Source: Leptospirillum ferrooxidans C2-3 (GTDB lineage: Bacteria > Nitrospirota > Leptospirillia > Leptospirillales > Leptospirillaceae). Taken from it: DNA of 64,000 nucleotides. The stretch lies in NCBI RefSeq assembly GCF_000284315.1, contig NC_017094.1:961486-1025485 (forward strand), read 5' to 3'. Positions 1-64,000 of this stretch are shown piece by piece; positions within the stretch are counted from its first letter, which is position 1, and every line of letters begins with the position of its first letter. A program made the translations under genes and the position numbers. The notes beneath the pieces were generated by a model, which ran no database searches, was not told the DNA's origin, and saw nothing but the letters and a program-made list of their open reading frames with translations.

Positions 1-160
1 GTCTTCTGACAACAACAGGGTTGGTCTTGACACTCGACGCCAAAAGCTCCGAACTGATCCACTGACCTTCCAGCAGATCCGCCCGGGGCGGTTGTTTGGG
101 AATATATCCGAGTCCCACCATGATGTGTGTTGCCACTGCGAATCGGCTACTTTGAATCAT
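1..160 (-). CDS. Rrf2-family transcriptional regulator (3' end outside window)
   Basis: The reverse strand is open from an ATG at 160 to the window edge, giving 53 codons. The start reads MIQSSRFAVATHIMVGL and the last visible part is SSELLASSVKTNPVVVRR. This is the N-terminal winged-helix pattern of Rrf2 proteins, closest in feel to the YwnA branch: an opening SRFAVA helix, then a recognition helix ending NPVVVRR. The cysteine or Fe-S region used by IscR/NsrR types lies beyond the edge, so the effector cannot be judged. AAGG lies 7 bases before the ATG. A perfect inverted repeat at 163-181 overlaps this ribosome-binding site, which suggests autorepression. Family assignment is fairly sure; the target genes are unknown. 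Confidence 0.75.
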   Translation of the reverse strand, partial: MIQSSRFAVATHIMVGLGYIPKQPPRADLLEGQWISSELLASSVKTNPVVVRR

Positions 161-162
161 AC

Positions 163-181
163 TGTAACCTTAACTGTTACA
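163..181. promoter_or_regulatory. Palindromic operator-like site before the Rrf2 gene
   Basis: TGTAAC and GTTACA form a perfect 6+6 inverted repeat with a 7-base spacer. It sits directly before the Rrf2-family start codon and covers its ribosome-binding site. Rrf2 proteins bind dyad sites as dimers, so autoregulation is the natural reading. This is inference from position and symmetry. Confidence 0.5.
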
Positions 182-344
182 TTTAATGAAGTCAATGATC
201 TCCAGAAATGGAAGATAGAAGGGGAGCGGGTAAGAAAGTCCTTTGAGATTGAGTGGTTTCTGACAAGGGAATGGGGATATTTCATAAAAGAGAGTCTGTA
301 TGGTCGGACAGGGTTGATTGTCTTACAAGAATGCGGTCTGTTTG

Positions 345-364
345 AGAATTCCTTCAGGAATTCT
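345..364. other. Perfect 8-bp inverted repeat
   Basis: AGAATTCC and GGAATTCT flank a 4-base loop, just downstream of the stop of the unknown gene at 388-1656. A TTTTC tail follows on the plus strand only, and no plus-strand gene precedes it. On the minus strand the hairpin lacks a T-tract. It may still end the minus-strand transcript. Confidence 0.3.
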
Positions 365-387
365 TTTCAGCGGCTCCCTTTGGGGGT

Positions 388-1656
388 TTACGCGATTGCT
401 CCGTCATCACTCTGAAAGGATGAGGATTCTTGTCGATGGAGAGGGAGCTTGCTATGTCGCAATAGGAAGCTTTCAAGAGAGACAGGTGTTCCTGCAAGAG
501 TTTCAAGCCTGCTGGCGATTGAGCTTCTGGCCATTGTTTCGGCATTGTCGATTGAGACGTTCCTCAAGAGTATCCATGCCTGCTCTTCTTTTGGATCCCA
601 AAAAAAAGGTTCGTCCATCCTGGTTTTTTCCGCAATGCCCTTGAGTGTTGAAGCGCTTGCCCTTATGGGAAGGAATGTGATCTCGGAGGTTTCATGGCGA
701 ATCTTCGAGACGAGAGACTCTGCCTGCCGGATATCAAAACCGGCCGGGTTTAGCCATTGTCTGGCATAGCGGTACTGGGGGGACCAAGTGAAGGTCCTGA
801 CACTTTCGAGAATCAAAAGGGACATTTTCTGGAGAACTTTTCTGTATGTCGCAAGTCCGGTTCTCTTGAGGAATTCGGCATTGGCCGAGACGGAAACGAC
901 CGGGAGAACCCTGGCACATCTCAAAAGGGTGTGGATCCAGAGATGCTCGAGGGTTTTTTGGCTTCCTTCAAGTGTTGATCCCCAGATTCTTGGCATAACG
1001 GAAAAGTTTTGAGGCAATCCGGGAAGTTTTTCGGAGTCGGTTCCCGGAGGAACTCCGATGGGAGTTCCATGGGCTGTTCTGAACAGGATTCCGGGCTCAT
1101 ATCGTTGTCTGTACTCCGATTGAAAAGCTCCGAGAGCCGTCGTGCAAAGGGTTTCCTCATCGAGACGTGTCAGCCAGCTCGTGATTTCCTGCTGTATCTT
1201 GGTGTCGTCACTAAAAAAATCCGGACTTTTGACTACGGAAGGGTCTAATCCTTTCCCTTCCGGCACAAAAATAACATGAATGCCATTTTCAAACTTTCTG
1301 GCGGAGATCCCCATCCTGGGAGGAAGCGTCAGATCTTTTCTCCGGACCTTGAAGAGGATGTGAGCCTTCTTTTCTGAAAAAATCTGGTTCCGGAAGTCGT
1401 CAAATGTTCGTGTTTCAGTGGCGGGTAGGATGTCAGAGAGTTCGGAAAAAAAGAGATCCTGGGCCTTCAGTGTCGGCATGGTTGAGAAAAGAGGGGGCAA
1501 ATTGTCAGATCGGTAGATGAGATCCCCTCCCTTCGAAAATCCCATATGCCATGATCCGTCCGGAAGTCCTCCGGCGTTGGCTTCGAGTCCACTGCCCACC
1601 TTGTCTGGCGCATAGAGGACAGGGGCCTGACTCATGAGTGGATGCTGGGACGCCAT
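388..1656 (-). CDS. Hypothetical protein, 422 aa
   Basis: No family was recognised. The product is soluble in appearance, with no signal peptide or membrane segment. It has mixed charge, a Ser/Gln-rich C-terminal tail, and an RRKDLTLPPRMG stretch in its first third. The start at 1656 (MASQHPLM) is preferred because GAGG lies just upstream; an in-frame TTG at 1707 would add 17 residues but has no ribosome-binding site. The gene is transcribed towards the Rrf2-family regulator and away from glyQ. Codon use resembles the neighbours, so there is no sign of recent transfer. Length and clean reading frame support a real gene; function is unknown. Confidence 0.6.
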   Translation of the reverse strand: MASQHPLMSQAPVLYAPDKVGSGLEANAGGLPDGSWHMGFSKGGDLIYRSDNLPPLFSTMPTLKAQDLFFSELSDILPATETRTFDDFRNQIFSEKKAHILFKVRRKDLTLPPRMGISARKFENGIHVIFVPEGKGLDPSVVKSPDFFSDDTKIQQEITSWLTRLDEETLCTTALGAFQSEYRQRYEPGILFRTAHGTPIGVPPGTDSEKLPGLPQNFSVMPRIWGSTLEGSQKTLEHLWIHTLLRCARVLPVVSVSANAEFLKRTGLATYRKVLQKMSLLILESVRTFTWSPQYRYARQWLNPAGFDIRQAESLVSKIRHETSEITFLPIRASASTLKGIAEKTRMDEPFFWDPKEEQAWILLRNVSIDNAETMARSSIASRLETLAGTPVSLESFLLRHSKLPLHRQESSSFQSDDGAIA

Positions 1657-1835
1657 GATCCTCAAGGATGCTCCTCTGTTCTGGCCGATAGAAAAAACAA
1701 TTCTCAAGAATCATAAGGTTATGGATCGCTGTATGCAAATTGCGTCCTATTTTTTGACCTCCAAATGCTGAGTTTGTTTTTTCAGGGTTTATTTTTCATA
1801 AAGGTGCCAACCGAGAGGCTGACGCCTTTTATCCG

Positions 1836-1865
1836 TTGTCTTTTGACACCGAATAAAAGTATGAT
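1836..1865 (+). promoter_or_regulatory. Possible sigma-70 promoter for the glyQ operon
   Basis: TTGTCT at 1836-1841 and TATGAT at 1860-1865 are separated by 18 bases and lie about 85 bases before glyQ. A TTGACA at 1843 is too close to the -10 element to be its partner. The match is moderate (4/6 and 5/6). No T-box leader was seen. The 294-base gap at 1657-1950 holds nothing else recognisable. Confidence 0.35.
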
Positions 1866-1950
1866 CGGGGCTTGATGCGTCGCTTCGCCCGGTCTTTACA
1901 GGAGAACTTAGGGGAAGCGGCTGCCGGGAAAGAATTCGGGGAGGGGGTTT

Positions 1951-2850
1951 ATGTCGGTGATGCCAGGCCACACATTTCAGGAGATGATTCTTTCCCTCAA
2001 GGGGTACTGGGCCAAAGAGGGTTGTTTGTTGCCGGAGCCATGGGACATGGAGATGGGGGCGGGAACCTTTCATCCTGAAACATTCTTTGGGGCTCTTGGT
2101 CCCCGAAAGAAGAAAGCCGCCTATCTGCAGCCCTGTCGCCGGCCGACAGACGGGCGTTATGGGGAAAATCCGAACAGGCTTCAACGATATTACCAATTTC
2201 AGGTGATTCTCAAACCATCTCCCCTTGAGCCCCAGACTTTGTACCTGAAGAGCCTTGAATCACTGGGAATCAAGCTCGAGGACCATGATATCCGTTTTGT
2301 CCATGATGACTGGGAATCTCCGACCCTTGGTGCATGGGGACTTGGCTGGGAAGTATGGCTGGACGGGATGGAGGTGACCCAGTTTACCTACTTTCAGGAG
2401 ATTGCCGGAATCCCTCTCTCCCCGATCACAGTCGAGATTACCTATGGCCTTGAACGTCTCGCGATGTACCTTCAGGGTGTGGAAAATGTTTATGATCTGG
2501 CTTATTCGGGAGATGTCAGCTATGGGGATGTCCATCTTGAAAATGAACGTCAGCAGTCCCATTTCAATTTTACAAAGGCACCGGTTGAGGAACTCCGAAA
2601 TTTCTTCTCCCATGTTGAAGAACAGTCAACCCAACTGGTTGAAGAAGGGCTTTATCTGCCGGCGTATGAGATGGTCCTGAAGATGTCCCATACCTTCAAT
2701 TTGCTTGATGCCAGAGGCGCTGTGAGCACCTCTGAACGTCAGAGATTCATTGGAAGGGTTCGCGGCCGGGCCAGGGCGGTGGCGCTTTGCGCCATGGAGA
2801 TCTGGTCGGGAAACGGGGGTAAGGACCTGTCCGGGGAGGATGTTCGATGA
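1951..2850 (+). CDS. glyQ: Glycine-tRNA ligase alpha subunit
   Basis: This is the catalytic class II subunit of the tetrameric bacterial glycyl-tRNA synthetase, which charges tRNA-Gly in the cytoplasm. The 299-residue product matches the usual length of about 300. It carries the expected N-terminus ([18 protein letters not shown]), the [20 protein letters not shown] block, and [13 protein letters not shown] of the class II core, followed by the [13 protein letters not shown] motif. The start follows a strong GGGAGGGGG three bases upstream. The stop overlaps the start of glyS in an ATGA arrangement, as expected for a strictly paired complex. It opens the glyQ-glyS-ribD-ribE run. Confidence 0.97.
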
Positions 2851-5075
2851 TGTTCGATGATTCTTTTCCCAAGCCGACCCATGCCCTGGATCATGCCGCG
2901 CTTTTTGAGGTGGGATGTGAAGAGTTGCCCGCTGGCCTTCTCCCCGGAATCAGGGAGGCTCTTTTTGCGGGAGCCAAAAACCTGAGAAAAGAATTTCGTC
3001 TGGGAGATGGAGATGTCAGGGTTTATGCGACACCCCAACGCTTGATTGTTTTTTTGCTGGATCTCCCGGAGAGGCAGGAAGCCCGTGTCGAGCGGGTAAT
3101 GGGTCCTCCTGCAAGGCTTGCGGGAACGCTTCCGGACCACCCTTCCCCACAGGCGGCCGGTTTTGCCAAAAATCAGTCGGTATCCCTGTCCAGCCTCTTC
3201 TTTCTGGAGACACCGAAAGGTTCTTATCTGGCCGTCGATCGCAGTTTGCCGGTCTTTTCGACCAAAGAGGTTCTTCCTGAACTTTTCTCAAGACTCCTGA
3301 AGGAGTTGCCTCTCTCTCGCTCGATGCGATGGGGAGAGGGAGCAGGTCCCTTTCTCAGGCCGATTCTTTGGATTCTGGCGTTGTTTGGCGAGGACGTGGT
3401 TCCTGTTGGTGTGTGCGGACAAAACTCCGGGAATCAGACGAGAACACCAAGGTCGATGGGGTTTCTGGAGCAAACGGTCCACCATGTCAGCCATTATGCC
3501 GGTTTGATTTCAGACTGGCCCCTGACTGTCGACACCGGTCTCAAGAAAAAAATGATTTGTCAGGAAATCGATACAACCGTCAGAATGGAATCCGATAGTG
3601 GTCTTTTGCCCCACGGGGCTGTATGGGTCTATGACGAGGAACTTCTTGTAGAGGTTGCAGATCTGGTTGAGCAGTTCCGGGCGGTCGTTGGAACGTTCCC
3701 CTCCGGATTTCTGGAGCTTCCTCAAGAGTTGATCCAGACGGTTCTTCGCGTTCACCAGCGGTATTTTATCTTGAAAGACAAATCGGGAAACACCCTTCCC
3801 AATTTTGTGTGCGTTGCGGGAAATCCGCGAGCGAATCTCCATGTGATCCGGTCCGGATACGAAAAGGTGGTTCGCGCAAGACTTGAGGATGCGCAGTATT
3901 ATTTTGACCGTGACCGGAAACGATCCCTCTCTGACTTCTCCCGGGACCTTTCGGGGCTGAACCTCTTTCCGGGATCCGGAACCTATCTGGATCATGCGCG
4001 CGCCACGAGAGACTTGTCGGACTGGTTCCTGGACCATGTTATTGACGAGACTGGGCTTTCCAGGGCTGATTTGTCCAGGATGCTGGGACGGATTTCCCCA
4101 GTTTACAAGGCCGACCTTGCAACAGGGCTGGTCCGGGAATTTACGGAGCTTCAGGGCGTGATCGGCGGCCATTACTGGAAATGGGAAAATCGCGACCTCA
4201 TTGTGAAACAGGATTCGGAGTCGGAAAAGATTCTTCTTGAAGCCAGGGCCATTGCTGAACACTACCACCCCCGTTTTTCGGGAGATTCCCTACCGGAATC
4301 TCTCCTGGGGAGGATCCTGGCAGCATCCGACAAATACCTGTACCTGGTGGCAGCATTCAAGGCCGGGCTGTCTCCTAGCGGATCGGAAGATCCCTACGCG
4401 GTCAGGCGCGCAGGAACGGGGTTGATCGCGATCGTAGCGGACAGTGGCTGGTCACTTTCAGTCAATGACCTTGCCTTGAGATCGGCCGGGGTTTTTGGAG
4501 AAAACGATTGTTATCTGCCTCTTCTCAACTTCTTTCTGGAACGTCTGGAAAACCTGCTGGGGAAGGATGCCCCGATTCTTCTTGTCCGCGCGGCCCTGGT
4601 TTCTCCATCTGAACCGATTGCCTTGTCCTGTCGAAGATTGTCCTTTCAAAAAACGATCCTTTCCGATCCATCCCTTCCCGTTCTGGTGACTCTCTATAGC
4701 CGCATTGCCAATATTCTCGATAAAGGTGGCCGACAACCGCAAGACATCCGTCCGGAACTTCTGGTCGAACCCGCCGAGACATTTTTGTGGGATCAAGTCG
4801 TGTCATTGGGTCTCTCCGGACAAGGTGGCTGGTCTCTATTGGGCGAAGCCGGGGAGTTTGACGAGATCTGGAGGAGATCGCTGCTTCTGGTCGATCCTGT
4901 TACAAAGTTTTTTGAGTCGGTCCTCGTGAATGCTCCGGAGGAGACTCTGAGAGCGAATCGTCTGGCCTTGCTTGGGACGATCCTGTCAGGACTTGAAATT
5001 TTGGGAAAACTGTCGTTTCTGACTCAGCTGTTGCTTCCTTCCCAGGAAGGAGCCGGGGAGAGCAAGTCCGGGTGA
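2847..5075 (+). CDS. glyS: Glycine-tRNA ligase beta subunit
   Basis: This is the tRNA-recognition subunit partnering GlyQ. The opening residues carry the family signature [16 protein letters not shown], and the core has [22 protein letters not shown] followed by [12 protein letters not shown]. The C-terminal half has the HD-like and anticodon-binding regions ([14 protein letters not shown]-like block at about residues 510-530). At 742 residues it is somewhat longer than typical (about 690). The first ATG overlaps the glyQ stop. Its TGA stop overlaps a GTG for ribD (GTGA), so all four genes are translationally coupled. Confidence 0.97.
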
Positions 5076-6256
5076 CAAGTCCTATGGCGGATGACGAGAA
5101 GTGGATGAATATGGTGCTATCCCTTGCCCGGAAAGGGGACGGGACTGTTGCACCAAATCCTTGTGTCGGAGCGGTTGTCGTGTCGAGGGGGAAACTGGTC
5201 GGAAAAGGCTTCCATCAGCGTCCCGGATTGGCTCATGCCGAAGTTTGTGCTTTGGCTGAAGCCGGGCCCAAGGCGATGGGAGGAGATCTTTATGTCAACC
5301 TCGAACCTTGTTGCCATTTGAAAAAAAGAACACCACCCTGTACGAAGGAGATCATCCAGAGCGGAATACAACGCGTGGTGATTTCCACACTCGATCCAAA
5401 CCCCGAGGTTTCAGGCGATGGGGTGAAGGAGCTTCAGCGGGCTGGTATTGATGTGTCGGTCGGTATCTTTTCCAAAAAGGCGTTCGAGTTGAATCGGGGT
5501 TTTTTTTCCCTGATGAAGAACAGGCGCCCATTTATTACCCTGAAAGGCGCCGCAAGTATCGATGGACGAATTGCGACATCTTCTGGAGATTCCCAGTGGA
5601 TTTCCGGAGATCGCTCTCTTCTTCTGGCCCATCAGCTGAGAAATACTCACGATGCCATTCTCGTCGGGGTCGGGACAATCCTTTCTGATGATCCGCTTCT
5701 GACGACCCGAATCCCCGGAAAGAAAACCCGCAATCCGGTTCGGATCATCCTGGATTCCATGGCGAAGACACCTGTCAACTCCCAGGCAGTCAAGACGATT
5801 TCAGAAGCAGCGCTATGGATCGTTGCGGGTCAGGAGGCTCCCTCAAAAAAAATCATGGAACTCCAGTCTGCCGGGGCGACAGTGATTCAGTGCCAGATGG
5901 ATGCAATGGGTCGGCTTGATCTTTTTGAGTTGATGAACCATCTGGTGGAACGTCGCATCCTGACGCTTCTGGTAGAGGGTGGTGGACACGTGACAGGTTC
6001 ATTCCTTTCCAGCAGGTTGGTGGACCGGATCCGTCTGGTGGTTGCTCCATTGGTGATAGGTGGCGATGATTCAATCAACTGGGTCGCAGGAGGAGATTCT
6101 CCCGGGATGCTCAAGGAGGCCCAGCGATTTTCTGTGCCGATCAGGCCAACACGTCTGGGGTCGGACGTCTTGTTGTCGCTTGATCTTTGGGATGAAAAAA
6201 CGATGGTTTCAGGACGTTCCGACAAGGAGGATTCAGATGTTTTCGGGGATCATTGA
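5072..6256 (+). CDS. ribD: Bifunctional riboflavin deaminase/reductase RibD
   Basis: RibD catalyses the second and third committed steps of riboflavin synthesis: deamination of the pyrimidine intermediate, then NADPH-dependent reduction of its ribosyl side chain. The N-terminal deaminase (residues about 8-150) shows NPCVGAVVV, the zinc/catalytic HAE in LAHAEVCAL, and the zinc cysteines in EPCCHLKKRTPPC. The reductase domain begins near residue 155 (FITLKGAASIDGRIAT) and ends with LLVEGGG and LVVAPLVIGG. The GTG at 5072 overlaps the glyS stop; an in-frame ATG at 5084 is an alternative with a poorer ribosome-binding site. It overlaps ribE by 20 bases. ribBA and ribH are not in the window. Confidence 0.95.
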   Translation: MTSPMADDEKWMNMVLSLARKGDGTVAPNPCVGAVVVSRGKLVGKGFHQRPGLAHAEVCALAEAGPKAMGGDLYVNLEPCCHLKKRTPPCTKEIIQSGIQRVVISTLDPNPEVSGDGVKELQRAGIDVSVGIFSKKAFELNRGFFSLMKNRRPFITLKGAASIDGRIATSSGDSQWISGDRSLLLAHQLRNTHDAILVGVGTILSDDPLLTTRIPGKKTRNPVRIILDSMAKTPVNSQAVKTISEAALWIVAGQEAPSKKIMELQSAGATVIQCQMDAMGRLDLFELMNHLVERRILTLLVEGGGHVTGSFLSSRLVDRIRLVVAPLVIGGDDSINWVAGGDSPGMLKEAQRFSVPIRPTRLGSDVLLSLDLWDEKTMVSGRSDKEDSDVFGDH

Positions 6257-6881
6257 GACCGTTGGTGTTTTGATGGAGACAGAAAAAAAACACGGTGGCA
6301 TGCATCTCGTCTTTGGGGGTGTTTCCTTTGCGGGAGAGCTTGTCATCGGAGAGTCTATCGCCATAGACGGGGCCTGCATGACGGTGGTCCGGTCTGATGG
6401 TGAACGAATGTCCTTCGATGTCGACCTGTCTCTTGAAACTCTTTCCGTAACCCAAATGGGCAGCTGGACTCCCGGCAGAAGAGTGAATCTGGAACGGGCC
6501 CTCCGCCTTTCGGACCGTCTGGGTGGTCATCTTGTCCTGGGACATGTGGATGATACAGGGTGGCTGATATCCCGTCGTGATGAGGGAGGCACAACTTTTT
6601 TGACGATTGGTGTCCCCATTCGCCATGCGTCTCTTCTGATCCCAAAGGGATCCATTACCGTTGACGGGATCAGCCTGACCGTGAATGCCCTTTCGGATTA
6701 TCCCGAAGAAGAAAGCGTCCATGTGGAGCTTGCGATCATCCCCCATACATTGTCGGCAACGAATATCGGAGAGAGAAAACCCGGCGACCTTATCCACATT
6801 GAGTTTGATGTTGTCGGTAAATACATCCTCCGTGCAGGCAGCATCGAAAAAAGTGGTGATGGAACATTCCGGCCACTTTGA
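6237..6881 (+). CDS. ribE: Riboflavin synthase alpha chain
   Basis: Riboflavin synthase converts two 6,7-dimethyl-8-ribityllumazine molecules into riboflavin and the RibD-derived pyrimidine. The 214-residue product shows the two homologous lumazine-binding barrels. The first opens MFSGIIETVG and contains SIAIDGACMTVV; the second contains GHLVLGHVDDTGW and SITVDGISLTVN. The start at 6237 has a perfect AAGGAGG six bases upstream, inside the end of ribD. The frame is open further upstream but has no comparable site. The gene converges on the pstS-like gene with only five bases between the stops. Confidence 0.96.
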   Translation: MFSGIIETVGVLMETEKKHGGMHLVFGGVSFAGELVIGESIAIDGACMTVVRSDGERMSFDVDLSLETLSVTQMGSWTPGRRVNLERALRLSDRLGGHLVLGHVDDTGWLISRRDEGGTTFLTIGVPIRHASLLIPKGSITVDGISLTVNALSDYPEEESVHVELAIIPHTLSATNIGERKPGDLIHIEFDVVGKYILRAGSIEKSGDGTFRPL

Positions 6882-6886
6882 TGATA

Positions 6887-8002
6887 TCAGCCTGGAGTTA
6901 CCGTTTTGAACGCATTTCCAGGGAGCAGATCCCTGAAAAGTTTACGTATTATAAGGGGCTTTCCGGAGTCCACTGGAAGGGGAGCGAATCCGGCTGACTT
7001 TATGAGCGAAGGATTTTGACCGGAAATCAGAACCCATTCAACAAGATGTCTGACATCCTTCATGCTCTCTGAGTCAAGGTGAGGATTGATGACCCAATAT
7101 TCAAAGTTTGATGCCGGATAAACATTTTTTCCCGGGACCCAGAACACAATGGACCTGTCAAGATCGTTTGTGCCGGGTGTGTTTTTGAGGGCACTCCTTC
7201 CGGCATTGGTGATGCTTTCGACCGATCCGGACACAAAATATCCATCGTGATTCTTGAGCGCCGCGGACGGAAGACCAGAACGTTCAACCCAGTTGTGTCC
7301 GGCATAGCCCATGCTCCAGGGTGTGTTTTTGATGTCCGCTGAAATGTCCCCGTTTCCATTGGAACTTTTTCCGACAGGCCATGATGGGGACATATCCCGG
7401 CCGATCTCATCTCTCCATTCATGAGACGTTCTGGAAAGATAGTCGGTCATGACGAAGGTTGTTCCGGAAGGATCCTTGCGGTGAATGACGATAATCTTTT
7501 TGTGGGGGAGAGGTATTCCGGGGTTGATGGACAAAAGTCTCCTGTCATCCCAATACTGGATCTTTCCGAGGTAAATCAGTGCAAGTGTATTCCCGTCCAG
7601 CCTTAAGGGTGTTTTTCTGGAAAAGCCGGGAAGATTGTAGATGACTTCGACATCTTCCATTGCAACGGGGATGCTGACCATTCCGGGGTATTGTTTTTTG
7701 ATGTTCTTGGTCTCGTAGGCATCTGAGGCACCGATTGTGACATCACCAAGAAAGGCCTGACGGTACCCCATTCCGGATCCGGTGGGAGAGATGTCGATTT
7801 TGGTTCCGGGATGCTTCCTTTCATAGGATTGTGCCCATTTTTCCTCAAGAGGATAAAGCATCGAGGATCCGGTAATGGTCATCAGACTCTGGGCCTGGGA
7901 GAGGGTTGGGAAAAGGGCGATTGAAACGAGTGTCAGCATCAAAAAGCTGCCTCTTGCTGCAGACCATCTATGTCTATGAACAGATCCGGACTTTTTCAAC
8001 AT
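6887..8002 (-). CDS. PstS-like periplasmic phosphate-binding protein
   Basis: This is a secreted substrate-binding protein of the PstS family, which captures phosphate for the PstCAB ABC transporter. After the basic start (MLKKSGSVHRHRW) there is a hydrophobic stretch ending TLSQAQS, a probable signal peptidase I site. The mature part begins with the PstS hallmark ITGSSMLYPLEEKWAQSY, then SPTGSGMGYRQAF and a phosphate-loop-like RKDPSGTTFVMTDYL. The start at 8002 has GAGGG eight bases upstream; a GTG at 8017 adds five residues. No pstC, pstA, pstB, phoU or phoR is nearby, so it may serve a distant transporter, high-affinity scavenging or another anion. No Pho box was recognised. Confidence 0.85.
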   Translation of the reverse strand: MLKKSGSVHRHRWSAARGSFLMLTLVSIALFPTLSQAQSLMTITGSSMLYPLEEKWAQSYERKHPGTKIDISPTGSGMGYRQAFLGDVTIGASDAYETKNIKKQYPGMVSIPVAMEDVEVIYNLPGFSRKTPLRLDGNTLALIYLGKIQYWDDRRLLSINPGIPLPHKKIIVIHRKDPSGTTFVMTDYLSRTSHEWRDEIGRDMSPSWPVGKSSNGNGDISADIKNTPWSMGYAGHNWVERSGLPSAALKNHDGYFVSGSVESITNAGRSALKNTPGTNDLDRSIVFWVPGKNVYPASNFEYWVINPHLDSESMKDVRHLVEWVLISGQNPSLIKSAGFAPLPVDSGKPLIIRKLFRDLLPGNAFKTVTPG

Positions 8003-8164
8003 GGGATATTCCCTCACTCATTCCTGATATTGGTATATGGGATGCGCGCATTCTATAATGTCCTGATCCTACCTTAAGATGACATGGCTTGGAAGCGGTC
8101 TCCTTTTTGAGGAGGCATCAATCTTTTCCCCTTTTGTTTTTGCTTTGCCAAGGAAGAACAGCTG

Positions 8165-10120
8165 ATGGTGCAACAAAAGTCGAATGATATCGCCTTGAAG
8201 TTTTTTTCCCACATTGTTTCCGACCCGGAAAAGGCCCTTTTTCTCTCTCAGCTGGGACCCGAAAGGGAATCGCATCTTTCGGGAGTCCTTTCAATGATGA
8301 TTGAAAAACTCCTTGGAGACGAGCCCCTCAAGAAGGAGGAGATTCTCTCCATCGGGGAAAATCATTACCGCCTGGGAGTCTCGATCGAGTGGGTCAGGGA
8401 GTCTTTATTCTGGGTCCTTTCAGAATATGTCCGGGAGCTGGATGACAGCGAAGAGTCTTTCCGTGTTTCAGCCCGGATTCTGGAGCATCTGACCATTCAG
8501 TCACAGGGAATGATGCGTGGACAGGGTAAGGTTCTCTCGTTGATCTCAAGACTTGATGCCATTTTGGTTCATGATGCCGATCCGCTCAAAAGTTTTGTAA
8601 AGGTTTTGTCCTTGTTGTCCGAGGAGCTTGCGATTCTGGGAGGCTGGATCGGACTTCCTGATGAATCACACAGGTTCAGGGCTCTTGCTGTCAGTAATGG
8701 CTGGATGTCGGACTATCTTGACGGAAATGAGATCCGCTCCGATGAAACTCCGCTAGGACGGGGGACAATGGGAAAGGCATTTCGAACGGAGACGATACAG
8801 GTCCTTGAAGACACACAATCGATTGAGATTCTTTCTCCCTGGAAGGATCGTCTGATCCGTTTTTCGATCCATTCCACAGCCGCAATCCCCTTGAAGGATG
8901 ATCAGGGAAGGGTTCTTGTCTTTTCCCTTTATAGCGGCTTTCCATGGTTTTTCAGGCATCCCGACCATCGGATCCTGCTCGAACATCTCAAAATCATTCT
9001 GGATGAGATGTTCGCGAGACAGAAAGCCTCAAGGCTTCTTGAAGAAGAGCAGTCGAGGATCAACCGGGTATACCGTCTTCAGCAGGCGTTTTCAAGAGCT
9101 TCCGATATTGTTCTTATGGCAAGGGAAGAAATGGAGATCGTTGATACGACCCTGGATACGATTATCTCAAGCGGTTTTTTTGACTGGGCTGTTCTCGGTG
9201 TGATCGGGGAGGACCAGACTATTACCTATGAAAAGGGGATGGGGGAGGGTGTCGAACGGTTCCTGAATGAAAATCTCAAGATCCGTATTGAGGAAAAGAC
9301 ACTGGCGGGGCAGGCTGTATTGACCAACAAGATGCAATACCTGAACGAGTATCCCAGTGGAGATATCTTTCCTGCGCTCAAGTCCCTGTCGCTCAGACTC
9401 GATATCCAGTCGGTCGGGGCTGTTCCTGTTGTCCGGGGAGGAAAACCCTGGGGAGTTCTGGTGGTGATGTCGAGGCTTTCTGGGGCTTTTGACCCTGATA
9501 CTGTGGAACTTTTTGTGGGTGTTTCCCGATTTCTGGGCCATGCTCTTGATGAGCTGGCAATGAGAAAGGATCTGGAGTTTGAGAAAGAACGCTATGAATG
9601 GGCTGCAACGCATGATGCACTGACTGGGATCCATAACCGAAGGCTCTTGAAAAGCTTCCTTGAGAACGCACTGGATCTTCAGCGAAAGACAGGTCTTCTG
9701 GTGGCCGTTGGACTTCTTGATCTCGATGACTTCAAGCAGGTCAATGATCTTTATGGTCATCATGCGGGTGATCGGCTGCTTCTGGAAGTTTCCCGGCGTC
9801 TCTTGCAGGTTCTGGGGACATCCAATGCGATTGCCAGATTCGGTGGAGATGAGTTTGTTCTCATCTTTCAATCCATTCCTGACAGGGCGGCCTTATCAGC
9901 ACTCCTTTTCCAGATACAGCAGGAGGTTTTTGGCCCACCGGTCTCGGTTGTCGATGGCGAGACCCTTGAGATCAGGGGAAGTATGGGCGTCTGTATTGCG
10001 AGAAGCTCTGACAAGCCGGATTCGCTTCTGAAACGGGCCGATGAGGCTCTTTATAGATCAAAGGCTGACAAGGAGACCCGATCCTCTTTTTTCTCCCTGT
10101 GTGATATGGATTCCCTCTGA
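8165..10120 (+). CDS. GAF-containing diguanylate cyclase, 651 aa
   Basis: This enzyme probably makes cyclic di-GMP. The C-terminal GGDEF domain (about residues 480-640) has an intact ARFGGDEF at about 556-564, with DLDDFKQVNDLYGHHAGD for nucleotide and metal binding. The product-inhibition site RxxD is missing (GTSN occurs there), so feedback inhibition should be weak. Two GAF-like regions (about 140-290 and 310-470) flank a short coiled segment. The first 125 residues are helical and contain GENHYRLGVSIEW, which resembles the last helices of globin-coupled sensors (G-x2-H-x3-G-x4-W). No membrane segment is seen, so the protein is cytosolic. AAGG lies upstream of the ATG. The gene diverges from pstS and is followed by the YacG-like gene. 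Confidence 0.88.
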   Translation: MVQQKSNDIALKFFSHIVSDPEKALFLSQLGPERESHLSGVLSMMIEKLLGDEPLKKEEILSIGENHYRLGVSIEWVRESLFWVLSEYVRELDDSEESFRVSARILEHLTIQSQGMMRGQGKVLSLISRLDAILVHDADPLKSFVKVLSLLSEELAILGGWIGLPDESHRFRALAVSNGWMSDYLDGNEIRSDETPLGRGTMGKAFRTETIQVLEDTQSIEILSPWKDRLIRFSIHSTAAIPLKDDQGRVLVFSLYSGFPWFFRHPDHRILLEHLKIILDEMFARQKASRLLEEEQSRINRVYRLQQAFSRASDIVLMAREEMEIVDTTLDTIISSGFFDWAVLGVIGEDQTITYEKGMGEGVERFLNENLKIRIEEKTLAGQAVLTNKMQYLNEYPSGDIFPALKSLSLRLDIQSVGAVPVVRGGKPWGVLVVMSRLSGAFDPDTVELFVGVSRFLGHALDELAMRKDLEFEKERYEWAATHDALTGIHNRRLLKSFLENALDLQRKTGLLVAVGLLDLDDFKQVNDLYGHHAGDRLLLEVSRRLLQVLGTSNAIARFGGDEFVLIFQSIPDRAALSALLFQIQQEVFGPPVSVVDGETLEIRGSMGVCIARSSDKPDSLLKRADEALYRSKADKETRSSFFSLCDMDSL

Positions 10121-10248
10121 TCGATCCGAGACAGGCTGCAATCTCTTGCTCCACCGAACTGTCAGAGTTGCCGAGTTTCCATTACCATGGAAGGATTGGG
10201 ACGTTTTTTACGATGATCATTTTGGATAGACGTGTATGGGAGGATGTT

Positions 10249-10494
10249 TTGAGTTTCAGCGGCGAGAAAGAGAATTATTTGGAGCCATTTTCAGACAGAG
10301 TTCCCCTTGGTGAACCGTCTTCGAGGGTTTGCCCGACATGTGGACGGGATTTGCCGGAGTCCCTTTATGCCCGCCAGATCTTTTGCTCACGTTCCTGCCG
10401 TGAAATCGATCTGATGAAGTGGCTGAATGAAGAGTATCGGTTGCCTTTGGACGATCACTCTGTTTCGGAAGGAGAGAGTGATGAAGGGGAGTGA
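10249..10494 (+). CDS. yacG: YacG-like zinc-binding protein
   Basis: This small protein has the YacG zinc ribbon: CPTCG, then FCSRSCREIDLMKWLNEEYR, which matches the CxxC-x(n)-C-x3-C pattern and the following (I)DL-x2-W-x2-E-x2-R of the family. YacG of E. coli is known to bind GyrB and inhibit gyrase; the role here is inferred. The TTG at 10249 is chosen because GGGAGG lies five bases upstream. An in-frame ATG at 10213 would add 12 residues without a good site. The stop overlaps the start of cbiL by 14 bases, so this gene leads the cobalamin run. The acidic C-terminal tail (SEGESDEGE) is longer than in the family. Confidence 0.8.
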   Translation: MSFSGEKENYLEPFSDRVPLGEPSSRVCPTCGRDLPESLYARQIFCSRSCREIDLMKWLNEEYRLPLDDHSVSEGESDEGE

Positions 10495-11245
10495 GCCAGG
10501 GAGCATTGATGGGGCGACCCTCTATGGCGTCAGCGTCGGTCCCGGTTCTCCGGATCTCCTGACCATTCGTGCATTGAGGATCCTTGAGAGTGTTCCAACG
10601 ATTGCCTACCCCAAAAGTGTTTCGGATGGTGGCTCTCAGGCCAGGGATATCGTTTCGGAATACATCGCGGCGAGAACGGTTGTCCCACGGATTGTCGAGC
10701 TTGTTTTTCCGATGACCAAGGATGAAACCATCCTTGAACAGGCACGTAATGAAAATGCGAGGCTCCTGAGTGAGTCCCTGGCACTGGGGGATGTTGCCTT
10801 TATCAGCATCGGGGATATCCTTTTTTATTCGACCTTTGGAAACCTGCTGACGGGGCTTAAGAAAGTGCTTCCTTCCCTGAAGGTATCCGTGGTCCCTGGA
10901 GTGACCTCGTTTAATGGTGCCGCAGCCAGAATTGTCGAACCCCTGGTGCAGGGTTCGGAAAGCTTCGCGGTGATTCCAGCGACTTACGAGGCGAGCCATC
11001 TTGAAAAGATGATCGATCTTCACGAAACCGTTGTTTTTATGAAAATCAACAGGGTGATCCCATCACTTCTGAAGATGCTTGACGAGCGTGGCCTTTTGCC
11101 CAAATGTCTCTACCTTGAACATGTCGAGACATCTCGGGAACTGGTTATCCGGGATGTCCGATCCCTCCTGGGTCGGGAGATTCCTTACATGTCCCTTTTG
11201 ATCCTTCGGAAAAACGGATGGGGGGATCATGGCAAAGCGTCCTGA
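10481..11245 (+). CDS. cbiL: Precorrin-2 C20-methyltransferase (CobI/CbiL)
   Basis: This SAM-dependent methyltransferase adds the C-20 methyl group to precorrin-2 (or its cobalt form) early in corrin ring building. It shows the tetrapyrrole methylase fold: LYGVSVGPGSPDLLTIRAL at the N-terminus, the SIGDILFYSTF loop, and VVPGVTSFNGAAA. Length is 254 residues, as usual for CobI/CbiL. The start at 10481 sits behind GGAAGGAGAGTG inside the end of the YacG-like gene. It overlaps the next gene by 17 bases. The aerobic and anaerobic routes cannot be separated from this gene alone. Confidence 0.92.
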   Translation: MKGSEPGSIDGATLYGVSVGPGSPDLLTIRALRILESVPTIAYPKSVSDGGSQARDIVSEYIAARTVVPRIVELVFPMTKDETILEQARNENARLLSESLALGDVAFISIGDILFYSTFGNLLTGLKKVLPSLKVSVVPGVTSFNGAAARIVEPLVQGSESFAVIPATYEASHLEKMIDLHETVVFMKINRVIPSLLKMLDERGLLPKCLYLEHVETSRELVIRDVRSLLGREIPYMSLLILRKNGWGDHGKAS

Positions 11246-11768
11246 TCTTCCCGGACAGATTGAGTCTCTTCGTTTTGTCGACATGATCCTTCTCCGGTTT
11301 TCGGCGATATGGGCCCTTTTGGGGTTCGGAGGGGTTTTTACGATCACCATGATCCATTTCTCAAAAGGGGACCTGACGCTTTCCCCTGTTTTCAACGGGA
11401 TGGCGGTCGGTCTGGGCGCGGCGCTTTTGGGTCTTGGTCATTCCCGTTACCAGTATTACCTCCTTGAACTGGACCCCGGTCGGTATGCGGGGCTTTATAA
11501 AAGAATCAAGGGAGGTCAAGGTCTTTTTGGCGGTCCGGTCAAGGGGGGGCTTTCCATTCCGCCCCACCCTTTTCGAAAAGTGGTGGCCTTTTCCTATCTG
11601 ATGGGAGTGATGACATTTTTTCTCGTCATCGTTCTCTTGTGGGGGCAACTTTCCGTTGTGAGTGCATTCTTTTACGGGGTGGGTGGATTCTATCTTGCAA
11701 GGGTTGTCTTCTGGAAAAAGGCATTGGCGTTATACAAGGAACAGGGAATTGATTGGGAGGAGTCATGA
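11229..11768 (+). CDS. Hypothetical integral membrane protein in the cobalamin run
   Basis: No family was recognised. The 179-residue product has about four hydrophobic spans, near residues 20-42, 53-70, 113-133 and 138-156, separated by a basic loop (YAGLYKRIKGGQG). It overlaps cbiL by 17 bases and cobM by 4 bases, so it is very likely co-expressed with them. Possible roles are help with cobalt or intermediate transport, or membrane anchoring of biosynthetic enzymes. No transport motif (such as CbiM or CbtA/CbtB histidines) is visible, so this is context-only inference. Confidence 0.7.
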   Translation: MAKRPDLPGQIESLRFVDMILLRFSAIWALLGFGGVFTITMIHFSKGDLTLSPVFNGMAVGLGAALLGLGHSRYQYYLLELDPGRYAGLYKRIKGGQGLFGGPVKGGLSIPPHPFRKVVAFSYLMGVMTFFLVIVLLWGQLSVVSAFFYGVGGFYLARVVFWKKALALYKEQGIDWEES

Positions 11769-12577
11769 GTCGAGTGAGAGGTGGCACCGTTTACTTTGTT
11801 GGAGCCGGTCCAGGGGCGTCTGATCTGATTACGGTCCGGGGGGCAAGAATCCTGGAGAAAGCCGGAAGGGTCGTTTATGCCGGATCCCTTGTGGATGAAC
11901 GGGCGATGGTTGAGTTGGCTCCGGTTGCCAGATGGGTTGATTCTGCAGGTTTGAACCGGGAGCAAATCGTCTCTGAACTCATGGATGGTGCGCGTTCCGG
12001 CGAGGTTGTTGTAAGATTGGCTTCCGGTGATCCGGGTATTTTTGGGGCAATGGCCGAAATGACGACAGAGCTGTCAGCACAGGACATTCCCTGGGAGGTT
12101 GTTCCGGGGGTATCCTCTGTGTTTGCCAGCGCGGCAGCCCTTGGAATGGAGCTGACACTTCCGGATGTGAGCCAAACGGTTATTTTAACGAGAACAGCGG
12201 GAAGGACGCCCATGCCTTCCGGTGAAGGACTGGCTGATCTGGCACGCCATGGGGCAACGATGGCGATCTTTCTCTCTGTCGACCGTATTGACGAAATGGT
12301 CGATGAACTATTGACGGTTCTGTCGCCAAAGACCCCTGCTGCGGTTGTTGCAAGAGCATCATGGCCGGATGAAACCATGATGAGGGGGACACTTGAGACG
12401 ATCGCTCCCATGGTGAAGGCTTCCAAAATCCATCGTCAGGCGATGCTTCTTGTTGGAAAAGTCTTCGATCCAACTCTTCGCGCCCAAGTCCGAAGCCGTC
12501 TTTACGCAGCGGATTTTTCTCATGGATTCCGGGATGGAACGGACCAGGGAACCTCGCCGGATCCCCGCTTAAACTGA
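11765..12577 (+). CDS. cobM: Precorrin-4 C11-methyltransferase (CobM/CbiF)
   Basis: This is a SAM-dependent corrin-ring methylase acting at C-11. It carries the tetrapyrrole methylase pattern YFVGAGPGASDLITVRGA, the CobM-typical VVYAGSLVD, the RLASGDPGIFGAMAEM loop, and VVPGVSSVFASAAALGMELTLP. The 270-residue length fits the family. The start at 11765 has GGGAGGAG four bases upstream and overlaps the membrane gene by ATGA. The step between CobI and CobM (CobJ/CbiH) is not encoded here. A 343-base gap follows before cobQ, so cobQ may have its own promoter or leader control. Confidence 0.93.
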   Translation: MSRVRGGTVYFVGAGPGASDLITVRGARILEKAGRVVYAGSLVDERAMVELAPVARWVDSAGLNREQIVSELMDGARSGEVVVRLASGDPGIFGAMAEMTTELSAQDIPWEVVPGVSSVFASAAALGMELTLPDVSQTVILTRTAGRTPMPSGEGLADLARHGATMAIFLSVDRIDEMVDELLTVLSPKTPAAVVARASWPDETMMRGTLETIAPMVKASKIHRQAMLLVGKVFDPTLRAQVRSRLYAADFSHGFRDGTDQGTSPDPRLN

Positions 12578-12920
12578 CGGATCTACGGTGAGCCGGCAGT
12601 CGACAGCCCGCAGGAGGAGTATCGTTTTCTGCGTGATGTCTTCTGAAATGATTAGTGACGATTCTCTTTTTCAGATCTGTTCCTTTTATCTAATTGGATT
12701 GTGGCCATGTCCCTGGCGAAATCCACCGATTCCTTATGGTACCTGCCAGAGCTGACCTCCAGAATGGGAGGTCTCTCCCGGGATTCTTCATCAGGGTGTC
12801 CTGTTTGCCCGGAGAGAGCTGCCCTGATGGACTTTCAGACCTGTCCCTATCCTTTCCATTCAGAGAAATGGACTTTCGATCAGACTTCGTAATGTCTTGG
12901 ATCGTTTTATGGAGTAAAAG
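12578..12920 (+). other. 343-base gap before cobQ with an 8-bp inverted repeat
   Basis: No convincing gene is seen. CATCAGGG (12789-12796) and CCCTGATG (12822-12829) can form an 8-bp stem with a 25-base loop. A smaller GGGAGGTCTCTCCC dyad lies just before it. GACAGCCCGC at about 12603 faintly recalls part of a cobalamin riboswitch, but the conserved B12 box and the rest of the core were not found. The gap could be a structured cobQ leader of another type. Confidence 0.35.
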
Positions 12921-14429
12921 ATGAAACATTGTCCAATTATGGTTCTTGGGACAGGATCAGGTGTCGGAAAGTCCCTGGTGGTTGCAGGGTTGTGCCGCTG
13001 GGCGTCGAACCTTGGACTAAAGGTTGCTCCCTTTAAAAGCCAGAACATGTCGAATAACGCAGCAGTCCTTCCCGGAGGCGGAGAGATTGGACGGGCCCAA
13101 TGGCTCCAGTCAAAAGCTTCCAGGGTCACCCCTAGAGCTGAAATGAATCCCATTCTCCTGAAACCCCTGGGGGAAGGACGTTCTCAGGTCATCTTTCTGG
13201 GGCAACCCCTTGGTGTGTTTGGAATCAGCGAATACAAGGAGCTCAAAAAGGAGCTCTTTCCCAAGGTTGTCATGGCATTTGAAGCCCTTCGGGAAGCGTT
13301 CGATCTGGTGGTTCTTGAAGGAGCGGGGTCTCCTGCAGAAATCAACCTCCTGGATGAGGATATCGCCAATACACGGATGGGAAGAGCAGCGGGTGCAAAG
13401 GCCCTGCTCCTGGGAAGTATCGATCAGGGAGGTGTCTATGCCTCCCTTTACGGGACATGGATGCTATTGCCTCCCAAGGAAAGGGAGATAATTGCCTGGA
13501 TGGGAATCAATCGCTTCCGGGGGGATCTCTCCCTCCTTGACTCTGCCCATCGGGAACTGACCCGTCTCACAGGGGTTCCTGTCATAGGAGTCCTCGAGCA
13601 TCTGGGAACTTTACCGTTACCGGACGAAGATTCTTTTTCCACCTCAAAACGCGGATCAGAAATGGCCGGATCAAGCCATGATTCTCCGATCAGGGTCGTT
13701 GTTCTCGAATGGCCGCATCTTTCCAATCGGTCCGATATGGATCCCCTCCTTTACCATCCTGGTGTATCGGTCAGATTTTGCCCATTGGACGGGAGTCTTC
13801 CGGAGGGAGCAGACTTGGTCATCCTTCCGGGAACACGTCAAACGGTCAAGGATCTGGAGATGTTCCGGGAAAGCGCTCTTTTTCCCTGGTTTATGGGATA
13901 TGTTCGGGAACATGGCAGGGTGATTGGCATTTGCGGCGGGTATCAGATGATGGCATCCGATATCCTGGATCCGGAAAAGGTCGAATCCTCCCGGCAGTGG
14001 ACTCCGGGGTTGGCTCTTTTGCCTTTTTCCGTCCGTTTTGAGAAGGGCAAGTTATCCAGGCAAGTGTCGCTCATGTGGCAGGATGGCTCGGGGATCGGAT
14101 CGGCTGCGCTTTCCGGGAAGTGGCTGTCAGGTTATGAGATCCGCCATGGACGCAATCGCCTCCATTCGGGAAGTCCTCTCTTTTCTCTCAGGGATGAGTC
14201 CGGAGAGGGACTTTTGGGTGAAGGCTCCATGAATGCCAGCGGGCGGATCTTTGGTGCACCCGTTCATGGTCTTTTTGACAATGAACCTTTCCGGCAATTC
14301 ATCCTGAATGAGTGGCTGAACGGAAATAACCCAGGGGGACCGGATATCGAATCCATCCAGGATGAGGCGCTGGACCGTCTTTCTGTCCGGGTTTCAAAGG
14401 CCTTCCCCATTATTGGAAATGTTCCATGA
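12921..14429 (+). CDS. cobQ: Cobyric acid synthase (CobQ/CbiP)
   Basis: This ATP- and glutamine-dependent enzyme amidates four peripheral carboxylates of adenosylcobyrinic acid a,c-diamide. The N-terminal synthetase domain shows VLGTGSGVGKSLVVAGLCR (P-loop-like) and APFKSQNMSNNA. The C-terminal glutaminase domain has a triad-type nucleophile in GICGGYQMM at about residue 337 and a late histidine in FGAPVHGLFDN. Length (502) is normal. The stop overlaps cbiB by ATGA, coupling the two genes. It lies downstream of the 343-base gap and starts the second part of the cobalamin run. Confidence 0.95.
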   Translation: MKHCPIMVLGTGSGVGKSLVVAGLCRWASNLGLKVAPFKSQNMSNNAAVLPGGGEIGRAQWLQSKASRVTPRAEMNPILLKPLGEGRSQVIFLGQPLGVFGISEYKELKKELFPKVVMAFEALREAFDLVVLEGAGSPAEINLLDEDIANTRMGRAAGAKALLLGSIDQGGVYASLYGTWMLLPPKEREIIAWMGINRFRGDLSLLDSAHRELTRLTGVPVIGVLEHLGTLPLPDEDSFSTSKRGSEMAGSSHDSPIRVVVLEWPHLSNRSDMDPLLYHPGVSVRFCPLDGSLPEGADLVILPGTRQTVKDLEMFRESALFPWFMGYVREHGRVIGICGGYQMMASDILDPEKVESSRQWTPGLALLPFSVRFEKGKLSRQVSLMWQDGSGIGSAALSGKWLSGYEIRHGRNRLHSGSPLFSLRDESGEGLLGEGSMNASGRIFGAPVHGLFDNEPFRQFILNEWLNGNNPGGPDIESIQDEALDRLSVRVSKAFPIIGNVP

Positions 14430-15406
14430 TCGCTTCATGGGCCCTTTGTCCTATGGCGCTGTCATTGGATCTGCTTTTTGGAGAGCGGCTCTCTGTTGTT
14501 CATCCTGTCGTTCTGATTGGGAGATGGGGACGCTTTCTGGAACCATTTTTGATGGAGGTCTTTCCAAGGGGAAATTGGCAAAAACTGGGAGGAGTGGTTT
14601 TCCTGTCTCTGGTCACAGTGCCTCCCGTATGGCTCGCCATTGTTTTGACAGGATCCTTTTTTCCCCCTTTTTGGGGGAACCTCATTTCGATCTATCTTGC
14701 TTATTCCTTGCTTGCGGCGAGAAGTCTTTATGAGCATGTCAGGGATGTTGCGAGAGCTCTTGAAGCGGAAGACCTTACTGGAGCCCGGGTGTTGCTTCGC
14801 AAGATTGTTGGCAGGGATACCCAGGCTTTGAACGGATCGGAGATCTCCCGGGCTGCACTGGAAAGCCTGTCGGAAAATCTGACCGATGCAGTCGTGGCTC
14901 CGCTTTTTTTTCTCTTTTTGGGTGGACTCCCTCTTTTGGTCCTCTATAAGTCAGTCAGCACGATGGATTCCCAGGTGGGATACAAAAATGACCTTTACAA
15001 GGATTTTGGATGGGCAAGTGCCCGATTCGATGATCTTCTGGCGTTTATTCCGGCAAGACTGACAATGGTCTTGTGTATGGGGTTTGCGTTGCTTGGTCGT
15101 TCCCGATTGAAGGAATCCTTTCGTCTGATGCTCTCTGAGCGGCATTTTCATCCAAGCCCCAATTCGGGACACGGAATTTCCGGATATTCGGCACTTTTGT
15201 GTGTCCGTCTGGGGGGAGGAGCATTCTATCAGGGACAGTGGGTTGAAAAGCCATCCATCGGGAAAGGATTTCAGCCCCCCGATACGGAGGCATTGATTCT
15301 CGGTTTGTCGCTTTACAGAAAGCAGATTGCTTTTCTTTTGGGATTCTTGATCCTTTTTTTCGCCTTCAGATGGGGCGTTCTGGGGGATGATTCTTGGATC
15401 ATCTGA
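14426..15406 (+). CDS. cbiB: Adenosylcobinamide-phosphate synthase (CbiB/CobD), membrane
   Basis: CbiB attaches the aminopropanol (phosphate) arm to adenosylcobyric acid in the inner membrane. The 326-residue product opens with the family block DLLFGERLSVVHPVVLIGR, has several hydrophobic spans, and carries SRAALESLSENLTDAVVAPLFF and YKSVSTMDSQVGYKN, both typical of CbiB. The start overlaps the cobQ stop. The last 13 bases overlap the next gene, whose product makes the aminopropanol phosphate used here. The grouping of substrate maker and user supports both calls. Confidence 0.94.
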   Translation: MIASWALCPMALSLDLLFGERLSVVHPVVLIGRWGRFLEPFLMEVFPRGNWQKLGGVVFLSLVTVPPVWLAIVLTGSFFPPFWGNLISIYLAYSLLAARSLYEHVRDVARALEAEDLTGARVLLRKIVGRDTQALNGSEISRAALESLSENLTDAVVAPLFFLFLGGLPLLVLYKSVSTMDSQVGYKNDLYKDFGWASARFDDLLAFIPARLTMVLCMGFALLGRSRLKESFRLMLSERHFHPSPNSGHGISGYSALLCVRLGGGAFYQGQWVEKPSIGKGFQPPDTEALILGLSLYRKQIAFLLGFLILFFAFRWGVLGDDSWII

Positions 15407-16467
15407 TCAAATGGGACCATGGGGGTGGTCCTGCCGGAAGCTGCGAACTGGATACCAGCACCACGATCAATCCCCTGGGACCTCCTTTCTCAATGGATCT
15501 TTTATGGAAAAAGCTATCGGGGGAGATGGCCTTCTATCCTGATCCATATTCCGGAAAAGTCCAGTCAGAACTCGCTTCCTGTTACTCTCTTCCCCATGAA
15601 AATGTCCTTCCGGGATCTGGTGCCACAGCTCTTTTATATCGCTTGTTTGAAACACTGAATCCTTTACGACTCATTCTCCCTGAACCGATTTTCTCAGAGT
15701 ATCCCAGGGCTGGAGAGGCTTTTGGCATCCCGATGGTCTTTGTCAGCTCAGAGACCCGGAGCTCCCGCTTCCCATGGCAGGTGGATCCCGGATTTTCGGG
15801 TGTGATTGAAAACGCCCGTCGTGGAGATCTTGTGGTTTTGGTTAACCCCGTTAACCCGACCGGAGAGGAGTTCTCCCGGGACTCTCTTATGGCATTGGGA
15901 AATCATTTATTTTTAAAAGGAGCCTTTCTCTTGATCGATGAATCCTTTCAGGACTTCATCGCAGGGAGAAGCTCTGTTCTGGCTTTTAAGGACGAGTTTT
16001 TATCATCCTTTTATGTCTTGAAAAGCTTTACGAAGATATCAGGGCTTGCCGGTATCCGGACCGGCGCATTGTTTGGTCCGGCGGAGATTCTGTCTTTGGT
16101 TCGGAGGAGGCTGGGGCCATGGTCCTTGGGGCTTTTGGAGCAGGAAGTGATCTCTCGGCTGGTTTCCAACCGTGAAGGATCTCTGGATCAGTGTGCGGTC
16201 CTCTCAGGACTTCTGGAGATTCTGGCCCAATCGCTTCTCAATGAAAAAATTCCCGTTTCCCGTGGAGCCGGTCCCTTTTTGCTGGCGAGAACGGGCTGGG
16301 GAGCGCGCGCAGGGGAGCTTGCCGATCGCTCTCTTGGGGATTTCGGTGTCAGGCTCCGGGTTGCCTCCGGATTCGGACCTTCCAATGGTGGCGACTGGAT
16401 CCGGATTGGTTTTCAGGGGTTGACCCACCCCGAAAGGGTTGTTGATACCATTTTGCGGCTTTCATGA
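15394..16467 (+). CDS. Threonine-phosphate decarboxylase-like aminotransferase (CobC/CobD type)
   Basis: This is a PLP-dependent fold-type I enzyme like histidinol-phosphate aminotransferase. In cobalamin clusters this family decarboxylates L-threonine O-3-phosphate to the aminopropanol phosphate joined by CbiB. Visible features are DTSTTINPLGPP (near residues 20-31), the YPDPYSGKVQSEL motif, NPVNPTGEEF, and the PLP lysine in LKSFTKISGLAGIRTG. The start is a TTG at 15394 overlapping cbiB, with GGGGGAT upstream. The 357-residue length fits. The symbol is left empty because cobC and cobD are used in conflicting ways. It is the last gene of the cobalamin run. Confidence 0.87.
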   Translation: MDHLIKWDHGGGPAGSCELDTSTTINPLGPPFSMDLLWKKLSGEMAFYPDPYSGKVQSELASCYSLPHENVLPGSGATALLYRLFETLNPLRLILPEPIFSEYPRAGEAFGIPMVFVSSETRSSRFPWQVDPGFSGVIENARRGDLVVLVNPVNPTGEEFSRDSLMALGNHLFLKGAFLLIDESFQDFIAGRSSVLAFKDEFLSSFYVLKSFTKISGLAGIRTGALFGPAEILSLVRRRLGPWSLGLLEQEVISRLVSNREGSLDQCAVLSGLLEILAQSLLNEKIPVSRGAGPFLLARTGWGARAGELADRSLGDFGVRLRVASGFGPSNGGDWIRIGFQGLTHPERVVDTILRLS

Positions 16468-16605
16468 AAGCGATTATCAGGATCGGAGGGCCCCAAAAAA
16501 ATAAATTTTCTTCCGGCTGCTCTCTTGTTCTCTCAAATCCTCCATTTTTTTCAGGATTTATCAATAATGATTCCGAACGTCTATTCAAAGTAAGAAATCC
16601 TATGG

Positions 16606-16611
16606 TATGAT
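16606..16611 (+). promoter_or_regulatory. Possible -10 element upstream of the BldC-like gene
   Basis: TATGAT occurs about 155 bases before the start codon, with a weak TTCAAA at 16584 spaced by 16 bases. The match is modest. It would place the 9-bp dyad at 16671-16700 in the transcribed leader. Confidence 0.25.
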
Positions 16612-16670
16612 GAAGCATCCTGCATGATCCTCCAGGTGAATCTTATCGGTTCTTCGCCGGTATGCGTAGT

Positions 16671-16700
16671 CTTTTGGAAAGTCCCCTTTGATTCCAAAAG
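16671..16700. promoter_or_regulatory. Perfect 9-bp dyad before the BldC-like regulator
   Basis: CTTTTGGAA (16671-16679) and TTCCAAAAG (16692-16700) are exact inverted repeats with a 12-base spacer. They lie 66 bases before the regulator's start in an otherwise AT-rich gap (16468-16766, no gene seen). This may be an operator bound by the small MerR-like protein itself, or an RNA hairpin in its leader. Confidence 0.45.
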
Positions 16701-16766
16701 TGAACGATCCTTTTCTGAACCCTATAAAATATGAAATTTGTCCATTCAACCCTTATGGAGGTGGTA

Positions 16767-16973
16767 ATGGCCGGTACAAAGAAGAAGGAAATGGTGAAGT
16801 CCGAACCATTTTCCAAGTTGTTGTCCGTCAAGGAGGTTGCGGAGATTCTGGGTGTTTCTCCTGTGACGATCCGATCATGGGACAAGAGCGGCAAGATTCG
16901 GACGATTCGTACTCCTGGCAATCAACGAAGAATTCCGGAGGAAGAGCTTCGTCGAATACTGGGAAACAGCTGA
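16767..16973 (+). CDS. Small BldC/MerR-like DNA-binding protein, 68 aa
   Basis: The product is a single winged helix-turn-helix: LLSVKEVAEILGVSPVTIRS followed by WDKSGKIRTIRTPGNQRRIP and a short final helix. This is the pattern of BldC and of MerR/excisionase-type domains (a recognition helix, then a wing with R-x-P-G-x-x-R). It lacks the dimerisation coil and effector part of full MerR proteins. BldC-type proteins bind as cooperative head-to-tail oligomers on repeats. The start at 16767 has a perfect GGAGG five bases upstream; an upstream in-frame ATG at 16731 has none. The gene stands alone, with a strong terminator 37 bases downstream. No phage or integrase gene is nearby, so a regulatory role is more likely than excision. 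Confidence 0.8.
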   Translation: MAGTKKKEMVKSEPFSKLLSVKEVAEILGVSPVTIRSWDKSGKIRTIRTPGNQRRIPEEELRRILGNS

Positions 16974-17009
16974 TCCGGATTCTTTTTCATGATTTTTAAT
17001 CGTTTTGGG

Positions 17010-17043
17010 AGGCCTTTCCGGCTATGTCGGCGAGGCCTTTTTT
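17010..17043 (+). terminator. Rho-independent terminator of the BldC-like gene
   Basis: AGGCCTTTCCG pairs with CGGCGAGGCCT around a GCTATGT loop, giving an 11-bp stem with one mismatch and one wobble. It is followed by six T residues. It ends the monocistronic regulator transcript before fumC. Confidence 0.8.
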
Positions 17044-17206
17044 CTTGCTGTCGGGCTCAAACGTTTGACTTGGTTCGCTGAGACTCTTTTCCATGGCTGT
17101 TGCCTCTTGGTTTTTTGAGGCCGGTTGCTTAGGATAGTGTGCTGTTTTGAATGTTTGGATCGATGGGAAATACGGATGATAAGGTTTTTCTGAAGGAAGG
17201 GATGTC

Positions 17207-18619
17207 ATGTCGGAAGAGAGAAATGTTTCAGGGAAGGTGCGACAGGAAACAGACAGCATGGGAGCGATTGAGGTTCCCCAGGATCGCCTTTGGGGAGCAC
17301 AGACACAAAGGTCTCTCCATCATTTTTCCATTGGACAGGATCGGATGCCTATAAGGGTGATCCGGGCAATGGGTCTTCTCAAAAAAGCTGCGGCAATGGT
17401 CAACAGGGACTTGGGCAAGCTTCCTTCTGACAAGGCGGACCTGATCATCAAGGCGGCCGGGGAAGTGGTTTCCGGAGATCTTGATCAGGAATTCCCGCTG
17501 TTTGTCTGGCAGACAGGCTCAGGAACCCAAACCAACATGAACGTCAACGAAGTGATCGCCAATCGGGCCATTCAACTTTCAGGGGGCGTTGTCGGCTCCA
17601 AGAATCCGGTCCACCCCAATGATCATGTGAACATGTCCCAGTCCTCAAATGACACTTTTCCGACGGCAATGCATGTTGCATCGGTTCTTGCCCTTTCAGA
17701 ACAGCTGCTTCCGGCACTTTCCATGCTTCAGGATGCTCTTTCGAAGAGGGTGAAGGAGTTTTCCCAGATCATTAAAATTGGGCGGACCCACTTGATGGAC
17801 GCTGTTCCCCTGACACTGGGCCAGGAATTTTCCGGTTATGTTGCCCAGCTTGAATCGGCGCGGGCAAATATCCTTTACGCTATGGCCCCCCTTTACAAAC
17901 TGGCGATTGGTGGAACGGCTGTGGGTACAGGACTGAATACGCATCCGGAGTTCTCGGAGAGAGTCGCCCGGGAGATATCCCTGATGACCGGTCATCCCTT
18001 TGTCTCCGCCCCGAACAAATTCATGGCACTTTCCTCCCATGATGAACTGGTCATGGCAAGCGGTGCCCTGAAGAGTCTGGCGGCGTCGCTCATGAAAATT
18101 GCAAACGATCTCCGCTGGATGGGTTCCGGTCCACGCTGTGGGCTCTCGGAGCTGTTCCTTCCGGAAAATGAGCCGGGAAGCTCCATTATGCCCGGAAAGG
18201 TCAACCCCACCCAGTGTGAGGCGCTGACAATGATCGCCGTTCAGGTTATGGGGAATGATGCAGCCATCGGATTTGCCGGCTCCCAGGGGAATTTTGAACT
18301 GAATGTCTTTAAGCCTGTCATGGTGTTCAATTTTCTTCATTCGGTGGAAATCCTCTCCGATGGCATGAAAAACTTTACACGCTTTGCCGTGGAAGGGCTT
18401 CGCCCGAATCTTGCCAGAATCGAGGAGTCGGTCAGAAGCTCCCTGATGCTTGTGACAGCCCTTTCCCCCCACATCGGATATGATCGCTCTGCAAAAGTGG
18501 CCCATGTTGCCTTTGAGGAAAACTCGACACTGAAAGAGGCTGCCATCAAGCTGGGCTTCTTGACGTCTGAAGAGTTTGACCGATGGGTCAGGCCAGAGCA
18601 GATGCTGGGTCCTGCTTGA
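17207..18619 (+). CDS. fumC: Fumarate hydratase class II
   Basis: FumC reversibly hydrates fumarate to malate in the TCA cycle (oxidative or reductive direction). The 470-residue protein has the class II signatures: [20 protein letters not shown], the [20 protein letters not shown] active-site block, [20 protein letters not shown], and the superfamily signature [15 protein letters not shown]. It is the iron-free, oxygen-stable type. The ATG follows GAAGGAAGGG. No other TCA gene is adjacent. A 294-base gap without a recognised gene (18620-18913) separates it from tRNA-Pro. Confidence 0.96.
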
Positions 18620-18679
18620 ACTGGTCAGATGGAAAGGGATTCCTGAAGCTTTAATGAGGATTGTTCGGGAGGCTTACCT

Positions 18680-18709
18680 ATCCCTGTCCGCAAGTCAGAG
18701 GGCAGGGAT
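18680..18709 (+). terminator. Possible terminator hairpin downstream of fumC
   Basis: ATCCCTG (18680-18686) and CAGGGAT (18703-18709) form a perfect 7-bp stem about 60 bases after the fumC stop. The tail GGGCTCTTTC is only weakly T-rich. Confidence 0.35.
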
Positions 18710-18861
18710 GGGCTCTTTCGGGTGTGGTGTGTGGTAACCGCTGTTGCAATCCAAAAAGGGAAAACGGTATAGTAACAACTTGCTTTAGTGTGTCTTGCCG
18801 TCCTGAATTCGATGGCGGCACTGTTCGGTTTTGAGCGCCCGAGCCGATTCCGAATTTGGGC

Positions 18862-18871
18862 GTGATATGAT
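18862..18871 (+). promoter_or_regulatory. Extended -10 element before tRNA-Pro
   Basis: TGATATGAT fits an extended -10 (TGn followed by TATGAT), about 43 bases upstream of the tRNA. No good -35 was seen, which an extended -10 can tolerate. Confidence 0.3.
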
Positions 18872-18913
18872 TTTTCTCTCCGGTTCTTGTTTTTAAGGGA
18901 TTGATGGTCTAGT

Positions 18914-18990
18914 CGGGGCGTAGCGCAGCTTGGTAGCGCACACCGTTCGGGACGGTGGGGTCGAAGGTTCAAATCCTTTCGCCCCGACCA
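18914..18990 (+). tRNA. tRNA-Pro, anticodon CGG
   Basis: A full cloverleaf can be drawn. The acceptor CGGGGCG pairs with CGCCCCG. The D-stem is GCGC/GCGC. The anticodon stem CACCG/CGGTG holds the loop TTCGGGA, with anticodon CGG reading codon CCG. The T-stem GAAGG/CCTTT carries TTCAAAT. The terminal CCA is encoded. The unpaired-looking C1 start is usual for tRNA-Pro. Confidence 0.97.
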
Positions 18991-19100
18991 TAATCCATAA
19001 AGTCCGGCAAGTGCAGTCCTCTTCCGTTTCATGATGTGCGAATTTTTTCCCTCCAATCTCCGAACGATATGTTTCCTATAGATGACCCGGGGGCTGATTG

Positions 19101-19424
19101 ATGTCAGAGACTCCATCTGGACGACCTCATTTTCCGACAACCGCTGTCACTGAATCGATTATTGTCTCGGGCCATGTCCATGGCGTTGGATATCGGGCTT
19201 TTGTCTTGTCCCATGCCCTTCGTCTCGGATTATGGGGGAAAGTGAGAAATCAGGAGGACAAAACAGTTCTTGTGGTCGTTTCCGGGCTCCCTGATGCGAT
19301 CGATCAGCTGGTCCTGGAGCTTCAAAAGGGACCTTTCGGATCCCGTGTGGACTGTGTGTTGAGGACATCCCTGGGAGTTGCTGGCGAGCAGAGTGGCCCT
19401 TTTGTGATTGACCGGGATCTTTGA
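19101..19424 (+). CDS. acyP: Acylphosphatase
   Basis: This small ferredoxin-like-fold enzyme hydrolyses acyl phosphates. The signature [18 protein letters not shown] contains the catalytic arginine (in YRAF). The expected catalytic asparagine region follows as [20 protein letters not shown], close to the usual G-x-V-x-N pattern. Length is 107 residues, slightly long because of an N-terminal tail. The ATG at 19101 has GGGGG upstream. It ends one base before the sigma-factor gene, so the two are probably co-transcribed. Confidence 0.9.
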
Positions 19425-19425
19425 C

Positions 19426-20496
19426 ATGAGTGACCTTTCCGCCGGGCGTGACGAGAATCCTTCAGAGTCGGCCGAATTATCCTTTCTATCTGGACCGGAT
19501 GCGAATAATGATTGCGTCCGGGATCCTCAGGGAGCCTCCCGGGGTGCCGCTCTTTCGGCCTTGGGAGCCTATCTCCAGAACATGAGGACGACAGACTTGC
19601 TTTCGAGGGAGGCTGAGGTCGATCTCTCAACAAGAATGCGACATGGTGACGAGAGCGCCCGGGAGCTGATGATCCTCTCCAACCTCAGGCTGGTCGTTTC
19701 CATTGCAAGGCGATATTCTGACCGGGGATTGGCAATGGAGGATCTGATTGAAGAGGGGAATTTGGGGCTGATGAAGGCGGTTGACCGCTTCAATCCCGAT
19801 CTTGGGTTTCGTTTCAGCACCTATGCGACATGGTGGATCCGACAGTCCATTGAACGGGCACTGCTCAATCAGGTCCATATGATCCGGCTTCCTGTGCATT
19901 TGATGGAAAAGATCAACTCATCCCTTTCAAAAAGGGAACATGACCTTGCGATGGGGATCGACCCTGGCGAGGATCTCTTTACGATTCACCCGGAACTTCT
20001 CCCTCTTCTCAGGGAGCCATTGTCTCTTGACATGCCTCTCGGCGATCGGGAGGATGGATCCTTGCTTGATGTCCTTGAGGATACGGAAAGACCCTCTGCC
20101 ATCAGGTTGATCGAACTCAGGGAAGATCATGAACAGATTCTCCGTTGCCTTTCCATCCTCCGGGAAAATGAACGGAGGGTTGTTGAACTCCGTTTTGGAC
20201 TGGAGGAGGTGACGACTCCCCCCATGGAGGATCATCTTGCGGCAGACCTTGACTCTTCTCATCACCTTTCAGCCAAAATTCGGTCCAGCCGGCAAGGGGG
20301 GCGGAAGTCCTCCGAGCGCGGGGATGGAATGACTCTGGAGGCGGTTGGCAAGATCCTGGGGGTTACAAGGGAACGGGTCCGTCAGATAGAATCTCATGCC
20401 TTGGCCAAGATGAGATCCTACCTTGAGCACCCGGAGGGTTTTTCCGCCGGAGGTTCTTCTCCGGAGACAAAAGGGCGTAAATCGAAAAGATCATGA
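19426..20496 (+). CDS. Group-2 (RpoS-like) sigma-70 factor with an insertion in region 4
   Basis: This RNA polymerase sigma factor resembles the RpoS/SigA core. Region 1.2 is at about residues 40-65 (ALGAYLQNMR). Region 2 is intact (NLRLVVSIARRYSDRG, LIEEGNLGLMKAVDRF, FSTYATWWIRQSIERA). Region 3 is compressed. Region 4 contains LRENERRVVELRFGL and GVTRERVRQIESHALAKMR. Between these two region-4 halves lie about 42 residues (260-301) where sigma factors usually have 7-10; the insert is Ser/Arg/Gly-rich and looks flexible. The start at 19426 is one base after acyP. The long region-1.1 acidic domain of the primary sigma is missing, so this is an alternative factor. Which stress it serves cannot be read from the sequence. 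Confidence 0.88.
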   Translation: MSDLSAGRDENPSESAELSFLSGPDANNDCVRDPQGASRGAALSALGAYLQNMRTTDLLSREAEVDLSTRMRHGDESARELMILSNLRLVVSIARRYSDRGLAMEDLIEEGNLGLMKAVDRFNPDLGFRFSTYATWWIRQSIERALLNQVHMIRLPVHLMEKINSSLSKREHDLAMGIDPGEDLFTIHPELLPLLREPLSLDMPLGDREDGSLLDVLEDTERPSAIRLIELREDHEQILRCLSILRENERRVVELRFGLEEVTTPPMEDHLAADLDSSHHLSAKIRSSRQGGRKSSERGDGMTLEAVGKILGVTRERVRQIESHALAKMRSYLEHPEGFSAGGSSPETKGRKSKRS

Positions 20497-20524
20497 TCGT
20501 TTTTTAAGGGAAGGGTTTGTATTC

Positions 20525-21043
20525 ATGGATTTTGACAAAATCGTTGGACGTGTTCAGGATTTTCCCAAAAAAGGGATTCTGTTTTATGATCTTATGCCGG
20601 TTTTTCAGGATCCGGTTTCGTTTAGGGCATTGATTGCCGAAATGGCCAAACCATATCTCTCTGATTCCATTAAAAAGGTTGTGGGCATTGAGGCGAGAGG
20701 ATTTATTCTCGGAGCTCCGATCGCGGACAGGATCGGGGCGGGGTTTGTTCCGGTCCGAAAGAAAGGCAAGCTTCCCGGCGAGGTTTCCTCTTTGTCTTAC
20801 CAGCTTGAGTACGGGACTGATACGATTGAGGTCCAGGCTGGTGCGATCAAGCCCGGGGACAAGGTTCTTCTTGTGGACGATTTGCTCGCCACCGGAGGGA
20901 CAGCCCGTGCTGCGATCGATCTGATCAAAAAGCAGGGAGGGGAAGTCCTTTGCGTATCTGTGGCCATTGAACTCACCGGTATCGGTGGCCGGGAGAGAGT
21001 TGCTCCCGTTCCGATCAAGTCAATTCTTGTCTATCCGGCATAA
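20525..21043 (+). CDS. apt: Adenine phosphoribosyltransferase
   Basis: Apt salvages adenine to AMP using PRPP. The 172-residue product has the family opening (VQDFPKKGILFYDLMPVFQD), the VGIEARGFILGAPIA block, and the PRPP-binding loop VLLVDDLLATGGTA. The ATG at 20525 is preceded by AAGGGAAGGG at about 10 bases. The frame is open upstream into the sigma gene, but without a fitting start. It lies 28 bases after the sigma factor and 15 before the YCII gene in the same direction. Confidence 0.95.
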   Translation: MDFDKIVGRVQDFPKKGILFYDLMPVFQDPVSFRALIAEMAKPYLSDSIKKVVGIEARGFILGAPIADRIGAGFVPVRKKGKLPGEVSSLSYQLEYGTDTIEVQAGAIKPGDKVLLVDDLLATGGTARAAIDLIKKQGGEVLCVSVAIELTGIGGRERVAPVPIKSILVYPA

Positions 21044-21058
21044 CAGTCAGGAGTCAGT

Positions 21059-21355
21059 GTGGTCTTGTATACCGTTGTCATCCGTTACGCAAAATCCAGG
21101 GAAGAGGTCGGGGCTGTTGTGGAGTCCCATCGGGCTTATCTCGACGGTTTTATCGAGAACGGAATGCTTTTGGCTTCAGGTCCCCTGGAGACGGGGGATG
21201 GAGGGATTTTGTGGGTCCGCGCCAACAGTCGGGAATCCCTTATGGAAATGATTGAGGGGGATCCTTACTCCTTGTCTGGAGTTGCGGAATTTTCGGTTCT
21301 GGGTTTTGATGTGAAGAAGCTCGCTCCGGGTATGGTCTCAACACTGTCCGTGTAG
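21059..21355 (+). CDS. YCII-domain protein, 98 aa
   Basis: This is a ferredoxin-like small protein of the YciI family: YTVVIRYAKSREEVGAVVES, then HRAYLDGFIENGMLLASGPL and a C-terminal EGDPYSLSGVAEFSV (the DPY and GV motifs). The conserved histidine of the family is in SHRAYL. Exact enzymatic roles are unknown for most members. The GTG at 21059 follows AGGAGTCAGT. It is the last gene before a strong bidirectional terminator shared with gltB. Confidence 0.85.
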   Translation: MVLYTVVIRYAKSREEVGAVVESHRAYLDGFIENGMLLASGPLETGDGGILWVRANSRESLMEMIEGDPYSLSGVAEFSVLGFDVKKLAPGMVSTLSV

Positions 21356-21390
21356 GGGCCTTGCTTGGGAGACTTTTTTTGCGATGATGA

Positions 21391-21417
21391 AACGCCCCCG
21401 GTTTTTCCGGGGGCGTT
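21391..21417. terminator. Bidirectional terminator between the YCII gene and gltB
   Basis: AACGCCCCCGG and CCGGGGGCGTT form a perfect 11-bp stem with a five-base loop. T-rich sequence follows on the plus strand, and TTTC follows on the minus strand. The position between convergent genes fits a shared terminator. Confidence 0.85.
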
Positions 21418-21426
21418 TTCCGTTTT

Positions 21427-24400
21427 TTACTCGGTTGAAACGGTCTGTTCGACCTGGAGTGATTGCGGGATAATCCTGATGAAGTTTTTCCGGAGGTCGG
21501 AACTGAGAATGGAGGAAAGCCACTTCGCTTCCTCTTCCTGGCCTGATGCGACAATTTCTCCCGCGTAGTCTTCCAGAAGTCCCCGAACAAGCCCCTCGTC
21601 CTCTTTTGTGATCGGAAGAATGACAACCTTCGAACCCTTTGCAATGCGGCGGCGAATCGCTTCCTCGTCGAATCCCCATTTGGGCTGCTTCAGCAGATAG
21701 ACCGTTCCTCCGGTCATCCCTGCACAGATCCAGGGTCCGGGATCTCCCAGCACGACAGCCCTGCCATTGGTCATATACTCAAAGGCAAATCCTTTCATGT
21801 TGGAGTGAATTCCCAGATGCCCGACGTGGTCGTTTATGGGGGCCGTGATTCTTCCGCCAATGACCATTTCTGCCCCTGAAAGCCGGATGCCCGCACGGGA
21901 GTCGCAATCTCCCTGTATCAGAAAACGTCCGCCCTGCGCGCCGTAAGCGAGGGATTTCCCAACGGAACCGTCTACGAATTGACCTTCTTCGTTTTTGGCT
22001 TTCAGTACAACAATCCGTCCGGCCATGGCACCTTTTCCGACGCCGTCCTGGGCTCCCCCGGTAACGCGGATTGTCATGTTGTTTTTAATGAAGGCTCCCA
22101 TGCCGTTTCCTGTGATCGATCCGTTGTTGATGAGGAGCGTTACCATCGGGTGCGTCGGATATTCCCGATGAAGGACGCCCGAAAGATGTGTCCCGATGTT
22201 TCGGTCCATTGATGTGGTTCGATCCACCTGGACCGTTACGGCTCTTGGGTGAAGTCTCAGGGATCTTTCCACCTCAGAGGTGATTTTTTCTCCAAGGGTG
22301 ACCCCTTCTTCCTGTGGAGACAAGCCGCAGAAGCCTTCCGGATCAAGATTGTAGGAGGAAGGATTCAAGAGTGGGGTCAGATCGATACGGTCGAAATGGC
22401 GAATCTGGATCAGATGGCCTGTTTCGCCAACGATGGATTGCGCTCTTTCCACACCGATTTCAGCCAGAATCCGGCGAAGGTCTTCACCCATTCCGGTAAA
22501 GAAGTGCTTGAGTTGCCTGACCGAAAATTCAAAGTCCCGGGGGACAAATCTTTTCAGGCCATGTTCATTGGCCTGTTCTTCTGTTTCGATCTGGGTGGCT
22601 ATGCCCACATGGCAGGTATCCATCTGGCATTCCCGGCAAATCGTACAGCCAATGGCCACCATGGGGAGCGTCCCGAATCCGACCCTGTTGGCGCCAAGAC
22701 ACATGATTTTCAGGACATCTGTGGAGGACTTGAGACCCCCATCGGCCCATATTTCAACCTTGTCCCTGAGGCCGGCATAAAGAAGGGCCCGATGAACTTC
22801 CGTGACTCCAATTTCCACCGGCAGTCCCACATAGCGAAGAGCGTGCATCCGGGCGGCGCCGGTTCCGCCATCGAACCCGCTGACGGTGATGATATCCGCT
22901 CCGGCTTTGGCGATACCGATGCCGATGGTGCCGATTCCCGAGATGACAGGCACCTTGACTGCAACCCTGACCTTCGGATTGGCGCTTTTCAGTTCGGCGA
23001 CAAGCTGGGCAAGGTCTTCGATGGAGTAAAGGTCGTGGTTATTGGAGGGAGAGATGAGATCGACCCCCATCGTGGCTTTTCTGGCATTTGCCACTTTGGC
23101 GGAAACCTTCTTTCCCGGAAGATGCCCTCCTTCTCCAGGCTTGGCTCCCTGTCCGATCTTGATTTCCACAAGGTTGGAAGAATTCAGAAGGGCGATATTG
23201 ACGCCGAAGCGGCCGGATGCGATCTGCTGTCCCCGACTCTTGGGGTATTTTCCGATCAGCTCGAGAATTTCTCCGCCCTCTCCATTGAGACAGATGATGT
23301 TCATCTGCTCGGAAGCCTCCGCGTAGGCCCTGTAGGCGACCTCTCCCTGGGAGCCGAAGGACATGGAGCTGATGATGAAGGGATAATCCTGATCTCCAAC
23401 CTTGAGATCCACCGACTCAACAGGAACAGTGTTCTTTCCGGGTGCGATGTCGAGAAGGTGGCGAAGGGAGATCGGATTTTCGATCTCGACGGCGGAAAGC
23501 TTGTCCTGATACTTGCTGTAGGGCTCTTTCTGATTGGCAACATCTCCTGCCAGTTTCCAGACCTTCGGGTACAGATGATAGGTTTTGGAAAGTTTTTCCG
23601 TTTTTTCCCCGTGGAAGTAGGGGGCCCGGGCGCGCGCTTCCTGTTCGAGGCGATCGATTGAGAGTCCGACTTTTTCGCCGCCAAGAAAGTGTGGCGTTGC
23701 AAAGATTTCCGAAAGTTCAAGGCCGACACCAATAGAGGAAAACAGACGGCCATATCCGCGCATCTCGTGGATTCCCATGGTGGAGATCACTTTTTCAATT
23801 CCCTTTTTGAGGGCTCCCACGACATTCTCGATGCGTCGCTCCCGCTCATCAAGGTCGAAGACTTTCTCTCCCTTGACCGGAGTCAGGGCTGTTTCAAACA
23901 TGATATGGGGATTGATGGCATCTGCACCGATCGAGAAGGTGAAGATCGTGTCGTGGAGGTTCCGGATCGATCCGGAGTGAACGATGATGGAGAGGTTCCT
24001 CCTGAGGTTGGGTGTGTTTCCGACAGGGGGAGATTTTCTGAGTGCCCGGTCGACAAGTGCTGTCGTGAGTGCCGGGTCAATCCAGAGATGGCCCGGAAGG
24101 AGGGCTCTCGAATCGTCGATGATAAGGATTTCAGCCCCGGACTCCGCATGGGCAATCGCCTCCTTGTGGATGCGTTCAAGCGCTTCCTTCATCGTTTCCT
24201 TCTGAAGAAAGGTCGACGAAATGGTCCGGATATGATTTTGGGGAAAATGTCTTGGCAAATCTTCCAGCAGGTGGATCCCCAGACGGTCTGCAAGTGCCCT
24301 GTATCGATCAGGAGGCAAGAGGGGTTCCCCCATGTCTCCTCCCAGAAGAATCGGCAACGCCAGGTCAAGACCTCTGGGAGTATGCACCTGATTCCCGAAA

Positions 24401-26088
24401 AGGGGCCGTGGTCCCAGAACGATTCTCGGTGAGAAGTGTTCCATCTCCCTTTCCCGGTCAATGGCAGGATTGGTCACAACCGCAACATTTTCCTTGAAGT
24501 AATCGGGAATGTTTGTCCGGTCCTTGGAAAGCACTGCAAGCGGTCCGTCGAATCCCAGGGATCCGATGGGTTCGAAGCTGGTCTGGGCAAAAAATGAGAT
24601 CATCTCATGATCGTCGGTCGAATAGCCAAATGGATTCCAGAGGGATGCGGCAGGAAGCATTCCAACCGATGTCCCGGCCGGATACTGCAGGATTTCCGGA
24701 ACAGAGGGGAGAGGCAGGTTTTCAGGCCGGACATAGGTCGGAATCTTGGGATGAAATCGTTCAGAGTACCGGCTGTAGAGTGTCTCCTGGATTTCGGGGT
24801 ACATCATGGGGGAGAGTGTGCCCCTGTCAAGGAAAAAAGCCATCTTTTCCCCGGGAGCGAATGGTTTCGGCTGCCGGATCATCCTTGAGGAAGGGATAAT
24901 GCCCCGTTCGGAGGAGACAATCGTCATGTCTCTGGTCTCAAAAAGCCACATGGGCCGCAGTCCGAGTGCGTCTACAGAAAAAACCACCTCATTTTCATAT
25001 CGGGCAATGATGGCTGCCGGTCCCTGGGCCAGTGGTCCAAGAAACCTGCGATAAAGGAAATACATCTGCCGCATTTTGGGGTCAAGTGCCGAAATGATGT
25101 GGGTAATCGGTGGAAACACGATCTCCATCGCTTCCATGAGGGAGAAGCCAAACTGGACCATCAGGCCCTCGATGGTCCGGTCAAGATCCTGGGAGTCGCT
25201 GCCACCTTTGACGGGAGGAATCCCCAGCATGGCCGATTCCCTGCGAAGCTTGTCAATGGTATTGATTTCACCATTATGACCAAGGATGGAGAAAGGCTGG
25301 ACCCTTTCCGTAACAGAGAGGGTATTGGTCGAGTAACGGCTGTGGCCCAGAACCGCACGGCTTTTCATCTGGGGATCCTGAAAGTCGAGAAAGTATTCTG
25401 CCAGGACAAAGCTTGTTCCCTTGACCTTGTAAACGGCAACATCTCCCGACAGGGAGCCGATATGGATCCGACCATCCGTTTCCATGTTGACCTTGGCATC
25501 GAACGCCACCTTGCGCGGAATCAGCCCTTCCTTGACGAGAAGGCCGGCTTGCCAGAACAGGGGCTCATTTTCCGATTCCTTCGGAATCCGTCCGGAAAGG
25601 ACCTGACCTTTTCGAAGGGACAGGACCTCGAGTCCATTCTCTGTGAAACGTCTTGCGATTTCCTCCCTTAAGGAGGATTCCGACGGCATCTTGGGGTTGT
25701 GGGCTGTCTCCGATACACGCGGTGTATAGATATGGGCTACGATGAAGCGGGGATCATGGGCCAGCTGGGGATCGTGGCCTTCCTTCCGGAGCCACCGCTC
25801 CCAAAGGTGCCTCGGAATGTCGACTTGAACGCCGCACCCGTCGCCTTCATTATTGATCTGGCCGGCCCGGTGTTCCATCATCTGTAATCCGGAGAGAGCT
25901 TCCCTGAGAGTTGTGTGGGTGGGTTCTCCCGTCCGTGATAAAACGGCGACAATCGCGCAGGAATCTTTTTCCTGGTCGATAAACGGCCCTGTCATCCCGC
26001 AATCTTTGGGTAAATGGACACCATCTGTGTGGGCTTCAGATGGGATATATTCCGCTAACGGATCGTTCGATTGATTTAATTGGCTCAT
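21427..26088 (-). CDS. gltB: Glutamate synthase large (alpha) subunit
   Basis: GOGAT transfers the amide of glutamine to 2-oxoglutarate, giving two glutamates. The N-terminal class II glutaminase begins at the cysteine in KDSCAIVAV, after a propeptide of about 43 residues that should be cleaved. The central and FMN-barrel domains show SSMSFGSQGEVAYRA and GAKPGEGGHLPGKKV, and the 3Fe-4S cysteines lie in CTICRECQMDTC. The C-terminal beta-helix domain is glycine-rich (GDCDSRAGIRLSGAEMVIGG). The start at 26088 (MSQLNQSND) gives 1553 residues; an upstream ATG at 26208 would add 40 residues of low-complexity leader. Neither start has a strong ribosome-binding site. gltD is not adjacent, so the reductant partner (distant GltD or ferredoxin) is open. 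Confidence 0.95.
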   Translation of the reverse strand: MSQLNQSNDPLAEYIPSEAHTDGVHLPKDCGMTGPFIDQEKDSCAIVAVLSRTGEPTHTTLREALSGLQMMEHRAGQINNEGDGCGVQVDIPRHLWERWLRKEGHDPQLAHDPRFIVAHIYTPRVSETAHNPKMPSESSLREEIARRFTENGLEVLSLRKGQVLSGRIPKESENEPLFWQAGLLVKEGLIPRKVAFDAKVNMETDGRIHIGSLSGDVAVYKVKGTSFVLAEYFLDFQDPQMKSRAVLGHSRYSTNTLSVTERVQPFSILGHNGEINTIDKLRRESAMLGIPPVKGGSDSQDLDRTIEGLMVQFGFSLMEAMEIVFPPITHIISALDPKMRQMYFLYRRFLGPLAQGPAAIIARYENEVVFSVDALGLRPMWLFETRDMTIVSSERGIIPSSRMIRQPKPFAPGEKMAFFLDRGTLSPMMYPEIQETLYSRYSERFHPKIPTYVRPENLPLPSVPEILQYPAGTSVGMLPAASLWNPFGYSTDDHEMISFFAQTSFEPIGSLGFDGPLAVLSKDRTNIPDYFKENVAVVTNPAIDREREMEHFSPRIVLGPRPLFGNQVHTPRGLDLALPILLGGDMGEPLLPPDRYRALADRLGIHLLEDLPRHFPQNHIRTISSTFLQKETMKEALERIHKEAIAHAESGAEILIIDDSRALLPGHLWIDPALTTALVDRALRKSPPVGNTPNLRRNLSIIVHSGSIRNLHDTIFTFSIGADAINPHIMFETALTPVKGEKVFDLDERERRIENVVGALKKGIEKVISTMGIHEMRGYGRLFSSIGVGLELSEIFATPHFLGGEKVGLSIDRLEQEARARAPYFHGEKTEKLSKTYHLYPKVWKLAGDVANQKEPYSKYQDKLSAVEIENPISLRHLLDIAPGKNTVPVESVDLKVGDQDYPFIISSMSFGSQGEVAYRAYAEASEQMNIICLNGEGGEILELIGKYPKSRGQQIASGRFGVNIALLNSSNLVEIKIGQGAKPGEGGHLPGKKVSAKVANARKATMGVDLISPSNNHDLYSIEDLAQLVAELKSANPKVRVAVKVPVISGIGTIGIGIAKAGADIITVSGFDGGTGAARMHALRYVGLPVEIGVTEVHRALLYAGLRDKVEIWADGGLKSSTDVLKIMCLGANRVGFGTLPMVAIGCTICRECQMDTCHVGIATQIETEEQANEHGLKRFVPRDFEFSVRQLKHFFTGMGEDLRRILAEIGVERAQSIVGETGHLIQIRHFDRIDLTPLLNPSSYNLDPEGFCGLSPQEEGVTLGEKITSEVERSLRLHPRAVTVQVDRTTSMDRNIGTHLSGVLHREYPTHPMVTLLINNGSITGNGMGAFIKNNMTIRVTGGAQDGVGKGAMAGRIVVLKAKNEEGQFVDGSVGKSLAYGAQGGRFLIQGDCDSRAGIRLSGAEMVIGGRITAPINDHVGHLGIHSNMKGFAFEYMTNGRAVVLGDPGPWICAGMTGGTVYLLKQPKWGFDEEAIRRRIAKGSKVVILPITKEDEGLVRGLLEDYAGEIVASGQEEEAKWLSSILSSDLRKNFIRIIPQSLQVEQTVSTE

Positions 26089-26208
26089 CTGCTTGGGATA
26101 TCCTGTAGAAAATTGGTTGGAGCGATTGGAGTTGTCCGGGGCCAAGGGGGGAAGCCGGAGTCCGCTGAAGCCGGTTTTGTGAACAAGTATTGACCGGAGA
26201 AACAGCAT

Positions 26209-26648
26209 GAACAGTCTTTCTGATTATATCCAAGGATTTTCTGCCGATGCAAGGGAAAATGGTTCTGATCCCGGGAAAGAGCCTGTTTTTCTGGAATTTC
26301 TCCTGGGAAAACCTCTTTGAAGAGGGGACTTGTGGGGGGATCGGTTCCCTTAAGGTGGAGACAAGAAGAGGGAAGCTGGCGGATACAGCTCCGGGACAAA
26401 AAATAGAGAGAAGCCGGTTGGTCGCGTCCATTCGGACAACCCGCTTCTTCCATCTGCCACCGGGTTGTTCATTCTTCCGGAAGATCCCGGACAGACCGAA
26501 AACGGCTCCTTCCCGAAAGGGGGGCTTTTCGGCAAGGTTTTCCAGCTTTTGTGATGGAGGATGTTTCTCCCGGACTTGCCAAGGAAGCTCAGGGTCTCCC
26601 AGAATCTGGAAAGGGCAGTCTGTCATTTTATAAAGAAAGGATGATTCT
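26209..26648. other. 440-base divergent gap between gltB and the YhaM-type gene
   Basis: No gene was recognised. The gap is at least 440 bases, and 560 if gltB starts at 26088. A plus-strand hairpin at 26496-26532 has an outer stem CCGAAAA/TTTTCGG and an inner CCC-GAAA-GGG capped by a GNRA-type loop. No clear sigma-70 or sigma-54 promoter was seen for gltB. Confidence 0.4.
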
Positions 26649-27671
26649 ATGGGAACCTCCAGTGGTGGAGCGTCTGTCGGAAAAAGTCAGACAAAAGAGG
26701 TTCGTGGTGTGGCTCTTGTCAAAAGTTGCCACGCAGGTTCGGGAGAAAAGGCTCCCGCCCTGATTCTGACCCTTGTTTTCAAGGGTGAAGGGGGAAAAGG
26801 GCTTCGAGAGTGGCCTGCAAGACTCTGGGAAGATCCCAGGGGAGTGGGTCCATCCCTTTCTGCTGGATCGCTTGTTCTGGCGGAGGGGACGGTTGTGCGT
26901 CATAACCAGGAGTCACAGCTCCGGCTGACAAGGATTACCCCACTCAAGGCTTCTCCAGAGGAAATCCAGGCCTATATCCCCCAAAGTCCTCTTTCTTCGG
27001 GGCTGGGGATGGCCCGGCTGGATGCTTTTATGGAATCCCTGTCAGAGCCCCATTTGAAGATGTTTGGCCTTGAACTCTTGGCTGACCCTGAAGTCAGGTC
27101 CCTTCTGGAAAAGGCTCCTGCCGCCAAAAGGAACCATCATGCTGTTGTCGGCGGACTTCTGGAGCATACCCTTGAAATTATGGAGATGGGGGACAGGATC
27201 GCACCGGTTCTTCATTTAAACCGCGATCTTCTTCTTTTGGGACTCCTTCTTCATGATTTGGGAAAATGCTGGGAGATCTCGGCCCAACCCGGATTTGCCT
27301 ATACGGATGATGGACGCCTTCTCGGACACATGTTCTTGGGGTGCGATGCTATCCGGAAAACAGCTTCCAGAGTTCCGAATTTTCCCGGGATCCTTTTAAA
27401 ACTGCTCCAGCATTTCATTCTCTCCCACCACGGGGAATTGGCCTATGGTTCCCCTGTTTTGCCGGCAACTCCCGAAGCGATGGCCGTACATATGCTGGAT
27501 AATCTTTCCGGACAGATCTATGCCATGAGGGCGGCAAAAGGGGGGGAGGGTGACGAGTGGGGCTATGAGAGAAACAGGGGTGCCCAGATCTGGCACAAGG
27601 GCTCGGATCCTGAAGCACTTGTGGCGCTTTGGAGGGATCGGGATGTTACAAACGGGCAAGGTGCCGGATGA
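26649..27671 (+). CDS. YhaM-type 3'-5' exoribonuclease (OB-fold plus HD domain)
   Basis: The product combines an N-terminal OB-like nucleic-acid-binding part (about residues 15-110) with a C-terminal HD phosphohydrolase domain. Visible metal ligands are in RNHHAVVGGLLEHT, LLLHDLGKCWEI and ILSHHGELAYGSP, in the order found in YhaM/CBF1-like nucleases. YhaM of Bacillus degrades RNA (and DNA) 3' to 5'. At 340 residues it is slightly longer than YhaM (about 314). AAGG lies upstream of the ATG. The stop overlaps the next gene by ATGA, although the functional link is not obvious. Confidence 0.85.
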   Translation: MGTSSGGASVGKSQTKEVRGVALVKSCHAGSGEKAPALILTLVFKGEGGKGLREWPARLWEDPRGVGPSLSAGSLVLAEGTVVRHNQESQLRLTRITPLKASPEEIQAYIPQSPLSSGLGMARLDAFMESLSEPHLKMFGLELLADPEVRSLLEKAPAAKRNHHAVVGGLLEHTLEIMEMGDRIAPVLHLNRDLLLLGLLLHDLGKCWEISAQPGFAYTDDGRLLGHMFLGCDAIRKTASRVPNFPGILLKLLQHFILSHHGELAYGSPVLPATPEAMAVHMLDNLSGQIYAMRAAKGGEGDEWGYERNRGAQIWHKGSDPEALVALWRDRDVTNGQGAG

Positions 27672-30475
27672 ATTCCTCTGAACGGGCTTCCATTGCCCGT
27701 GATCTTGAGGGGATTCTGGGTCCGGAAGGGGTTCTTTCGACCCCAACGGACAGGAAGGCCTACTCATATGATGCGGGTATTTACCGGGAAGATCCCATTC
27801 TGGCCGTTTTGCCCAAAAATGCGGAGGAAGTGGCCAGAGTGGTTCTCTGGGCGGGCTCCCGTGGAATTCCTATGACCCCTCGCTCCGGAGGTACCAATAT
27901 TACAGGAGCGGCAATCGGGGAAGGAATCATTCTCGGGCTCTCCCGATTGAACCGGTGGAATTTCCAAAATGCAGGGGATGGCTCCGTTTATGTGGAGCCT
28001 GGAATGATCCTGAAAGAACTCAATGACCGTCTTGCTCTTGTGGACCGTTTTTTTGCGCCGGATCCATCCTCCGGCCTGGCCTGCCAGATTGGAGGGATGA
28101 TCGGGACCAATGCCGCCGGTGCTCATGCCCTGAAATATGGCGCCATGAAGGAAAACATCCTTTCCCTTGAAATGATCGGATCGGACGGAAATCTCTACCG
28201 GCTCGCTCCACAACCCCTTTTGGCGAACGGGCACCCGGATCCCGCATCCCTTCCGCCGGGTTTTCAGGGTGTCTTGGATCATCTTGCGGAGTGGGCTCCC
28301 GTTCTTCGCGAAAAACGCCGGAATGTCTCAAAAAACTCCTCAGGATACAATCTGTTTGATTTGGCCCAGAAGCTATATTTTGATCCGGAAAGGGTTTTCG
28401 ATCCGGCTCGTCTGATTGTTGGGGCTGAGGGAACCCTTGGTGTCGTGACGCGTGCCGAGCTTCTGGTTCGTCCTCTTCCGAGCCGTCGCGTCACGGTTCT
28501 GGCCTATTTTCTGGATCTCGATGACCTTGGCTCGGCCGTTGCCAGAATCAATGAGCTTGGCCCTTCGGCCCTTGAAATGATGGATCGGAGAACCCTTGAC
28601 CTTGTCGGTCGGGAGCGCTTTGGCATTCCCCCATCGGCCGACTCGATGCTTCTGATCGAATTCGACAGCGAGCCCATGGAAGATCTTGTCGAGGGAACCA
28701 AAAAGATTCTGGGAAAGATCCGTCTGGCCGACTCTCCCGGAATCTCCTTCGATCCAGGGGAACAGCTCAGAATGTGGCAGGCCCGTCATGCGCTTTTCCC
28801 GACATTGTACCGGTATGATGGTATTCGCCGCCCACTGAATTTTGCCGACGATGTCGCGGTCCCTGTCCATCGTCTTGTGGAGCTTCTGAGGTTTTTGAGG
28901 GAGTTCTTTTCCGGAATGGATGTTCCTGTCGCGGTCTATGGACACATAGGGAATGGAAATGCCCATATCAACCCCCTCATGAATCTTGCGGAGCCTGGTT
29001 CAATGGAACGGCTTCTTCACATCAGCCAGGAAATTCACCGGACCGTGATCGATCGATTTGAAGGGGTTCCCTGCGGAGAACATGGGGAGGGCCGTGTCCG
29101 GGCGGAATTTCTTCCATCGGTTTACGGACCTGAGGTTTACCAGATGTTTTGCGACACAAAGCGGTCTTTCGATCCCCAGGGGATCTTCAATCCCGGAGTG
29201 AAAATCTCCCGAAAGTCCTTTCTGGAGGGGATCGATATCGAGCGGGTGGTGAAGTCCTGCGCAACCTGCGGGAAATGCAACACCGTCTGTCCCAGCTTCG
29301 ATGTCACGAGAAATGAAGCGATGGGACCCAGGGGCTGGTTTCAGATGCTCACCGATCCCTCCGTCTCTCCGGAGGTTCCTGAGTCGGTTCTGGGTGGTTG
29401 CCTGAACTGCAAGTCCTGTCGGACGATCTGTCCTGCAGGGGTGGATGTTTCCGCAGTTGTCCTCTCTGCCCGGGCTGAACGGGGTGGGGATCCTGTTTCC
29501 CGATTTTTTTCCGAACAACTTTTAAAGACAAGGAGGACCAGCCGCATCGTTGAATTTTTGGGGATGACGCAGAATTTCTGGGACCGGCCGGCTTTGCGTC
29601 GCCCAATTGAGGCCATCACCAGAAAACTGTTCAGGGTCGTTTCCGAAAATGCGCGGATACCTGCGGGTCTGAAGCTTCCGAGGCTCAGGAGCAAGACATT
29701 GAGATCCTCCTTTCATGATTGGACGGAAGAGGGGGGGCGCAAGGGGGATGTCGCCTATTTTCATGGCTGTGCGGCAAACTACCTTGATGATGGTGTCGGG
29801 GAGGCCATGATCCGGATTTTGTCACGGGGAAAGGGACAGGTTGTCCTTCCCCGTCAAACCTGTTCCGGTACCCCGATTGAAACCTATGGCCACCGGGATC
29901 TGACACGATCCTGCGCCCGGGAAAATCTCGAAAGTCTTTCTCGTTATGAAAAGATTGTCACAGGGTGTGCGTCCTGTACGCTTGCTCTCAAGGATTTGCC
30001 CCATCAGTTTCCGGACGGTTCGACAGAACATAAAAAAGCACTGGATCTTTCCAAAAGGGTGGTTCATATTGCAAAGTGGATGATGGCGGATGATGCGAGT
30101 GACCTCAGGGGGGAAATGGCTCAGAACCTGAACAGGAAGGGGGGTATCCTTCCTGTTTCCTATCACTCTTCCTGCCATCTGCGAGCGGCTGGGGTTGTCT
30201 CCGAACCAGTCGAACTTTTGAAGGAGATTTTTGGAGAGGCTTTTCGTCCCATGATGGATTCGGACCGGTGTGCCGGTGGTTCCGGTACCTATCTTCTGAA
30301 GAATCCGGAAATCTCGGAAGCTGTGTTTCAAAGAAAAAGGGAGGCCGTGGCCCAGTCCGGAGCAAAAACGGTGACGACAGGCTGTCCGGCTTGCCAGATC
30401 AAGCTCTCGGACGGGCTTCCCGGAGATGTTTCTTCCCGTCATATGGCGGTTCTTCTGGCAGATCTCCTGTCCTGA
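27668..30475 (+). CDS. FAD-linked oxidase fused to Fe-S/CCG domains (GlcD-GlcF-like 2-hydroxyacid dehydrogenase)
   Basis: The 935-residue protein oxidises a 2-hydroxy acid (D-lactate, glycolate or D-2-hydroxyglutarate are candidates) and probably passes electrons to quinone. The N-terminal FAD-binding PCMH domain shows PRSGGTNITGAAIG and GGMIGTNAAGAHALKYG. The FAD-linked oxidase C-terminal domain follows, with GHIGNGNAHIN. Next come two 4Fe-4S motifs, CATCGKCNTVCP and CLNCKSCRTICP. Two CCG-type blocks end the protein (HGCAANYLDDG with TGCASC, and SSCHLR with TGCPACQIKL). The start at 27668 overlaps the YhaM-type stop, with AAGG six bases upstream. The domain order resembles E. coli YdiJ. The substrate is not determined. 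Confidence 0.88.
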   Translation: MNSSERASIARDLEGILGPEGVLSTPTDRKAYSYDAGIYREDPILAVLPKNAEEVARVVLWAGSRGIPMTPRSGGTNITGAAIGEGIILGLSRLNRWNFQNAGDGSVYVEPGMILKELNDRLALVDRFFAPDPSSGLACQIGGMIGTNAAGAHALKYGAMKENILSLEMIGSDGNLYRLAPQPLLANGHPDPASLPPGFQGVLDHLAEWAPVLREKRRNVSKNSSGYNLFDLAQKLYFDPERVFDPARLIVGAEGTLGVVTRAELLVRPLPSRRVTVLAYFLDLDDLGSAVARINELGPSALEMMDRRTLDLVGRERFGIPPSADSMLLIEFDSEPMEDLVEGTKKILGKIRLADSPGISFDPGEQLRMWQARHALFPTLYRYDGIRRPLNFADDVAVPVHRLVELLRFLREFFSGMDVPVAVYGHIGNGNAHINPLMNLAEPGSMERLLHISQEIHRTVIDRFEGVPCGEHGEGRVRAEFLPSVYGPEVYQMFCDTKRSFDPQGIFNPGVKISRKSFLEGIDIERVVKSCATCGKCNTVCPSFDVTRNEAMGPRGWFQMLTDPSVSPEVPESVLGGCLNCKSCRTICPAGVDVSAVVLSARAERGGDPVSRFFSEQLLKTRRTSRIVEFLGMTQNFWDRPALRRPIEAITRKLFRVVSENARIPAGLKLPRLRSKTLRSSFHDWTEEGGRKGDVAYFHGCAANYLDDGVGEAMIRILSRGKGQVVLPRQTCSGTPIETYGHRDLTRSCARENLESLSRYEKIVTGCASCTLALKDLPHQFPDGSTEHKKALDLSKRVVHIAKWMMADDASDLRGEMAQNLNRKGGILPVSYHSSCHLRAAGVVSEPVELLKEIFGEAFRPMMDSDRCAGGSGTYLLKNPEISEAVFQRKREAVAQSGAKTVTTGCPACQIKLSDGLPGDVSSRHMAVLLADLLS

Positions 30476-30543
30476 AAGAGTGTTGGATCAAGGACGAATA
30501 CAATGAATCGTATGGTTTTCATCGTGATGAAGGAGAAACGATC

Positions 30544-31188
30544 GTGATCGAAAAAAGAAAACTGGGAACATCTGGAATCGTGTCCGGCGGCTCTTTGAAA
30601 AAATCTGGGCTGTTGGTTTGTGGGGTTTTGTTGGCTCTTCTGGGGGGAGTTATTCACCCATCCGATAGTCAGGCTTCCTCAAGGATGGTTCTTTTAAGCA
30701 ACGATTTCAAGAATCATGGAACGATTCATAATGAACAGGTTTTTTCAGGATTCGGCTGCTCAGGCAAGAATATCTCTCCGGAGCTTCACTGGAAGGGGAT
30801 TCCCAAGGGGACGAGAAGCCTGGCCCTCACGGCTTATGATCCCAACGCTCCGACAGGTTCGGGTTGGTGGCACTGGGTCCTGATCGATCTTCCTGCCACA
30901 ACGACGCATCTTGCCAAAAATGCCGGAACCTCCGATGGGGCTTCTCTTCCAAAGGGATCCTTTCAGGCGGTGACGGATTTTGGTAAAAAGGGCTACGGAG
31001 GTCCTTGTCCGCCTGTTGGAGATCGTCCGCATCACTACATTTTTACCCTCTATGCCCTGAAGGCACCGAAGCTTGATGTTCCGGAGAACGCATCTCCAGC
31101 GCTGATCGGGTACTTCATTCATCAGACGATGATCAAAAAGGCAACACTTGTGGGAATGTATGGAAGGGCCAAACACAAGAAACACTGA
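30544..31188 (+). CDS. Secreted PEBP (YbhB/YbcL) family protein
   Basis: This is a phosphatidylethanolamine-binding-protein-like product with an N-terminal export signal: a basic start (MIEKRKLG), a hydrophobic core (SGLLVCGVLLALLGGV), and a probable cleavage after SDSQA. The mature part shows FSGFGCSGKNISPELHWKG, the family DP motif in LTAYDPNAPTGSGWWHWVL, and GPCPPVGDRPHHYIFTLYAL. The GTG at 30544 has AAGGAG eight bases upstream. Bacterial members have no settled function; kinase or protease inhibition has been suggested for some. It follows the dehydrogenase by 68 bases and ends at a strong terminator. Confidence 0.85.
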   Translation: MIEKRKLGTSGIVSGGSLKKSGLLVCGVLLALLGGVIHPSDSQASSRMVLLSNDFKNHGTIHNEQVFSGFGCSGKNISPELHWKGIPKGTRSLALTAYDPNAPTGSGWWHWVLIDLPATTTHLAKNAGTSDGASLPKGSFQAVTDFGKKGYGGPCPPVGDRPHHYIFTLYALKAPKLDVPENASPALIGYFIHQTMIKKATLVGMYGRAKHKKH

Positions 31189-31201
31189 GTGTGTCAAAAT
31201 A

Positions 31202-31243
31202 CCCCTCTGGAAAGCTTGATTCCTTCCAGGGGGGGCTCTTTTT
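31202..31243 (+). terminator. Rho-independent terminator after the PEBP gene
   Basis: CCCCTCTGGAA pairs with TTCCAGGGGGG across a loop of about 11 bases, followed by GCTCTTTTT. It ends the 26649-31188 transcript. Confidence 0.75.
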
Positions 31244-31304
31244 CGACATTTTGAGATTTGATCCTTCCGATTTTCCCGAATGACCGGATAAAAAGAACTC
31301 CCTT

Positions 31305-31580
31305 TCAAGCTTTCCAGTGGTCGTTTGGATTCAGGAGGTTGTATAGTTGTCGCCGGGCAACCTGTAGTCGATCTGGTCTCCCGTAAACTGCAAGCGTTCG
31401 GGAAAGCTTCTGCCGGTTTCTTTGAGGGTTGACCTCTCTTGAAAATTTCATCTCTTCTGTAATCTCATGCTGGAGTCCTTTTGTATGCTGATAGGACGAC
31501 TGGCAATCCATCAGCGATTCGAATCCTTTTTCCAGTGAGTCCACAATCCTGCTTCTCATTTCCTTTTCCGGGGTGGCCAT
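31305..31580 (-). CDS. Hypothetical protein, 91 aa
   Basis: No family was recognised. The product is short, highly charged (MATPEKEMRSRIVDSLEKG at the start, then a basic middle) and probably alpha-helical. There is no signal peptide or membrane segment. GGAA lies six bases before the ATG. It is divergent from the interrupted DinB-family gene across about 150 bases, which suggests a shared control region. Coding status rests on amino-acid composition and the ribosome-binding site only. Confidence 0.45.
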   Translation of the reverse strand: MATPEKEMRSRIVDSLEKGFESLMDCQSSYQHTKGLQHEITEEMKFSREVNPQRNRQKLSRTLAVYGRPDRLQVARRQLYNLLNPNDHWKA

Positions 31581-31727
31581 TTATCATTCCGGGTTTCCCC
31601 GGAGACTGGAGGGTTGGGAGTGGCGGAAGGGTAGCCAGATCAGCAAGAGGGTGGTAGAGCATGTTACGATTTAACGTGGTTTCATTTTTTTCCTGGCTGT
31701 TGTTTTCATCAGAAAAGGAGGTTCCAA

Positions 31728-31742
31728 ATGCAGGAGATTGAA
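31728..31742 (+). pseudogene. First five codons of the IS-interrupted DinB-family gene
   Basis: An ATG behind a near-perfect AAAGGAGG encodes MQEIE and then runs into the insertion element, reaching a stop 8 codons later. If the element is removed, the frame continues directly at 33706 into HDLSMAQWT of the DinB-family protein. The ribosome-binding site, promoter region and start codon of that gene are therefore stranded here, nearly 2 kb from the rest. Confidence 0.7.
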
Positions 31743-31788
31743 CATTTGCCCGCGCATTCCCCTTCTTAGGCCATGGGTCAAGAGTGGG

Positions 31789-32235
31789 TCAAGCGGGCGG
31801 TTTTGTTTTTCTTCTTCTCGCTTTTTCAGTTGTTCCTTGGCTTTCGACATAGCGACGGACCGTTTCCAGTGTCGCTGCGCCTACACTCCCCACATAGTAG
31901 GCCCGATGCCAGAAATACGGCTTCCAGTAAAATGGCTTCAGATGGTCCGAAAAACGATTGCGAACCCGTCTGGCCGAGGCCGTTTTCAGATTGTTGATCA
32001 GTGTGGAGATGTTGAGGGCTGGGTGGATCTCCGCCAGAAGATGCACATGATCCGCTTCCCCTCCGAATTCCAGCAAGGTGCATCGCCAGTCCGACAGGAT
32101 CTCGCCGAAGGCGCTCTGTAAATATTCCAGAAGATCCGGAGAGAGCACCTTGCGCCGATACTTTGTCACAAAGACAATGTGTAGCTTAAGAGAATAAACG
32201 GCATGAGAGCTTGATCTGTTCAGTTGAATATTCAT
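31789..32235 (-). CDS. tnpA: IS200-like Y1 transposase TnpA
   Basis: TnpA is the HUH-type tyrosine transposase that moves the element as single-stranded DNA. The 148-residue product shows YSLKLHIVFVTKYRRKVL, the HUH metal motif in ADHVHLLAEI, WKPYFWHRAYYVGSVG, and the catalytic tyrosine helix ETVRRYVESQ. Length is normal and no lesion is seen. The gene is divergent from tnpB, so one short intergenic region must drive both. Its stop lies within the left end of the element. Confidence 0.95.
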   Translation of the reverse strand: MNIQLNRSSSHAVYSLKLHIVFVTKYRRKVLSPDLLEYLQSAFGEILSDWRCTLLEFGGEADHVHLLAEIHPALNISTLINNLKTASARRVRNRFSDHLKPFYWKPYFWHRAYYVGSVGAATLETVRRYVESQGTTEKARRRKTKPPA

Positions 32236-32258
32236 GTTGCCAAGAGTAACATGCTCTC

Positions 32259-33692
32259 ATGCAGACCGGCAAGCGCTTCCGTGCGTATCCCACTCCCGCC
32301 CAAGAAAAGATCTTGCTTCAATGGATCGGACACCAGCGGTTCATTTACAACGCCAAGGTGTCCGAAGACCGGTATTACCGGGCCTTCGCCAAAAAAGCGG
32401 TCTCTCTTTCGGGAACGCCCGTTCCCGTCGACCAGGAGTACGCCCGGTTCATCGGACCGGAGACCTCCTGGCTCCGGGAGGTTCCCTCCCCGATCCTCCG
32501 CAACGGGGCAGTCCGGTGGAAACAAGCCTACGCCCGCTTCTTTTCCGGCCTGGCCCGGCGGCCCACGTTCAAGGGGAAGGACGGACGGCAGTCGGTCTGG
32601 ATCACCTCCGAACTGTTCTCCTTCCGGACCAACGATGAAACGCAATGCGGAGAACTGATTCTGGGAACAAAGAAATTCCCGCTCGGGGTTCTGTCCTTCA
32701 AGGCCCAGACCCCGTATTCCCGTCCCGCCTCGCTTCACGTCTCGGTCGAGGCGGGGAAGTGGTTCATCTCCTTCTCCTCGGAGGATGGACTCCCGGAACC
32801 GAAGGAGGAGGACACGGTCTCCTGGCTCCGGATGTTTTCGGAAGAAGAGCTTGAGGGCAAAACCCTGGGCTTCGACCGGGGCGTGACGATTCCGGTGATG
32901 GCCAGCTCCGGCCGGAGAATCGACTTTTCCGACATCCAGAAGGCCCGGATGGAGAAAAAGGAACGGACACGGAAACGCTGGCAACGAAAACTCGCCCGGC
33001 AACAAAAAGGGTCGCAGAACCGGAAGAGGACGAAACGACGCTTGGCCCGGTCCTTCGAGTATGCCAAGAACGTCCGCAAGGACGTGATCCACAAGGCCAC
33101 CCGCGACCTTGTGTCCGATCCCGACCGGACCCTTTTCGTTGTTGAGGATCTCAAGGTCAAAAACATGACGAGGAGCCCTGAGCCGAAAAAGGACGAATCC
33201 GGACGGAATGTCCGGAACGGAGCCCGCGCCAAGGCCGGACTCAACTGGGCGATCCTGTCGTCCTGCTGGGGTCTGTTCGTGGTGCTCCTGTCCTACAAAG
33301 CCCGGAGATCCGGAAAGCTCGTCATCAAGGTCTCTCCTCAATTCAGTTCGCAGGAATGCGCCCGGTGCGGGCACATTCATCCGGACAACCGGCCTTCCCA
33401 GGCCGGGTTCGTCTGCCAGCGCTGTGGACTCGCGGACAACGCCGATCTCAACGCCAGCCGTGTCATCGCCAAGAGGGGCATTCGTCTTCTTCTGGAAGGG
33501 AAAGTCCCGCAGAAGACGATTCGGCGGTGCGGGATCGGAAAACTCAAAACACTAGGGCCGGAACGGTCCGAAGTCAAAGCCTCCGGAGAGGACGATAAGA
33601 CGCGAAGGACCAAACGCCTTCGCGCATCCTCGGCGAAAGAGGAACTTCCGCTCGCGAGATCGGAAACCCCTCCTACAGCGCAAAGCGCTTAG
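32259..33692 (+). CDS. tnpB: TnpB, RNA-guided nuclease of the IS605 type
   Basis: TnpB is the ancestor-type relative of Cas12 and uses an RNA from the element's right end to cut DNA. The 477-residue protein keeps all three RuvC acidic residues: D in LGFDRGVTIP, E in LFVVEDLKVKNM and D in DNADLNASRVIAKRG. It also keeps the zinc ribbon CARCGH/CQRCG. The N-terminus has the helix-turn-helix start FRAYPTPAQEKILLQWIG. The stop codon lies inside the right-end hairpin, as expected where the guide RNA overlaps the 3' end of the gene. Base composition is GC-richer than the neighbours, consistent with transfer. Confidence 0.93.
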   Translation: MQTGKRFRAYPTPAQEKILLQWIGHQRFIYNAKVSEDRYYRAFAKKAVSLSGTPVPVDQEYARFIGPETSWLREVPSPILRNGAVRWKQAYARFFSGLARRPTFKGKDGRQSVWITSELFSFRTNDETQCGELILGTKKFPLGVLSFKAQTPYSRPASLHVSVEAGKWFISFSSEDGLPEPKEEDTVSWLRMFSEEELEGKTLGFDRGVTIPVMASSGRRIDFSDIQKARMEKKERTRKRWQRKLARQQKGSQNRKRTKRRLARSFEYAKNVRKDVIHKATRDLVSDPDRTLFVVEDLKVKNMTRSPEPKKDESGRNVRNGARAKAGLNWAILSSCWGLFVVLLSYKARRSGKLVIKVSPQFSSQECARCGHIHPDNRPSQAGFVCQRCGLADNADLNASRVIAKRGIRLLLEGKVPQKTIRRCGIGKLKTLGPERSEVKASGEDDKTRRTKRLRASSAKEELPLARSETPPTAQSA

Positions 33693-33695
33693 GAG
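33670..33695 (+). ncRNA. Right-end hairpin, probable 3' part of the TnpB guide (omega) RNA
   Basis: CTCCTA and TAGGAG enclose AGCGC-AAA-GCGCT, giving an almost unbroken 11-bp stem that contains the tnpB stop codon. In this family the guide RNA covers the 3' end of tnpB and the right end, and the host sequence just beyond it acts as the guide. Here that flank is the start of the DinB-family gene. The 5' end of the RNA cannot be placed. Confidence 0.45.
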
Positions 33696-33705
33696 CGGGA
33701 GAGTT

Positions 33706-34167
33706 CATGATCTGTCAATGGCCCAATGGACCGCCATTCCTGTTGACTCTGATGCCCTTTACCTCGGAACCAGGATACAGAAAATCACGATTTCCGCTCT
33801 GGTGAGACATATGCTGCACACCGAACGTTTCTGGATCGGTGCGATTGATGCCTTGCCTCCGGGTGCAACACTTCCCCTGCCGGGAAGGGCCTCCGACCTG
33901 GAGAACGTCTCCGACGGGAAAACTCTGGTTTTGAGCTACAGAAAAAGTTTTTCGGAAAATCTGCAGCGCCTTCAGAATCTGTCATCGGAAACTCTCGGCA
34001 AAGAGATTGTTTTTGTGGACCGGAAATATACGGTTATGGGATTTCTCTGGTCTATTCTTGGACATCATGCCTATCATCTGGGTCAGATCGATTTGGTAAT
34101 GCGCCAGCAAGGGATGCAAGCCCCGGAGTATATGGAATGGCCTGAAAAAGGAAAGGTGCTGGGATGA
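33706..34167 (+). pseudogene. DinB-family protein, 5' end removed by the IS element
   Basis: The remaining 153 codons encode a DinB/YfiT-like four-helix metalloprotein. The metal-binding histidines are in ALVRHMLHTERFW and LGHHAYHLGQIDLVMRQQG. Proteins of this fold bind a divalent metal, and some are thiol-dependent transferases. Only the first five residues are cut away, and an internal ATG at 33718 could still start a nearly full protein. But the AAAGGAGG site and promoter are now on the other side of the insertion, and the nearest GGGAGAG is about 15 bases from that ATG. Expression now probably depends on read-through from tnpB. The stop overlaps the next gene by ATGA. Confidence 0.75.
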
Positions 34168-34577
34168 GTGACGACGATATCAGAAACCGGTATAGGGATC
34201 TTCTGGGTTTTGTTCCTGAAAATATTGAAAAAAGGTTCAGCCTGGCGGGGCTTTCAGGAAAGCCGGACTCTATCGGGGCTATCGAACGATTTCGGGAAGA
34301 GATGATCCATGACAATCCCCTTGACCGCAAAACACAACAACTGGTGCATTTGGCAATGTTTTTGGCGCAAGGCAATCGGGCGGCGGCCATGCTCCATGTG
34401 CGGGGGGCCCTGAAGGCGGGAGCGACACCCGCCGAGCTTTACGGGGTTTGTGAAACAGGGGCAATTGTCGGAGGAATGCCAGTGTATAGTCTGGCGGTGG
34501 ATCTTGTCCATGATGTTCTTCGGGAGCAAGGTTTTTGGGAGCGTTCCAACCCACCTGCAACATCAGAAACCTCTTGA
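34164..34577 (+). CDS. Carboxymuconolactone decarboxylase (AhpD-like) family protein without the CxxC
   Basis: The core NPLDRKTQQLVHLAMFLAQG, then HVRGALKAGATPAELYGVC and TGAIVGGMPVYSLAVDLV, is the CMD-domain pattern. The two cysteines used by AhpD-type peroxidases are replaced (NRAAAMLH occurs where C-x2-C-x3-H is usual), so peroxidase activity is unlikely. The 137-residue length fits a single-domain member. The ATG overlaps the DinB-family stop, so the two were one transcript. The IS insertion upstream probably lowers its expression too. A good terminator follows at 34651. Confidence 0.78.
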   Translation: MSDDDIRNRYRDLLGFVPENIEKRFSLAGLSGKPDSIGAIERFREEMIHDNPLDRKTQQLVHLAMFLAQGNRAAAMLHVRGALKAGATPAELYGVCETGAIVGGMPVYSLAVDLVHDVLREQGFWERSNPPATSETS

Positions 34578-34650
34578 TCTCCCTTGCTGGCATTCGTTTT
34601 TCAGCAGAGTTTTGTAAAAAAGGGGAGGCAGAACCCCGAAGGGCAAACTA

Positions 34651-34672
34651 ACGGAGGAGCTCCCCCGTTTTT
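34651..34672 (+). terminator. Rho-independent terminator after the CMD-family gene
   Basis: ACGGAGG pairs with CCCCCGT (one mismatch) around AGCT and is followed by five T residues. Confidence 0.6.
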
Positions 34673-34730
34673 GAACAAATAGGAATGCACAGGCCCTTGT
34701 CACCCTGTTGCCGACCGTTCTCATCATGAT

Positions 34731-34762
34731 GCCCCCCGGAATGCTTTTCTGTCCCGGGGGGC
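34731..34762. terminator. GC-rich hairpin between the CMD-family gene and sqr
   Basis: GCCCCCCGG and CCGGGGGGC form a perfect 9-bp stem six bases beyond the sqr stop. Neither side has a T-tract, so termination of the cyd-sqr transcript here is likely from position but not certain. Confidence 0.4.
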
Positions 34763-34768
34763 GATCCT

Positions 34769-36058
34769 CTACTGCTGTAACCGTTCGATTCCCAAAGCTT
34801 TCAGCATGTATTTTTCGTAGATCGGTTCAGAACTCCCTGTTTTCATCTTTCTGATGAAGTATTTTTCAAAGGCGATTTTTGCCAGATGAACCCATTTGCC
34901 CTTTTTCATCCAGGCGACATTTCTGGGGGGGATCTGGGGAAGCGCTACGAATGCTGCTCCGGTGTCTCCCATATCGGCAAGACAGATCGCATTCCATGTG
35001 CCCTTTGTGTCGGGTTCCCGTCCTTCAATCTCCGCCTTGATGTTATGGACGATAGCGGTCACCATCGATTCGATCATGTAGCCTGTTTTGGGTGTTCCTG
35101 TCGGAACGGGGGTTGTCTCAACCGGTGGAATGGCGACACATACTCCGGCTGAATAGATATTCTTGTAGGCCTTGCTTCTCTGGTAGTCATCGATGATGAC
35201 GAAACCACCCGGATTGACCATGTCGGTCACGGCTGCAACGGCCTTGTTGCCCCGGAAAGGCGGAATCATCATGGAATACTTGAATGGAATGTCGTGGGTC
35301 CGGATCGTATTCCCGTCTTGTCCCACCTCCTCGACATGCATCATCTGGTCTTCAACCTTGGTGACCTTGGCATTGGTAATCCACTTGATGTCCTGATTCC
35401 TGAATTCGGATTCCAGCAAACCCTTGGAGTCCCCGACCCCTCCAAGCCCCAGATGTCCAATATAGGGTTCGCTTGTCACAAATGTCATGGGAACCTTGTT
35501 TCTCATCCTGAGCTTTCGAAGGTGACGATCAAGAATAAACGCATATTCATAGGCCGGCCCAAAGCAGCTGGCTCCCTGAAAGCTTCCGACAACGACGGGG
35601 CCGGGGTTTTTTAAAAACTCTCCCAGTTTTTCGTAGGCCTTTTCGGCGTGATCGACCGAACAAACCGATTGGGTAAATCCCTCTGGGCCGGCACCCTCGA
35701 TCAGGTCAAAGGCCAGTCTTGGTCCTGTTGTGATGACGAGGTAGTCGTATCGGATGATCTCTCCATCGATAAGCTCTATGGAGTTTTCTTTTGGTTTTAA
35801 TGCGACTGCTGCCTTTGCAATGAATGTGATCCCTTTCTTCTCAAGATAGGGTCGAATCAGAAAAGTGGTATCGGCGCGTGTTCGCCACCCAACCGCCACC
35901 CATGGGTTTGATGGGACAAACTGGAAAAAGTCATAAGCATTGATGACGGTCACATGAACCTTCTTTCCCAACGTGGATGCCAGTTCATATGCTGCCGGCA
36001 TTCCGCCCGTTCCGGCGCCCAATACTACAATTTCCTTGACCTGGCTCGATATTGTCAT
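34769..36058 (-). CDS. sqr: Sulfide:quinone oxidoreductase, acidophile type
   Basis: SQR is a membrane-associated FAD enzyme that oxidises sulfide to sulfane sulfur/polysulfide and reduces quinone. The 429-residue protein has the FAD motif VVLGAGTGGMPAAYEL and the three cysteines typical of the family: SVCSVDHAEK, GASCFGPAYEYAF and SAGVCVAIPP. The stretch PPVETTPVPTGTPKTGYMIE closely resembles what I recall of Acidithiobacillus SQR. An amphipathic, basic C-terminus (FIRKMKTGSSEP) fits membrane attachment. The start at 36058 has GGAGG seven bases upstream; a longer frame reaches 36121. It is the last gene after cydA-cydB-cydX, so its quinol product has an oxidase made by the same operon. Confidence 0.92.
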   Translation of the reverse strand: MTISSQVKEIVVLGAGTGGMPAAYELASTLGKKVHVTVINAYDFFQFVPSNPWVAVGWRTRADTTFLIRPYLEKKGITFIAKAAVALKPKENSIELIDGEIIRYDYLVITTGPRLAFDLIEGAGPEGFTQSVCSVDHAEKAYEKLGEFLKNPGPVVVGSFQGASCFGPAYEYAFILDRHLRKLRMRNKVPMTFVTSEPYIGHLGLGGVGDSKGLLESEFRNQDIKWITNAKVTKVEDQMMHVEEVGQDGNTIRTHDIPFKYSMMIPPFRGNKAVAAVTDMVNPGGFVIIDDYQRSKAYKNIYSAGVCVAIPPVETTPVPTGTPKTGYMIESMVTAIVHNIKAEIEGREPDTKGTWNAICLADMGDTGAAFVALPQIPPRNVAWMKKGKWVHLAKIAFEKYFIRKMKTGSSEPIYEKYMLKALGIERLQQ

Positions 36059-36150
36059 GTGAATTCCTCCATTTTGGCTATTGTGAACCTGATTTGATCC
36101 ATAACACTTTTCCGGATCCATGACCCGGATTCTGGCAAGAAGAAGTCTTG

Positions 36151-36279
36151 TCAGTACTTCCCATCAACCCTCAATCGATCGATCGTGACCTGGTCTTCCT
36201 GTATCTCAAACCACAGCGCATGCATCACCGAAAGGGTAACAGCCATCGTAACCCCCACAATCCATACGAAATACCACAT
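36151..36279 (-). CDS. cydX: Cytochrome bd small subunit CydX, 42 aa
   Basis: This single-span peptide begins MWYFVWIVGVTMAVTLSVMH, the CydX/YbgT pattern (MWYFxWIxG in E. coli), with a charged C-terminal tail. CydX stabilises the CydAB hemes. GGAAGGAG lies eight bases before the ATG, and the start is 17 bases after the cydB stop. It is short and easily missed. The tail (EIQEDQVTIDRLRVDGKY) is somewhat longer than in E. coli. Confidence 0.9.
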   Translation of the reverse strand: MWYFVWIVGVTMAVTLSVMHALWFEIQEDQVTIDRLRVDGKY

Positions 36280-36296
36280 GTTTCTGACTCCTTCCT

Positions 36297-37433
36297 TTAA
36301 TAAAGAGTGTGTTCTTCCCGTTGGACGGATTCCACGGTGATCGGGCCCCGAAGCACCCAGTAGGCCCAGCTTGTATAAATGATGATGATTGGCGTGAGAA
36401 TGACGGTTGCCCAGAACATCACCAGGAGTGTCAGTCGGCTCGAGGTGGCGTCCCATGCGGTGAGAGAGGATCCCGGATCAAGGCTCGAGGGCAAAATAAA
36501 AGGGAAAAGAGAAACGGCAGCGGTCAGGATCACACCCACTCCTGTCAGGGTTGATCCGGTGAAGGCGAGTCTGCCATTTTTGAACCACCCTCCCAGAAAG
36601 GCAAGACAGCTTCCTGCCAGAACGGTGATGACAATCCCCCAGAGGTTCGGATGCGCATGGAAGTTGTTGAGCCAGGCACCCTGTTCCCGGACCACGGTCT
36701 TGGCAAGGGGATTCGGCATGTCCTGGGGGCCGGGGCCGGAGAGGATCCTGTATCCCGGGATGCGGACAACCCAGAGGCCGATAGCCGCATAAAGGACTCC
36801 GGTACAAACAGAGAGATATCGGACAGCCTTTGAAGCCCGTTGGTGAAGGACCGATTGGGTCCTCATCATAAGGTAGGCGCCACCGTGGAGCGAGATCATG
36901 CAAAGGGAGAGGATTCCAGCAGCAAGTCCGAACGGGTTCAGCAGCTCCCAGAAGCTTCCTTCGTAGAAAGATCTCATGAGGTTGTCGAGTCGAAAGGGAA
37001 CACCTAGAAAGAGGTTTCCCAGTGCGACGCCAAAAACGAGGGCCGGAACGGTTCCTCCTATAAAAAGACCTGTGTCCCAGAATAATCTCCATTTGGGGTT
37101 TTCAATCTTGCTCCGATAATCGAATCCCACCGGCCTGAAAAAAAGGGCCCACAGCACCAGAAGCATTGCCACATAAAATCCCGAGAAGGCGGTTGCATAG
37201 ACAATGGGCCACGCTGCGAAAAGAGCTCCACCAGCGGTGATAAACCAGACCTGGTTCCCTTCCCAGTGGGGACCGACACTGTTCAGTAGGACCCTCCGTT
37301 CGATATCGCTTTTTCCGATCCACGGCAGAAGAAATCCGATCCCCATGTCGAATCCGTCCATGATAAAAAATCCCGAGAGCAGGAGAACGACCAGTCCCCA
37401 CCAAAGCTCTTTGAGCATTCCGTAGTCAAACAT
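36297..37433 (-). CDS. cydB: Cytochrome bd oxidase subunit II
   Basis: CydB is the second membrane subunit of the quinol oxidase that reduces O2 to water without proton pumping. The 378-residue length equals the E. coli protein. Family blocks are visible: [20 protein letters not shown] near the N-terminus, [20 protein letters not shown], and [12 protein letters not shown]. The start at 37433 (MFDYGML) has AAGGAG upstream and overlaps the end of cydA by 8 bases. It is followed directly by cydX. Confidence 0.95.
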
Positions 37434-39012
37434 GGATGTCTCCTTTTTCAAGCATTCCGGAAACGCCCTTTTGTGTGTCGGTTTCAGAATAGAGTTCTGA
37501 TACGGGGCCAATTTTGGCGTATTTTCTCATCAGGCCCAGCTCGACAACCAGAAGAACCGTGTAAAAAAGTGTAAATCCCGCGAGTGAGAAGACGAGACTT
37601 TTGGTTGTCAGGGATGAAGTGGAGAGAAATGTGGGGAGAACGCCGTAAATGGACCAGGGTTGTCGTCCATATTCCGCGACGAACCACCCAAGCTCGCTTG
37701 CGGCATAGGGAAGGGGTATGGAGAAAATGGCGAGTTTCAAAAGCCATGTTTTTTTGTCGCACCGGCTTTTGCCCGAATAGTAGAAAGAGGCAGCAAAAAG
37801 GGCCAGAAAGAAAAATCCAAGTCCCACCATAGCCCGGAATGCCCAAAATAACGGTGTCACTCTGGGGATGGTGTCCAATGCAGCCTGATGGATCTGTTCA
37901 GGTGTCGCAAGAGCCACGTCTTGTCTGTATTTTTTCAGTAAAAGTCCAAAACCAAGATTTTCCTTTTCAGCCATGAACTCTGCTCTGAGAGTCGCGTTCT
38001 TGGGGTCCTTCCGGAGTTTTTCAAGTGCGGTGACCGCGAGAATGCCCTTTTTGATCTTTGCCTCGTTGGAAACCACGATTTCCTTGATCCCGGGAATGGG
38101 CGTGTCATAGGTGCGGGTGGCGATCAGCCCAAGCGCCCAGGGAATCCTGATCTGGAAATCATTCTTCATGTTTTTCTGATCGGGAATGGCAACAAGATTG
38201 AAGGAAGCGGGTGCCGGTTCGGTCTCCCACATGGCCTCCATCGCGGCAAGCTTTGTTTTTTGTCCAATGCCATCGAGGTAGCCGGACTCATCTCCCAGAA
38301 TGATCACGGACACTGTGGCGGCAAGACCGAACGCCGCTGCGATGCGAAAGGATCGTTTGGCCACTTCGAAGTGTCTCTTTTTGAGGAGGTACCAGCCGCT
38401 GATTCCCAGAACAAAACAGGATGCGGTCACATAGCCTGCGCTTACGGTGTGGACAAACTTGGCCTGGGCTGTGGGGTTCAGGAAGAGCTCCCAGAAACTG
38501 TTGACCTCCATTCTCATGGTATCCGGATTGAACTGGGCTCCCACAGGGTTCTGCATCCATCCATTGGCCACCAGAATCCACAGCGCCGACAGGTTGGTGC
38601 CGGTTGCAGTCATGATGGTGGCAAAAAGATGTCCGCCCCTGGACAGGCGGTTCCACCCAAAAAAGAACAGTCCCACAAAGGTGGATTCGAGAAAAAAGGC
38701 CATCAGACCTTCAATTGCGAGGGGGGCTCCGAAAATATCTCCCACATAATGGGAATAATAGGACCAGTTCGTTCCGAACTCGAACTCCATGGTCAGACCT
38801 GTCGTAATGCCCAGTGCAAAATTGATTCCAAAGAGTTTTCCCCAGAATTTTGTCATTTCCTTGTAGACAGGCTTACCTGTCATGACATAAACGGTCTCCA
38901 TGATGACCAGAATGTAGGTCATGCCCAATGTCAGCGGAACAAAAAGAAAGTGATAAAGGGCCGTGATGGCAAACTGCAAACGGGACAGATCCACTAAGCT
39001 CTCGGTTGGCAT
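37426..39012 (-). CDS. cydA: Cytochrome bd oxidase subunit I
   Basis: CydA holds hemes b558, b595 and d and the quinol site. The 528-residue protein shows [20 protein letters not shown] with the heme b595 histidine, [51 protein letters not shown] with the b558 histidine, and [13 protein letters not shown] with the b558 methionine. [13 protein letters not shown] matches the conserved GRQPW motif. It appears to be the long Q-loop form. The start at 39012 has GAGGAG seven bases upstream. A perfect sigma-54 promoter lies 47 bases before it. bd oxidases are known to resist sulfide, which fits the downstream sqr. Confidence 0.95.
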
Positions 39013-39058
39013 TCTTGATCTCCTCGGCCATGGTTTTAGACTTTGTTGAATATGAAGG

Positions 39059-39074
39059 AGCAATAGTGGTGCCA
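39059..39074 (-). promoter_or_regulatory. Sigma-54 promoter of cydA-cydB-cydX-sqr
   Basis: On the minus strand the sequence reads TGGCACcactaTTGCT. This matches the -24/-12 consensus (TGGCAC, five bases, TTGCW) at every position. Transcription should begin near 39047, about 35 bases before cydA. The divergent gene encodes a GAFTGA-type activator, which such promoters need. Confidence 0.85.
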
Positions 39075-39077
39075 GAT

Positions 39078-39099
39078 CAGATATGGCTTTCAGATATGG
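39078..39099. repeat. Direct repeat CAGATATGG
   Basis: Two exact copies (39078-39086 and 39091-39099) lie 13 bases apart, just upstream of the sigma-54 promoter, followed by a run of nine T residues. This AT-rich stretch could bend DNA or bind IHF between the enhancer sites and the promoter. Confidence 0.4.
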
Positions 39100-39126
39100 T
39101 TTTTTTTTCATTGCATTTTGTCTTTG

Positions 39127-39173
39127 TGTCAAAAATGGCATATAGTGTTCAGATTGGCATGTCAAAATTGACA
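39127..39173. promoter_or_regulatory. Tandem dyad sites, probable activator-binding (enhancer) sites
   Basis: TGTCAAAAATGGCA (39127-39140) and TGTCAAAATTGACA (39160-39173) are related dyads of the form TGTCA-N4-TGnCA. Their starts are 33 bases apart, close to three helical turns. They lie 50-115 bases upstream of the sigma-54 promoter, the normal enhancer distance. The second overlaps the ribosome-binding site of the activator gene, which would allow autorepression. Confidence 0.5.
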
Positions 39174-39183
39174 AGGGGGGATG

Positions 39184-40524
39184 ATGTCGACTGAAAAACA
39201 GGACAAACCACTGGCGATCACAATTTCATCCATTCTGAATGCGTTTTCAGAGCCGATGATTGCTCTCGATTCGTCCTATCAGGTTCTGGCGGCGAACAGG
39301 TCATACATGACGCTTTATCCTTCCGGAAAAGTGAGTGATATTGCGGGCAAAAAATGTCACGAGCTTTCTCACGGATATTCTGTTCCATGCGATCAGATGG
39401 GCGAGAACTGTCCTCTTTCCGCGGTTCTTGCCGATCATGGTGCCCATCGTGTGACCCATGTGCATCAGAGCCCAACCGGTCCCCATGTTGTGGAGGTTGA
39501 ACTGTGGCCGGGAGTGGATCCTGTGAGCCAGGAGGTTTTCTACCTCGAGAAGATCCACCCATCTCCGCTGGATTCCCGGAGCGCTTCCCATGAAGGGCTT
39601 GTCGGTCATTCTCCGATGTTCCTGCAAATGCTCTCCCTTATCCATAAAGTGGCCTCAAAAAATACATTGGTTTTTCTGGAAGGGGAGACCGGAACCGGCA
39701 AGGAGCTGGTCGCTCATGCCATTCACCAGTTTTCTCCAAGGCGGGAGAAGCCCTTTGTTACGGTCGATTGCTCCGGATTGACGGAGACACTGATCGAAAG
39801 TGAGCTGTTTGGCCATGAAAAGGGAGCTTTTACCGGTGCCCAGGGGAAAAAGATCGGTCTTGTTGAAGCGGCAAGGGGCGGGACCTTGTTTCTCGATGAA
39901 GTCGGGGAGTTGCCCCTGTCGATGCAGGTCAAACTTTTGAGACTGCTTGAGACCAATATTTTTCGAAGGGTTGGCGGGGTTGATCCCATCAAGGCGGATA
40001 TTCGGCTGATCTCTGCAACCCACAGGAATCTGAGACGGATGGTCGAGGAGGGGGGTTTTCGGAAGGATCTCTTCTATAGGCTGAACATTTTCCCGATCAG
40101 GCTTCCGGCGCTTCGGGACAGGAAAGGAGATATCCCTCTTTTGATCGAGAGTGTCATGAAACGGTTTTCGGATCACCCTGTTCTGATCGATGAGGATGCA
40201 AGGTCCCTTCTTTTGGGCCACTCGTATCCGGGGAATATCCGGGAGCTCCGAAACATTCTGGAACGGGCCCTCATTCTCTCAGACGGAGAGACGATCACTC
40301 CGGACCATCTCCCTGACCTTCAGGAGAGTCTTCCGGAAATATCGTCTTGGGAGGAATCCAAACAGCTTCTTTCCCTCCGGGAAGCGGAAGGACGATACCT
40401 TGACTGGGTCCTGTCCAGGAGCGAGGAGCCGCTTTCGGATCTGGCCCTCAAGCTCGGAGTGAGTCCCAGAACGCTCTATCGAAAAATGGACAAAAAGAGA
40501 AAAAGGGGAAGCCATCGTGTCTGA
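39184..40524 (+). CDS. Sigma-54-dependent activator, FisR-like, with a three-cysteine sensor domain
   Basis: The 446-residue protein has an N-terminal PAS-like domain (about 10-110), an AAA+ sigma-54 activator domain (about 135-365) and a Fis-type helix-turn-helix at the C-terminus ([20 protein letters not shown]). The AAA+ part keeps Walker A (EGETGTGKE), the sigma-54 loop GAFTGA, Walker B ([13 protein letters not shown]) and the arginine finger region, so it should be active. The sensor has Cys58, Cys69 and Cys76 (GKKCHEL, VPCDQM, ENCPL). Their 11/7 spacing equals what I recall of FisR (Cys53, 64, 71), which senses sulfane sulfur. It has no receiver domain. It is divergent from cydA, whose promoter is sigma-54 type. 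ATG 39184 is preferred to 39181. Confidence 0.88.
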
Positions 40525-40741
40525 CTGTATGAAAAAAGGAGTTCTGCGACATGGGCTCATGTGCGTGTTTGTCGGACATTCTTTTATCCAGGAGGCCGAT
40601 TCCACTCGTGAAAAATCCTCAAAAATGGGGTAGATCTTTATTTTTTGAGTAATAATGTTAGAGTATTCTTCAACCAGTTTTTCAAAAAGCAGAGTTTTTT
40701 GGGATTGATCCGCAGAGACGAGGTGGCTATGGGTATCTCCC

Positions 40742-43700
40742 ATGGATAAGACGACAGGCCTCGAACCATCCGGAAAAGGGCGTCCGGAAGGACACAACTC
40801 CCTTCCTGTTGTCGTTGGAGTCGTTGCCTCGGCAGGGGGGCTCTCCGCATTTGCCGAGTTTTTAAAAGGAGTTCCACCCGATAGCGGACTGTCTTTTGTG
40901 TTTCTGCAACATCTTGACCCCTCCCATGAAAGCGCTCTTTCCGAAATCCTTCAAAAGGGAACATCTCTTCGCGTTCTTTCCATCGGGTCTCCGGTTCGTC
41001 CAAAGCCGAACCAAATCTATGTCATTGCTCCGGGAACATCCCTTGTTATCCGGAACGGGGTGCTCTCCCCGTCGACGCTTGATGAGGATCAGTCCCATCA
41101 GCAGCATCTTTTTGACCACTTTCTGGAATCCCTGGCCTCCGATCAAAAAGATCGGGCGATTGGGGTCATTCTCTCGGGCGCGGGTTCGGATGGGGCGGAT
41201 GGGTTGTCTGCCATCAAGAGAAATGGTGGAATAACTTTTGCCCAGGATGATTCAGCCGTATTTCCATCAATGCCCCAAAGTGCCATTTCCGCAGGGTCGG
41301 TGGACTTTATTCTCCCGCCTTTCCTGATCGTCCAGAAGATCCTCTCGCTTCGCCAGTTGGATGGAGTTTGCAGGGATGGATCTTTTGCAATCCCTTCCGG
41401 CGAACCTTCCCCGGATGAGGGTGAAGACATCAAATCCGTTCCGGATGGCTACCGGCGGATTGTTGCCTTTCTTCAACTCCGCACCGGGGTCGATTTTTTT
41501 CTCTACAAGTCCCGCCCATTACTTCGTCGGATCTCCCGGAGAATGCTTCTTTCAAACCGGAAGGACCTGCCGGATTATGCCGATTTTCTGGAAACGGATG
41601 CCGGAGAGCTCGAAGCCCTTTTTTCGGACATTCTTCTGGATGTGACCTCTTTTTTCAGAAATCCCGCGGTGTTTCAGAAGATTGCCGATTCCGTTATCCC
41701 GCGCTTTCTGGCCGGCAGGCCGGGGGAAATGATCCGGGTATGGGTTGTTGGCTGTTCCTCTGGCCAGGAAGCCTACTCTCTTTCCATTCTGTTGACCGAG
41801 TTTTTTGAGAAACAGGCTCTCCCTGCCCAATTCCAGATTTTTGCCACCGACCTGAATGAGGATCTGTTGAGGATAGCCCGTGCCGGTTTCTATGAAGACC
41901 GGTTGATGGACGGGGTGTCTTTTGAAAGGAGATCCCGTTTTTTTACCCGGGAGGAGGGGGGGTATCGGGTTTCGGGGCTCATTCGCGACAGGATTGTGTT
42001 TGCCCGCCACAATATCCTGAAGGATCCTCCCTTTTCAAGGATGGATCTTGTCTCTTGCAGAAATCTTCTGATTTATCTGGACACGTTTATCCAGAACAAG
42101 GTGATTCGCCTGTTTCATTATGCCTTGTCCGAAAATGGCTGTCTTCTTCTCGGTCTTTCCGAGTCGGTCGGCGCCAATTCCCGTCTGTTTCTTCCGGAAG
42201 AGAAAAAGCTGAAAATCTTCTGGAAAAAAAAGATCAAGGGTTCAGTACGAATCCCTGTTTCCCCCAAGTCTCCGGGGTTTGACCCCATCAGGAAGGGCAA
42301 TGAGGGAATCCTGGACCTTCTGCCCGCATGGAAGGCGGAGAAGGAGGTCGCGAGAATACTCATCGGGGAATATGCTCCTCCGGGCGTGCTGGTCAATGAC
42401 CAGCTGGAAATTGTCCATTTCTTCGGATCGACGACGGATTTTTTGTCCCCGCCTTCAGGAAAACCCAGTCTAGATCTCTTCTCCCAGTTGAAACGGAGCC
42501 TGGTTCCCCAGATCAGGGTTCTTCTCTCCAAAGTCCGCAGTGAGCATCAGACTGCGATCAGGGAACGTGTCGGACTCCATCGTGATGATGGGGATATCCT
42601 TCTGACACTGAAGGTCATTCCTCTCAAAAACCTGCCAAGTCCCTATTTTCTGATCCTTTTTGAGAAAGAAGGAGAGACGGAAAAAGGTCGTACCTCGCGC
42701 TTCCATGGGCCTGGCTCCAGCACCAAGCCTCTTGTGGCCGATCAGGCGCTTTCAAGGATTGCCTTTCTGGAGTCGGAGCTTCTGGAGACACAGGATTATC
42801 TGGATTCCCTGAAGGAGCAGCACCAGTCGGTTATTGAAGAGCTTCAGGCGACAGGAGAGGAGGTCCAGTCCGCCAATGAAGAACTTCAAAGCACCAATGA
42901 GGAAATCGAGACTTCGAACGCTGAACTGGAATCGGCTAATGAAGAGCTCTCGACGATCAATACCGAGCTTTCCGAGCGCAATGCCGAACTTCTGCGCGTC
43001 AACAATGATCTGGAAAATCTGTCCGTGAGCATCAATACAGCCATTCTGGTGGTCTCCCGGGATCTGCTCCTCAGGAGTTTTACCCCCATGGCCGGAAAGC
43101 TCTTCAATCTCTCGGTTCTGAACGGAGCAAAGGTCCTCGAAAGGATCGGATGCGAGGTGGATTGTCCCGATATGGAATCGTTCGTCTTGAAGGTTATTCG
43201 TGAGGTTCAGGTTTCCGAGCGGGAAATCAGGGATCATGAGGGGAGAGTCTATCTGCTTCGGGTTCGTCCCTATATGACCGATGATAACAGGATCGATGGG
43301 GCTGTCCTGGTCTTTTTTGACATTACGACGATCAAGGAACATGAACTGGAAATTTCGCGGCGTGAATATGAGATTGAAATGGTTTTTAACGCCGCTCCTG
43401 TCGGGTTTTCGGTCCTCAACTCCGATTTCCGGATTGTCATGGCAAACCAGTCCTTCCTGAAAATGTTCGAGTATTCTTCCGGAGAGATTCTCGGCAGATC
43501 TGTTTTTGATCTGGAGTCCGGAGCGTTTGCCAAAGGGAACCTTCAGAGTTTTTTACATGGCTCGATTGCGGAAAACAAGCCGATCGACTCTCTCAAGTTC
43601 ACCTATGTGAGCGAGAAGAAAGGAGTCCGCACCCTTCTCGTTTCGGGTAACCGTCTTGATCCTGACGATGCGTCTCCCAAGCGGATCCTTTTGTCGGTCG

Positions 43701-45877
43701 AGGACATTTCTGAAAAAAATGAAACCATGGAGCTCGATCGCCTGAATACGGATCTTGATGCCCTGGTCTTATCCGGGACAACGCTTGAGGGCATCATGGA
43801 TCTGCTCTCCGAGCGGATGGAATCGATCTACTACCCCTCCTGTATCTGCATTTCAAGACGCGATGATGATCATTCCATCGGCTTTCATTGCGTTCGGGGA
43901 AAGAACTCTTTTCTGGTCGCCTCCTTTCTCCGGAAAAATGCGATGCAGAAAGATTCTGTCATTGAGTGGGAAAGTCTTTTCTTTCATAAGGAGAGGGATC
44001 ATCGCCGGTTCCTGATTTCCGAATTTCCGAAGACATCGAGCTACCGAAGGCTACTGGCCCAACACGGCGTTCAGGAAATCCATGGCTTCCCCTTTGAGAG
44101 GGAGAGTCAGGGCCGTTCCCTGAAAGGCGTGGTTCTTCTCGGATTCGAACGATTGGATTCCCTGTCGGGAAGTTCGATCGATCGCATCTGTCATACGATC
44201 AATCGTTTCCTGATCCTGGTGGAGCACTTCGGGGAACAGGAGACCCTTCATCTTCAAAATACCGCCTTGAACCTGGTGCCGAACGGAGTTCTGATCACCG
44301 ACCCCGATCGAAAGATATTGTGGGTGAACAAGGCCATGAGCGAGCTGTCAGGCTATTCGGACAAGGAGCTTGTGGGTCAGACTCCCCGCATCCTGCATTC
44401 CGGGAAGCAGGACAAGGAGTTCTACCAGATGATGTGGGAGACGATCCGCTCCGGAAGGATCTTTGAGGGAAGGATTGTCGACCGGAGGAAAGACGGATCC
44501 TTCTATACGGTGGAAACGGTGATCATCCCCATGATGGACAGTGACGGGACGATCACCCATTATGTGGGGGTCCAGAAGGATGTCAGGGATTCCCTCACCG
44601 GTCTTTTGAACAGGACATCGTTGAATGATCGTCTCCACATGGAAATTGAGAGGAATCTTCGGCTCAAAAGCTCTTCCATTGTCTTTTTCCTCGATATAGA
44701 CGGCTTCAAGACGATCAATGACACCATGGGACATGAGGTTGGTGACCGGCTCCTTCAGGAGATGGGTCTACGGATTTCAAGCGTCATCCGGACTTCGGAC
44801 TTTGTGGCAAGGTGGGGAGGAGATGAGTTTGTCCTGGTCATGACCGATGTGGTCGATCTCGCGACGGTGGCCCCTTTTGCGGAGAAACTTCTCTCAGTGA
44901 TTTCCAATCCTCTGGAAATCGATGGAACGGTGATTCATGTGACCGCTTCTGTCGGCATTGCCATTTCTCCCAGAGATTCCGCAAGCGTCGGGGATATCCT
45001 GAAAAAGTCGGATATCGCGATGTTCCAGGCAAAGGCTCATGGGAAGAATACCTGGAAGATCTTCGATCTGGCGATGGAGTCGGAGATCCGGGAGCAGTAC
45101 GAGCGGGAGCGGGCCCTCCATGAAGCCATCACGTCCGGTCAGTTCCGTCTGTTTTTTCAGCCCCAGATCAATGTGCTCAACGATCGCATCGTTGGCGTGG
45201 AGGCTCTTGTCCGATGGGATCATCCGACGGAAGGGCTCGTTCTTCCCGGTCGCTTCATTCCTCTTGCGGAAAGAACCGGTCTTATCATTCCGCTGGGAGA
45301 ATGGGTCCTGGAGGAAGCGTTCCGGACGATTGAGCGATGGATGAAGGCCGGATTTTCCCGTATCCGGGTCGGGGTCAATGTCTCGGCTTCCCAGTTCTGG
45401 CATCCGCCTTTCTGGGAAAATCTTGAACGTCATTTCGAAGCCAATCCGGAATTGGCCTTCTGGCTGGATCTTGAGCTTACGGAAAGTGTTTTGCTGAAGG
45501 ATCCGGCTGAGGCGGCAAACCTGATCCTGAAGATGCGGATGCTTGGTGTCCGGATGACCCTTGACGATTTCGGGACAGGATATTCCTCCCTTTCCTATCT
45601 GTCGGAGCTGTCGCTTGATGCGATCAAGATCCCCCAGGAGTTTGTGATTCCGATGCATGACAGTCTTCCCAAGACCAATCTTGTGAAAACGATTGTCCAG
45701 ATGGCGAGGATCCTGAACCTTGATCTGGTGGGAGAGGGAGCGGAGACAATGGAGGATGTGGAGATGCTGAGCCTTTTCGGATGCGCCGTGATCCAGGGGT
45801 TTGCGCTGTCGAAGCCGTTGCCTCTTGCCGATGTCGAGAGCTTTATCTGTGAAAAATCCGGAAAGGTCCTGCCCTAG
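40742..45877 (+). CDS. CheB-CheR-PAS-GAF-PAS-GGDEF-EAL fusion, 1711 aa
   Basis: Domains in order are as follows. A CheB methylesterase (about 20-205) has Ser in VVASAGG, His in LQHLDPSHES and Asp in GAGSDGADG. A CheR SAM methyltransferase (about 230-500) has FFRNPAVF, VWVVGCSSGQEAYSL and VSCRNLLIYLD. A coiled coil of repeated EEL/ANEELQST heptads spans about 665-755. Two PAS domains (about 755-995), a GAF-like region (about 1000-1170) and a third PAS follow. The GGDEF domain (about 1290-1445) has RWGGDEF and the RTSD inhibition site. The EAL domain (about 1460-1705) has EALVRW, ELTES, LDDFGTGYSS and QGF; the usual KID is KIP. Cyclase and phosphodiesterase motifs are both present. No membrane span is seen. 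The ATG lacks a close ribosome-binding site, with GAGGTGG about 15 bases upstream. Confidence 0.88.
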   Translation: MDKTTGLEPSGKGRPEGHNSLPVVVGVVASAGGLSAFAEFLKGVPPDSGLSFVFLQHLDPSHESALSEILQKGTSLRVLSIGSPVRPKPNQIYVIAPGTSLVIRNGVLSPSTLDEDQSHQQHLFDHFLESLASDQKDRAIGVILSGAGSDGADGLSAIKRNGGITFAQDDSAVFPSMPQSAISAGSVDFILPPFLIVQKILSLRQLDGVCRDGSFAIPSGEPSPDEGEDIKSVPDGYRRIVAFLQLRTGVDFFLYKSRPLLRRISRRMLLSNRKDLPDYADFLETDAGELEALFSDILLDVTSFFRNPAVFQKIADSVIPRFLAGRPGEMIRVWVVGCSSGQEAYSLSILLTEFFEKQALPAQFQIFATDLNEDLLRIARAGFYEDRLMDGVSFERRSRFFTREEGGYRVSGLIRDRIVFARHNILKDPPFSRMDLVSCRNLLIYLDTFIQNKVIRLFHYALSENGCLLLGLSESVGANSRLFLPEEKKLKIFWKKKIKGSVRIPVSPKSPGFDPIRKGNEGILDLLPAWKAEKEVARILIGEYAPPGVLVNDQLEIVHFFGSTTDFLSPPSGKPSLDLFSQLKRSLVPQIRVLLSKVRSEHQTAIRERVGLHRDDGDILLTLKVIPLKNLPSPYFLILFEKEGETEKGRTSRFHGPGSSTKPLVADQALSRIAFLESELLETQDYLDSLKEQHQSVIEELQATGEEVQSANEELQSTNEEIETSNAELESANEELSTINTELSERNAELLRVNNDLENLSVSINTAILVVSRDLLLRSFTPMAGKLFNLSVLNGAKVLERIGCEVDCPDMESFVLKVIREVQVSEREIRDHEGRVYLLRVRPYMTDDNRIDGAVLVFFDITTIKEHELEISRREYEIEMVFNAAPVGFSVLNSDFRIVMANQSFLKMFEYSSGEILGRSVFDLESGAFAKGNLQSFLHGSIAENKPIDSLKFTYVSEKKGVRTLLVSGNRLDPDDASPKRILLSVEDISEKNETMELDRLNTDLDALVLSGTTLEGIMDLLSERMESIYYPSCICISRRDDDHSIGFHCVRGKNSFLVASFLRKNAMQKDSVIEWESLFFHKERDHRRFLISEFPKTSSYRRLLAQHGVQEIHGFPFERESQGRSLKGVVLLGFERLDSLSGSSIDRICHTINRFLILVEHFGEQETLHLQNTALNLVPNGVLITDPDRKILWVNKAMSELSGYSDKELVGQTPRILHSGKQDKEFYQMMWETIRSGRIFEGRIVDRRKDGSFYTVETVIIPMMDSDGTITHYVGVQKDVRDSLTGLLNRTSLNDRLHMEIERNLRLKSSSIVFFLDIDGFKTINDTMGHEVGDRLLQEMGLRISSVIRTSDFVARWGGDEFVLVMTDVVDLATVAPFAEKLLSVISNPLEIDGTVIHVTASVGIAISPRDSASVGDILKKSDIAMFQAKAHGKNTWKIFDLAMESEIREQYERERALHEAITSGQFRLFFQPQINVLNDRIVGVEALVRWDHPTEGLVLPGRFIPLAERTGLIIPLGEWVLEEAFRTIERWMKAGFSRIRVGVNVSASQFWHPPFWENLERHFEANPELAFWLDLELTESVLLKDPAEAANLILKMRMLGVRMTLDDFGTGYSSLSYLSELSLDAIKIPQEFVIPMHDSLPKTNLVKTIVQMARILNLDLVGEGAETMEDVEMLSLFGCAVIQGFALSKPLPLADVESFICEKSGKVLP

Positions 45878-46407
45878 GGGGTTTGTGGCGGAATCCTCTC
45901 CGGATCGAATCCAGGGGGCGTTTTTCCGATGATCTCGACCATTCCCCGAAGGTCTCTCGGGTGTCCGGTGCCGGTGATGAGAAGGTGGTCTGTTTGGATG
46001 AGGAGGATCCTCCCACGTCTCCGGTTGGGAGCCTTGCCCATCCGGAACGTCCGGACGGCCTGAATGAACTCCTGCCGGTAAGCTCCAAGGAGGTCCCCGA
46101 GATGGGACGGTTTTGTCCCTCTCCAGGTGATGGCGAAGATCGCTCCGTCCTGCCCGGAAAACTCCCGGTAATGGCCTCCGGCGGTCGTGATCTTATGCAT
46201 CCGTATTCCTCCGGGGAGGGTCCGGACCGAATGGCTCCCCTGGGAGCGTTCCCTGTCCGCGGTCACCGAACTTTCCGGCTCTCCCAGAACGGCAAAGGCG
46301 CTTGTCAGATGGCTTCCCCAGTGAAAACAGATGAGAGCTCCAATGGTGATCCACATTTTGGATCTCCGGAAGCTGTGTTTCTGATCCTTCTTCAAGAACG
46401 CCTCCAT
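45874..46407 (-). CDS. DUF2844-family exported protein
   Basis: The product has an N-terminal signal sequence (basic start, hydrophobic MWITIGALICFHWG, likely cleavage after TSAFA). The mature DUF2844-like body contains VLGEPESSVTADRER, GIRMHKITTAGGHYREFSGQ, and AIFAITWRGTKPSHLGDLLG with YRQEF. Members are of unknown function and often sit next to DUF3443 genes, as here. The ATG at 46407 (177 residues) is listed; an internal ATG at 46356 with GGAG seven bases upstream is equally possible. Its stop overlaps that of the convergent CheB-CheR fusion by four bases. Confidence 0.75.
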   Translation of the reverse strand: MEAFLKKDQKHSFRRSKMWITIGALICFHWGSHLTSAFAVLGEPESSVTADRERSQGSHSVRTLPGGIRMHKITTAGGHYREFSGQDGAIFAITWRGTKPSHLGDLLGAYRQEFIQAVRTFRMGKAPNRRRGRILLIQTDHLLITGTGHPRDLRGMVEIIGKTPPGFDPERIPPQTP

Positions 46408-46437
46408 GGTAGGGTTTTCCTTTTCGGCTGTTCCCTG

Positions 46438-47766
46438 TTAAAAGGCCCAGAACGGCCCGGTGGCATTTAGAGAGGTGATGGTCTGCCCGTTGATTCCGAC
46501 AAAGACATTCTGTTTCAGGAAAAAGAACGGGAGCCCCCAGTCGAATCCGCCGGTCTGATCAAATCCCAGATTGGGGATGACGCCGTCTGAAAACCCCGAA
46601 CCCTGTGTCGGAGGGGTTTGAATGGTGAAGAAAACAGTGGTATCGGGAGATCCCGAAGCCGGTGCAATCGTTGCCGTAAGGGGCTCTGCTGATGAAGGCT
46701 CATAGTAATAATCCGGGGAGCCGCTGTTAGGGATTTGTGGATCGGGAAAGAAGTCGCCGTCTGACCCCGAATCGATAAAGGCATATCCATTGGAAGAAGA
46801 GTAGGTTGTTTGATTAAAGGTGGTCTGGAAGTTTCCGTTCTGGTCGGCGTCATAGGCTTTCACTCCTGATGCTGGTGTGTTGTCCGATTGGCTTCCGATT
46901 CCCAGGATCAGGGAGCCTGTCGCTGACTCCTCTGGACTGGTTATGGATGAGGGGAAAGAGACGAGGACCCCCTGATGGTCTGTCGGAAGAAGGGGGACGG
47001 GGTTCTGGTCCTGCTCGCAGGTTCCAAGGGTGGTGCTGGTGCAACTTGATCCTGAACAGGAAAAGAAAACCCCGTTATCGATACTTTGGGCGCATAACGT
47101 GCCGCAGGAATGGACAAAGAGCCCGACCCCAAGGATCCCGTTGAAACTTGCGTTCGAGGGAGAGGTGTCGGGGGTAAAGGTTTGTCCGCAGGATGGGTTT
47201 GAAGAGGCCGGATTTCCGTTGGAGGTGTACTGACCCGCGTAGGTTGGGTCGATCAGCTGTATCGGGAGGGTGACAGGAGGCTCGCCGGCGAGCCTGACCT
47301 GGGCATAGACAAGCGGACCCCAGTCGCCGTAGGTTCCATTTCCAAAAGCTTCGCATTCCCCGACAGGATCTCCCCCGGGAGAAGCCACCTGGTCGAGGGT
47401 GGTGGTATTGCTGAGGACAGATCTGAAGATCCTGAGGCCAGACGATCCAGTGTCGACCAGAATATTGGTGACGGTCTGGCAATTGCTTCCGGAGCTGTCG
47501 CAGATGGTGACGTCGGTGCAGGGATTATTGATGGCGGAGCCGCAAACAGTCGAACTGTTGTCTCCGGCTGTGCCCAGATAAAGCGGCAAGATATTACCGA
47601 GCGAGGTTCCCGAATCTGTAGCTCTCTCACAGCTGACCGAAAGCGGCCCCAGTGCCGGTTCTCCCGCAGAGGGTGATGTTCCGCCGCCACCACACCCGGA
47701 AAAAGAGAGAAAAAAACATCCCAGGATCCAAAGGAACATCCTTCGCATGGGGGGATGGTTTTTCAT
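46438..47766 (-). CDS. DUF3443-family lipoprotein with two aspartic-protease-like motifs
   Basis: The 442-residue protein begins with a lipoprotein signal: MKNHPPMRRMFLWILG, then the lipobox LSFSGC followed by a glycine run. The mature part is Ser/Gly/Pro-rich with many cysteines. It has ILVDTGSSGLRIF near residue 125 and FIDSGSDGDFF near residue 325. The two D-(T/S)-G-S motifs, about 200 residues apart, recall the paired catalytic loops of pepsin-like proteases. No activity is established for the family as far as I know. GGAG lies eight bases before the ATG at 47766. The DUF2844 gene follows 30 bases downstream, so the pair is probably one exported system. Confidence 0.75.
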   Translation of the reverse strand: MKNHPPMRRMFLWILGCFFLSFSGCGGGGTSPSAGEPALGPLSVSCERATDSGTSLGNILPLYLGTAGDNSSTVCGSAINNPCTDVTICDSSGSNCQTVTNILVDTGSSGLRIFRSVLSNTTTLDQVASPGGDPVGECEAFGNGTYGDWGPLVYAQVRLAGEPPVTLPIQLIDPTYAGQYTSNGNPASSNPSCGQTFTPDTSPSNASFNGILGVGLFVHSCGTLCAQSIDNGVFFSCSGSSCTSTTLGTCEQDQNPVPLLPTDHQGVLVSFPSSITSPEESATGSLILGIGSQSDNTPASGVKAYDADQNGNFQTTFNQTTYSSSNGYAFIDSGSDGDFFPDPQIPNSGSPDYYYEPSSAEPLTATIAPASGSPDTTVFFTIQTPPTQGSGFSDGVIPNLGFDQTGGFDWGLPFFFLKQNVFVGINGQTITSLNATGPFWAF

Positions 47767-47904
47767 TTGAAGCGCTCCTTTCAGGCCATGGCTGTGCGCA
47801 GGGTAGACTTTTTGAATGAACGATCCCAAGATAATATAAGCGAAAAAGGCAAAAGTTCTGTCTCATTCCGGCAAGGGGACGGGGGGGCACTCTTTTCGAT
47901 CTCT

Positions 47905-48705
47905 TCAGGGGATTGTCGTGTTGCCTGGTGACTTCAGGGGGCCGGAAAACTCCGAAATGACCGGCGTGTGGTCCGAAGGACGCTCGCTTTTTCTGGGCGC
48001 CGGATCGATAAAGGAGCGACGGTGAACCTCCTTAAGCGGGGCTGAAGCCAGGACAAGGTCGATTCTGAGGCCTTTATTTTGCCGGAACATCCCTTGCCGG
48101 TAGTCCCACCAACTGTATTGGCGCACCTCGGGGTTATCCTGCCTGAAGCAATCTGAAAACCCAAGATCGAAAATCCGTTGCAGGTGATCCCGCTCGTCTT
48201 TCGAACAGAAAATCTGGTCCCTCATCCCATCCGGATCCCAAAGGTCGAGATCGGTCGGGGCGATGTTGAAGTCCCCGGTGACAATGACCGGATGATCTTT
48301 GGGGTGAAGCGTTTCAAGGTATTTCGTGAGGGCTGCGAGCCATTCCATTTTATACAGGAACTTCTCCGTTCCAAGGTCCTGTCCGTTTGGAATATAGCAG
48401 TTGACCACCCGTATTCCGCCGATGTCGGCGGAAACAACGCGTTTCTGGTGGTCATCGTATCCGGGAATATCATAGACAGGATCCTTGACCGGATGTTTTG
48501 AAAGAATCGCAACGCCATTATAGGTTTTTTGACCATTATAAAGACTGTTGTAGCCCATTTCCGTAAAAACGGAATGGGGAAAGTCCTCATTGGTCGTTTT
48601 GGTCTCCTGAAGGCACAGGCAATCGGGACTGTTGTCCACAAGCCAATGTTGGACCTGTTCAAGGCGTACCTTCAAGGAGTTGACGTTCCAGGTTGCAAGT
48701 TTCAT
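47905..48705 (-). CDS. xthA: Exodeoxyribonuclease III
   Basis: XthA is an AP endonuclease and 3'-5' exonuclease of base-excision repair. Visible motifs are ATWNVNSLKVRL at the start, the metal-binding glutamate in LCLQETKTTNED, CYIPNGQ, VTGDFNIAPTDLDLWD, and the final catalytic block RIDLVLASAPL with SDHTPVISEF. Length (266) is normal. The start at 48705 (MKLATWN) fits homologues; the frame extends to 48750 without improving the match. No strong ribosome-binding site is visible. It is 13 bases downstream of the unknown 180-residue gene. Confidence 0.95.
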   Translation of the reverse strand: MKLATWNVNSLKVRLEQVQHWLVDNSPDCLCLQETKTTNEDFPHSVFTEMGYNSLYNGQKTYNGVAILSKHPVKDPVYDIPGYDDHQKRVVSADIGGIRVVNCYIPNGQDLGTEKFLYKMEWLAALTKYLETLHPKDHPVIVTGDFNIAPTDLDLWDPDGMRDQIFCSKDERDHLQRIFDLGFSDCFRQDNPEVRQYSWWDYRQGMFRQNKGLRIDLVLASAPLKEVHRRSFIDPAPRKSERPSDHTPVISEFSGPLKSPGNTTIP

Positions 48706-48718
48706 GGATATCGCAGGG

Positions 48719-49261
48719 CTACATGGGTGTTCGGTGGTTGTTGCCCGCAAGCCCGTGCCACTTCATGACACTCATGACCGCATCGACCGCCAGATCTGAA
48801 ACGGCCAGTTCCTGGAATTTTTCCGCAAGATAGATGATCCATTCAACCCCTGTTCCATTGGGACCGAATCCCTGCTTGGCAATCTTGATGATCTCCTGAG
48901 GAACCATTTTCCCGATATAGTCCGGATGGCTCCTGTTCGAAAGGAAGTAGTACCCGTCTTCGGAGAGTTCGTTATTAATGATCATGGGACCTTCCTTCAG
49001 GGTGAAATACTCCCCGTATCTCCCCTTGATCTTTTCAATGATCTCGTCTTCCTCGTCCTCATCGAGCAGGTAGGCATATCCCCGACAGTCGCCGGAGGTT
49101 TCAAATCCCAGTCCCGGGGAAGGGTTGGTCGGATTTCCCCAGCGATCGGTCATCATATAGTTGAAGGAACGGTGATGTTCTTCAAGAAGGGCTTTTTTCC
49201 GCTCTTCAAACGGGTAGGGAAAGTCCCACATCAGTTCGTCAAAGGTAAAGATCCAGGCCAT
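48719..49261 (-). CDS. Hypothetical acidic protein, 180 aa
   Basis: No family was recognised. The product is acidic with aromatic-rich stretches (MAWIFTFDELMWDFPYPFEE), a cluster of acidic residues (LLDEDEEDEIIEKIKG) and no cysteine pairs, signal peptide or membrane span. One region (YYFLSNRSHPDYIGKMVPQE) looks well folded. AAGGAA lies about 12 bases before the ATG at 49261. It is read in the same direction as xthA just downstream. Function is unknown. Confidence 0.7.
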   Translation of the reverse strand: MAWIFTFDELMWDFPYPFEERKKALLEEHHRSFNYMMTDRWGNPTNPSPGLGFETSGDCRGYAYLLDEDEEDEIIEKIKGRYGEYFTLKEGPMIINNELSEDGYYFLSNRSHPDYIGKMVPQEIIKIAKQGFGPNGTGVEWIIYLAEKFQELAVSDLAVDAVMSVMKWHGLAGNNHRTPM

Positions 49262-49376
49262 GGGGGTGGGTTCCTTTCTTTTTATGGAACGATACAGGGT
49301 ATCGCCCGGGGCATCTTTTGACCAAGAGTCGGTCCCATTCTGGCATGATTTTGATTCGTCGTCACCTCCTGCCTTG

Positions 49377-50222
49377 CTATTCCTTCCTGGGGAGGATCTC
49401 TCCTGGAGGAATGGCTGTTTCCGGGTAGGACTCTTCCGGTGAAGGGAAAGAGTGGTTCCTGACCGATTCCGAAAAAGCCAGAACAGCCTTTCTGGCTTCA
49501 AGGCCGACCGATCCGAAGGGCCGGACAAATCGGGGAAGGGGGCGGTCAGACCAGCCGACAAGGTCGTGGAAGACCAGAACTTGCCCGTCAACATGGATCC
49601 CGGCTCCGATTCCGATGGTGGGGATGGAGAGACGGGAGGTGATCGCCCTTGCCACATCGGGGGGGATCCCTTCAAGAACGATGGCAAAGGCTCCGGCCTG
49701 TTCGATCGCTACCGCATCCGCGATGACCTGCCTCGCTCCCTGCAGATCCTTGCCCTGAACCTTGTATCCTCCGGTCATGTTGATCGACTGGGGCTTCAAT
49801 CCCACATGGCCCATGACCGGTATCATGGCCCTGGTCATCGCCCTCACCAGGGAGGAAATTTCGGCACCCCCCTCAAGTTTGACGCCATTGGCCCCACCTT
49901 CCTTGATCATTTTCCCGGCATTGGTGATCGCCTCTTTTTGAGAGGTGTTGTAGGAAAGAAATGGCATGTCTGTCACCAGAAAGGGGCCGTCGAGCCCCCG
50001 CCGGACGCAGCGGGTATGGTAGAGCATCTCTTCGACTGTAACCGGCAGGGTCGAATCATGACCCTGCACAATATTCCCGAGAGAGTCTCCAACGAGAGCA
50101 ATATCGATTTCCGCTCCCGAAAGAAGCCTGGCCTCCATTGCGTCGTAGGCTGTCACCATCGTAATGGAGGGACCTTCTGTTTTGCGACGCAGGATTTCCG
50201 TGATGGTCAGCCGGCTGGACAT
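49377..50222 (-). CDS. panB: Ketopantoate hydroxymethyltransferase
   Basis: PanB transfers a hydroxymethyl group from 5,10-methylene-THF to alpha-ketoisovalerate, the first committed step to pantothenate and CoA. The 281-residue product shows MVTAYDAMEARLLSGAEIDI, LVGDSLGNIVQGHDSTLPVT, GANGVKLEGG, GHVGLKPQSI, and IPTIGIGAGIHVDGQVLVFH. The gene follows metF by 7 bases and folD further upstream. These make and use methylene-THF, so co-regulation of one-carbon supply with pantothenate synthesis is plausible. panC and panD are not in the window. Confidence 0.96.
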   Translation of the reverse strand: MSSRLTITEILRRKTEGPSITMVTAYDAMEARLLSGAEIDIALVGDSLGNIVQGHDSTLPVTVEEMLYHTRCVRRGLDGPFLVTDMPFLSYNTSQKEAITNAGKMIKEGGANGVKLEGGAEISSLVRAMTRAMIPVMGHVGLKPQSINMTGGYKVQGKDLQGARQVIADAVAIEQAGAFAIVLEGIPPDVARAITSRLSIPTIGIGAGIHVDGQVLVFHDLVGWSDRPLPRFVRPFGSVGLEARKAVLAFSESVRNHSFPSPEESYPETAIPPGEILPRKE

Positions 50223-50229
50223 CTTTGAG

Positions 50230-51099
50230 TCAGCACTCTGCCAGGTCGAGAATCCTCGGAATGGTCTCCTCGGCCCCGACAGTCATGATATGGACTCCAT
50301 GGACCATGGGCCGGATTGCCCTGATGGTCTCGGCTGCGATTTCAATGCCCACATCGAGCGCTCCTCCCTGGGGTGCCCTCTCAAGCCTGGCGATCAGTTC
50401 CTTGGGAACGGTGATCCCGGGAACCTTCTCGTTCAAATAATTGGCCATTCTGGCGGACTTGAGAAGGATGATCCCGGCGAGAACAGGGACTCTGAAAGGG
50501 GAGGCAAACACCATGAATCGTTCCATTGTTTTCGGTGAAAAAACCGCCTGGGTCTGGAAAAAACGGGCGCCTGCCGAAAATTTTTCCTCGAACTTTCGGG
50601 TTTCCGCATCGAAATCTCCTTCGGGAGAGGTTGCCGCACCGGGGAGAATGTCTGTCGGTCCCGAGAGATCCTTTCCGGAAAGATCGGTCCCGCCGTTGAG
50701 AAGGGTTATGGCCCGGATGAGTTCCGGAGTCGGAAGATCAAAGACGGGTTTGGCCTCCGGATGATCCCCGAGGGTCGGAGGGTCTCCGGAGAGACAGAGT
50801 GCTTGCCGGATCCCGAGGGAGGACATGCCAAGGATGTCCGACTGGATAGCCAGACGGTTCCGGTCCCGAAGGGTGATCTGGACAATGGGGTCGATCCCGA
50901 TGGACTGGAGATGGACTCCCATGGCGAGGGGACACATTCTCATGACTCCGGTCTGGTTGTCCGTGATGTTGAGGCCATGAACCCGGCCCTTAAGGGCCAC
51001 GAGTCGCTCAAGCAAGGGGGCGACAAGGGTCCCCTTTGGAGGGGAGCATTCCCCTGTGATCATGAATGAATGGGCTGTGAGCGCTTCTCTGAAGGTCAT
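50230..51099 (-). CDS. metF: Methylenetetrahydrofolate reductase family protein
   Basis: MTHFR reduces 5,10-methylene-THF to 5-methyl-THF, the methyl donor for methionine synthesis and, in some anaerobes, for the Wood-Ljungdahl route. The 289-residue barrel shows FMITGECSPPKG near the N-terminus, GLNITDNQTG, DPIVQITLRDRNR, LCLSGDPPTLGDHP, and GARFFQTQAVF later. The divergence from E. coli MetF (ITGECSPP rather than SFEFFPP) suggests the branch found in acetogens and chemolithotrophs. It lies between folD and panB. Confidence 0.88.
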   Translation of the reverse strand: MTFREALTAHSFMITGECSPPKGTLVAPLLERLVALKGRVHGLNITDNQTGVMRMCPLAMGVHLQSIGIDPIVQITLRDRNRLAIQSDILGMSSLGIRQALCLSGDPPTLGDHPEAKPVFDLPTPELIRAITLLNGGTDLSGKDLSGPTDILPGAATSPEGDFDAETRKFEEKFSAGARFFQTQAVFSPKTMERFMVFASPFRVPVLAGIILLKSARMANYLNEKVPGITVPKELIARLERAPQGGALDVGIEIAAETIRAIRPMVHGVHIMTVGAEETIPRILDLAEC

Positions 51100-51115
51100 T
51101 GGGTTCTCCGTGTGA

Positions 51116-51973
51116 TCAGGATAGGTGATTTCGTTTTTTATAGGCTTTCAGCGTGTTTTCAAGAAGTGTTGCGATGGTCATCGGGCCAACGCCTCCGGGA
51201 ACCGGGGTGATCGCTGATGCGATTGGTTCCACACTGTCAAAATCGACATCTCCCACAAGTTTTCCCTTGTCATTTCGGGAGATCCCGACATCAATCACCA
51301 CCGCGCCCTTTTTCACGAAATCTTTTGTGATCATGAGGGGTTTCCCGAGCGCGGCGACCAGTATGTCGGCCTGTCGTGTCTCCTCCGACAGATTGGCTGT
51401 TTTACTGTGGCAGATGGTGACAGTGGCATCGGCGGCCAGCAGGAGAAGGGCCATCGGTTTTCCCACAATCAAGCTCCTGCCGAGAACGACTGCCTTCTTT
51501 CCCTTTACAGGGATACCGTATCGGGAAAGAAGCGTCATGACGCCTGTGGGGGTGCAAGGGACCAGTGTGTCTTCTCCGATCACAAGTCGACCGACGTTGA
51601 TGGGATGAAATCCGTCGACATCCTTTTCGGGGTCGATCCTGAGAAGAATGTCATCTTTCGGAATATGGGGGGGGAGGGGAAGTTGAACGAGAATCCCGTC
51701 AATCCTGGGATCGGCATTCAGCTTGTCGACCCACTCCATCACCGTTTCCCTGGTGGTATCATGGGGCAGGTTGATTTCGGGAGCATGGATCCCCGCTTCC
51801 TTGCAGGCATTTCTTTTGTTTTTCACGTAGGCATGGCTTGCAGGATCATCTCCGACAAGGATGACTCCGAGGCCAGGAGGACGTCCGGCTAAGGGTGCAA
51901 GCTTCCTGATCTCTTCTGTCTGTTCTGCCCGCAATGTAGCGGCAAGCTCTTTTCCATTCAAAATGGTCGCCAA
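51116..51973 (-). CDS. folD: Methylenetetrahydrofolate dehydrogenase/cyclohydrolase
   Basis: FolD interconverts 5,10-methylene-THF and 10-formyl-THF. The 285-residue product has the substrate tyrosine/lysine motif DPASHAYVKNKRNACKEAG, the DGILVQLPLPPHI signature, PEKDVDGFHPINVGRL, the NADP-binding VVLGRSLIVGKPMALLLL, and the closing TPVPGGVGPMTIATLLENT. It is the first of three minus-strand genes, folD-metF-panB. The xseB or xseA genes often found near folD are absent. Confidence 0.96.
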   Translation of the reverse strand: MATILNGKELAATLRAEQTEEIRKLAPLAGRPPGLGVILVGDDPASHAYVKNKRNACKEAGIHAPEINLPHDTTRETVMEWVDKLNADPRIDGILVQLPLPPHIPKDDILLRIDPEKDVDGFHPINVGRLVIGEDTLVPCTPTGVMTLLSRYGIPVKGKKAVVLGRSLIVGKPMALLLLAADATVTICHSKTANLSEETRQADILVAALGKPLMITKDFVKKGAVVIDVGISRNDKGKLVGDVDFDSVEPIASAITPVPGGVGPMTIATLLENTLKAYKKRNHLS

Positions 51974-52462
51974 TGGATCTCCCCGAAAGAGGTTTGAGAG
52001 GATTGTTGATGGGATGATCTTTTTGATCCACTTTTTTCAGGACCATCAGACATGCCCATCTTATCGATATGAGGGATGGCAGATGAACTCTCCAGCCCCC
52101 AAGCGTTTTGCGGCTTATGGAGGGGGTTCCGGTCTCGCGAGCGGAAGTTCCTGTTTCTCCGGGACGTGCGCGAATGATGTTTCCTTCCGGGTCTTTTTTC
52201 TCCCCCAGCAGCCATTTCCGATCGTTCCGGCCTTGAGCCTTCTGGTGGAGATATTGACGTCGCAGACGCCACAGAGACCCCGTGGTGATCTCTGCCATGA
52301 TATGGAAAAGATAACAGAAAAATAGGTCGTTCGCTAACCCCAGACCCATCCGATAGGCTGTGAGTCTGAAACGGGGTTCGCGATTCCGCTGGCAAATGAG
52401 CCTGAAAGCGATCGAATCGTTCATGATAACAGCCATCTTTGATCGGATTGGAGGAACAGCCT
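51974..52462. other. 489-base divergent gap between folD and the AlkD-like gene
   Basis: Open frames on both strands lack ribosome-binding sites and have shadow-like composition. The best minus-strand candidate starts at 52298 (MAEITTGSLWRL) but runs into folD without a site. No strong promoter or hairpin was identified. Confidence 0.4.
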
Positions 52463-53161
52463 ATGGAAAACCCTACAGAAAAAATCCTGAAGGAATTGCT
52501 GGCACATCGTGATGACGGTGTTGCCGCCGTTCATTCCGGATGGAGAAAGTCCGGCTCCCCCGGGCAATATCTGGGGGTCAAAAAAGCCGTTCGTCGCAGG
52601 ATTGCAAAACAATATCGGGGGCTGTCCGTTTCTGCGATCTCCGAGCTCTTTTCCTCGAATGTATTGGATCTTCGATCGGTTGGGGCGTTGATCCTTCTGG
52701 AAACATTCAGGAAGGTCGACGCCCGGGAACAGGAACGGATCTTCAGGGAGTTTCTGGATTATCGCCATCTGATCGATGACTGGGAACTTGTAGATGACCT
52801 TTCTCCTGTTTTGATCGGCACCATTTCGAACGGAGCGATGACCCCCGAGCTCGAGCTTCTCGCCACAAGTTCCCGGATGTGGGACAGGAGAATGGCGATG
52901 GTCTCAACGTTGTGGTCGGTGAGGAAAGGAGATCTCGATCTGCCATACCATCTTTCCCGGATGCTTTCGGGGGATCCGGAAATCTTGGTCCGGAAAGCCA
53001 TCGGATGGGTTCTTCGAGAGGCGGGGAAAAAGGATCCCGAGCGATTGAGGAGGTTTCTCCGGGAGCAGGGGAAATTCCTCTCCCGAACGACCATGGGCGT
53101 TGCAGTCGAACGGTTCGGGAAGGAGGAGCGGAAGCTTTTCAGACAGGACTGCGGGAACTAG
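52463..53161 (+). CDS. AlkD-like DNA alkylation repair protein
   Basis: This HEAT-repeat protein belongs to the AlkD DNA glycosylase family, which removes alkylated purines without base flipping. Characteristic parts are SVSAISELFSSNVLDLRSVG, LIDDWELVDDLSP (equivalent to the family NWDLVD with the key aspartate), MWDRRMAMVSTLWSVRKGD (key arginine), and KAIGWVLREAGKKDPERL with FL. The 232-residue length fits. GGAGGAACAGCCT precedes the ATG at 52463. It converges on folE with a 9-base gap. Its substrate is inferred from family only. Confidence 0.85.
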   Translation: MENPTEKILKELLAHRDDGVAAVHSGWRKSGSPGQYLGVKKAVRRRIAKQYRGLSVSAISELFSSNVLDLRSVGALILLETFRKVDAREQERIFREFLDYRHLIDDWELVDDLSPVLIGTISNGAMTPELELLATSSRMWDRRMAMVSTLWSVRKGDLDLPYHLSRMLSGDPEILVRKAIGWVLREAGKKDPERLRRFLREQGKFLSRTTMGVAVERFGKEERKLFRQDCGN

Positions 53162-53170
53162 CCCTTGCCC

Positions 53171-53743
53171 TCAGCCATGATTTTTCATTGAGATCAGCGA
53201 GAGAAACTCCTGTCGGGTCTTGGCGTTTTTCCGGAAAATCCCCCTCACGGCGGATGTAACCACCGGAACACCCGGTTTTTTGATCCCCCGCATGGACAGG
53301 CACAGGTGCTCGGCCTCGAGGACAACCATCACCCCCTGGGGGGAGAGTCCTTCCATAATGCCATCCGCGACTTCTGCGGTGAGTCGCTCCTGGATCTGGG
53401 GGCGCCTCGCGAAGATGTCGAGAAGTCTTGCAAGGGATGAAAGCCCCGTCATCCGTCCTTCTTTGGGGATGTAGGCAATATGTCCCTTCCCGAAAAAGGG
53501 AAGGAAGTGATGCTCGCACATGGAGTGAAAGGGGATCCCTGCCAGAGCGACCATTTCGTCAAAATCCTCCCCCTTGATTGGCCGGAGGATTTCTGTAGGG
53601 TTTTCATGGATTCCGCCCAGGATCTCAGCATAAAGCTCGGCCACCCGTCTGGGCGTCTCCTGAAGACCTGGCCTGCCGGGATTCTCTCCAAGTCCTTCAA
53701 GAATAAGCCTGAATCCTTCAGCGATCTTTTTTTGATCAATCAC
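53171..53743 (-). CDS. folE: GTP cyclohydrolase I
   Basis: FolE converts GTP to dihydroneopterin triphosphate, the first step of folate synthesis. The 190-residue product has NPGRPGLQETPRRVAELYAE, the zinc-binding SMCEHHFLPFFGKGHIAYIP with Cys and His ligands, GLSSLARLLDIFARRPQIQE, and the third ligand in EAEHLCLSMRGIKKPG. The start is a GTG at 53743 with AAGGAG about 10 bases upstream. It overlaps the end of fthC by 8 bases, so the two folate genes are coupled. Confidence 0.96.
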   Translation of the reverse strand: MIDQKKIAEGFRLILEGLGENPGRPGLQETPRRVAELYAEILGGIHENPTEILRPIKGEDFDEMVALAGIPFHSMCEHHFLPFFGKGHIAYIPKEGRMTGLSSLARLLDIFARRPQIQERLTAEVADGIMEGLSPQGVMVVLEAEHLCLSMRGIKKPGVPVVTSAVRGIFRKNAKTRQEFLSLISMKNHG

Positions 53744-54383
53744 AGTGAATGGTCTCCTTTTCGGTCAGGATCATGGTCATGGGAATATCCCATTTTGAGG
53801 ACGGTACTTTTTCGAGCACCTGATGGGAAAAGGCAAGGGCAATTTTGGGAATATCCGGCCGGACCCCTGACAGAAGCCGGTCGTAGTAGCCTTTTCCGTA
53901 ACCGATGCGGCCTCCTCCGGGATCGAATGCGACCCCCGGAAGAAAAAAAAGGGAGACGATGGAGGGATCGACCCGAACCACCGGATAAGGTTCCGGGATC
54001 TGAAAGGGGCCCGGTCGCCAGCGGGTATCCCGTCTAACACTGGAAAGGATCAGTGTGGAGTGGTTTTCCTCGTGATGAACAATGGGGACAACCAGTCCAA
54101 ACCCCATATCTTTGATTCTTTCCAGAAGAAAGTCCGTCTCGACCTCTTCCCCAAAAGAGCGAAATAGATGGATAATGGCTCCGGGTTTCAAATGGCCGCT
54201 GGAAATCCTTGTTTCGAGCAAAGAAACGGCCCTTCTGGTAATCTCTCCAGAGAACCGATCCCGTTCCTGTTTTGTGATGAGGCCTCTCAACGCAATAATG
54301 GCGTTTCTGATGTCCTTTTTGCTCGAAAGAAGGATTTCCTGGCCGGTCGCCGTGTTTTCCTGATCGCTTCTGTTTTCAGCCAT
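53736..54383 (-). CDS. 5-formyltetrahydrofolate cyclo-ligase
   Basis: This enzyme returns 5-formyl-THF to 5,10-methenyl-THF using ATP. The N-terminal KKDIRNAIIALRGLITKQER helix is followed by LKPGAIIHLFRSFGEEVET and the nucleotide/folate loop LFFLPGVAFDPGGGRIGYGK, then GYYDRLL, which is the family signature. The start at 54383 has GGAG six bases upstream and gives 215 residues, closer to the usual length than the 253-residue frame starting at 54497. It overlaps folE. The gene has several names (fthC, ygfA, mthfs). Confidence 0.92.
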   Translation of the reverse strand: MAENRSDQENTATGQEILLSSKKDIRNAIIALRGLITKQERDRFSGEITRRAVSLLETRISSGHLKPGAIIHLFRSFGEEVETDFLLERIKDMGFGLVVPIVHHEENHSTLILSSVRRDTRWRPGPFQIPEPYPVVRVDPSIVSLFFLPGVAFDPGGGRIGYGKGYYDRLLSGVRPDIPKIALAFSHQVLEKVPSSKWDIPMTMILTEKETIHCD

Positions 54384-54528
54384 TTGTGGCTCCATATGGG
54401 TCCCGGACCATTTTTTCTGAAGACACAGGGGGTATTGTGCTGTTTGAGCTTTCAATTGGCAAGTCGCCGGAATCGATCTCCCGGAATAGGCTTCCATCTG
54501 TTTCTCTCATGACTTGGACCTCCTCCCG

Positions 54529-56451
54529 ATGAGGCTTCTGGAGCTTGCCACGATCGTCGTTGTGGTAACGATTCTTCTCACAACACGCATCGTTCCGGTT
54601 GAGGTTGTTGCCATTGGCATCCCGGCGGTTCTGGGTCTTTTCGGCATTCTTCCTCCGGATCGTATCCTTCAGGGATTTGCCCAGCCTGCGGTGTTTCTGG
54701 TCGCATCCCTTTTTGTCCTTTCGGAGGGGCTTTCCCGAACGAAGGTGATTCACCGGATCACGATGAGACTGATGATGCTTGTCCATCGGAAAAAGGAACG
54801 GATCGGACTGATCGTGACCCCAGCCGTGGGGATCATTTCGATGATCCTGAATGATACCGGAGCTTTTTCCCTGTTTCTTCCCGCGATCAAGAACCTGATC
54901 TCCGAAACAGGAGCTTCGGCAAAGCGGATCTGGATGCCTGTCGGCTTTGCAGCTCTTTTGGGTGGTTCCGCGACTCTTTTCGGATCGGCTTCGAACATTA
55001 TCATCTCCGGATATATGGAGTCCCGACATGAGGAAGGATTCAAGATCCTGGACTTTCTGCCCATTGGAGGAGGGGCCTTTTTAATCGGGCTCCTCTATCT
55101 TTGGCTTGTCGCCCCGAGAGTCTTTCCCGAGGACTCCCAGGAGCCCAATCGGCATGGATCGTCGGGGCGATCGTTCTTTGTGGAGCTTTTGATTGACGAG
55201 AGTTTTCCCTATCGGGGAATGAAATTTTCGGAAACGCCGCTTGCGGTCGATTGGGGGTTGAAACTGTCGAGTCCCCTTGCACCGGCTCCTCTTGAGGAAA
55301 GTGGTCCGAACCGTAAAGGATCGGCGATTTCCCTTTTAAAGGCGGCATGGGGCATGGCGAGGATGTCGGGGAAGACCGCTCCTCCTGGTCTGCCGGAACT
55401 TCTGGGAAATCCCGATGAGGTCCTGAAGAAGGGTATGCGTGTCCGTCTTCAGATGGATGTGGTTCTCCTTGGCCGGATCCTCGACCTGGGAGGAGTTCGT
55501 CTTCAGGGATTTTTGAGCCCATTATCCGAGCCCGAGCCGTCAGGTTTCCCGATTTCCTCAAAATCCCACTCCATCGATTCGGAGGAGACGGTCCTTTTGG
55601 AAGCGATCATGCAGCCGGATGTGGGAATGATCCACAAGCGTCTGAGGCAGATGGCCAACGCCCTCGGTCCTGGAGTCGAGATCGCCGGCCTTTTCCGGGA
55701 GTCGCCGCCTCAGGAGGGGTGGTTGGGCGAGACACTGCTTGCTCCTGGGGATGTTCTCCTGCTCAAGGGCAGAAGAGCGGAGATTGAAGCCGTCCAGACT
55801 TCAGGATTGTTCCTCTCATTAAACGAGATTCCCAGGAGGGTTTTTCGGACCAGCAAGGCGCCTCTTGCCATTTTTATCGCAGCCGCAACCATTTCGGTTG
55901 CGCTTTCCGGGTTGCTCCCCGTTTCTCTTGCGGCTCTTTTGGGAGCTTTTCTGATGATGGCTTTTGGTGTGGTCCGTATGGAAGAGGCGAGAGACTCCAT
56001 TGATTGGAGGGTTCTTCTCCTGATGGGTGGGCTTTTCCCCCTGGGATGGTCGATAGAGGATGCGGGGGTCGGAGCGATGGTCGCCCCTTACCTCCTCCAC
56101 TGGGGTGTGACTCTTTCCCCCAATGTTCTCCTGGGGGCACTGATGGTACTCACTGGAGTTCTGGTCCAGTTCTTTTCCCATACGCTTGTGGCCCTGACCT
56201 TGTCTCCTCTGGTTCTCTCCCTTGTTCACGGAATGGGACTCTCCCCCAAACCCTTCATGATGGGACTTGCGATTTCCTCAATGGCCCTTTTCCTCTCACC
56301 CCTTTCCCATCCGGTGAATCTTCTCTCGTGGAACGAGGGGGAATATCGCTTCAGGGACTTTTTTCATTTGGGATTTGGTCTTTTCATTCTGACCATTGGG
56401 TGGGGGGTATGGATTATTCCGAAAATCTGGCCGCTGATTCCCGGAAAGTAA
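54529..56451 (+). CDS. SLC13/DASS-type transporter with two internal RCK_C domains
   Basis: The 640-residue membrane protein has an SLC13 first half (PPDRILQGFAQPAVFLVASL, then NDTGAFSLFLPAIKNL and GGSATLFGSASNIIISGYM). About 250 cytoplasmic residues follow, with two TrkA-C/RCK_C-like folds (near 240-330 and 355-425; FFRESP-like and APGDVLLLKGRRAEIEAV). The second transmembrane half ends with FFSHTLVALTLSPLVLSL and SPLSHPVNLLSW. Relatives with this architecture include sulfate and dicarboxylate permeases, and the substrate here is unknown. The ATG at 54529 is chosen; a TTG at 54514 is in frame, and neither has a good ribosome-binding site. It is divergent from fthC and converges on plsC with a 2-base gap. 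Confidence 0.83.
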   Translation: MRLLELATIVVVVTILLTTRIVPVEVVAIGIPAVLGLFGILPPDRILQGFAQPAVFLVASLFVLSEGLSRTKVIHRITMRLMMLVHRKKERIGLIVTPAVGIISMILNDTGAFSLFLPAIKNLISETGASAKRIWMPVGFAALLGGSATLFGSASNIIISGYMESRHEEGFKILDFLPIGGGAFLIGLLYLWLVAPRVFPEDSQEPNRHGSSGRSFFVELLIDESFPYRGMKFSETPLAVDWGLKLSSPLAPAPLEESGPNRKGSAISLLKAAWGMARMSGKTAPPGLPELLGNPDEVLKKGMRVRLQMDVVLLGRILDLGGVRLQGFLSPLSEPEPSGFPISSKSHSIDSEETVLLEAIMQPDVGMIHKRLRQMANALGPGVEIAGLFRESPPQEGWLGETLLAPGDVLLLKGRRAEIEAVQTSGLFLSLNEIPRRVFRTSKAPLAIFIAAATISVALSGLLPVSLAALLGAFLMMAFGVVRMEEARDSIDWRVLLLMGGLFPLGWSIEDAGVGAMVAPYLLHWGVTLSPNVLLGALMVLTGVLVQFFSHTLVALTLSPLVLSLVHGMGLSPKPFMMGLAISSMALFLSPLSHPVNLLSWNEGEYRFRDFFHLGFGLFILTIGWGVWIIPKIWPLIPGK

Positions 56452-56453
56452 GT

Positions 56454-57113
56454 CTATTTTGCCGGGGCGATGGTTTCGTAAAGGGCTTTGACACGGTCTT
56501 CGGCCTGTTTGCTGAGAAAAATGCTGGCCTCTTTGGGGCCCATTTCCTCAATGGGGTATTCCCAAGGGAGGATGGGAGCAGAGAAAGCGACTTTGATGCG
56601 GCCGGGTCTGGGAAATGTTCCTCCCGGACCCATGGAAAGACCTGTTCCCCATATTGCAGCGGGAACGATGGCGGCATGGCTTTTGATCGCAAGAAGGCCC
56701 ATTCCCCTATGAAAGCTTCCGATTTTCCCCGTCCGGGTTCGTGTTCCTTCCGGAAAGATCGAAAGTACGACCCCTTTTTCCAGAAGGGTTTGTGAAAAAC
56801 TCACGGCTTTTCTGTCACCCTCTCCCCTCGCAAGCGGAAAACCTCCTGTTTTGAGGAGAAGCCTGCTCCATGGCTCTTTTATAAAAAGTTCGGACTTTCC
56901 GGGGAACCGGGACTCTCGCGGAATGGAAAAGCCGAGAATGGGGACGTCAAGGAAGCTTTGATGATTGGCTGCCACAATGACTCCTCCCTCGGAGGGAATC
57001 CATTCTTGCCCGGAAACCTCGAGTCTGAGCCATGAACGGGTCAGGATGCTCATCAGGAAGTTGGCGATCTTGTAGGTCTTGAAGTGGGAGACCTCCATCG
57101 GAATGGGCATCAT
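56454..57113 (-). CDS. plsC: 1-acyl-sn-glycerol-3-phosphate acyltransferase
   Basis: PlsC acylates lysophosphatidic acid to phosphatidic acid at the inner membrane face. The 219-residue protein has the NHQSFLD catalytic motif (N-H-x4-D), an SRFPGKSELFIKEPW second block, and the substrate-binding FPEGTRTRTG. The hydrophobic N-terminus (ANFLMSILTRSW) can anchor it. The ATG at 57113 overlaps the cmk stop (ATGA) with AAGG eight bases upstream. It is the last gene of the aromatic/cmk run. Confidence 0.93.
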   Translation of the reverse strand: MMPIPMEVSHFKTYKIANFLMSILTRSWLRLEVSGQEWIPSEGGVIVAANHQSFLDVPILGFSIPRESRFPGKSELFIKEPWSRLLLKTGGFPLARGEGDRKAVSFSQTLLEKGVVLSIFPEGTRTRTGKIGSFHRGMGLLAIKSHAAIVPAAIWGTGLSMGPGGTFPRPGRIKVAFSAPILPWEYPIEEMGPKEASIFLSKQAEDRVKALYETIAPAK

Positions 57114-57781
57114 TTCGGGAGCCTTTCGATCACCCAATCAACCGATTCGTCGATCGTCATCCGGGAGTTGTCCAGATCGATCGCATCGGATGCCCGTGTG
57201 AGCGGGGCAATGGAGCGGGCGAGATCCTGACGGTCCCTTTCTTCAAGGTCATCCTGGATTTCCTGTAAGCTCTGAGGAGCGTTTTCTCCGCCCAGTTGAA
57301 GCCACCTCCGGAGCGCTCGTGTTGCAGCCGGGGCGCTCAAAAAAATTTTGAGCGAGGCGTCGGGGAGGATGACTGTGCCGATATCTCTTCCATCCATCAC
57401 GATGCGATCGTTTTCCGCAAAATGGCGCTGGACCGGGAGAAGATATGTCCTGACCGCCGGTATTGTCGCAACGGTCGACGCCCATTTGCCAACCGTTTCG
57501 GAACGAATATCCACGGTGACATCCCTGTCTCCGAGGAAAAAATGGATTTCACGGCTGGAAGATCCATCAGGACGAATGGAAAGATCCATTTCGGGAAGAA
57601 GGTCGAGGATCCTGTGCGGATCGTCAGTCGGCCCTCCCCGTTCCAGAAAAAAAAGCGCAACAGAGCGGTAAAGTCCGCCCGTTTCAAGGTGGTAGAGCCC
57701 AATCCTTCGGGCCAGTGCCTTGGCCAGACTGGATTTGCCGCACGCGGCAGGACCATCAATGGCGATGGAAAGGGGGGCCAT
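57110..57781 (-). CDS. cmk: Cytidylate kinase
   Basis: Cmk phosphorylates CMP and dCMP. The 223-residue product has the P-loop SIAIDGPAACGKSSLAKAL, the ETGGLYRSVALFFLERGG region (usually DTGAMYRA, here ETGGLYRS), and the DGRDIGTVILPDASLKIFL signature. The start and the aroA stop share one base (TGATG), and it overlaps plsC. A cmk following aroA is a common bacterial order. The usual downstream rpsA is absent here; plsC takes its place. Confidence 0.95.
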   Translation of the reverse strand: MAPLSIAIDGPAACGKSSLAKALARRIGLYHLETGGLYRSVALFFLERGGPTDDPHRILDLLPEMDLSIRPDGSSSREIHFFLGDRDVTVDIRSETVGKWASTVATIPAVRTYLLPVQRHFAENDRIVMDGRDIGTVILPDASLKIFLSAPAATRALRRWLQLGGENAPQSLQEIQDDLEERDRQDLARSIAPLTRASDAIDLDNSRMTIDESVDWVIERLPK

Positions 57782-59121
57782 CAGTTCTGGATCCCTGCGG
57801 TCTTGTTGAACAGCTCCACAAAGCCCGGAAAGCTTGTGGCAACAAAATCCGTACCATGGATCAAAAGTGTTTCACCAGGAGGAAGCCTCGAGCCCAGAAC
57901 AACCATGCTCATGGTAATCCTGTGGTCATTATGGCTTTCGATTTCGGCTCCATGAATCTTGGGGGCAGGACCTCCTCCTTCGACAATCAATCCGTCCGGG
58001 AGCTCTGTTACGGAGATTCCGGTTGAGGATAATGCCTGGCAGATTGCCGTGATCCGGTCGGATTCCTTGACCCGTAACTCGGAGGCATTCTTGATGATGG
58101 TTCTCCCTTTGGCAAATGCGGCGGCAACCGCCAAAACAGGAATTTCATCGATCGCCTGCGGGATCAGTTCTTCGGGGACTTCGATCCCTTCAAGGGAACT
58201 GGCCTGTATATGAAGTGTTCCGACAGGCTCGCCTTGACTTTCCATGGTTGTTACCTGGATTTTCCCGCCCATCAGTTGCAGAATCCGGATGATTGCGGTT
58301 CGTGTCGGGTTCAGCCCGACTCCCTCGATCGTGAGGCTGGCTCCTGGCGTAATCAATCCCAGAACCATGAAAAAAGCAGCCGATGACAGGTCTCCTGGAA
58401 CCGTAAAATCCAATGGGGAAAGGGGCCCTGGGTGAACGGTCTTTTCGTTGCCCCGCACAGTACAGGTTGCGCCAAACATGGGAAGCATCAGCTCTGTATG
58501 GTCCCTTGTCGCAACCGGTTCGATAACGGTGGTCGGCCCGTCGGCAGAGAGGCCGGCAAGGAGAATGGAGGATTTGACCTGTGCGCTCTTTTTCTCGTTC
58601 AGAAAAGTGATTGCCTTGAGTTTTCTCCCGCGGATGGCCAGAGGCAGCCGCTTGCCATTCGCGACTCCGTCGATGCTGGCACCCATCAATGAGAGGGGCT
58701 CGGTCACCCGGCCCATTGGGCGGCTTCTGAGACTGTCATCTCCTGTGACAACGGAATGAAAGTTTGTTCCGGCAAGGATTCCCAGAAGAAGTCGCACGGC
58801 TGTGCCGGAGTTCCCAAGATCCAGAACGGTTTGTGGCTCAGTAAGACTTATTGCTCCCGGGCTTGAGATCCTGACGTGATTCTCTGAAATGCGTTCTGTC
58901 CTGACCCCCATCAGGGAAAAAGCCAGAAGGGTGCCCAGACAATCGGAAGAGGGGAGAAAGCCGTGGATTTCGCTTGTTCCCATTGCCAGGGAAGCCATCA
59001 TGACTGCACGGTGGGAGATCGACTTGTCGCCAGGAACGCGAATGCAGCCTGAGACACTCTTTGAGGATGTCACCCGGTAAGAACCGTTTCGCTGACCTCC
59101 GGAATATTCATCAATGGGCAT
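57781..59121 (-). CDS. aroA: EPSP synthase (3-phosphoshikimate 1-carboxyvinyltransferase)
   Basis: AroA joins shikimate-3-phosphate and PEP in the shikimate pathway. The 446-residue product has GCIRVPGDKSISHRAVMMAS, DLGNSGTAVRLLLGILAG, FTVPGDLSSAAFFMVLG, ELRVKESDRITAI, and the late SHNDHRITMSMVVLG. The start at 59121 has AAGGAG five bases upstream and lies inside the end of tyrA; the frame extends to 59244 within tyrA but without need. It is coupled to cmk. Confidence 0.96.
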   Translation of the reverse strand: MPIDEYSGGQRNGSYRVTSSKSVSGCIRVPGDKSISHRAVMMASLAMGTSEIHGFLPSSDCLGTLLAFSLMGVRTERISENHVRISSPGAISLTEPQTVLDLGNSGTAVRLLLGILAGTNFHSVVTGDDSLRSRPMGRVTEPLSLMGASIDGVANGKRLPLAIRGRKLKAITFLNEKKSAQVKSSILLAGLSADGPTTVIEPVATRDHTELMLPMFGATCTVRGNEKTVHPGPLSPLDFTVPGDLSSAAFFMVLGLITPGASLTIEGVGLNPTRTAIIRILQLMGGKIQVTTMESQGEPVGTLHIQASSLEGIEVPEELIPQAIDEIPVLAVAAAFAKGRTIIKNASELRVKESDRITAICQALSSTGISVTELPDGLIVEGGGPAPKIHGAEIESHNDHRITMSMVVLGSRLPPGETLLIHGTDFVATSFPGFVELFNKTAGIQN

Positions 59122-60034
59122 CGGACTCCTTCTTTTCCTTTTTGGCGAGTTTCTTGAGAGATTGGTGATGGTTCTGGACAGATTCAATTTTTTGGGAGAT
59201 CTCTTCCATGGAGCCATTTCCAATCTGTTTTTTCCAGGATTCAAGAATCAGGATCAGTCGGGAAAGGTCGTTGAGCAGGAATTCTTGATTGGCCGCGAGA
59301 ATTTCTCCCCAGAGTCCGGAATGGCTGTGTGAGATCCGGGTCATATCTGTCAGTGCCCCACCTTTTTGTTCCTCCCAGTTGAAATGGGTCAGGTGGTTCC
59401 TCTCTTCTGTCCGGTTTAAAAGCTCAAGAATGGCATAGGAAACAACATGGGGAAGGTGGCTGATGAGGGAGAGGATCTGATCGTGCTCCATGGGGTCGAC
59501 TGTGAAGGTTCCCTTGCAGCCAAGGCCAAGCCAGAAGTTCTCCCAGTCTCCTTCGGGGGGAGTTTTTGGACTTGCAAAGGGAACCAGAAAGGTGCTTCGA
59601 CCATCAAACAGGTTGGCCCGTGCGCCCTGGGCTCCGGACTCCTCTCTGCCTGCCATGGGGTGAGAGCTTGTATAGCTTTTAAAACAGGACTGGAGATTTT
59701 TTCTGAAGTCCATGTAAACAGGCGTTTTGACAGAGGAGATGTCTGTAACGGGAATCCCCGGAACCATTTCCGCGATCTCTTTTAAAATGCTGGCAATCGA
59801 GGAGGGAGGGGAGGCCACGATCACCCGGTCCGCGCCCAGAACGGCTTCCTTGTTGTTTTGGGTAAAGCGGTCTATATACCCTTTTTCAAGCGCAACCCTG
59901 CCATCAATGGTGGAGATGGATGATCCGACAATGACTGTGTCGGGGAAGGACCGCTTTTGGGCCGCGGCAATGGAAGCCCCCATCAGTCCCACTCCCAGTA
60001 TGGCGAGTTGCCGGCACTCACGCGCCGGCTTCAT
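59111..60034 (-). CDS. tyrA: Prephenate dehydrogenase
   Basis: TyrA oxidatively decarboxylates prephenate to 4-hydroxyphenylpyruvate for tyrosine (or arogenate to tyrosine; the cosubstrate choice cannot be told). The 307-residue product has the NAD(P)-binding LAILGVGLMGASIAAA, SSVKTPVYMDF, and the catalytic histidine block SSHPMAGREESGAQGARANL. The C-terminal helical part has SLISHLPHVVSYAI. It shares one base with the aroF stop and overlaps aroA by 11 bases. A Lys-rich C-terminal tail (KKLAKKEKKESDAH) is notable. Confidence 0.94.
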   Translation of the reverse strand: MKPARECRQLAILGVGLMGASIAAAQKRSFPDTVIVGSSISTIDGRVALEKGYIDRFTQNNKEAVLGADRVIVASPPSSIASILKEIAEMVPGIPVTDISSVKTPVYMDFRKNLQSCFKSYTSSHPMAGREESGAQGARANLFDGRSTFLVPFASPKTPPEGDWENFWLGLGCKGTFTVDPMEHDQILSLISHLPHVVSYAILELLNRTEERNHLTHFNWEEQKGGALTDMTRISHSHSGLWGEILAANQEFLLNDLSRLILILESWKKQIGNGSMEEISQKIESVQNHHQSLKKLAKKEKKESDAH

Positions 60035-61053
60035 CAGGCGATAAACCTGTCAACAGCAGAGGCGACCTTGCGGCATTCCCTCATCAATCGTTCGAAATTT
60101 TCCGGGGTCAGGGATTCTTCGCCATCGGAAAAGGCCTCTTCAGGATTATTGTGGACTTCGATCATCAGCGCGTCGGCGCCAGCGGCGATTCCTGCCTTGG
60201 CCATGGGGATGACGAGATCCCATCGTCCGGTTCCATGGCTTGGGTCCACGAGAATTGGAAGATGTGTCAGGCTTTTCAGGACCGGAACAGCGTTCAGGTC
60301 GAGCGTATTTCTTGTCATGGTCTCAAACGTGCGGATCCCTCTCTCGCACAGGATGATGTCCTGATTTCCCTGTGAGGCAATGTATTCTGCCGCCATCAAG
60401 AACTCCTTGATTGTTGCGGAGAGCCCTCTTTTCAGAAGAACAGGTTTTCTGGCGCGGCCAACATCGGACAGAAGGCGGAAGTTCTGCATGTTTCTTGCGC
60501 CGATCTGGATAATGTCGGTGTGCTCCTCAACCATGTCAAGATCTCTGGGGTCCATCAGTTCCGTAATGACAAGAAGGCCGGTTTTTTCCCGGGCTTTCGA
60601 AAGGTGCTTGAGTCCTGTTTCTCCAAGTCCCTGGAAAGTGTAAGGGGATGTCCGGGGTTTGAACGCCCCTCCCCGAAGGATTTTTGCGCCTGATTCCTTG
60701 ACCCTTTCCGCGACAAACAGAAGCTGCTCATCGGATTCCACTGCGCATGGTCCTGCCATGACCTGGATTTCTTCTCCACCGATGGTGACTCCGTTCGGAA
60801 ATCGGATAATCGTGTTTTCTTTTTTGAATTCACGGCTGACGAGCTTGAAGGGCTGAAGGATCTTGTGAACGCTTTCCACTCCCGGGAAAATGGCGAGCGG
60901 AAGCTCGGCCAAGAGCCTGTCATCCCCGATAGCTCCGATAATGGTCCGTTCCGACCCCTTTGAAATATGGACGGCCAAACCCTTTTCCTTTAATTTTCCG
61001 GAAATGTGAGCGATATCTGCCTGGGTTGCTTCCGGTTTCAAAACGATAATCAT
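60034..61053 (-). CDS. aroF: DAHP synthase (3-deoxy-7-phosphoheptulonate synthase), N-terminal ferredoxin-like domain
   Basis: DAHP synthase condenses PEP and erythrose-4-phosphate, the entry step of the shikimate pathway. The 339-residue product is the type I-beta form. An N-terminal regulatory ferredoxin-like domain ([14 protein letters not shown] to about residue 70) is followed by the barrel with [47 protein letters not shown], and [13 protein letters not shown]. In Thermotoga the N-terminal domain mediates tyrosine inhibition, so similar control is likely. GGAG precedes the ATG. The symbol aroF is used generically. Confidence 0.95.
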
Positions 61054-61188
61054 GGAGTTCTCCTGAATTCTTCTGATGATATTGTGTGTGCCCCTCGACT
61101 TTTGTCAGGCGTCGGAAGATTGTTTTTTATTCCTGTCGTGCAGACTCCCTGATGAGCTTCCATGCTTTGGCCTGTGAATGCGTCATGG

Positions 61189-62274
61189 TCAGGTCTGAGA
61201 TGGTTTATCCTGCAAAGGATATGATCCCAATATCCTAACATATGGGCAAAGAGTCTGTAACTTCGTTAAAAGTTGCCGGATGTTTTCATCCGCCTGATGG
61301 CCTTCTATATCCATGAAGAAGATGTAATCCCATGCCTTTTTCCTGGAGGGACGGCTTTCAAGACGGGTCAGGTTGATTCCCTCTGTTGCTATCAGGGAGA
61401 GAATCTCCGAGAGGGCTCCCACCCGGTCCAGAATGGAAACCATAATGGAGGTCTGGTCCTTTCGGGTTTTTCCGGGGTCGATGGTTCCGATCACCAAAAA
61501 CCGGGTCTGATTGTCGGGGAAGTCTTCAATATGTCTGGAAAAAATTGGAATATTGTAGACTTCTGCGGCCATTTCTCCGGCGATGGCAGCAGAATGAGGA
61601 TCCTCAAGGGCCATTTCCACAGCCTTGGTATTGCTCGTTGTTTCACCGGTCGAGGCATCCGGAAGAGCGTTCGAAAGGTATATTCGGCATTGGGCCAGTG
61701 CCTGGGGATGGGCGTAGACGGTCCGGATCTCTTTTGCGGATGTTGCCCTGGTCAGGAGGCAATGATGGATCGGGAGGATGATTTCCCCACAGATTCTCAG
61801 GTCTGATTCCACCAGCGTGTCGAGGGTATTGTTGACCATTCCCTCGGTCGAGTTTTCGATCGGAACCACTCCATAGAGGGCCTCGCCGCTTTCAACAGCC
61901 CGAAACACCTCCCGGACAGTGGCGGCCGGAACATGTTTCAGTGAGTGGCCGAAATGCTTGAGTGCCGCCTGGTGGGTATAGGTAGCCGGAGGCCCCATGT
62001 AGGAGATGACGACGGGTTCTTCCAGGGACAGACAGGCAGAAAGGATTTCCCTGAAAATGGTCCGGATCGATTCTTTGGGGAAGGGCGCCGATTCCAGTTC
62101 GGTGATCCGGTCGAGAATCTCCCGTTCTCTCGATACGACATGGAAGGGAAGAGCCCTGGCCTTTTTGTAATCACCCACTCTGGCAGCTATGGCGGCCCGG
62201 TCTCTCAGAAGCCCGACAATCCTGGTGTCAATTTCGTCAATGGAATTTCTCAGGTTTCCCAGATCTTCAGTCAT
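61189..62274 (-). CDS. pheA: Chorismate mutase/prephenate dehydratase
   Basis: This bifunctional enzyme leads chorismate to phenylpyruvate. The N-terminal AroQ mutase (about 1-90) has LRNSIDEIDTRIVGLLRDRA. The dehydratase domain (about 95-275) shows YMGPPATYTHQAALKHFG, YGVVPIENSTEGMVNNTLD, and NQTRFLVIG with the TRF motif. The ACT domain (about 285-355) carries DRVGALSEILSLIATEGINL, then TRLESRP, the phenylalanine-binding GAL and ESRP motifs, so feedback inhibition is expected. It follows yebC by 26 bases and precedes aroF by 135 bases with no gene between. Confidence 0.96.
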   Translation of the reverse strand: MTEDLGNLRNSIDEIDTRIVGLLRDRAAIAARVGDYKKARALPFHVVSREREILDRITELESAPFPKESIRTIFREILSACLSLEEPVVISYMGPPATYTHQAALKHFGHSLKHVPAATVREVFRAVESGEALYGVVPIENSTEGMVNNTLDTLVESDLRICGEIILPIHHCLLTRATSAKEIRTVYAHPQALAQCRIYLSNALPDASTGETTSNTKAVEMALEDPHSAAIAGEMAAEVYNIPIFSRHIEDFPDNQTRFLVIGTIDPGKTRKDQTSIMVSILDRVGALSEILSLIATEGINLTRLESRPSRKKAWDYIFFMDIEGHQADENIRQLLTKLQTLCPYVRILGSYPLQDKPSQT

Positions 62275-62300
62275 GATGCGGCTCAGGTCTCCTTCGCTTT

Positions 62301-63050
62301 TTAGGATGAGAGGGATTCGAGAATGTCATCCGGAATGTCAAAATTCGCATAGACATGCTGGACATCGTCATGATCTTCCAGCATTTCCATGAGGCGCATC
62401 ATGGTTTGTGCATCCTTTCCTTCCAGAGGAACCGTTGTTTGGGGAATCATCGTGACTTCTGCGAAGGATGGAGTGATTTTTTTGGATTTGATGACTTCAA
62501 GAACATGGGAAAAATCCTGGGGAGCGGTCAAAAACTCATAGACGTCCTCATGGATTACGGCATCGTCCGCTCCCGCCTCGAGGGCGAGATCCATGACCTG
62601 ATCTTCAGGAAGTGAGGACTTGTCCACGGTAATAAGACCCTTGCTGTCGAACATCCATGACACACATCCGTTTTCCCCGAGAGCTCCCCCATTCTTGGAA
62701 AAAATGGTCCGGAGTTCCGGAACGGTCCTGTTTTTGTTATCCGTCATGACTTTCAGAATGATCGCCACGCCTTTTGGACCATGTCCCTCGAACTGGTATT
62801 CCTCATATTGGGCTCCGGGGATTTCTCCGGTTCCGCGCTGGATGGCCTTCTTGATGTTGTCCTGGGGCATATTGTCTTCCCGGGCCTTCAAGATCGCGGT
62901 CCTTAACCGGGGATTCCCCTCTGGATCCCCGCCACCAATTCTTGCGGCAACCGCTATTTCCTTGGCGTGGCGGGTAAAGATCTTTCCGCGTTTTGAGTCG
63001 ATGATTGCTTTCTTATGCTTGGTGGTTGCCCATTTCGAGTGACCGGACAA
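62301..63050 (-). CDS. yebC: YebC/PmpR-family (TACO1-like) regulatory protein
   Basis: The 249-residue product has the hallmark start (SGHSKWATTKHKKAIIDSKR), then GGGDPEGNPRLRTAILKARE, NMPQDNIKKAIQRGTGE, and EGHGPKGVAIILKVMTDNKN. Members are reported as transcription regulators and, for some, as helpers of translation at proline-rich sites. The start is a TTG at 63050 with AAGGGGGAG just upstream. In many bacteria yebC lies next to ruvC; here it leads the aromatic run. Confidence 0.95.
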   Translation of the reverse strand: MSGHSKWATTKHKKAIIDSKRGKIFTRHAKEIAVAARIGGGDPEGNPRLRTAILKAREDNMPQDNIKKAIQRGTGEIPGAQYEEYQFEGHGPKGVAIILKVMTDNKNRTVPELRTIFSKNGGALGENGCVSWMFDSKGLITVDKSSLPEDQVMDLALEAGADDAVIHEDVYEFLTAPQDFSHVLEVIKSKKITPSFAEVTMIPQTTVPLEGKDAQTMMRLMEMLEDHDDVQHVYANFDIPDDILESLSS

Positions 63051-63882
63051 GGTCTCCCCCTTATAGATAAGTTAAGACTGAAAGGCTGTTTTGAATTTTT
63101 CCCCTTCCGACATGGAGATGCTGGATTCTTTCTGACAGTCGGAACGGGTATTTGTGGGATCGTAACATAACGGGCTGATTCGGGGCAAAAAGGATCTTTC
63201 AGACGATTGGTGGTCCTGAGGATGAAGTCCTGTTCGGGATGGTTCGGGGGATAGACGAGGTTTTTGCCCGCGGCTTTCCGGAGTTCAAAAACGTCAAGGG
63301 AAGTTGTTTGTTTTCATGTCGTGCAAGAGATTCCTGTTTCAGTTTCTCTGGAAAAAAAGAGGATTTTGGGGGGAGAGTTCAGTGTTGAATGAGGGTCTGG
63401 TGGAGAGGCAGAACAAAAGGCACCTGAAAAGAATGAGAAACAGAAGGAGGATCAGTACGATAAAAAAGAGTTTTGATTTCCAGTCTGGAACGGGCCGTTT
63501 TTTTATTGATACCAGCATCGAACCACCCCCAGCGCCCAAAAGAGCGCTCATCTCAGGTAGACTCGGAGAGTTCCTGACAGCTTCCATGAAGCAGTCGGAT
63601 GATCAGGATTTCCCATTTTTCGGATCTTCATGGAGCTTTCGATCGCCCCAAAATGGGGAGAATCTTTTGTCAGATCATCCCCTCCCCATAAAGGCTTTAT
63701 GCAAGTCCCTGAAGAAGAAAGACTCCCTAGGGTTGCTTCAGTGATGGGGAGATCCGCCCTCATGACCGTCTACCTTTTGAAAAGGCATTCCTGATCAAAA
63801 GATCGACCCTCTTTACTATACTCTTATCGGCAGAATTCACAGAAACTTGTCTGACCCTGAATTGCTGGAGGAGAATGAAGTG
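63051..63882. other. 832-base stretch without a convincing gene
   Basis: Frames on both strands lack ribosome-binding sites or have shadow-like composition. The plus frame at 63304-63744 and the minus frame at 63339-63587 (one hydrophobic span near its middle) are the longest. TATACT at about 63820 could be a -10 element for the gene beginning at 63883. No tRNA or clear terminator was seen. Confidence 0.4.
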
Positions 63883-64000
63883 ATGTCAGATTTGACGGGT
63901 TGCAGAAAAAGGTTTTCCATGTTTATAGGAGAACATAAGGGAGTAGCTGTCGGAGTGTGCTTGGTGCACACTGTTTTTAGAGAATGTATCGGATCGATCC
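63883..64000 (+). CDS. 5' part of a possible gene running off the window
   Basis: An ATG at 63883, with GGAGGAG nine bases upstream, opens a frame of 39 codons to the window edge (MSDLTGCRKRFSMFIGEHKG and a hydrophobic VAVGVCLVHTVF). No family can be named from this much. A probable -10 element lies about 60 bases upstream. The coding call rests on the ribosome-binding site and the open frame. Confidence 0.4.
   Translation, partial: MSDLTGCRKRFSMFIGEHKGVAVGVCLVHTVFRECIGSI

Follow-up and report, generated by a model that had tools for sequence, protein, structure and literature searches.

The window analysed here, a 64,000-nucleotide stretch of the Leptospirillum ferrooxidans C2-3 genome, carries a -24/-12 element in front of cydA, which raises the question of whether a cytochrome bd oxidase is placed under sigma-54 control at this locus and, if so, which activator and which signal would govern it. 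Sigma-54 control had been proposed in the original prediction, and this part of the interpretation is supported comparatively by the presence of rpoN, a divergent activator gene, paired palindromes, conservation and co-absence among relatives. It was nevertheless incomplete, as the activator gene, the sqr gene within the operon and the likely signal were not mentioned. We propose, with a probability of roughly 0.8, that sigma-54 polymerase transcribes a cydA-cydB-cydX-sqr operon from this site and that the divergently encoded FisR senses polysulfide and switches on sulfide:quinone oxidoreductase (SQR) together with cytochrome bd. The features on which this reading is built are listed in Table 1.

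Table 1. Positions of the regulatory elements and genes of the cyd locus within the window.
Feature	Position	Strand	Basis or remark
-24/-12 sigma-54 promoter, TGGCACCACTATTGCT	39059-39074	minus	pattern match and conservation in nine family genomes
Candidate enhancer palindrome B, TGTCAAAAATGGCA	39127-39140	strandless	centre ~85 bp upstream of predicted cydA start
Candidate enhancer palindrome A, TGTCAAAATTGACA	39160-39173	strandless	centre ~118 bp upstream of predicted cydA start
FisR-type sigma-54 activator, 447 aa	39181-40524	plus	PAS, AAA+ with GAFTGA, Fis-type HTH
cydA, cytochrome bd oxidase subunit I	37426-39012	minus	PF01654, E 2.9e-172
cydB, subunit II	36297-37433	minus	TIGR00203
cydX, small subunit	36151-36279	minus	PF08173, TIGR02106
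sqr, sulfide:quinone oxidoreductase, last operon gene	34769-36058	minus	3sz0-like

The promoter string was found on the predicted strand and at the predicted place, with no mismatch to TGGCAC-N5-TTGCW and with the GG-N10-GC core present. Its description as a full consensus holds for this form of the pattern, but not for the longer TGGCACG-N4-TTGCW, to which it has one mismatch. The distance to the cydA ATG (39012-39010) was counted as 46 bases rather than the 47 originally given. Transcription of cydA is predicted to start at ~39048, giving a 5' leader of ~36 nt, and the gene has a good ribosome site (AGGAGA). Within the window this is the sole match to the sigma-54 pattern at one mismatch or fewer, a tolerance at which shuffled sequences yield 1.31 matches.

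A short pattern of this kind can arise by chance, in which case cydA would be read from a sigma-70-type promoter. Given the base composition, chance should produce 0.07 exact matches in a stretch the size of the window and 2.9 in the whole genome; taken by itself, the string is modest evidence, and its context has to decide. A pattern search of the whole genome returned six exact sites, against none for the reversed pattern, and flhF and nifH, both usual sigma-54 targets, lie downstream of two of the other five (the genes being judged from their translations). The site in question is located, in the correct orientation, in the 168-bp gap between cydA and the divergent activator gene, and it is conserved with 0–3 mismatches at the matching place in the nine family genomes that carry this activator. 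It is this position and orientation, this conservation and the presence of flhF and nifH among the other sites that lift it above chance. No sigma-70-like site directed towards cydA was found in the gap; the only one detected points to the activator gene, and such sites are no commoner in the gap than in shuffled sequence. We rejected the reading as a chance string, which we consider very improbable, on the conservation of the element and on its absence where the activator is absent. The -24/-12 element is real, with conservation and context carrying the case, and the comparison of genomes speaks strongly for sigma-54 control of the operon.

The operon would then depend on the sigma factor itself. 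The absence of rpoN had been named in the original prediction as the finding that would speak against it; the gene is present in the genome (210.8 bits). Outside the window, a 387-aa ORF (G000:C1:575954-576445; L002 1183-2346) matches the sigma-54 DNA-binding domain with 36.9 bits, and its end resembles a GIY-YIG nuclease stretch; it is possibly a second, degenerate RpoN-like protein.

The transcription unit read from the -24/-12 site consists of cydA-cydB-cydX-sqr and not of cydAB alone. The cytochrome bd set is complete, with subunits I, II and X all found, and cydB begins 8 bp before cydA ends. The last gene was listed as an ORF starting at 36121; of the two starts, 36058 is preceded by the better ribosome site. 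Its product matches the solved SQR 3sz0 over the full length (E 1.5e-172), and the cysteines of the three usual motifs (SVC, ASCFGPAYE and GVC) could be read from the sequence. None of the genes checked around the operon appeared to encode a persulfide dioxygenase.

The identity of the divergent activator was examined through its domains, its relatives and its neighbours. Profile searches identified PAS, sigma-54-interaction and HTH_8 domains, with the GAFTGA loop in the AAA+ part. The NCBIfam models for NifA, NorR, NtrC and ZraR scored far below their cut-offs and matched only from about residue 127 onwards, leaving the sensory domain uncovered; these identities were rejected. A sequence search of the PDB with the activator returned relatives of the AAA+ and HTH parts only, with no solved relative of the PAS domain. 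This domain carries a cysteine triad, C59-X10-C70-X6-C77. The Cupriavidus pinatubonensis HN-2 protein (L113) shares ~46% identity with the window activator over its length and has cysteines at exactly the equivalent places (53, 64 and 71). The triad was kept in 92 of 93 FisR-type loci, the one exception having been clipped at the first cysteine during extraction. In a quick tree with long outgroup branches, a support of 99 was obtained for the split between the FisR-type proteins and nine further activators encoded by this genome; the window activator fell with the characterised FisR and clustered with eight relatives from its family, also with a support of 99. The activator also adjoins a sulfide-oxidation gene, as sqr belongs to the divergent operon. 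Directly downstream of fisR lies a gene (40742-45877, plus strand) for a 1711-aa fusion of CheB, CheR, PAS, GGDEF and EAL domains.

Activators of this class act from enhancers, and two palindromes of the form TGNCAN4TGNCA, 33 bp apart, were located between fisR and cydA. They are the only perfect pair of this pattern in the genome, the next best pair having two mismatches. Their distances from the predicted cydA start fall in the usual place for sigma-54 enhancers, and their spacing corresponds to about three helical turns. An alignment of the gap across the nine family genomes showed both palindromes at a near-constant spacing of ~31–33 bp, with imperfect copies in some genomes. Palindrome A abuts the activator ATG and palindrome B overlaps the weak sigma-70-like site directed to fisR (itself no better than chance), and autorepression by FisR is therefore possible as well. 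TGNCAN4TGNCA is the predicted FisR binding sequence and could serve to search many proteobacteria for FisR targets.

A comparison of 21 genomes of the family, most of them incomplete drafts, was performed to observe which parts of the locus occur together. FisR was found in nine genomes and cydA in 16, and FisR, the palindromes and the promoter were common to all nine. At two mismatches or fewer, the promoter was detected in eight of these nine (the ninth having three mismatches) and in none of the seven cydA-bearing genomes without an intact FisR. SQR was present in eight of the nine genomes with FisR versus none of the 12 without it (Fisher 4e-5, a value that ignores relatedness and the incompleteness of the drafts). 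Individual genomes illustrate intermediate states. G100 (L146) has kept FisR and the promoter, and behind its cydX sqr matches only as short fragments (~10933-11299), so that the gene looks broken. An N-terminal FisR fragment remains in G021 (L173); G012 (L169) retains 38 residues of SQR and a fragment with weak HTH similarity. In G001 (L167), whose CydA is 91% identical, one palindrome is kept and the start of the CheB-CheR-type fusion gene again lies close to cydA, but no FisR is encoded between the two.

Within the family, FisR therefore tracks sqr and not cydA: FisR, the promoter and sqr come and go jointly, and cydABX stays. This pattern points to sulfide, rather than oxygen, as the signal. 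The same sigma-54 promoter and divergent activator could in principle answer to oxygen or redox state, nitric oxide or metal stress through the same cysteines, for example by disulfides or a bound metal. Cytochrome bd also makes cells resistant to nitric oxide, the conserved PAS motif includes histidines that could bind metal, and at other loci ccoG-like and globin genes lie opposite FisR-type genes. The tracking of sqr in the family argues against such a route, as does the agreement of the triad, in number and spacing, with the polysulfide-reactive cysteines of the Cupriavidus FisR, and we regard it as unlikely. SQR and cytochrome bd are probably made only when sulfide is around.

The persistence of cydABX in relatives that lack FisR, sqr and the sigma-54 promoter indicates that the oxidase has a use other than with sulfide and that other promoters serve it in those relatives. 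A second, FisR-independent promoter might for this reason also be present in the window, keeping a basal level of cydAB for quinol respiration, with sulfide-induced expression from the sigma-54 promoter on top of it. This arrangement is compatible with the preferred reading and does not exclude it; no such promoter was recognised in the 168-bp gap, and we consider its existence rather doubtful.

To place the locus in a wider context, 91 FisR loci, mostly from Proteobacteria, were surveyed, with the palindrome sought in the 140 bp preceding the activator gene. The palindrome preceded fisR in 59 loci versus 1.4 expected, and a control pattern was found in none. A divergent sigma-54 site with two mismatches or fewer occurred in 35 of the 91, versus 2.5 expected. 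The enrichment of both elements is strong but uneven. Besides the window's family, beta- and gammaproteobacteria (Pseudoalteromonas among them) have FisR genes divergent to a bd operon, and the cyd neighbour, followed as a label on the tree, changed at least six times on well-supported branches. Where a proteobacterial fisR is divergent to cydA, a clear sigma-54 site was found at only five of 21 loci, and the sigma-54-cyd wiring is consequently not evident everywhere.

Other members of the FisR family have different neighbours. At L113, and likewise at the C. metallidurans locus L057, persulfide-dioxygenase-like and SQR-like genes lie divergent to the FisR gene, and six further FisR-type genes are divergent to globin genes or ccoG/FixG-like genes (L088, L117, L111 / L074, L091, L103), several of these loci carrying the palindrome or a sigma-54 site that is nearly perfect. 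The globin locus L088 also has a rhodanese. With ccoG-like or globin genes as neighbours, some members may respond to another signal, and the role of the family may extend beyond sulfide oxidation. It is about an even bet that FisR and TGNCAN4TGNCA constitute a switch, present in at least two phyla, that ties oxidase choice to reactive sulfur through sigma-54, with pdo-sqr as one of its branches. If true, the choice would involve bd and, in places, the ccoG or globin genes. Four loci, from Cupriavidus laharis, Stagnimonas, Herbaspirillum and Rugamonas (L105, L119, L122, L136), have a FisR-type gene near both a persulfide-dioxygenase-like gene and cydAB, and so join the pdo and cyd layouts.

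The FisR of Cupriavidus pinatubonensis reportedly goes back to Li et al. in 2017. According to the papers describing it, this protein senses reactive sulfur via three conserved cysteines (PMC9774590), forms a C53-C64 tetrasulfide (PMC8614764) and, like the Acinetobacter FisR, drives pdo-sqr via sigma-54 (PMC7315123, PMC8614764). The window activator resembles it in architecture, 46% identity, the C-X10-C-X6-C spacing, divergent layout, sigma-54 and an SQR-type target, and differs in that the target is cydABX with a 3sz0-like SQR instead of pdo-sqr. The FisR of A. baumannii is likewise a sigma-54 activator divergent to a sulfide-oxidation operon; unlike the window protein, it lacks the regulatory cysteines and still answers to sulfide (PMC7315123), which means that possession of the triad does not establish what is sensed. 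Sulfide raises cydAB in several bacteria, A. baumannii among them, but there cydAB is not reported in the FisR operon (PMC7315123). The closest layout is that of a Pseudoalteromonas xiamenensis plasmid (NZ_CP099918, L058), an uncharacterised locus in which a FisR-type activator is divergent to cydP-cydAB-cydX; unlike that of the window, its gap has no clear -24/-12 element. No direct link between FisR or sigma-54 and cytochrome bd was found in a 2025 survey of sigma-54 regulons, and no precedent for tying either directly to this oxidase was found in the literature searched, in which subscription journals were sparsely covered. FisR, SQR, cytochrome bd and sigma-54 are known components and their proposed direct wiring is apparently new, although priority is not certain on account of this sparse coverage.

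Taken as a mechanism, FisR would bind the two TGNCAN4TGNCA palindromes 85–120 bp upstream of the predicted start. Arriving sulfide would be oxidised to polysulfide or persulfide (sulfane sulfur), with which the PAS triad C59/C70/C77 would react, probably through a C59-C70 polysulfide crosslink comparable to the Cupriavidus C53-C64. The AAA+ ring would then spend ATP to open the sigma-54 polymerase complex at the -24/-12 site, and SQR and cytochrome bd would be made together. SQR would pass the electrons of sulfide to quinone, and a sulfide-resistant bd, a property known for the E. coli enzyme (PMC9774590), would oxidise the quinol with oxygen. The locus offers a concrete, testable way in which sulfide could induce a sulfide-resistant oxidase together with the enzyme that feeds it quinol. 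Elsewhere in the window, a plus-strand gene (32259-33692) encodes an IS605 OrfB/TnpB-like protein with OrfB_IS605 and Cas12f1-like domains.
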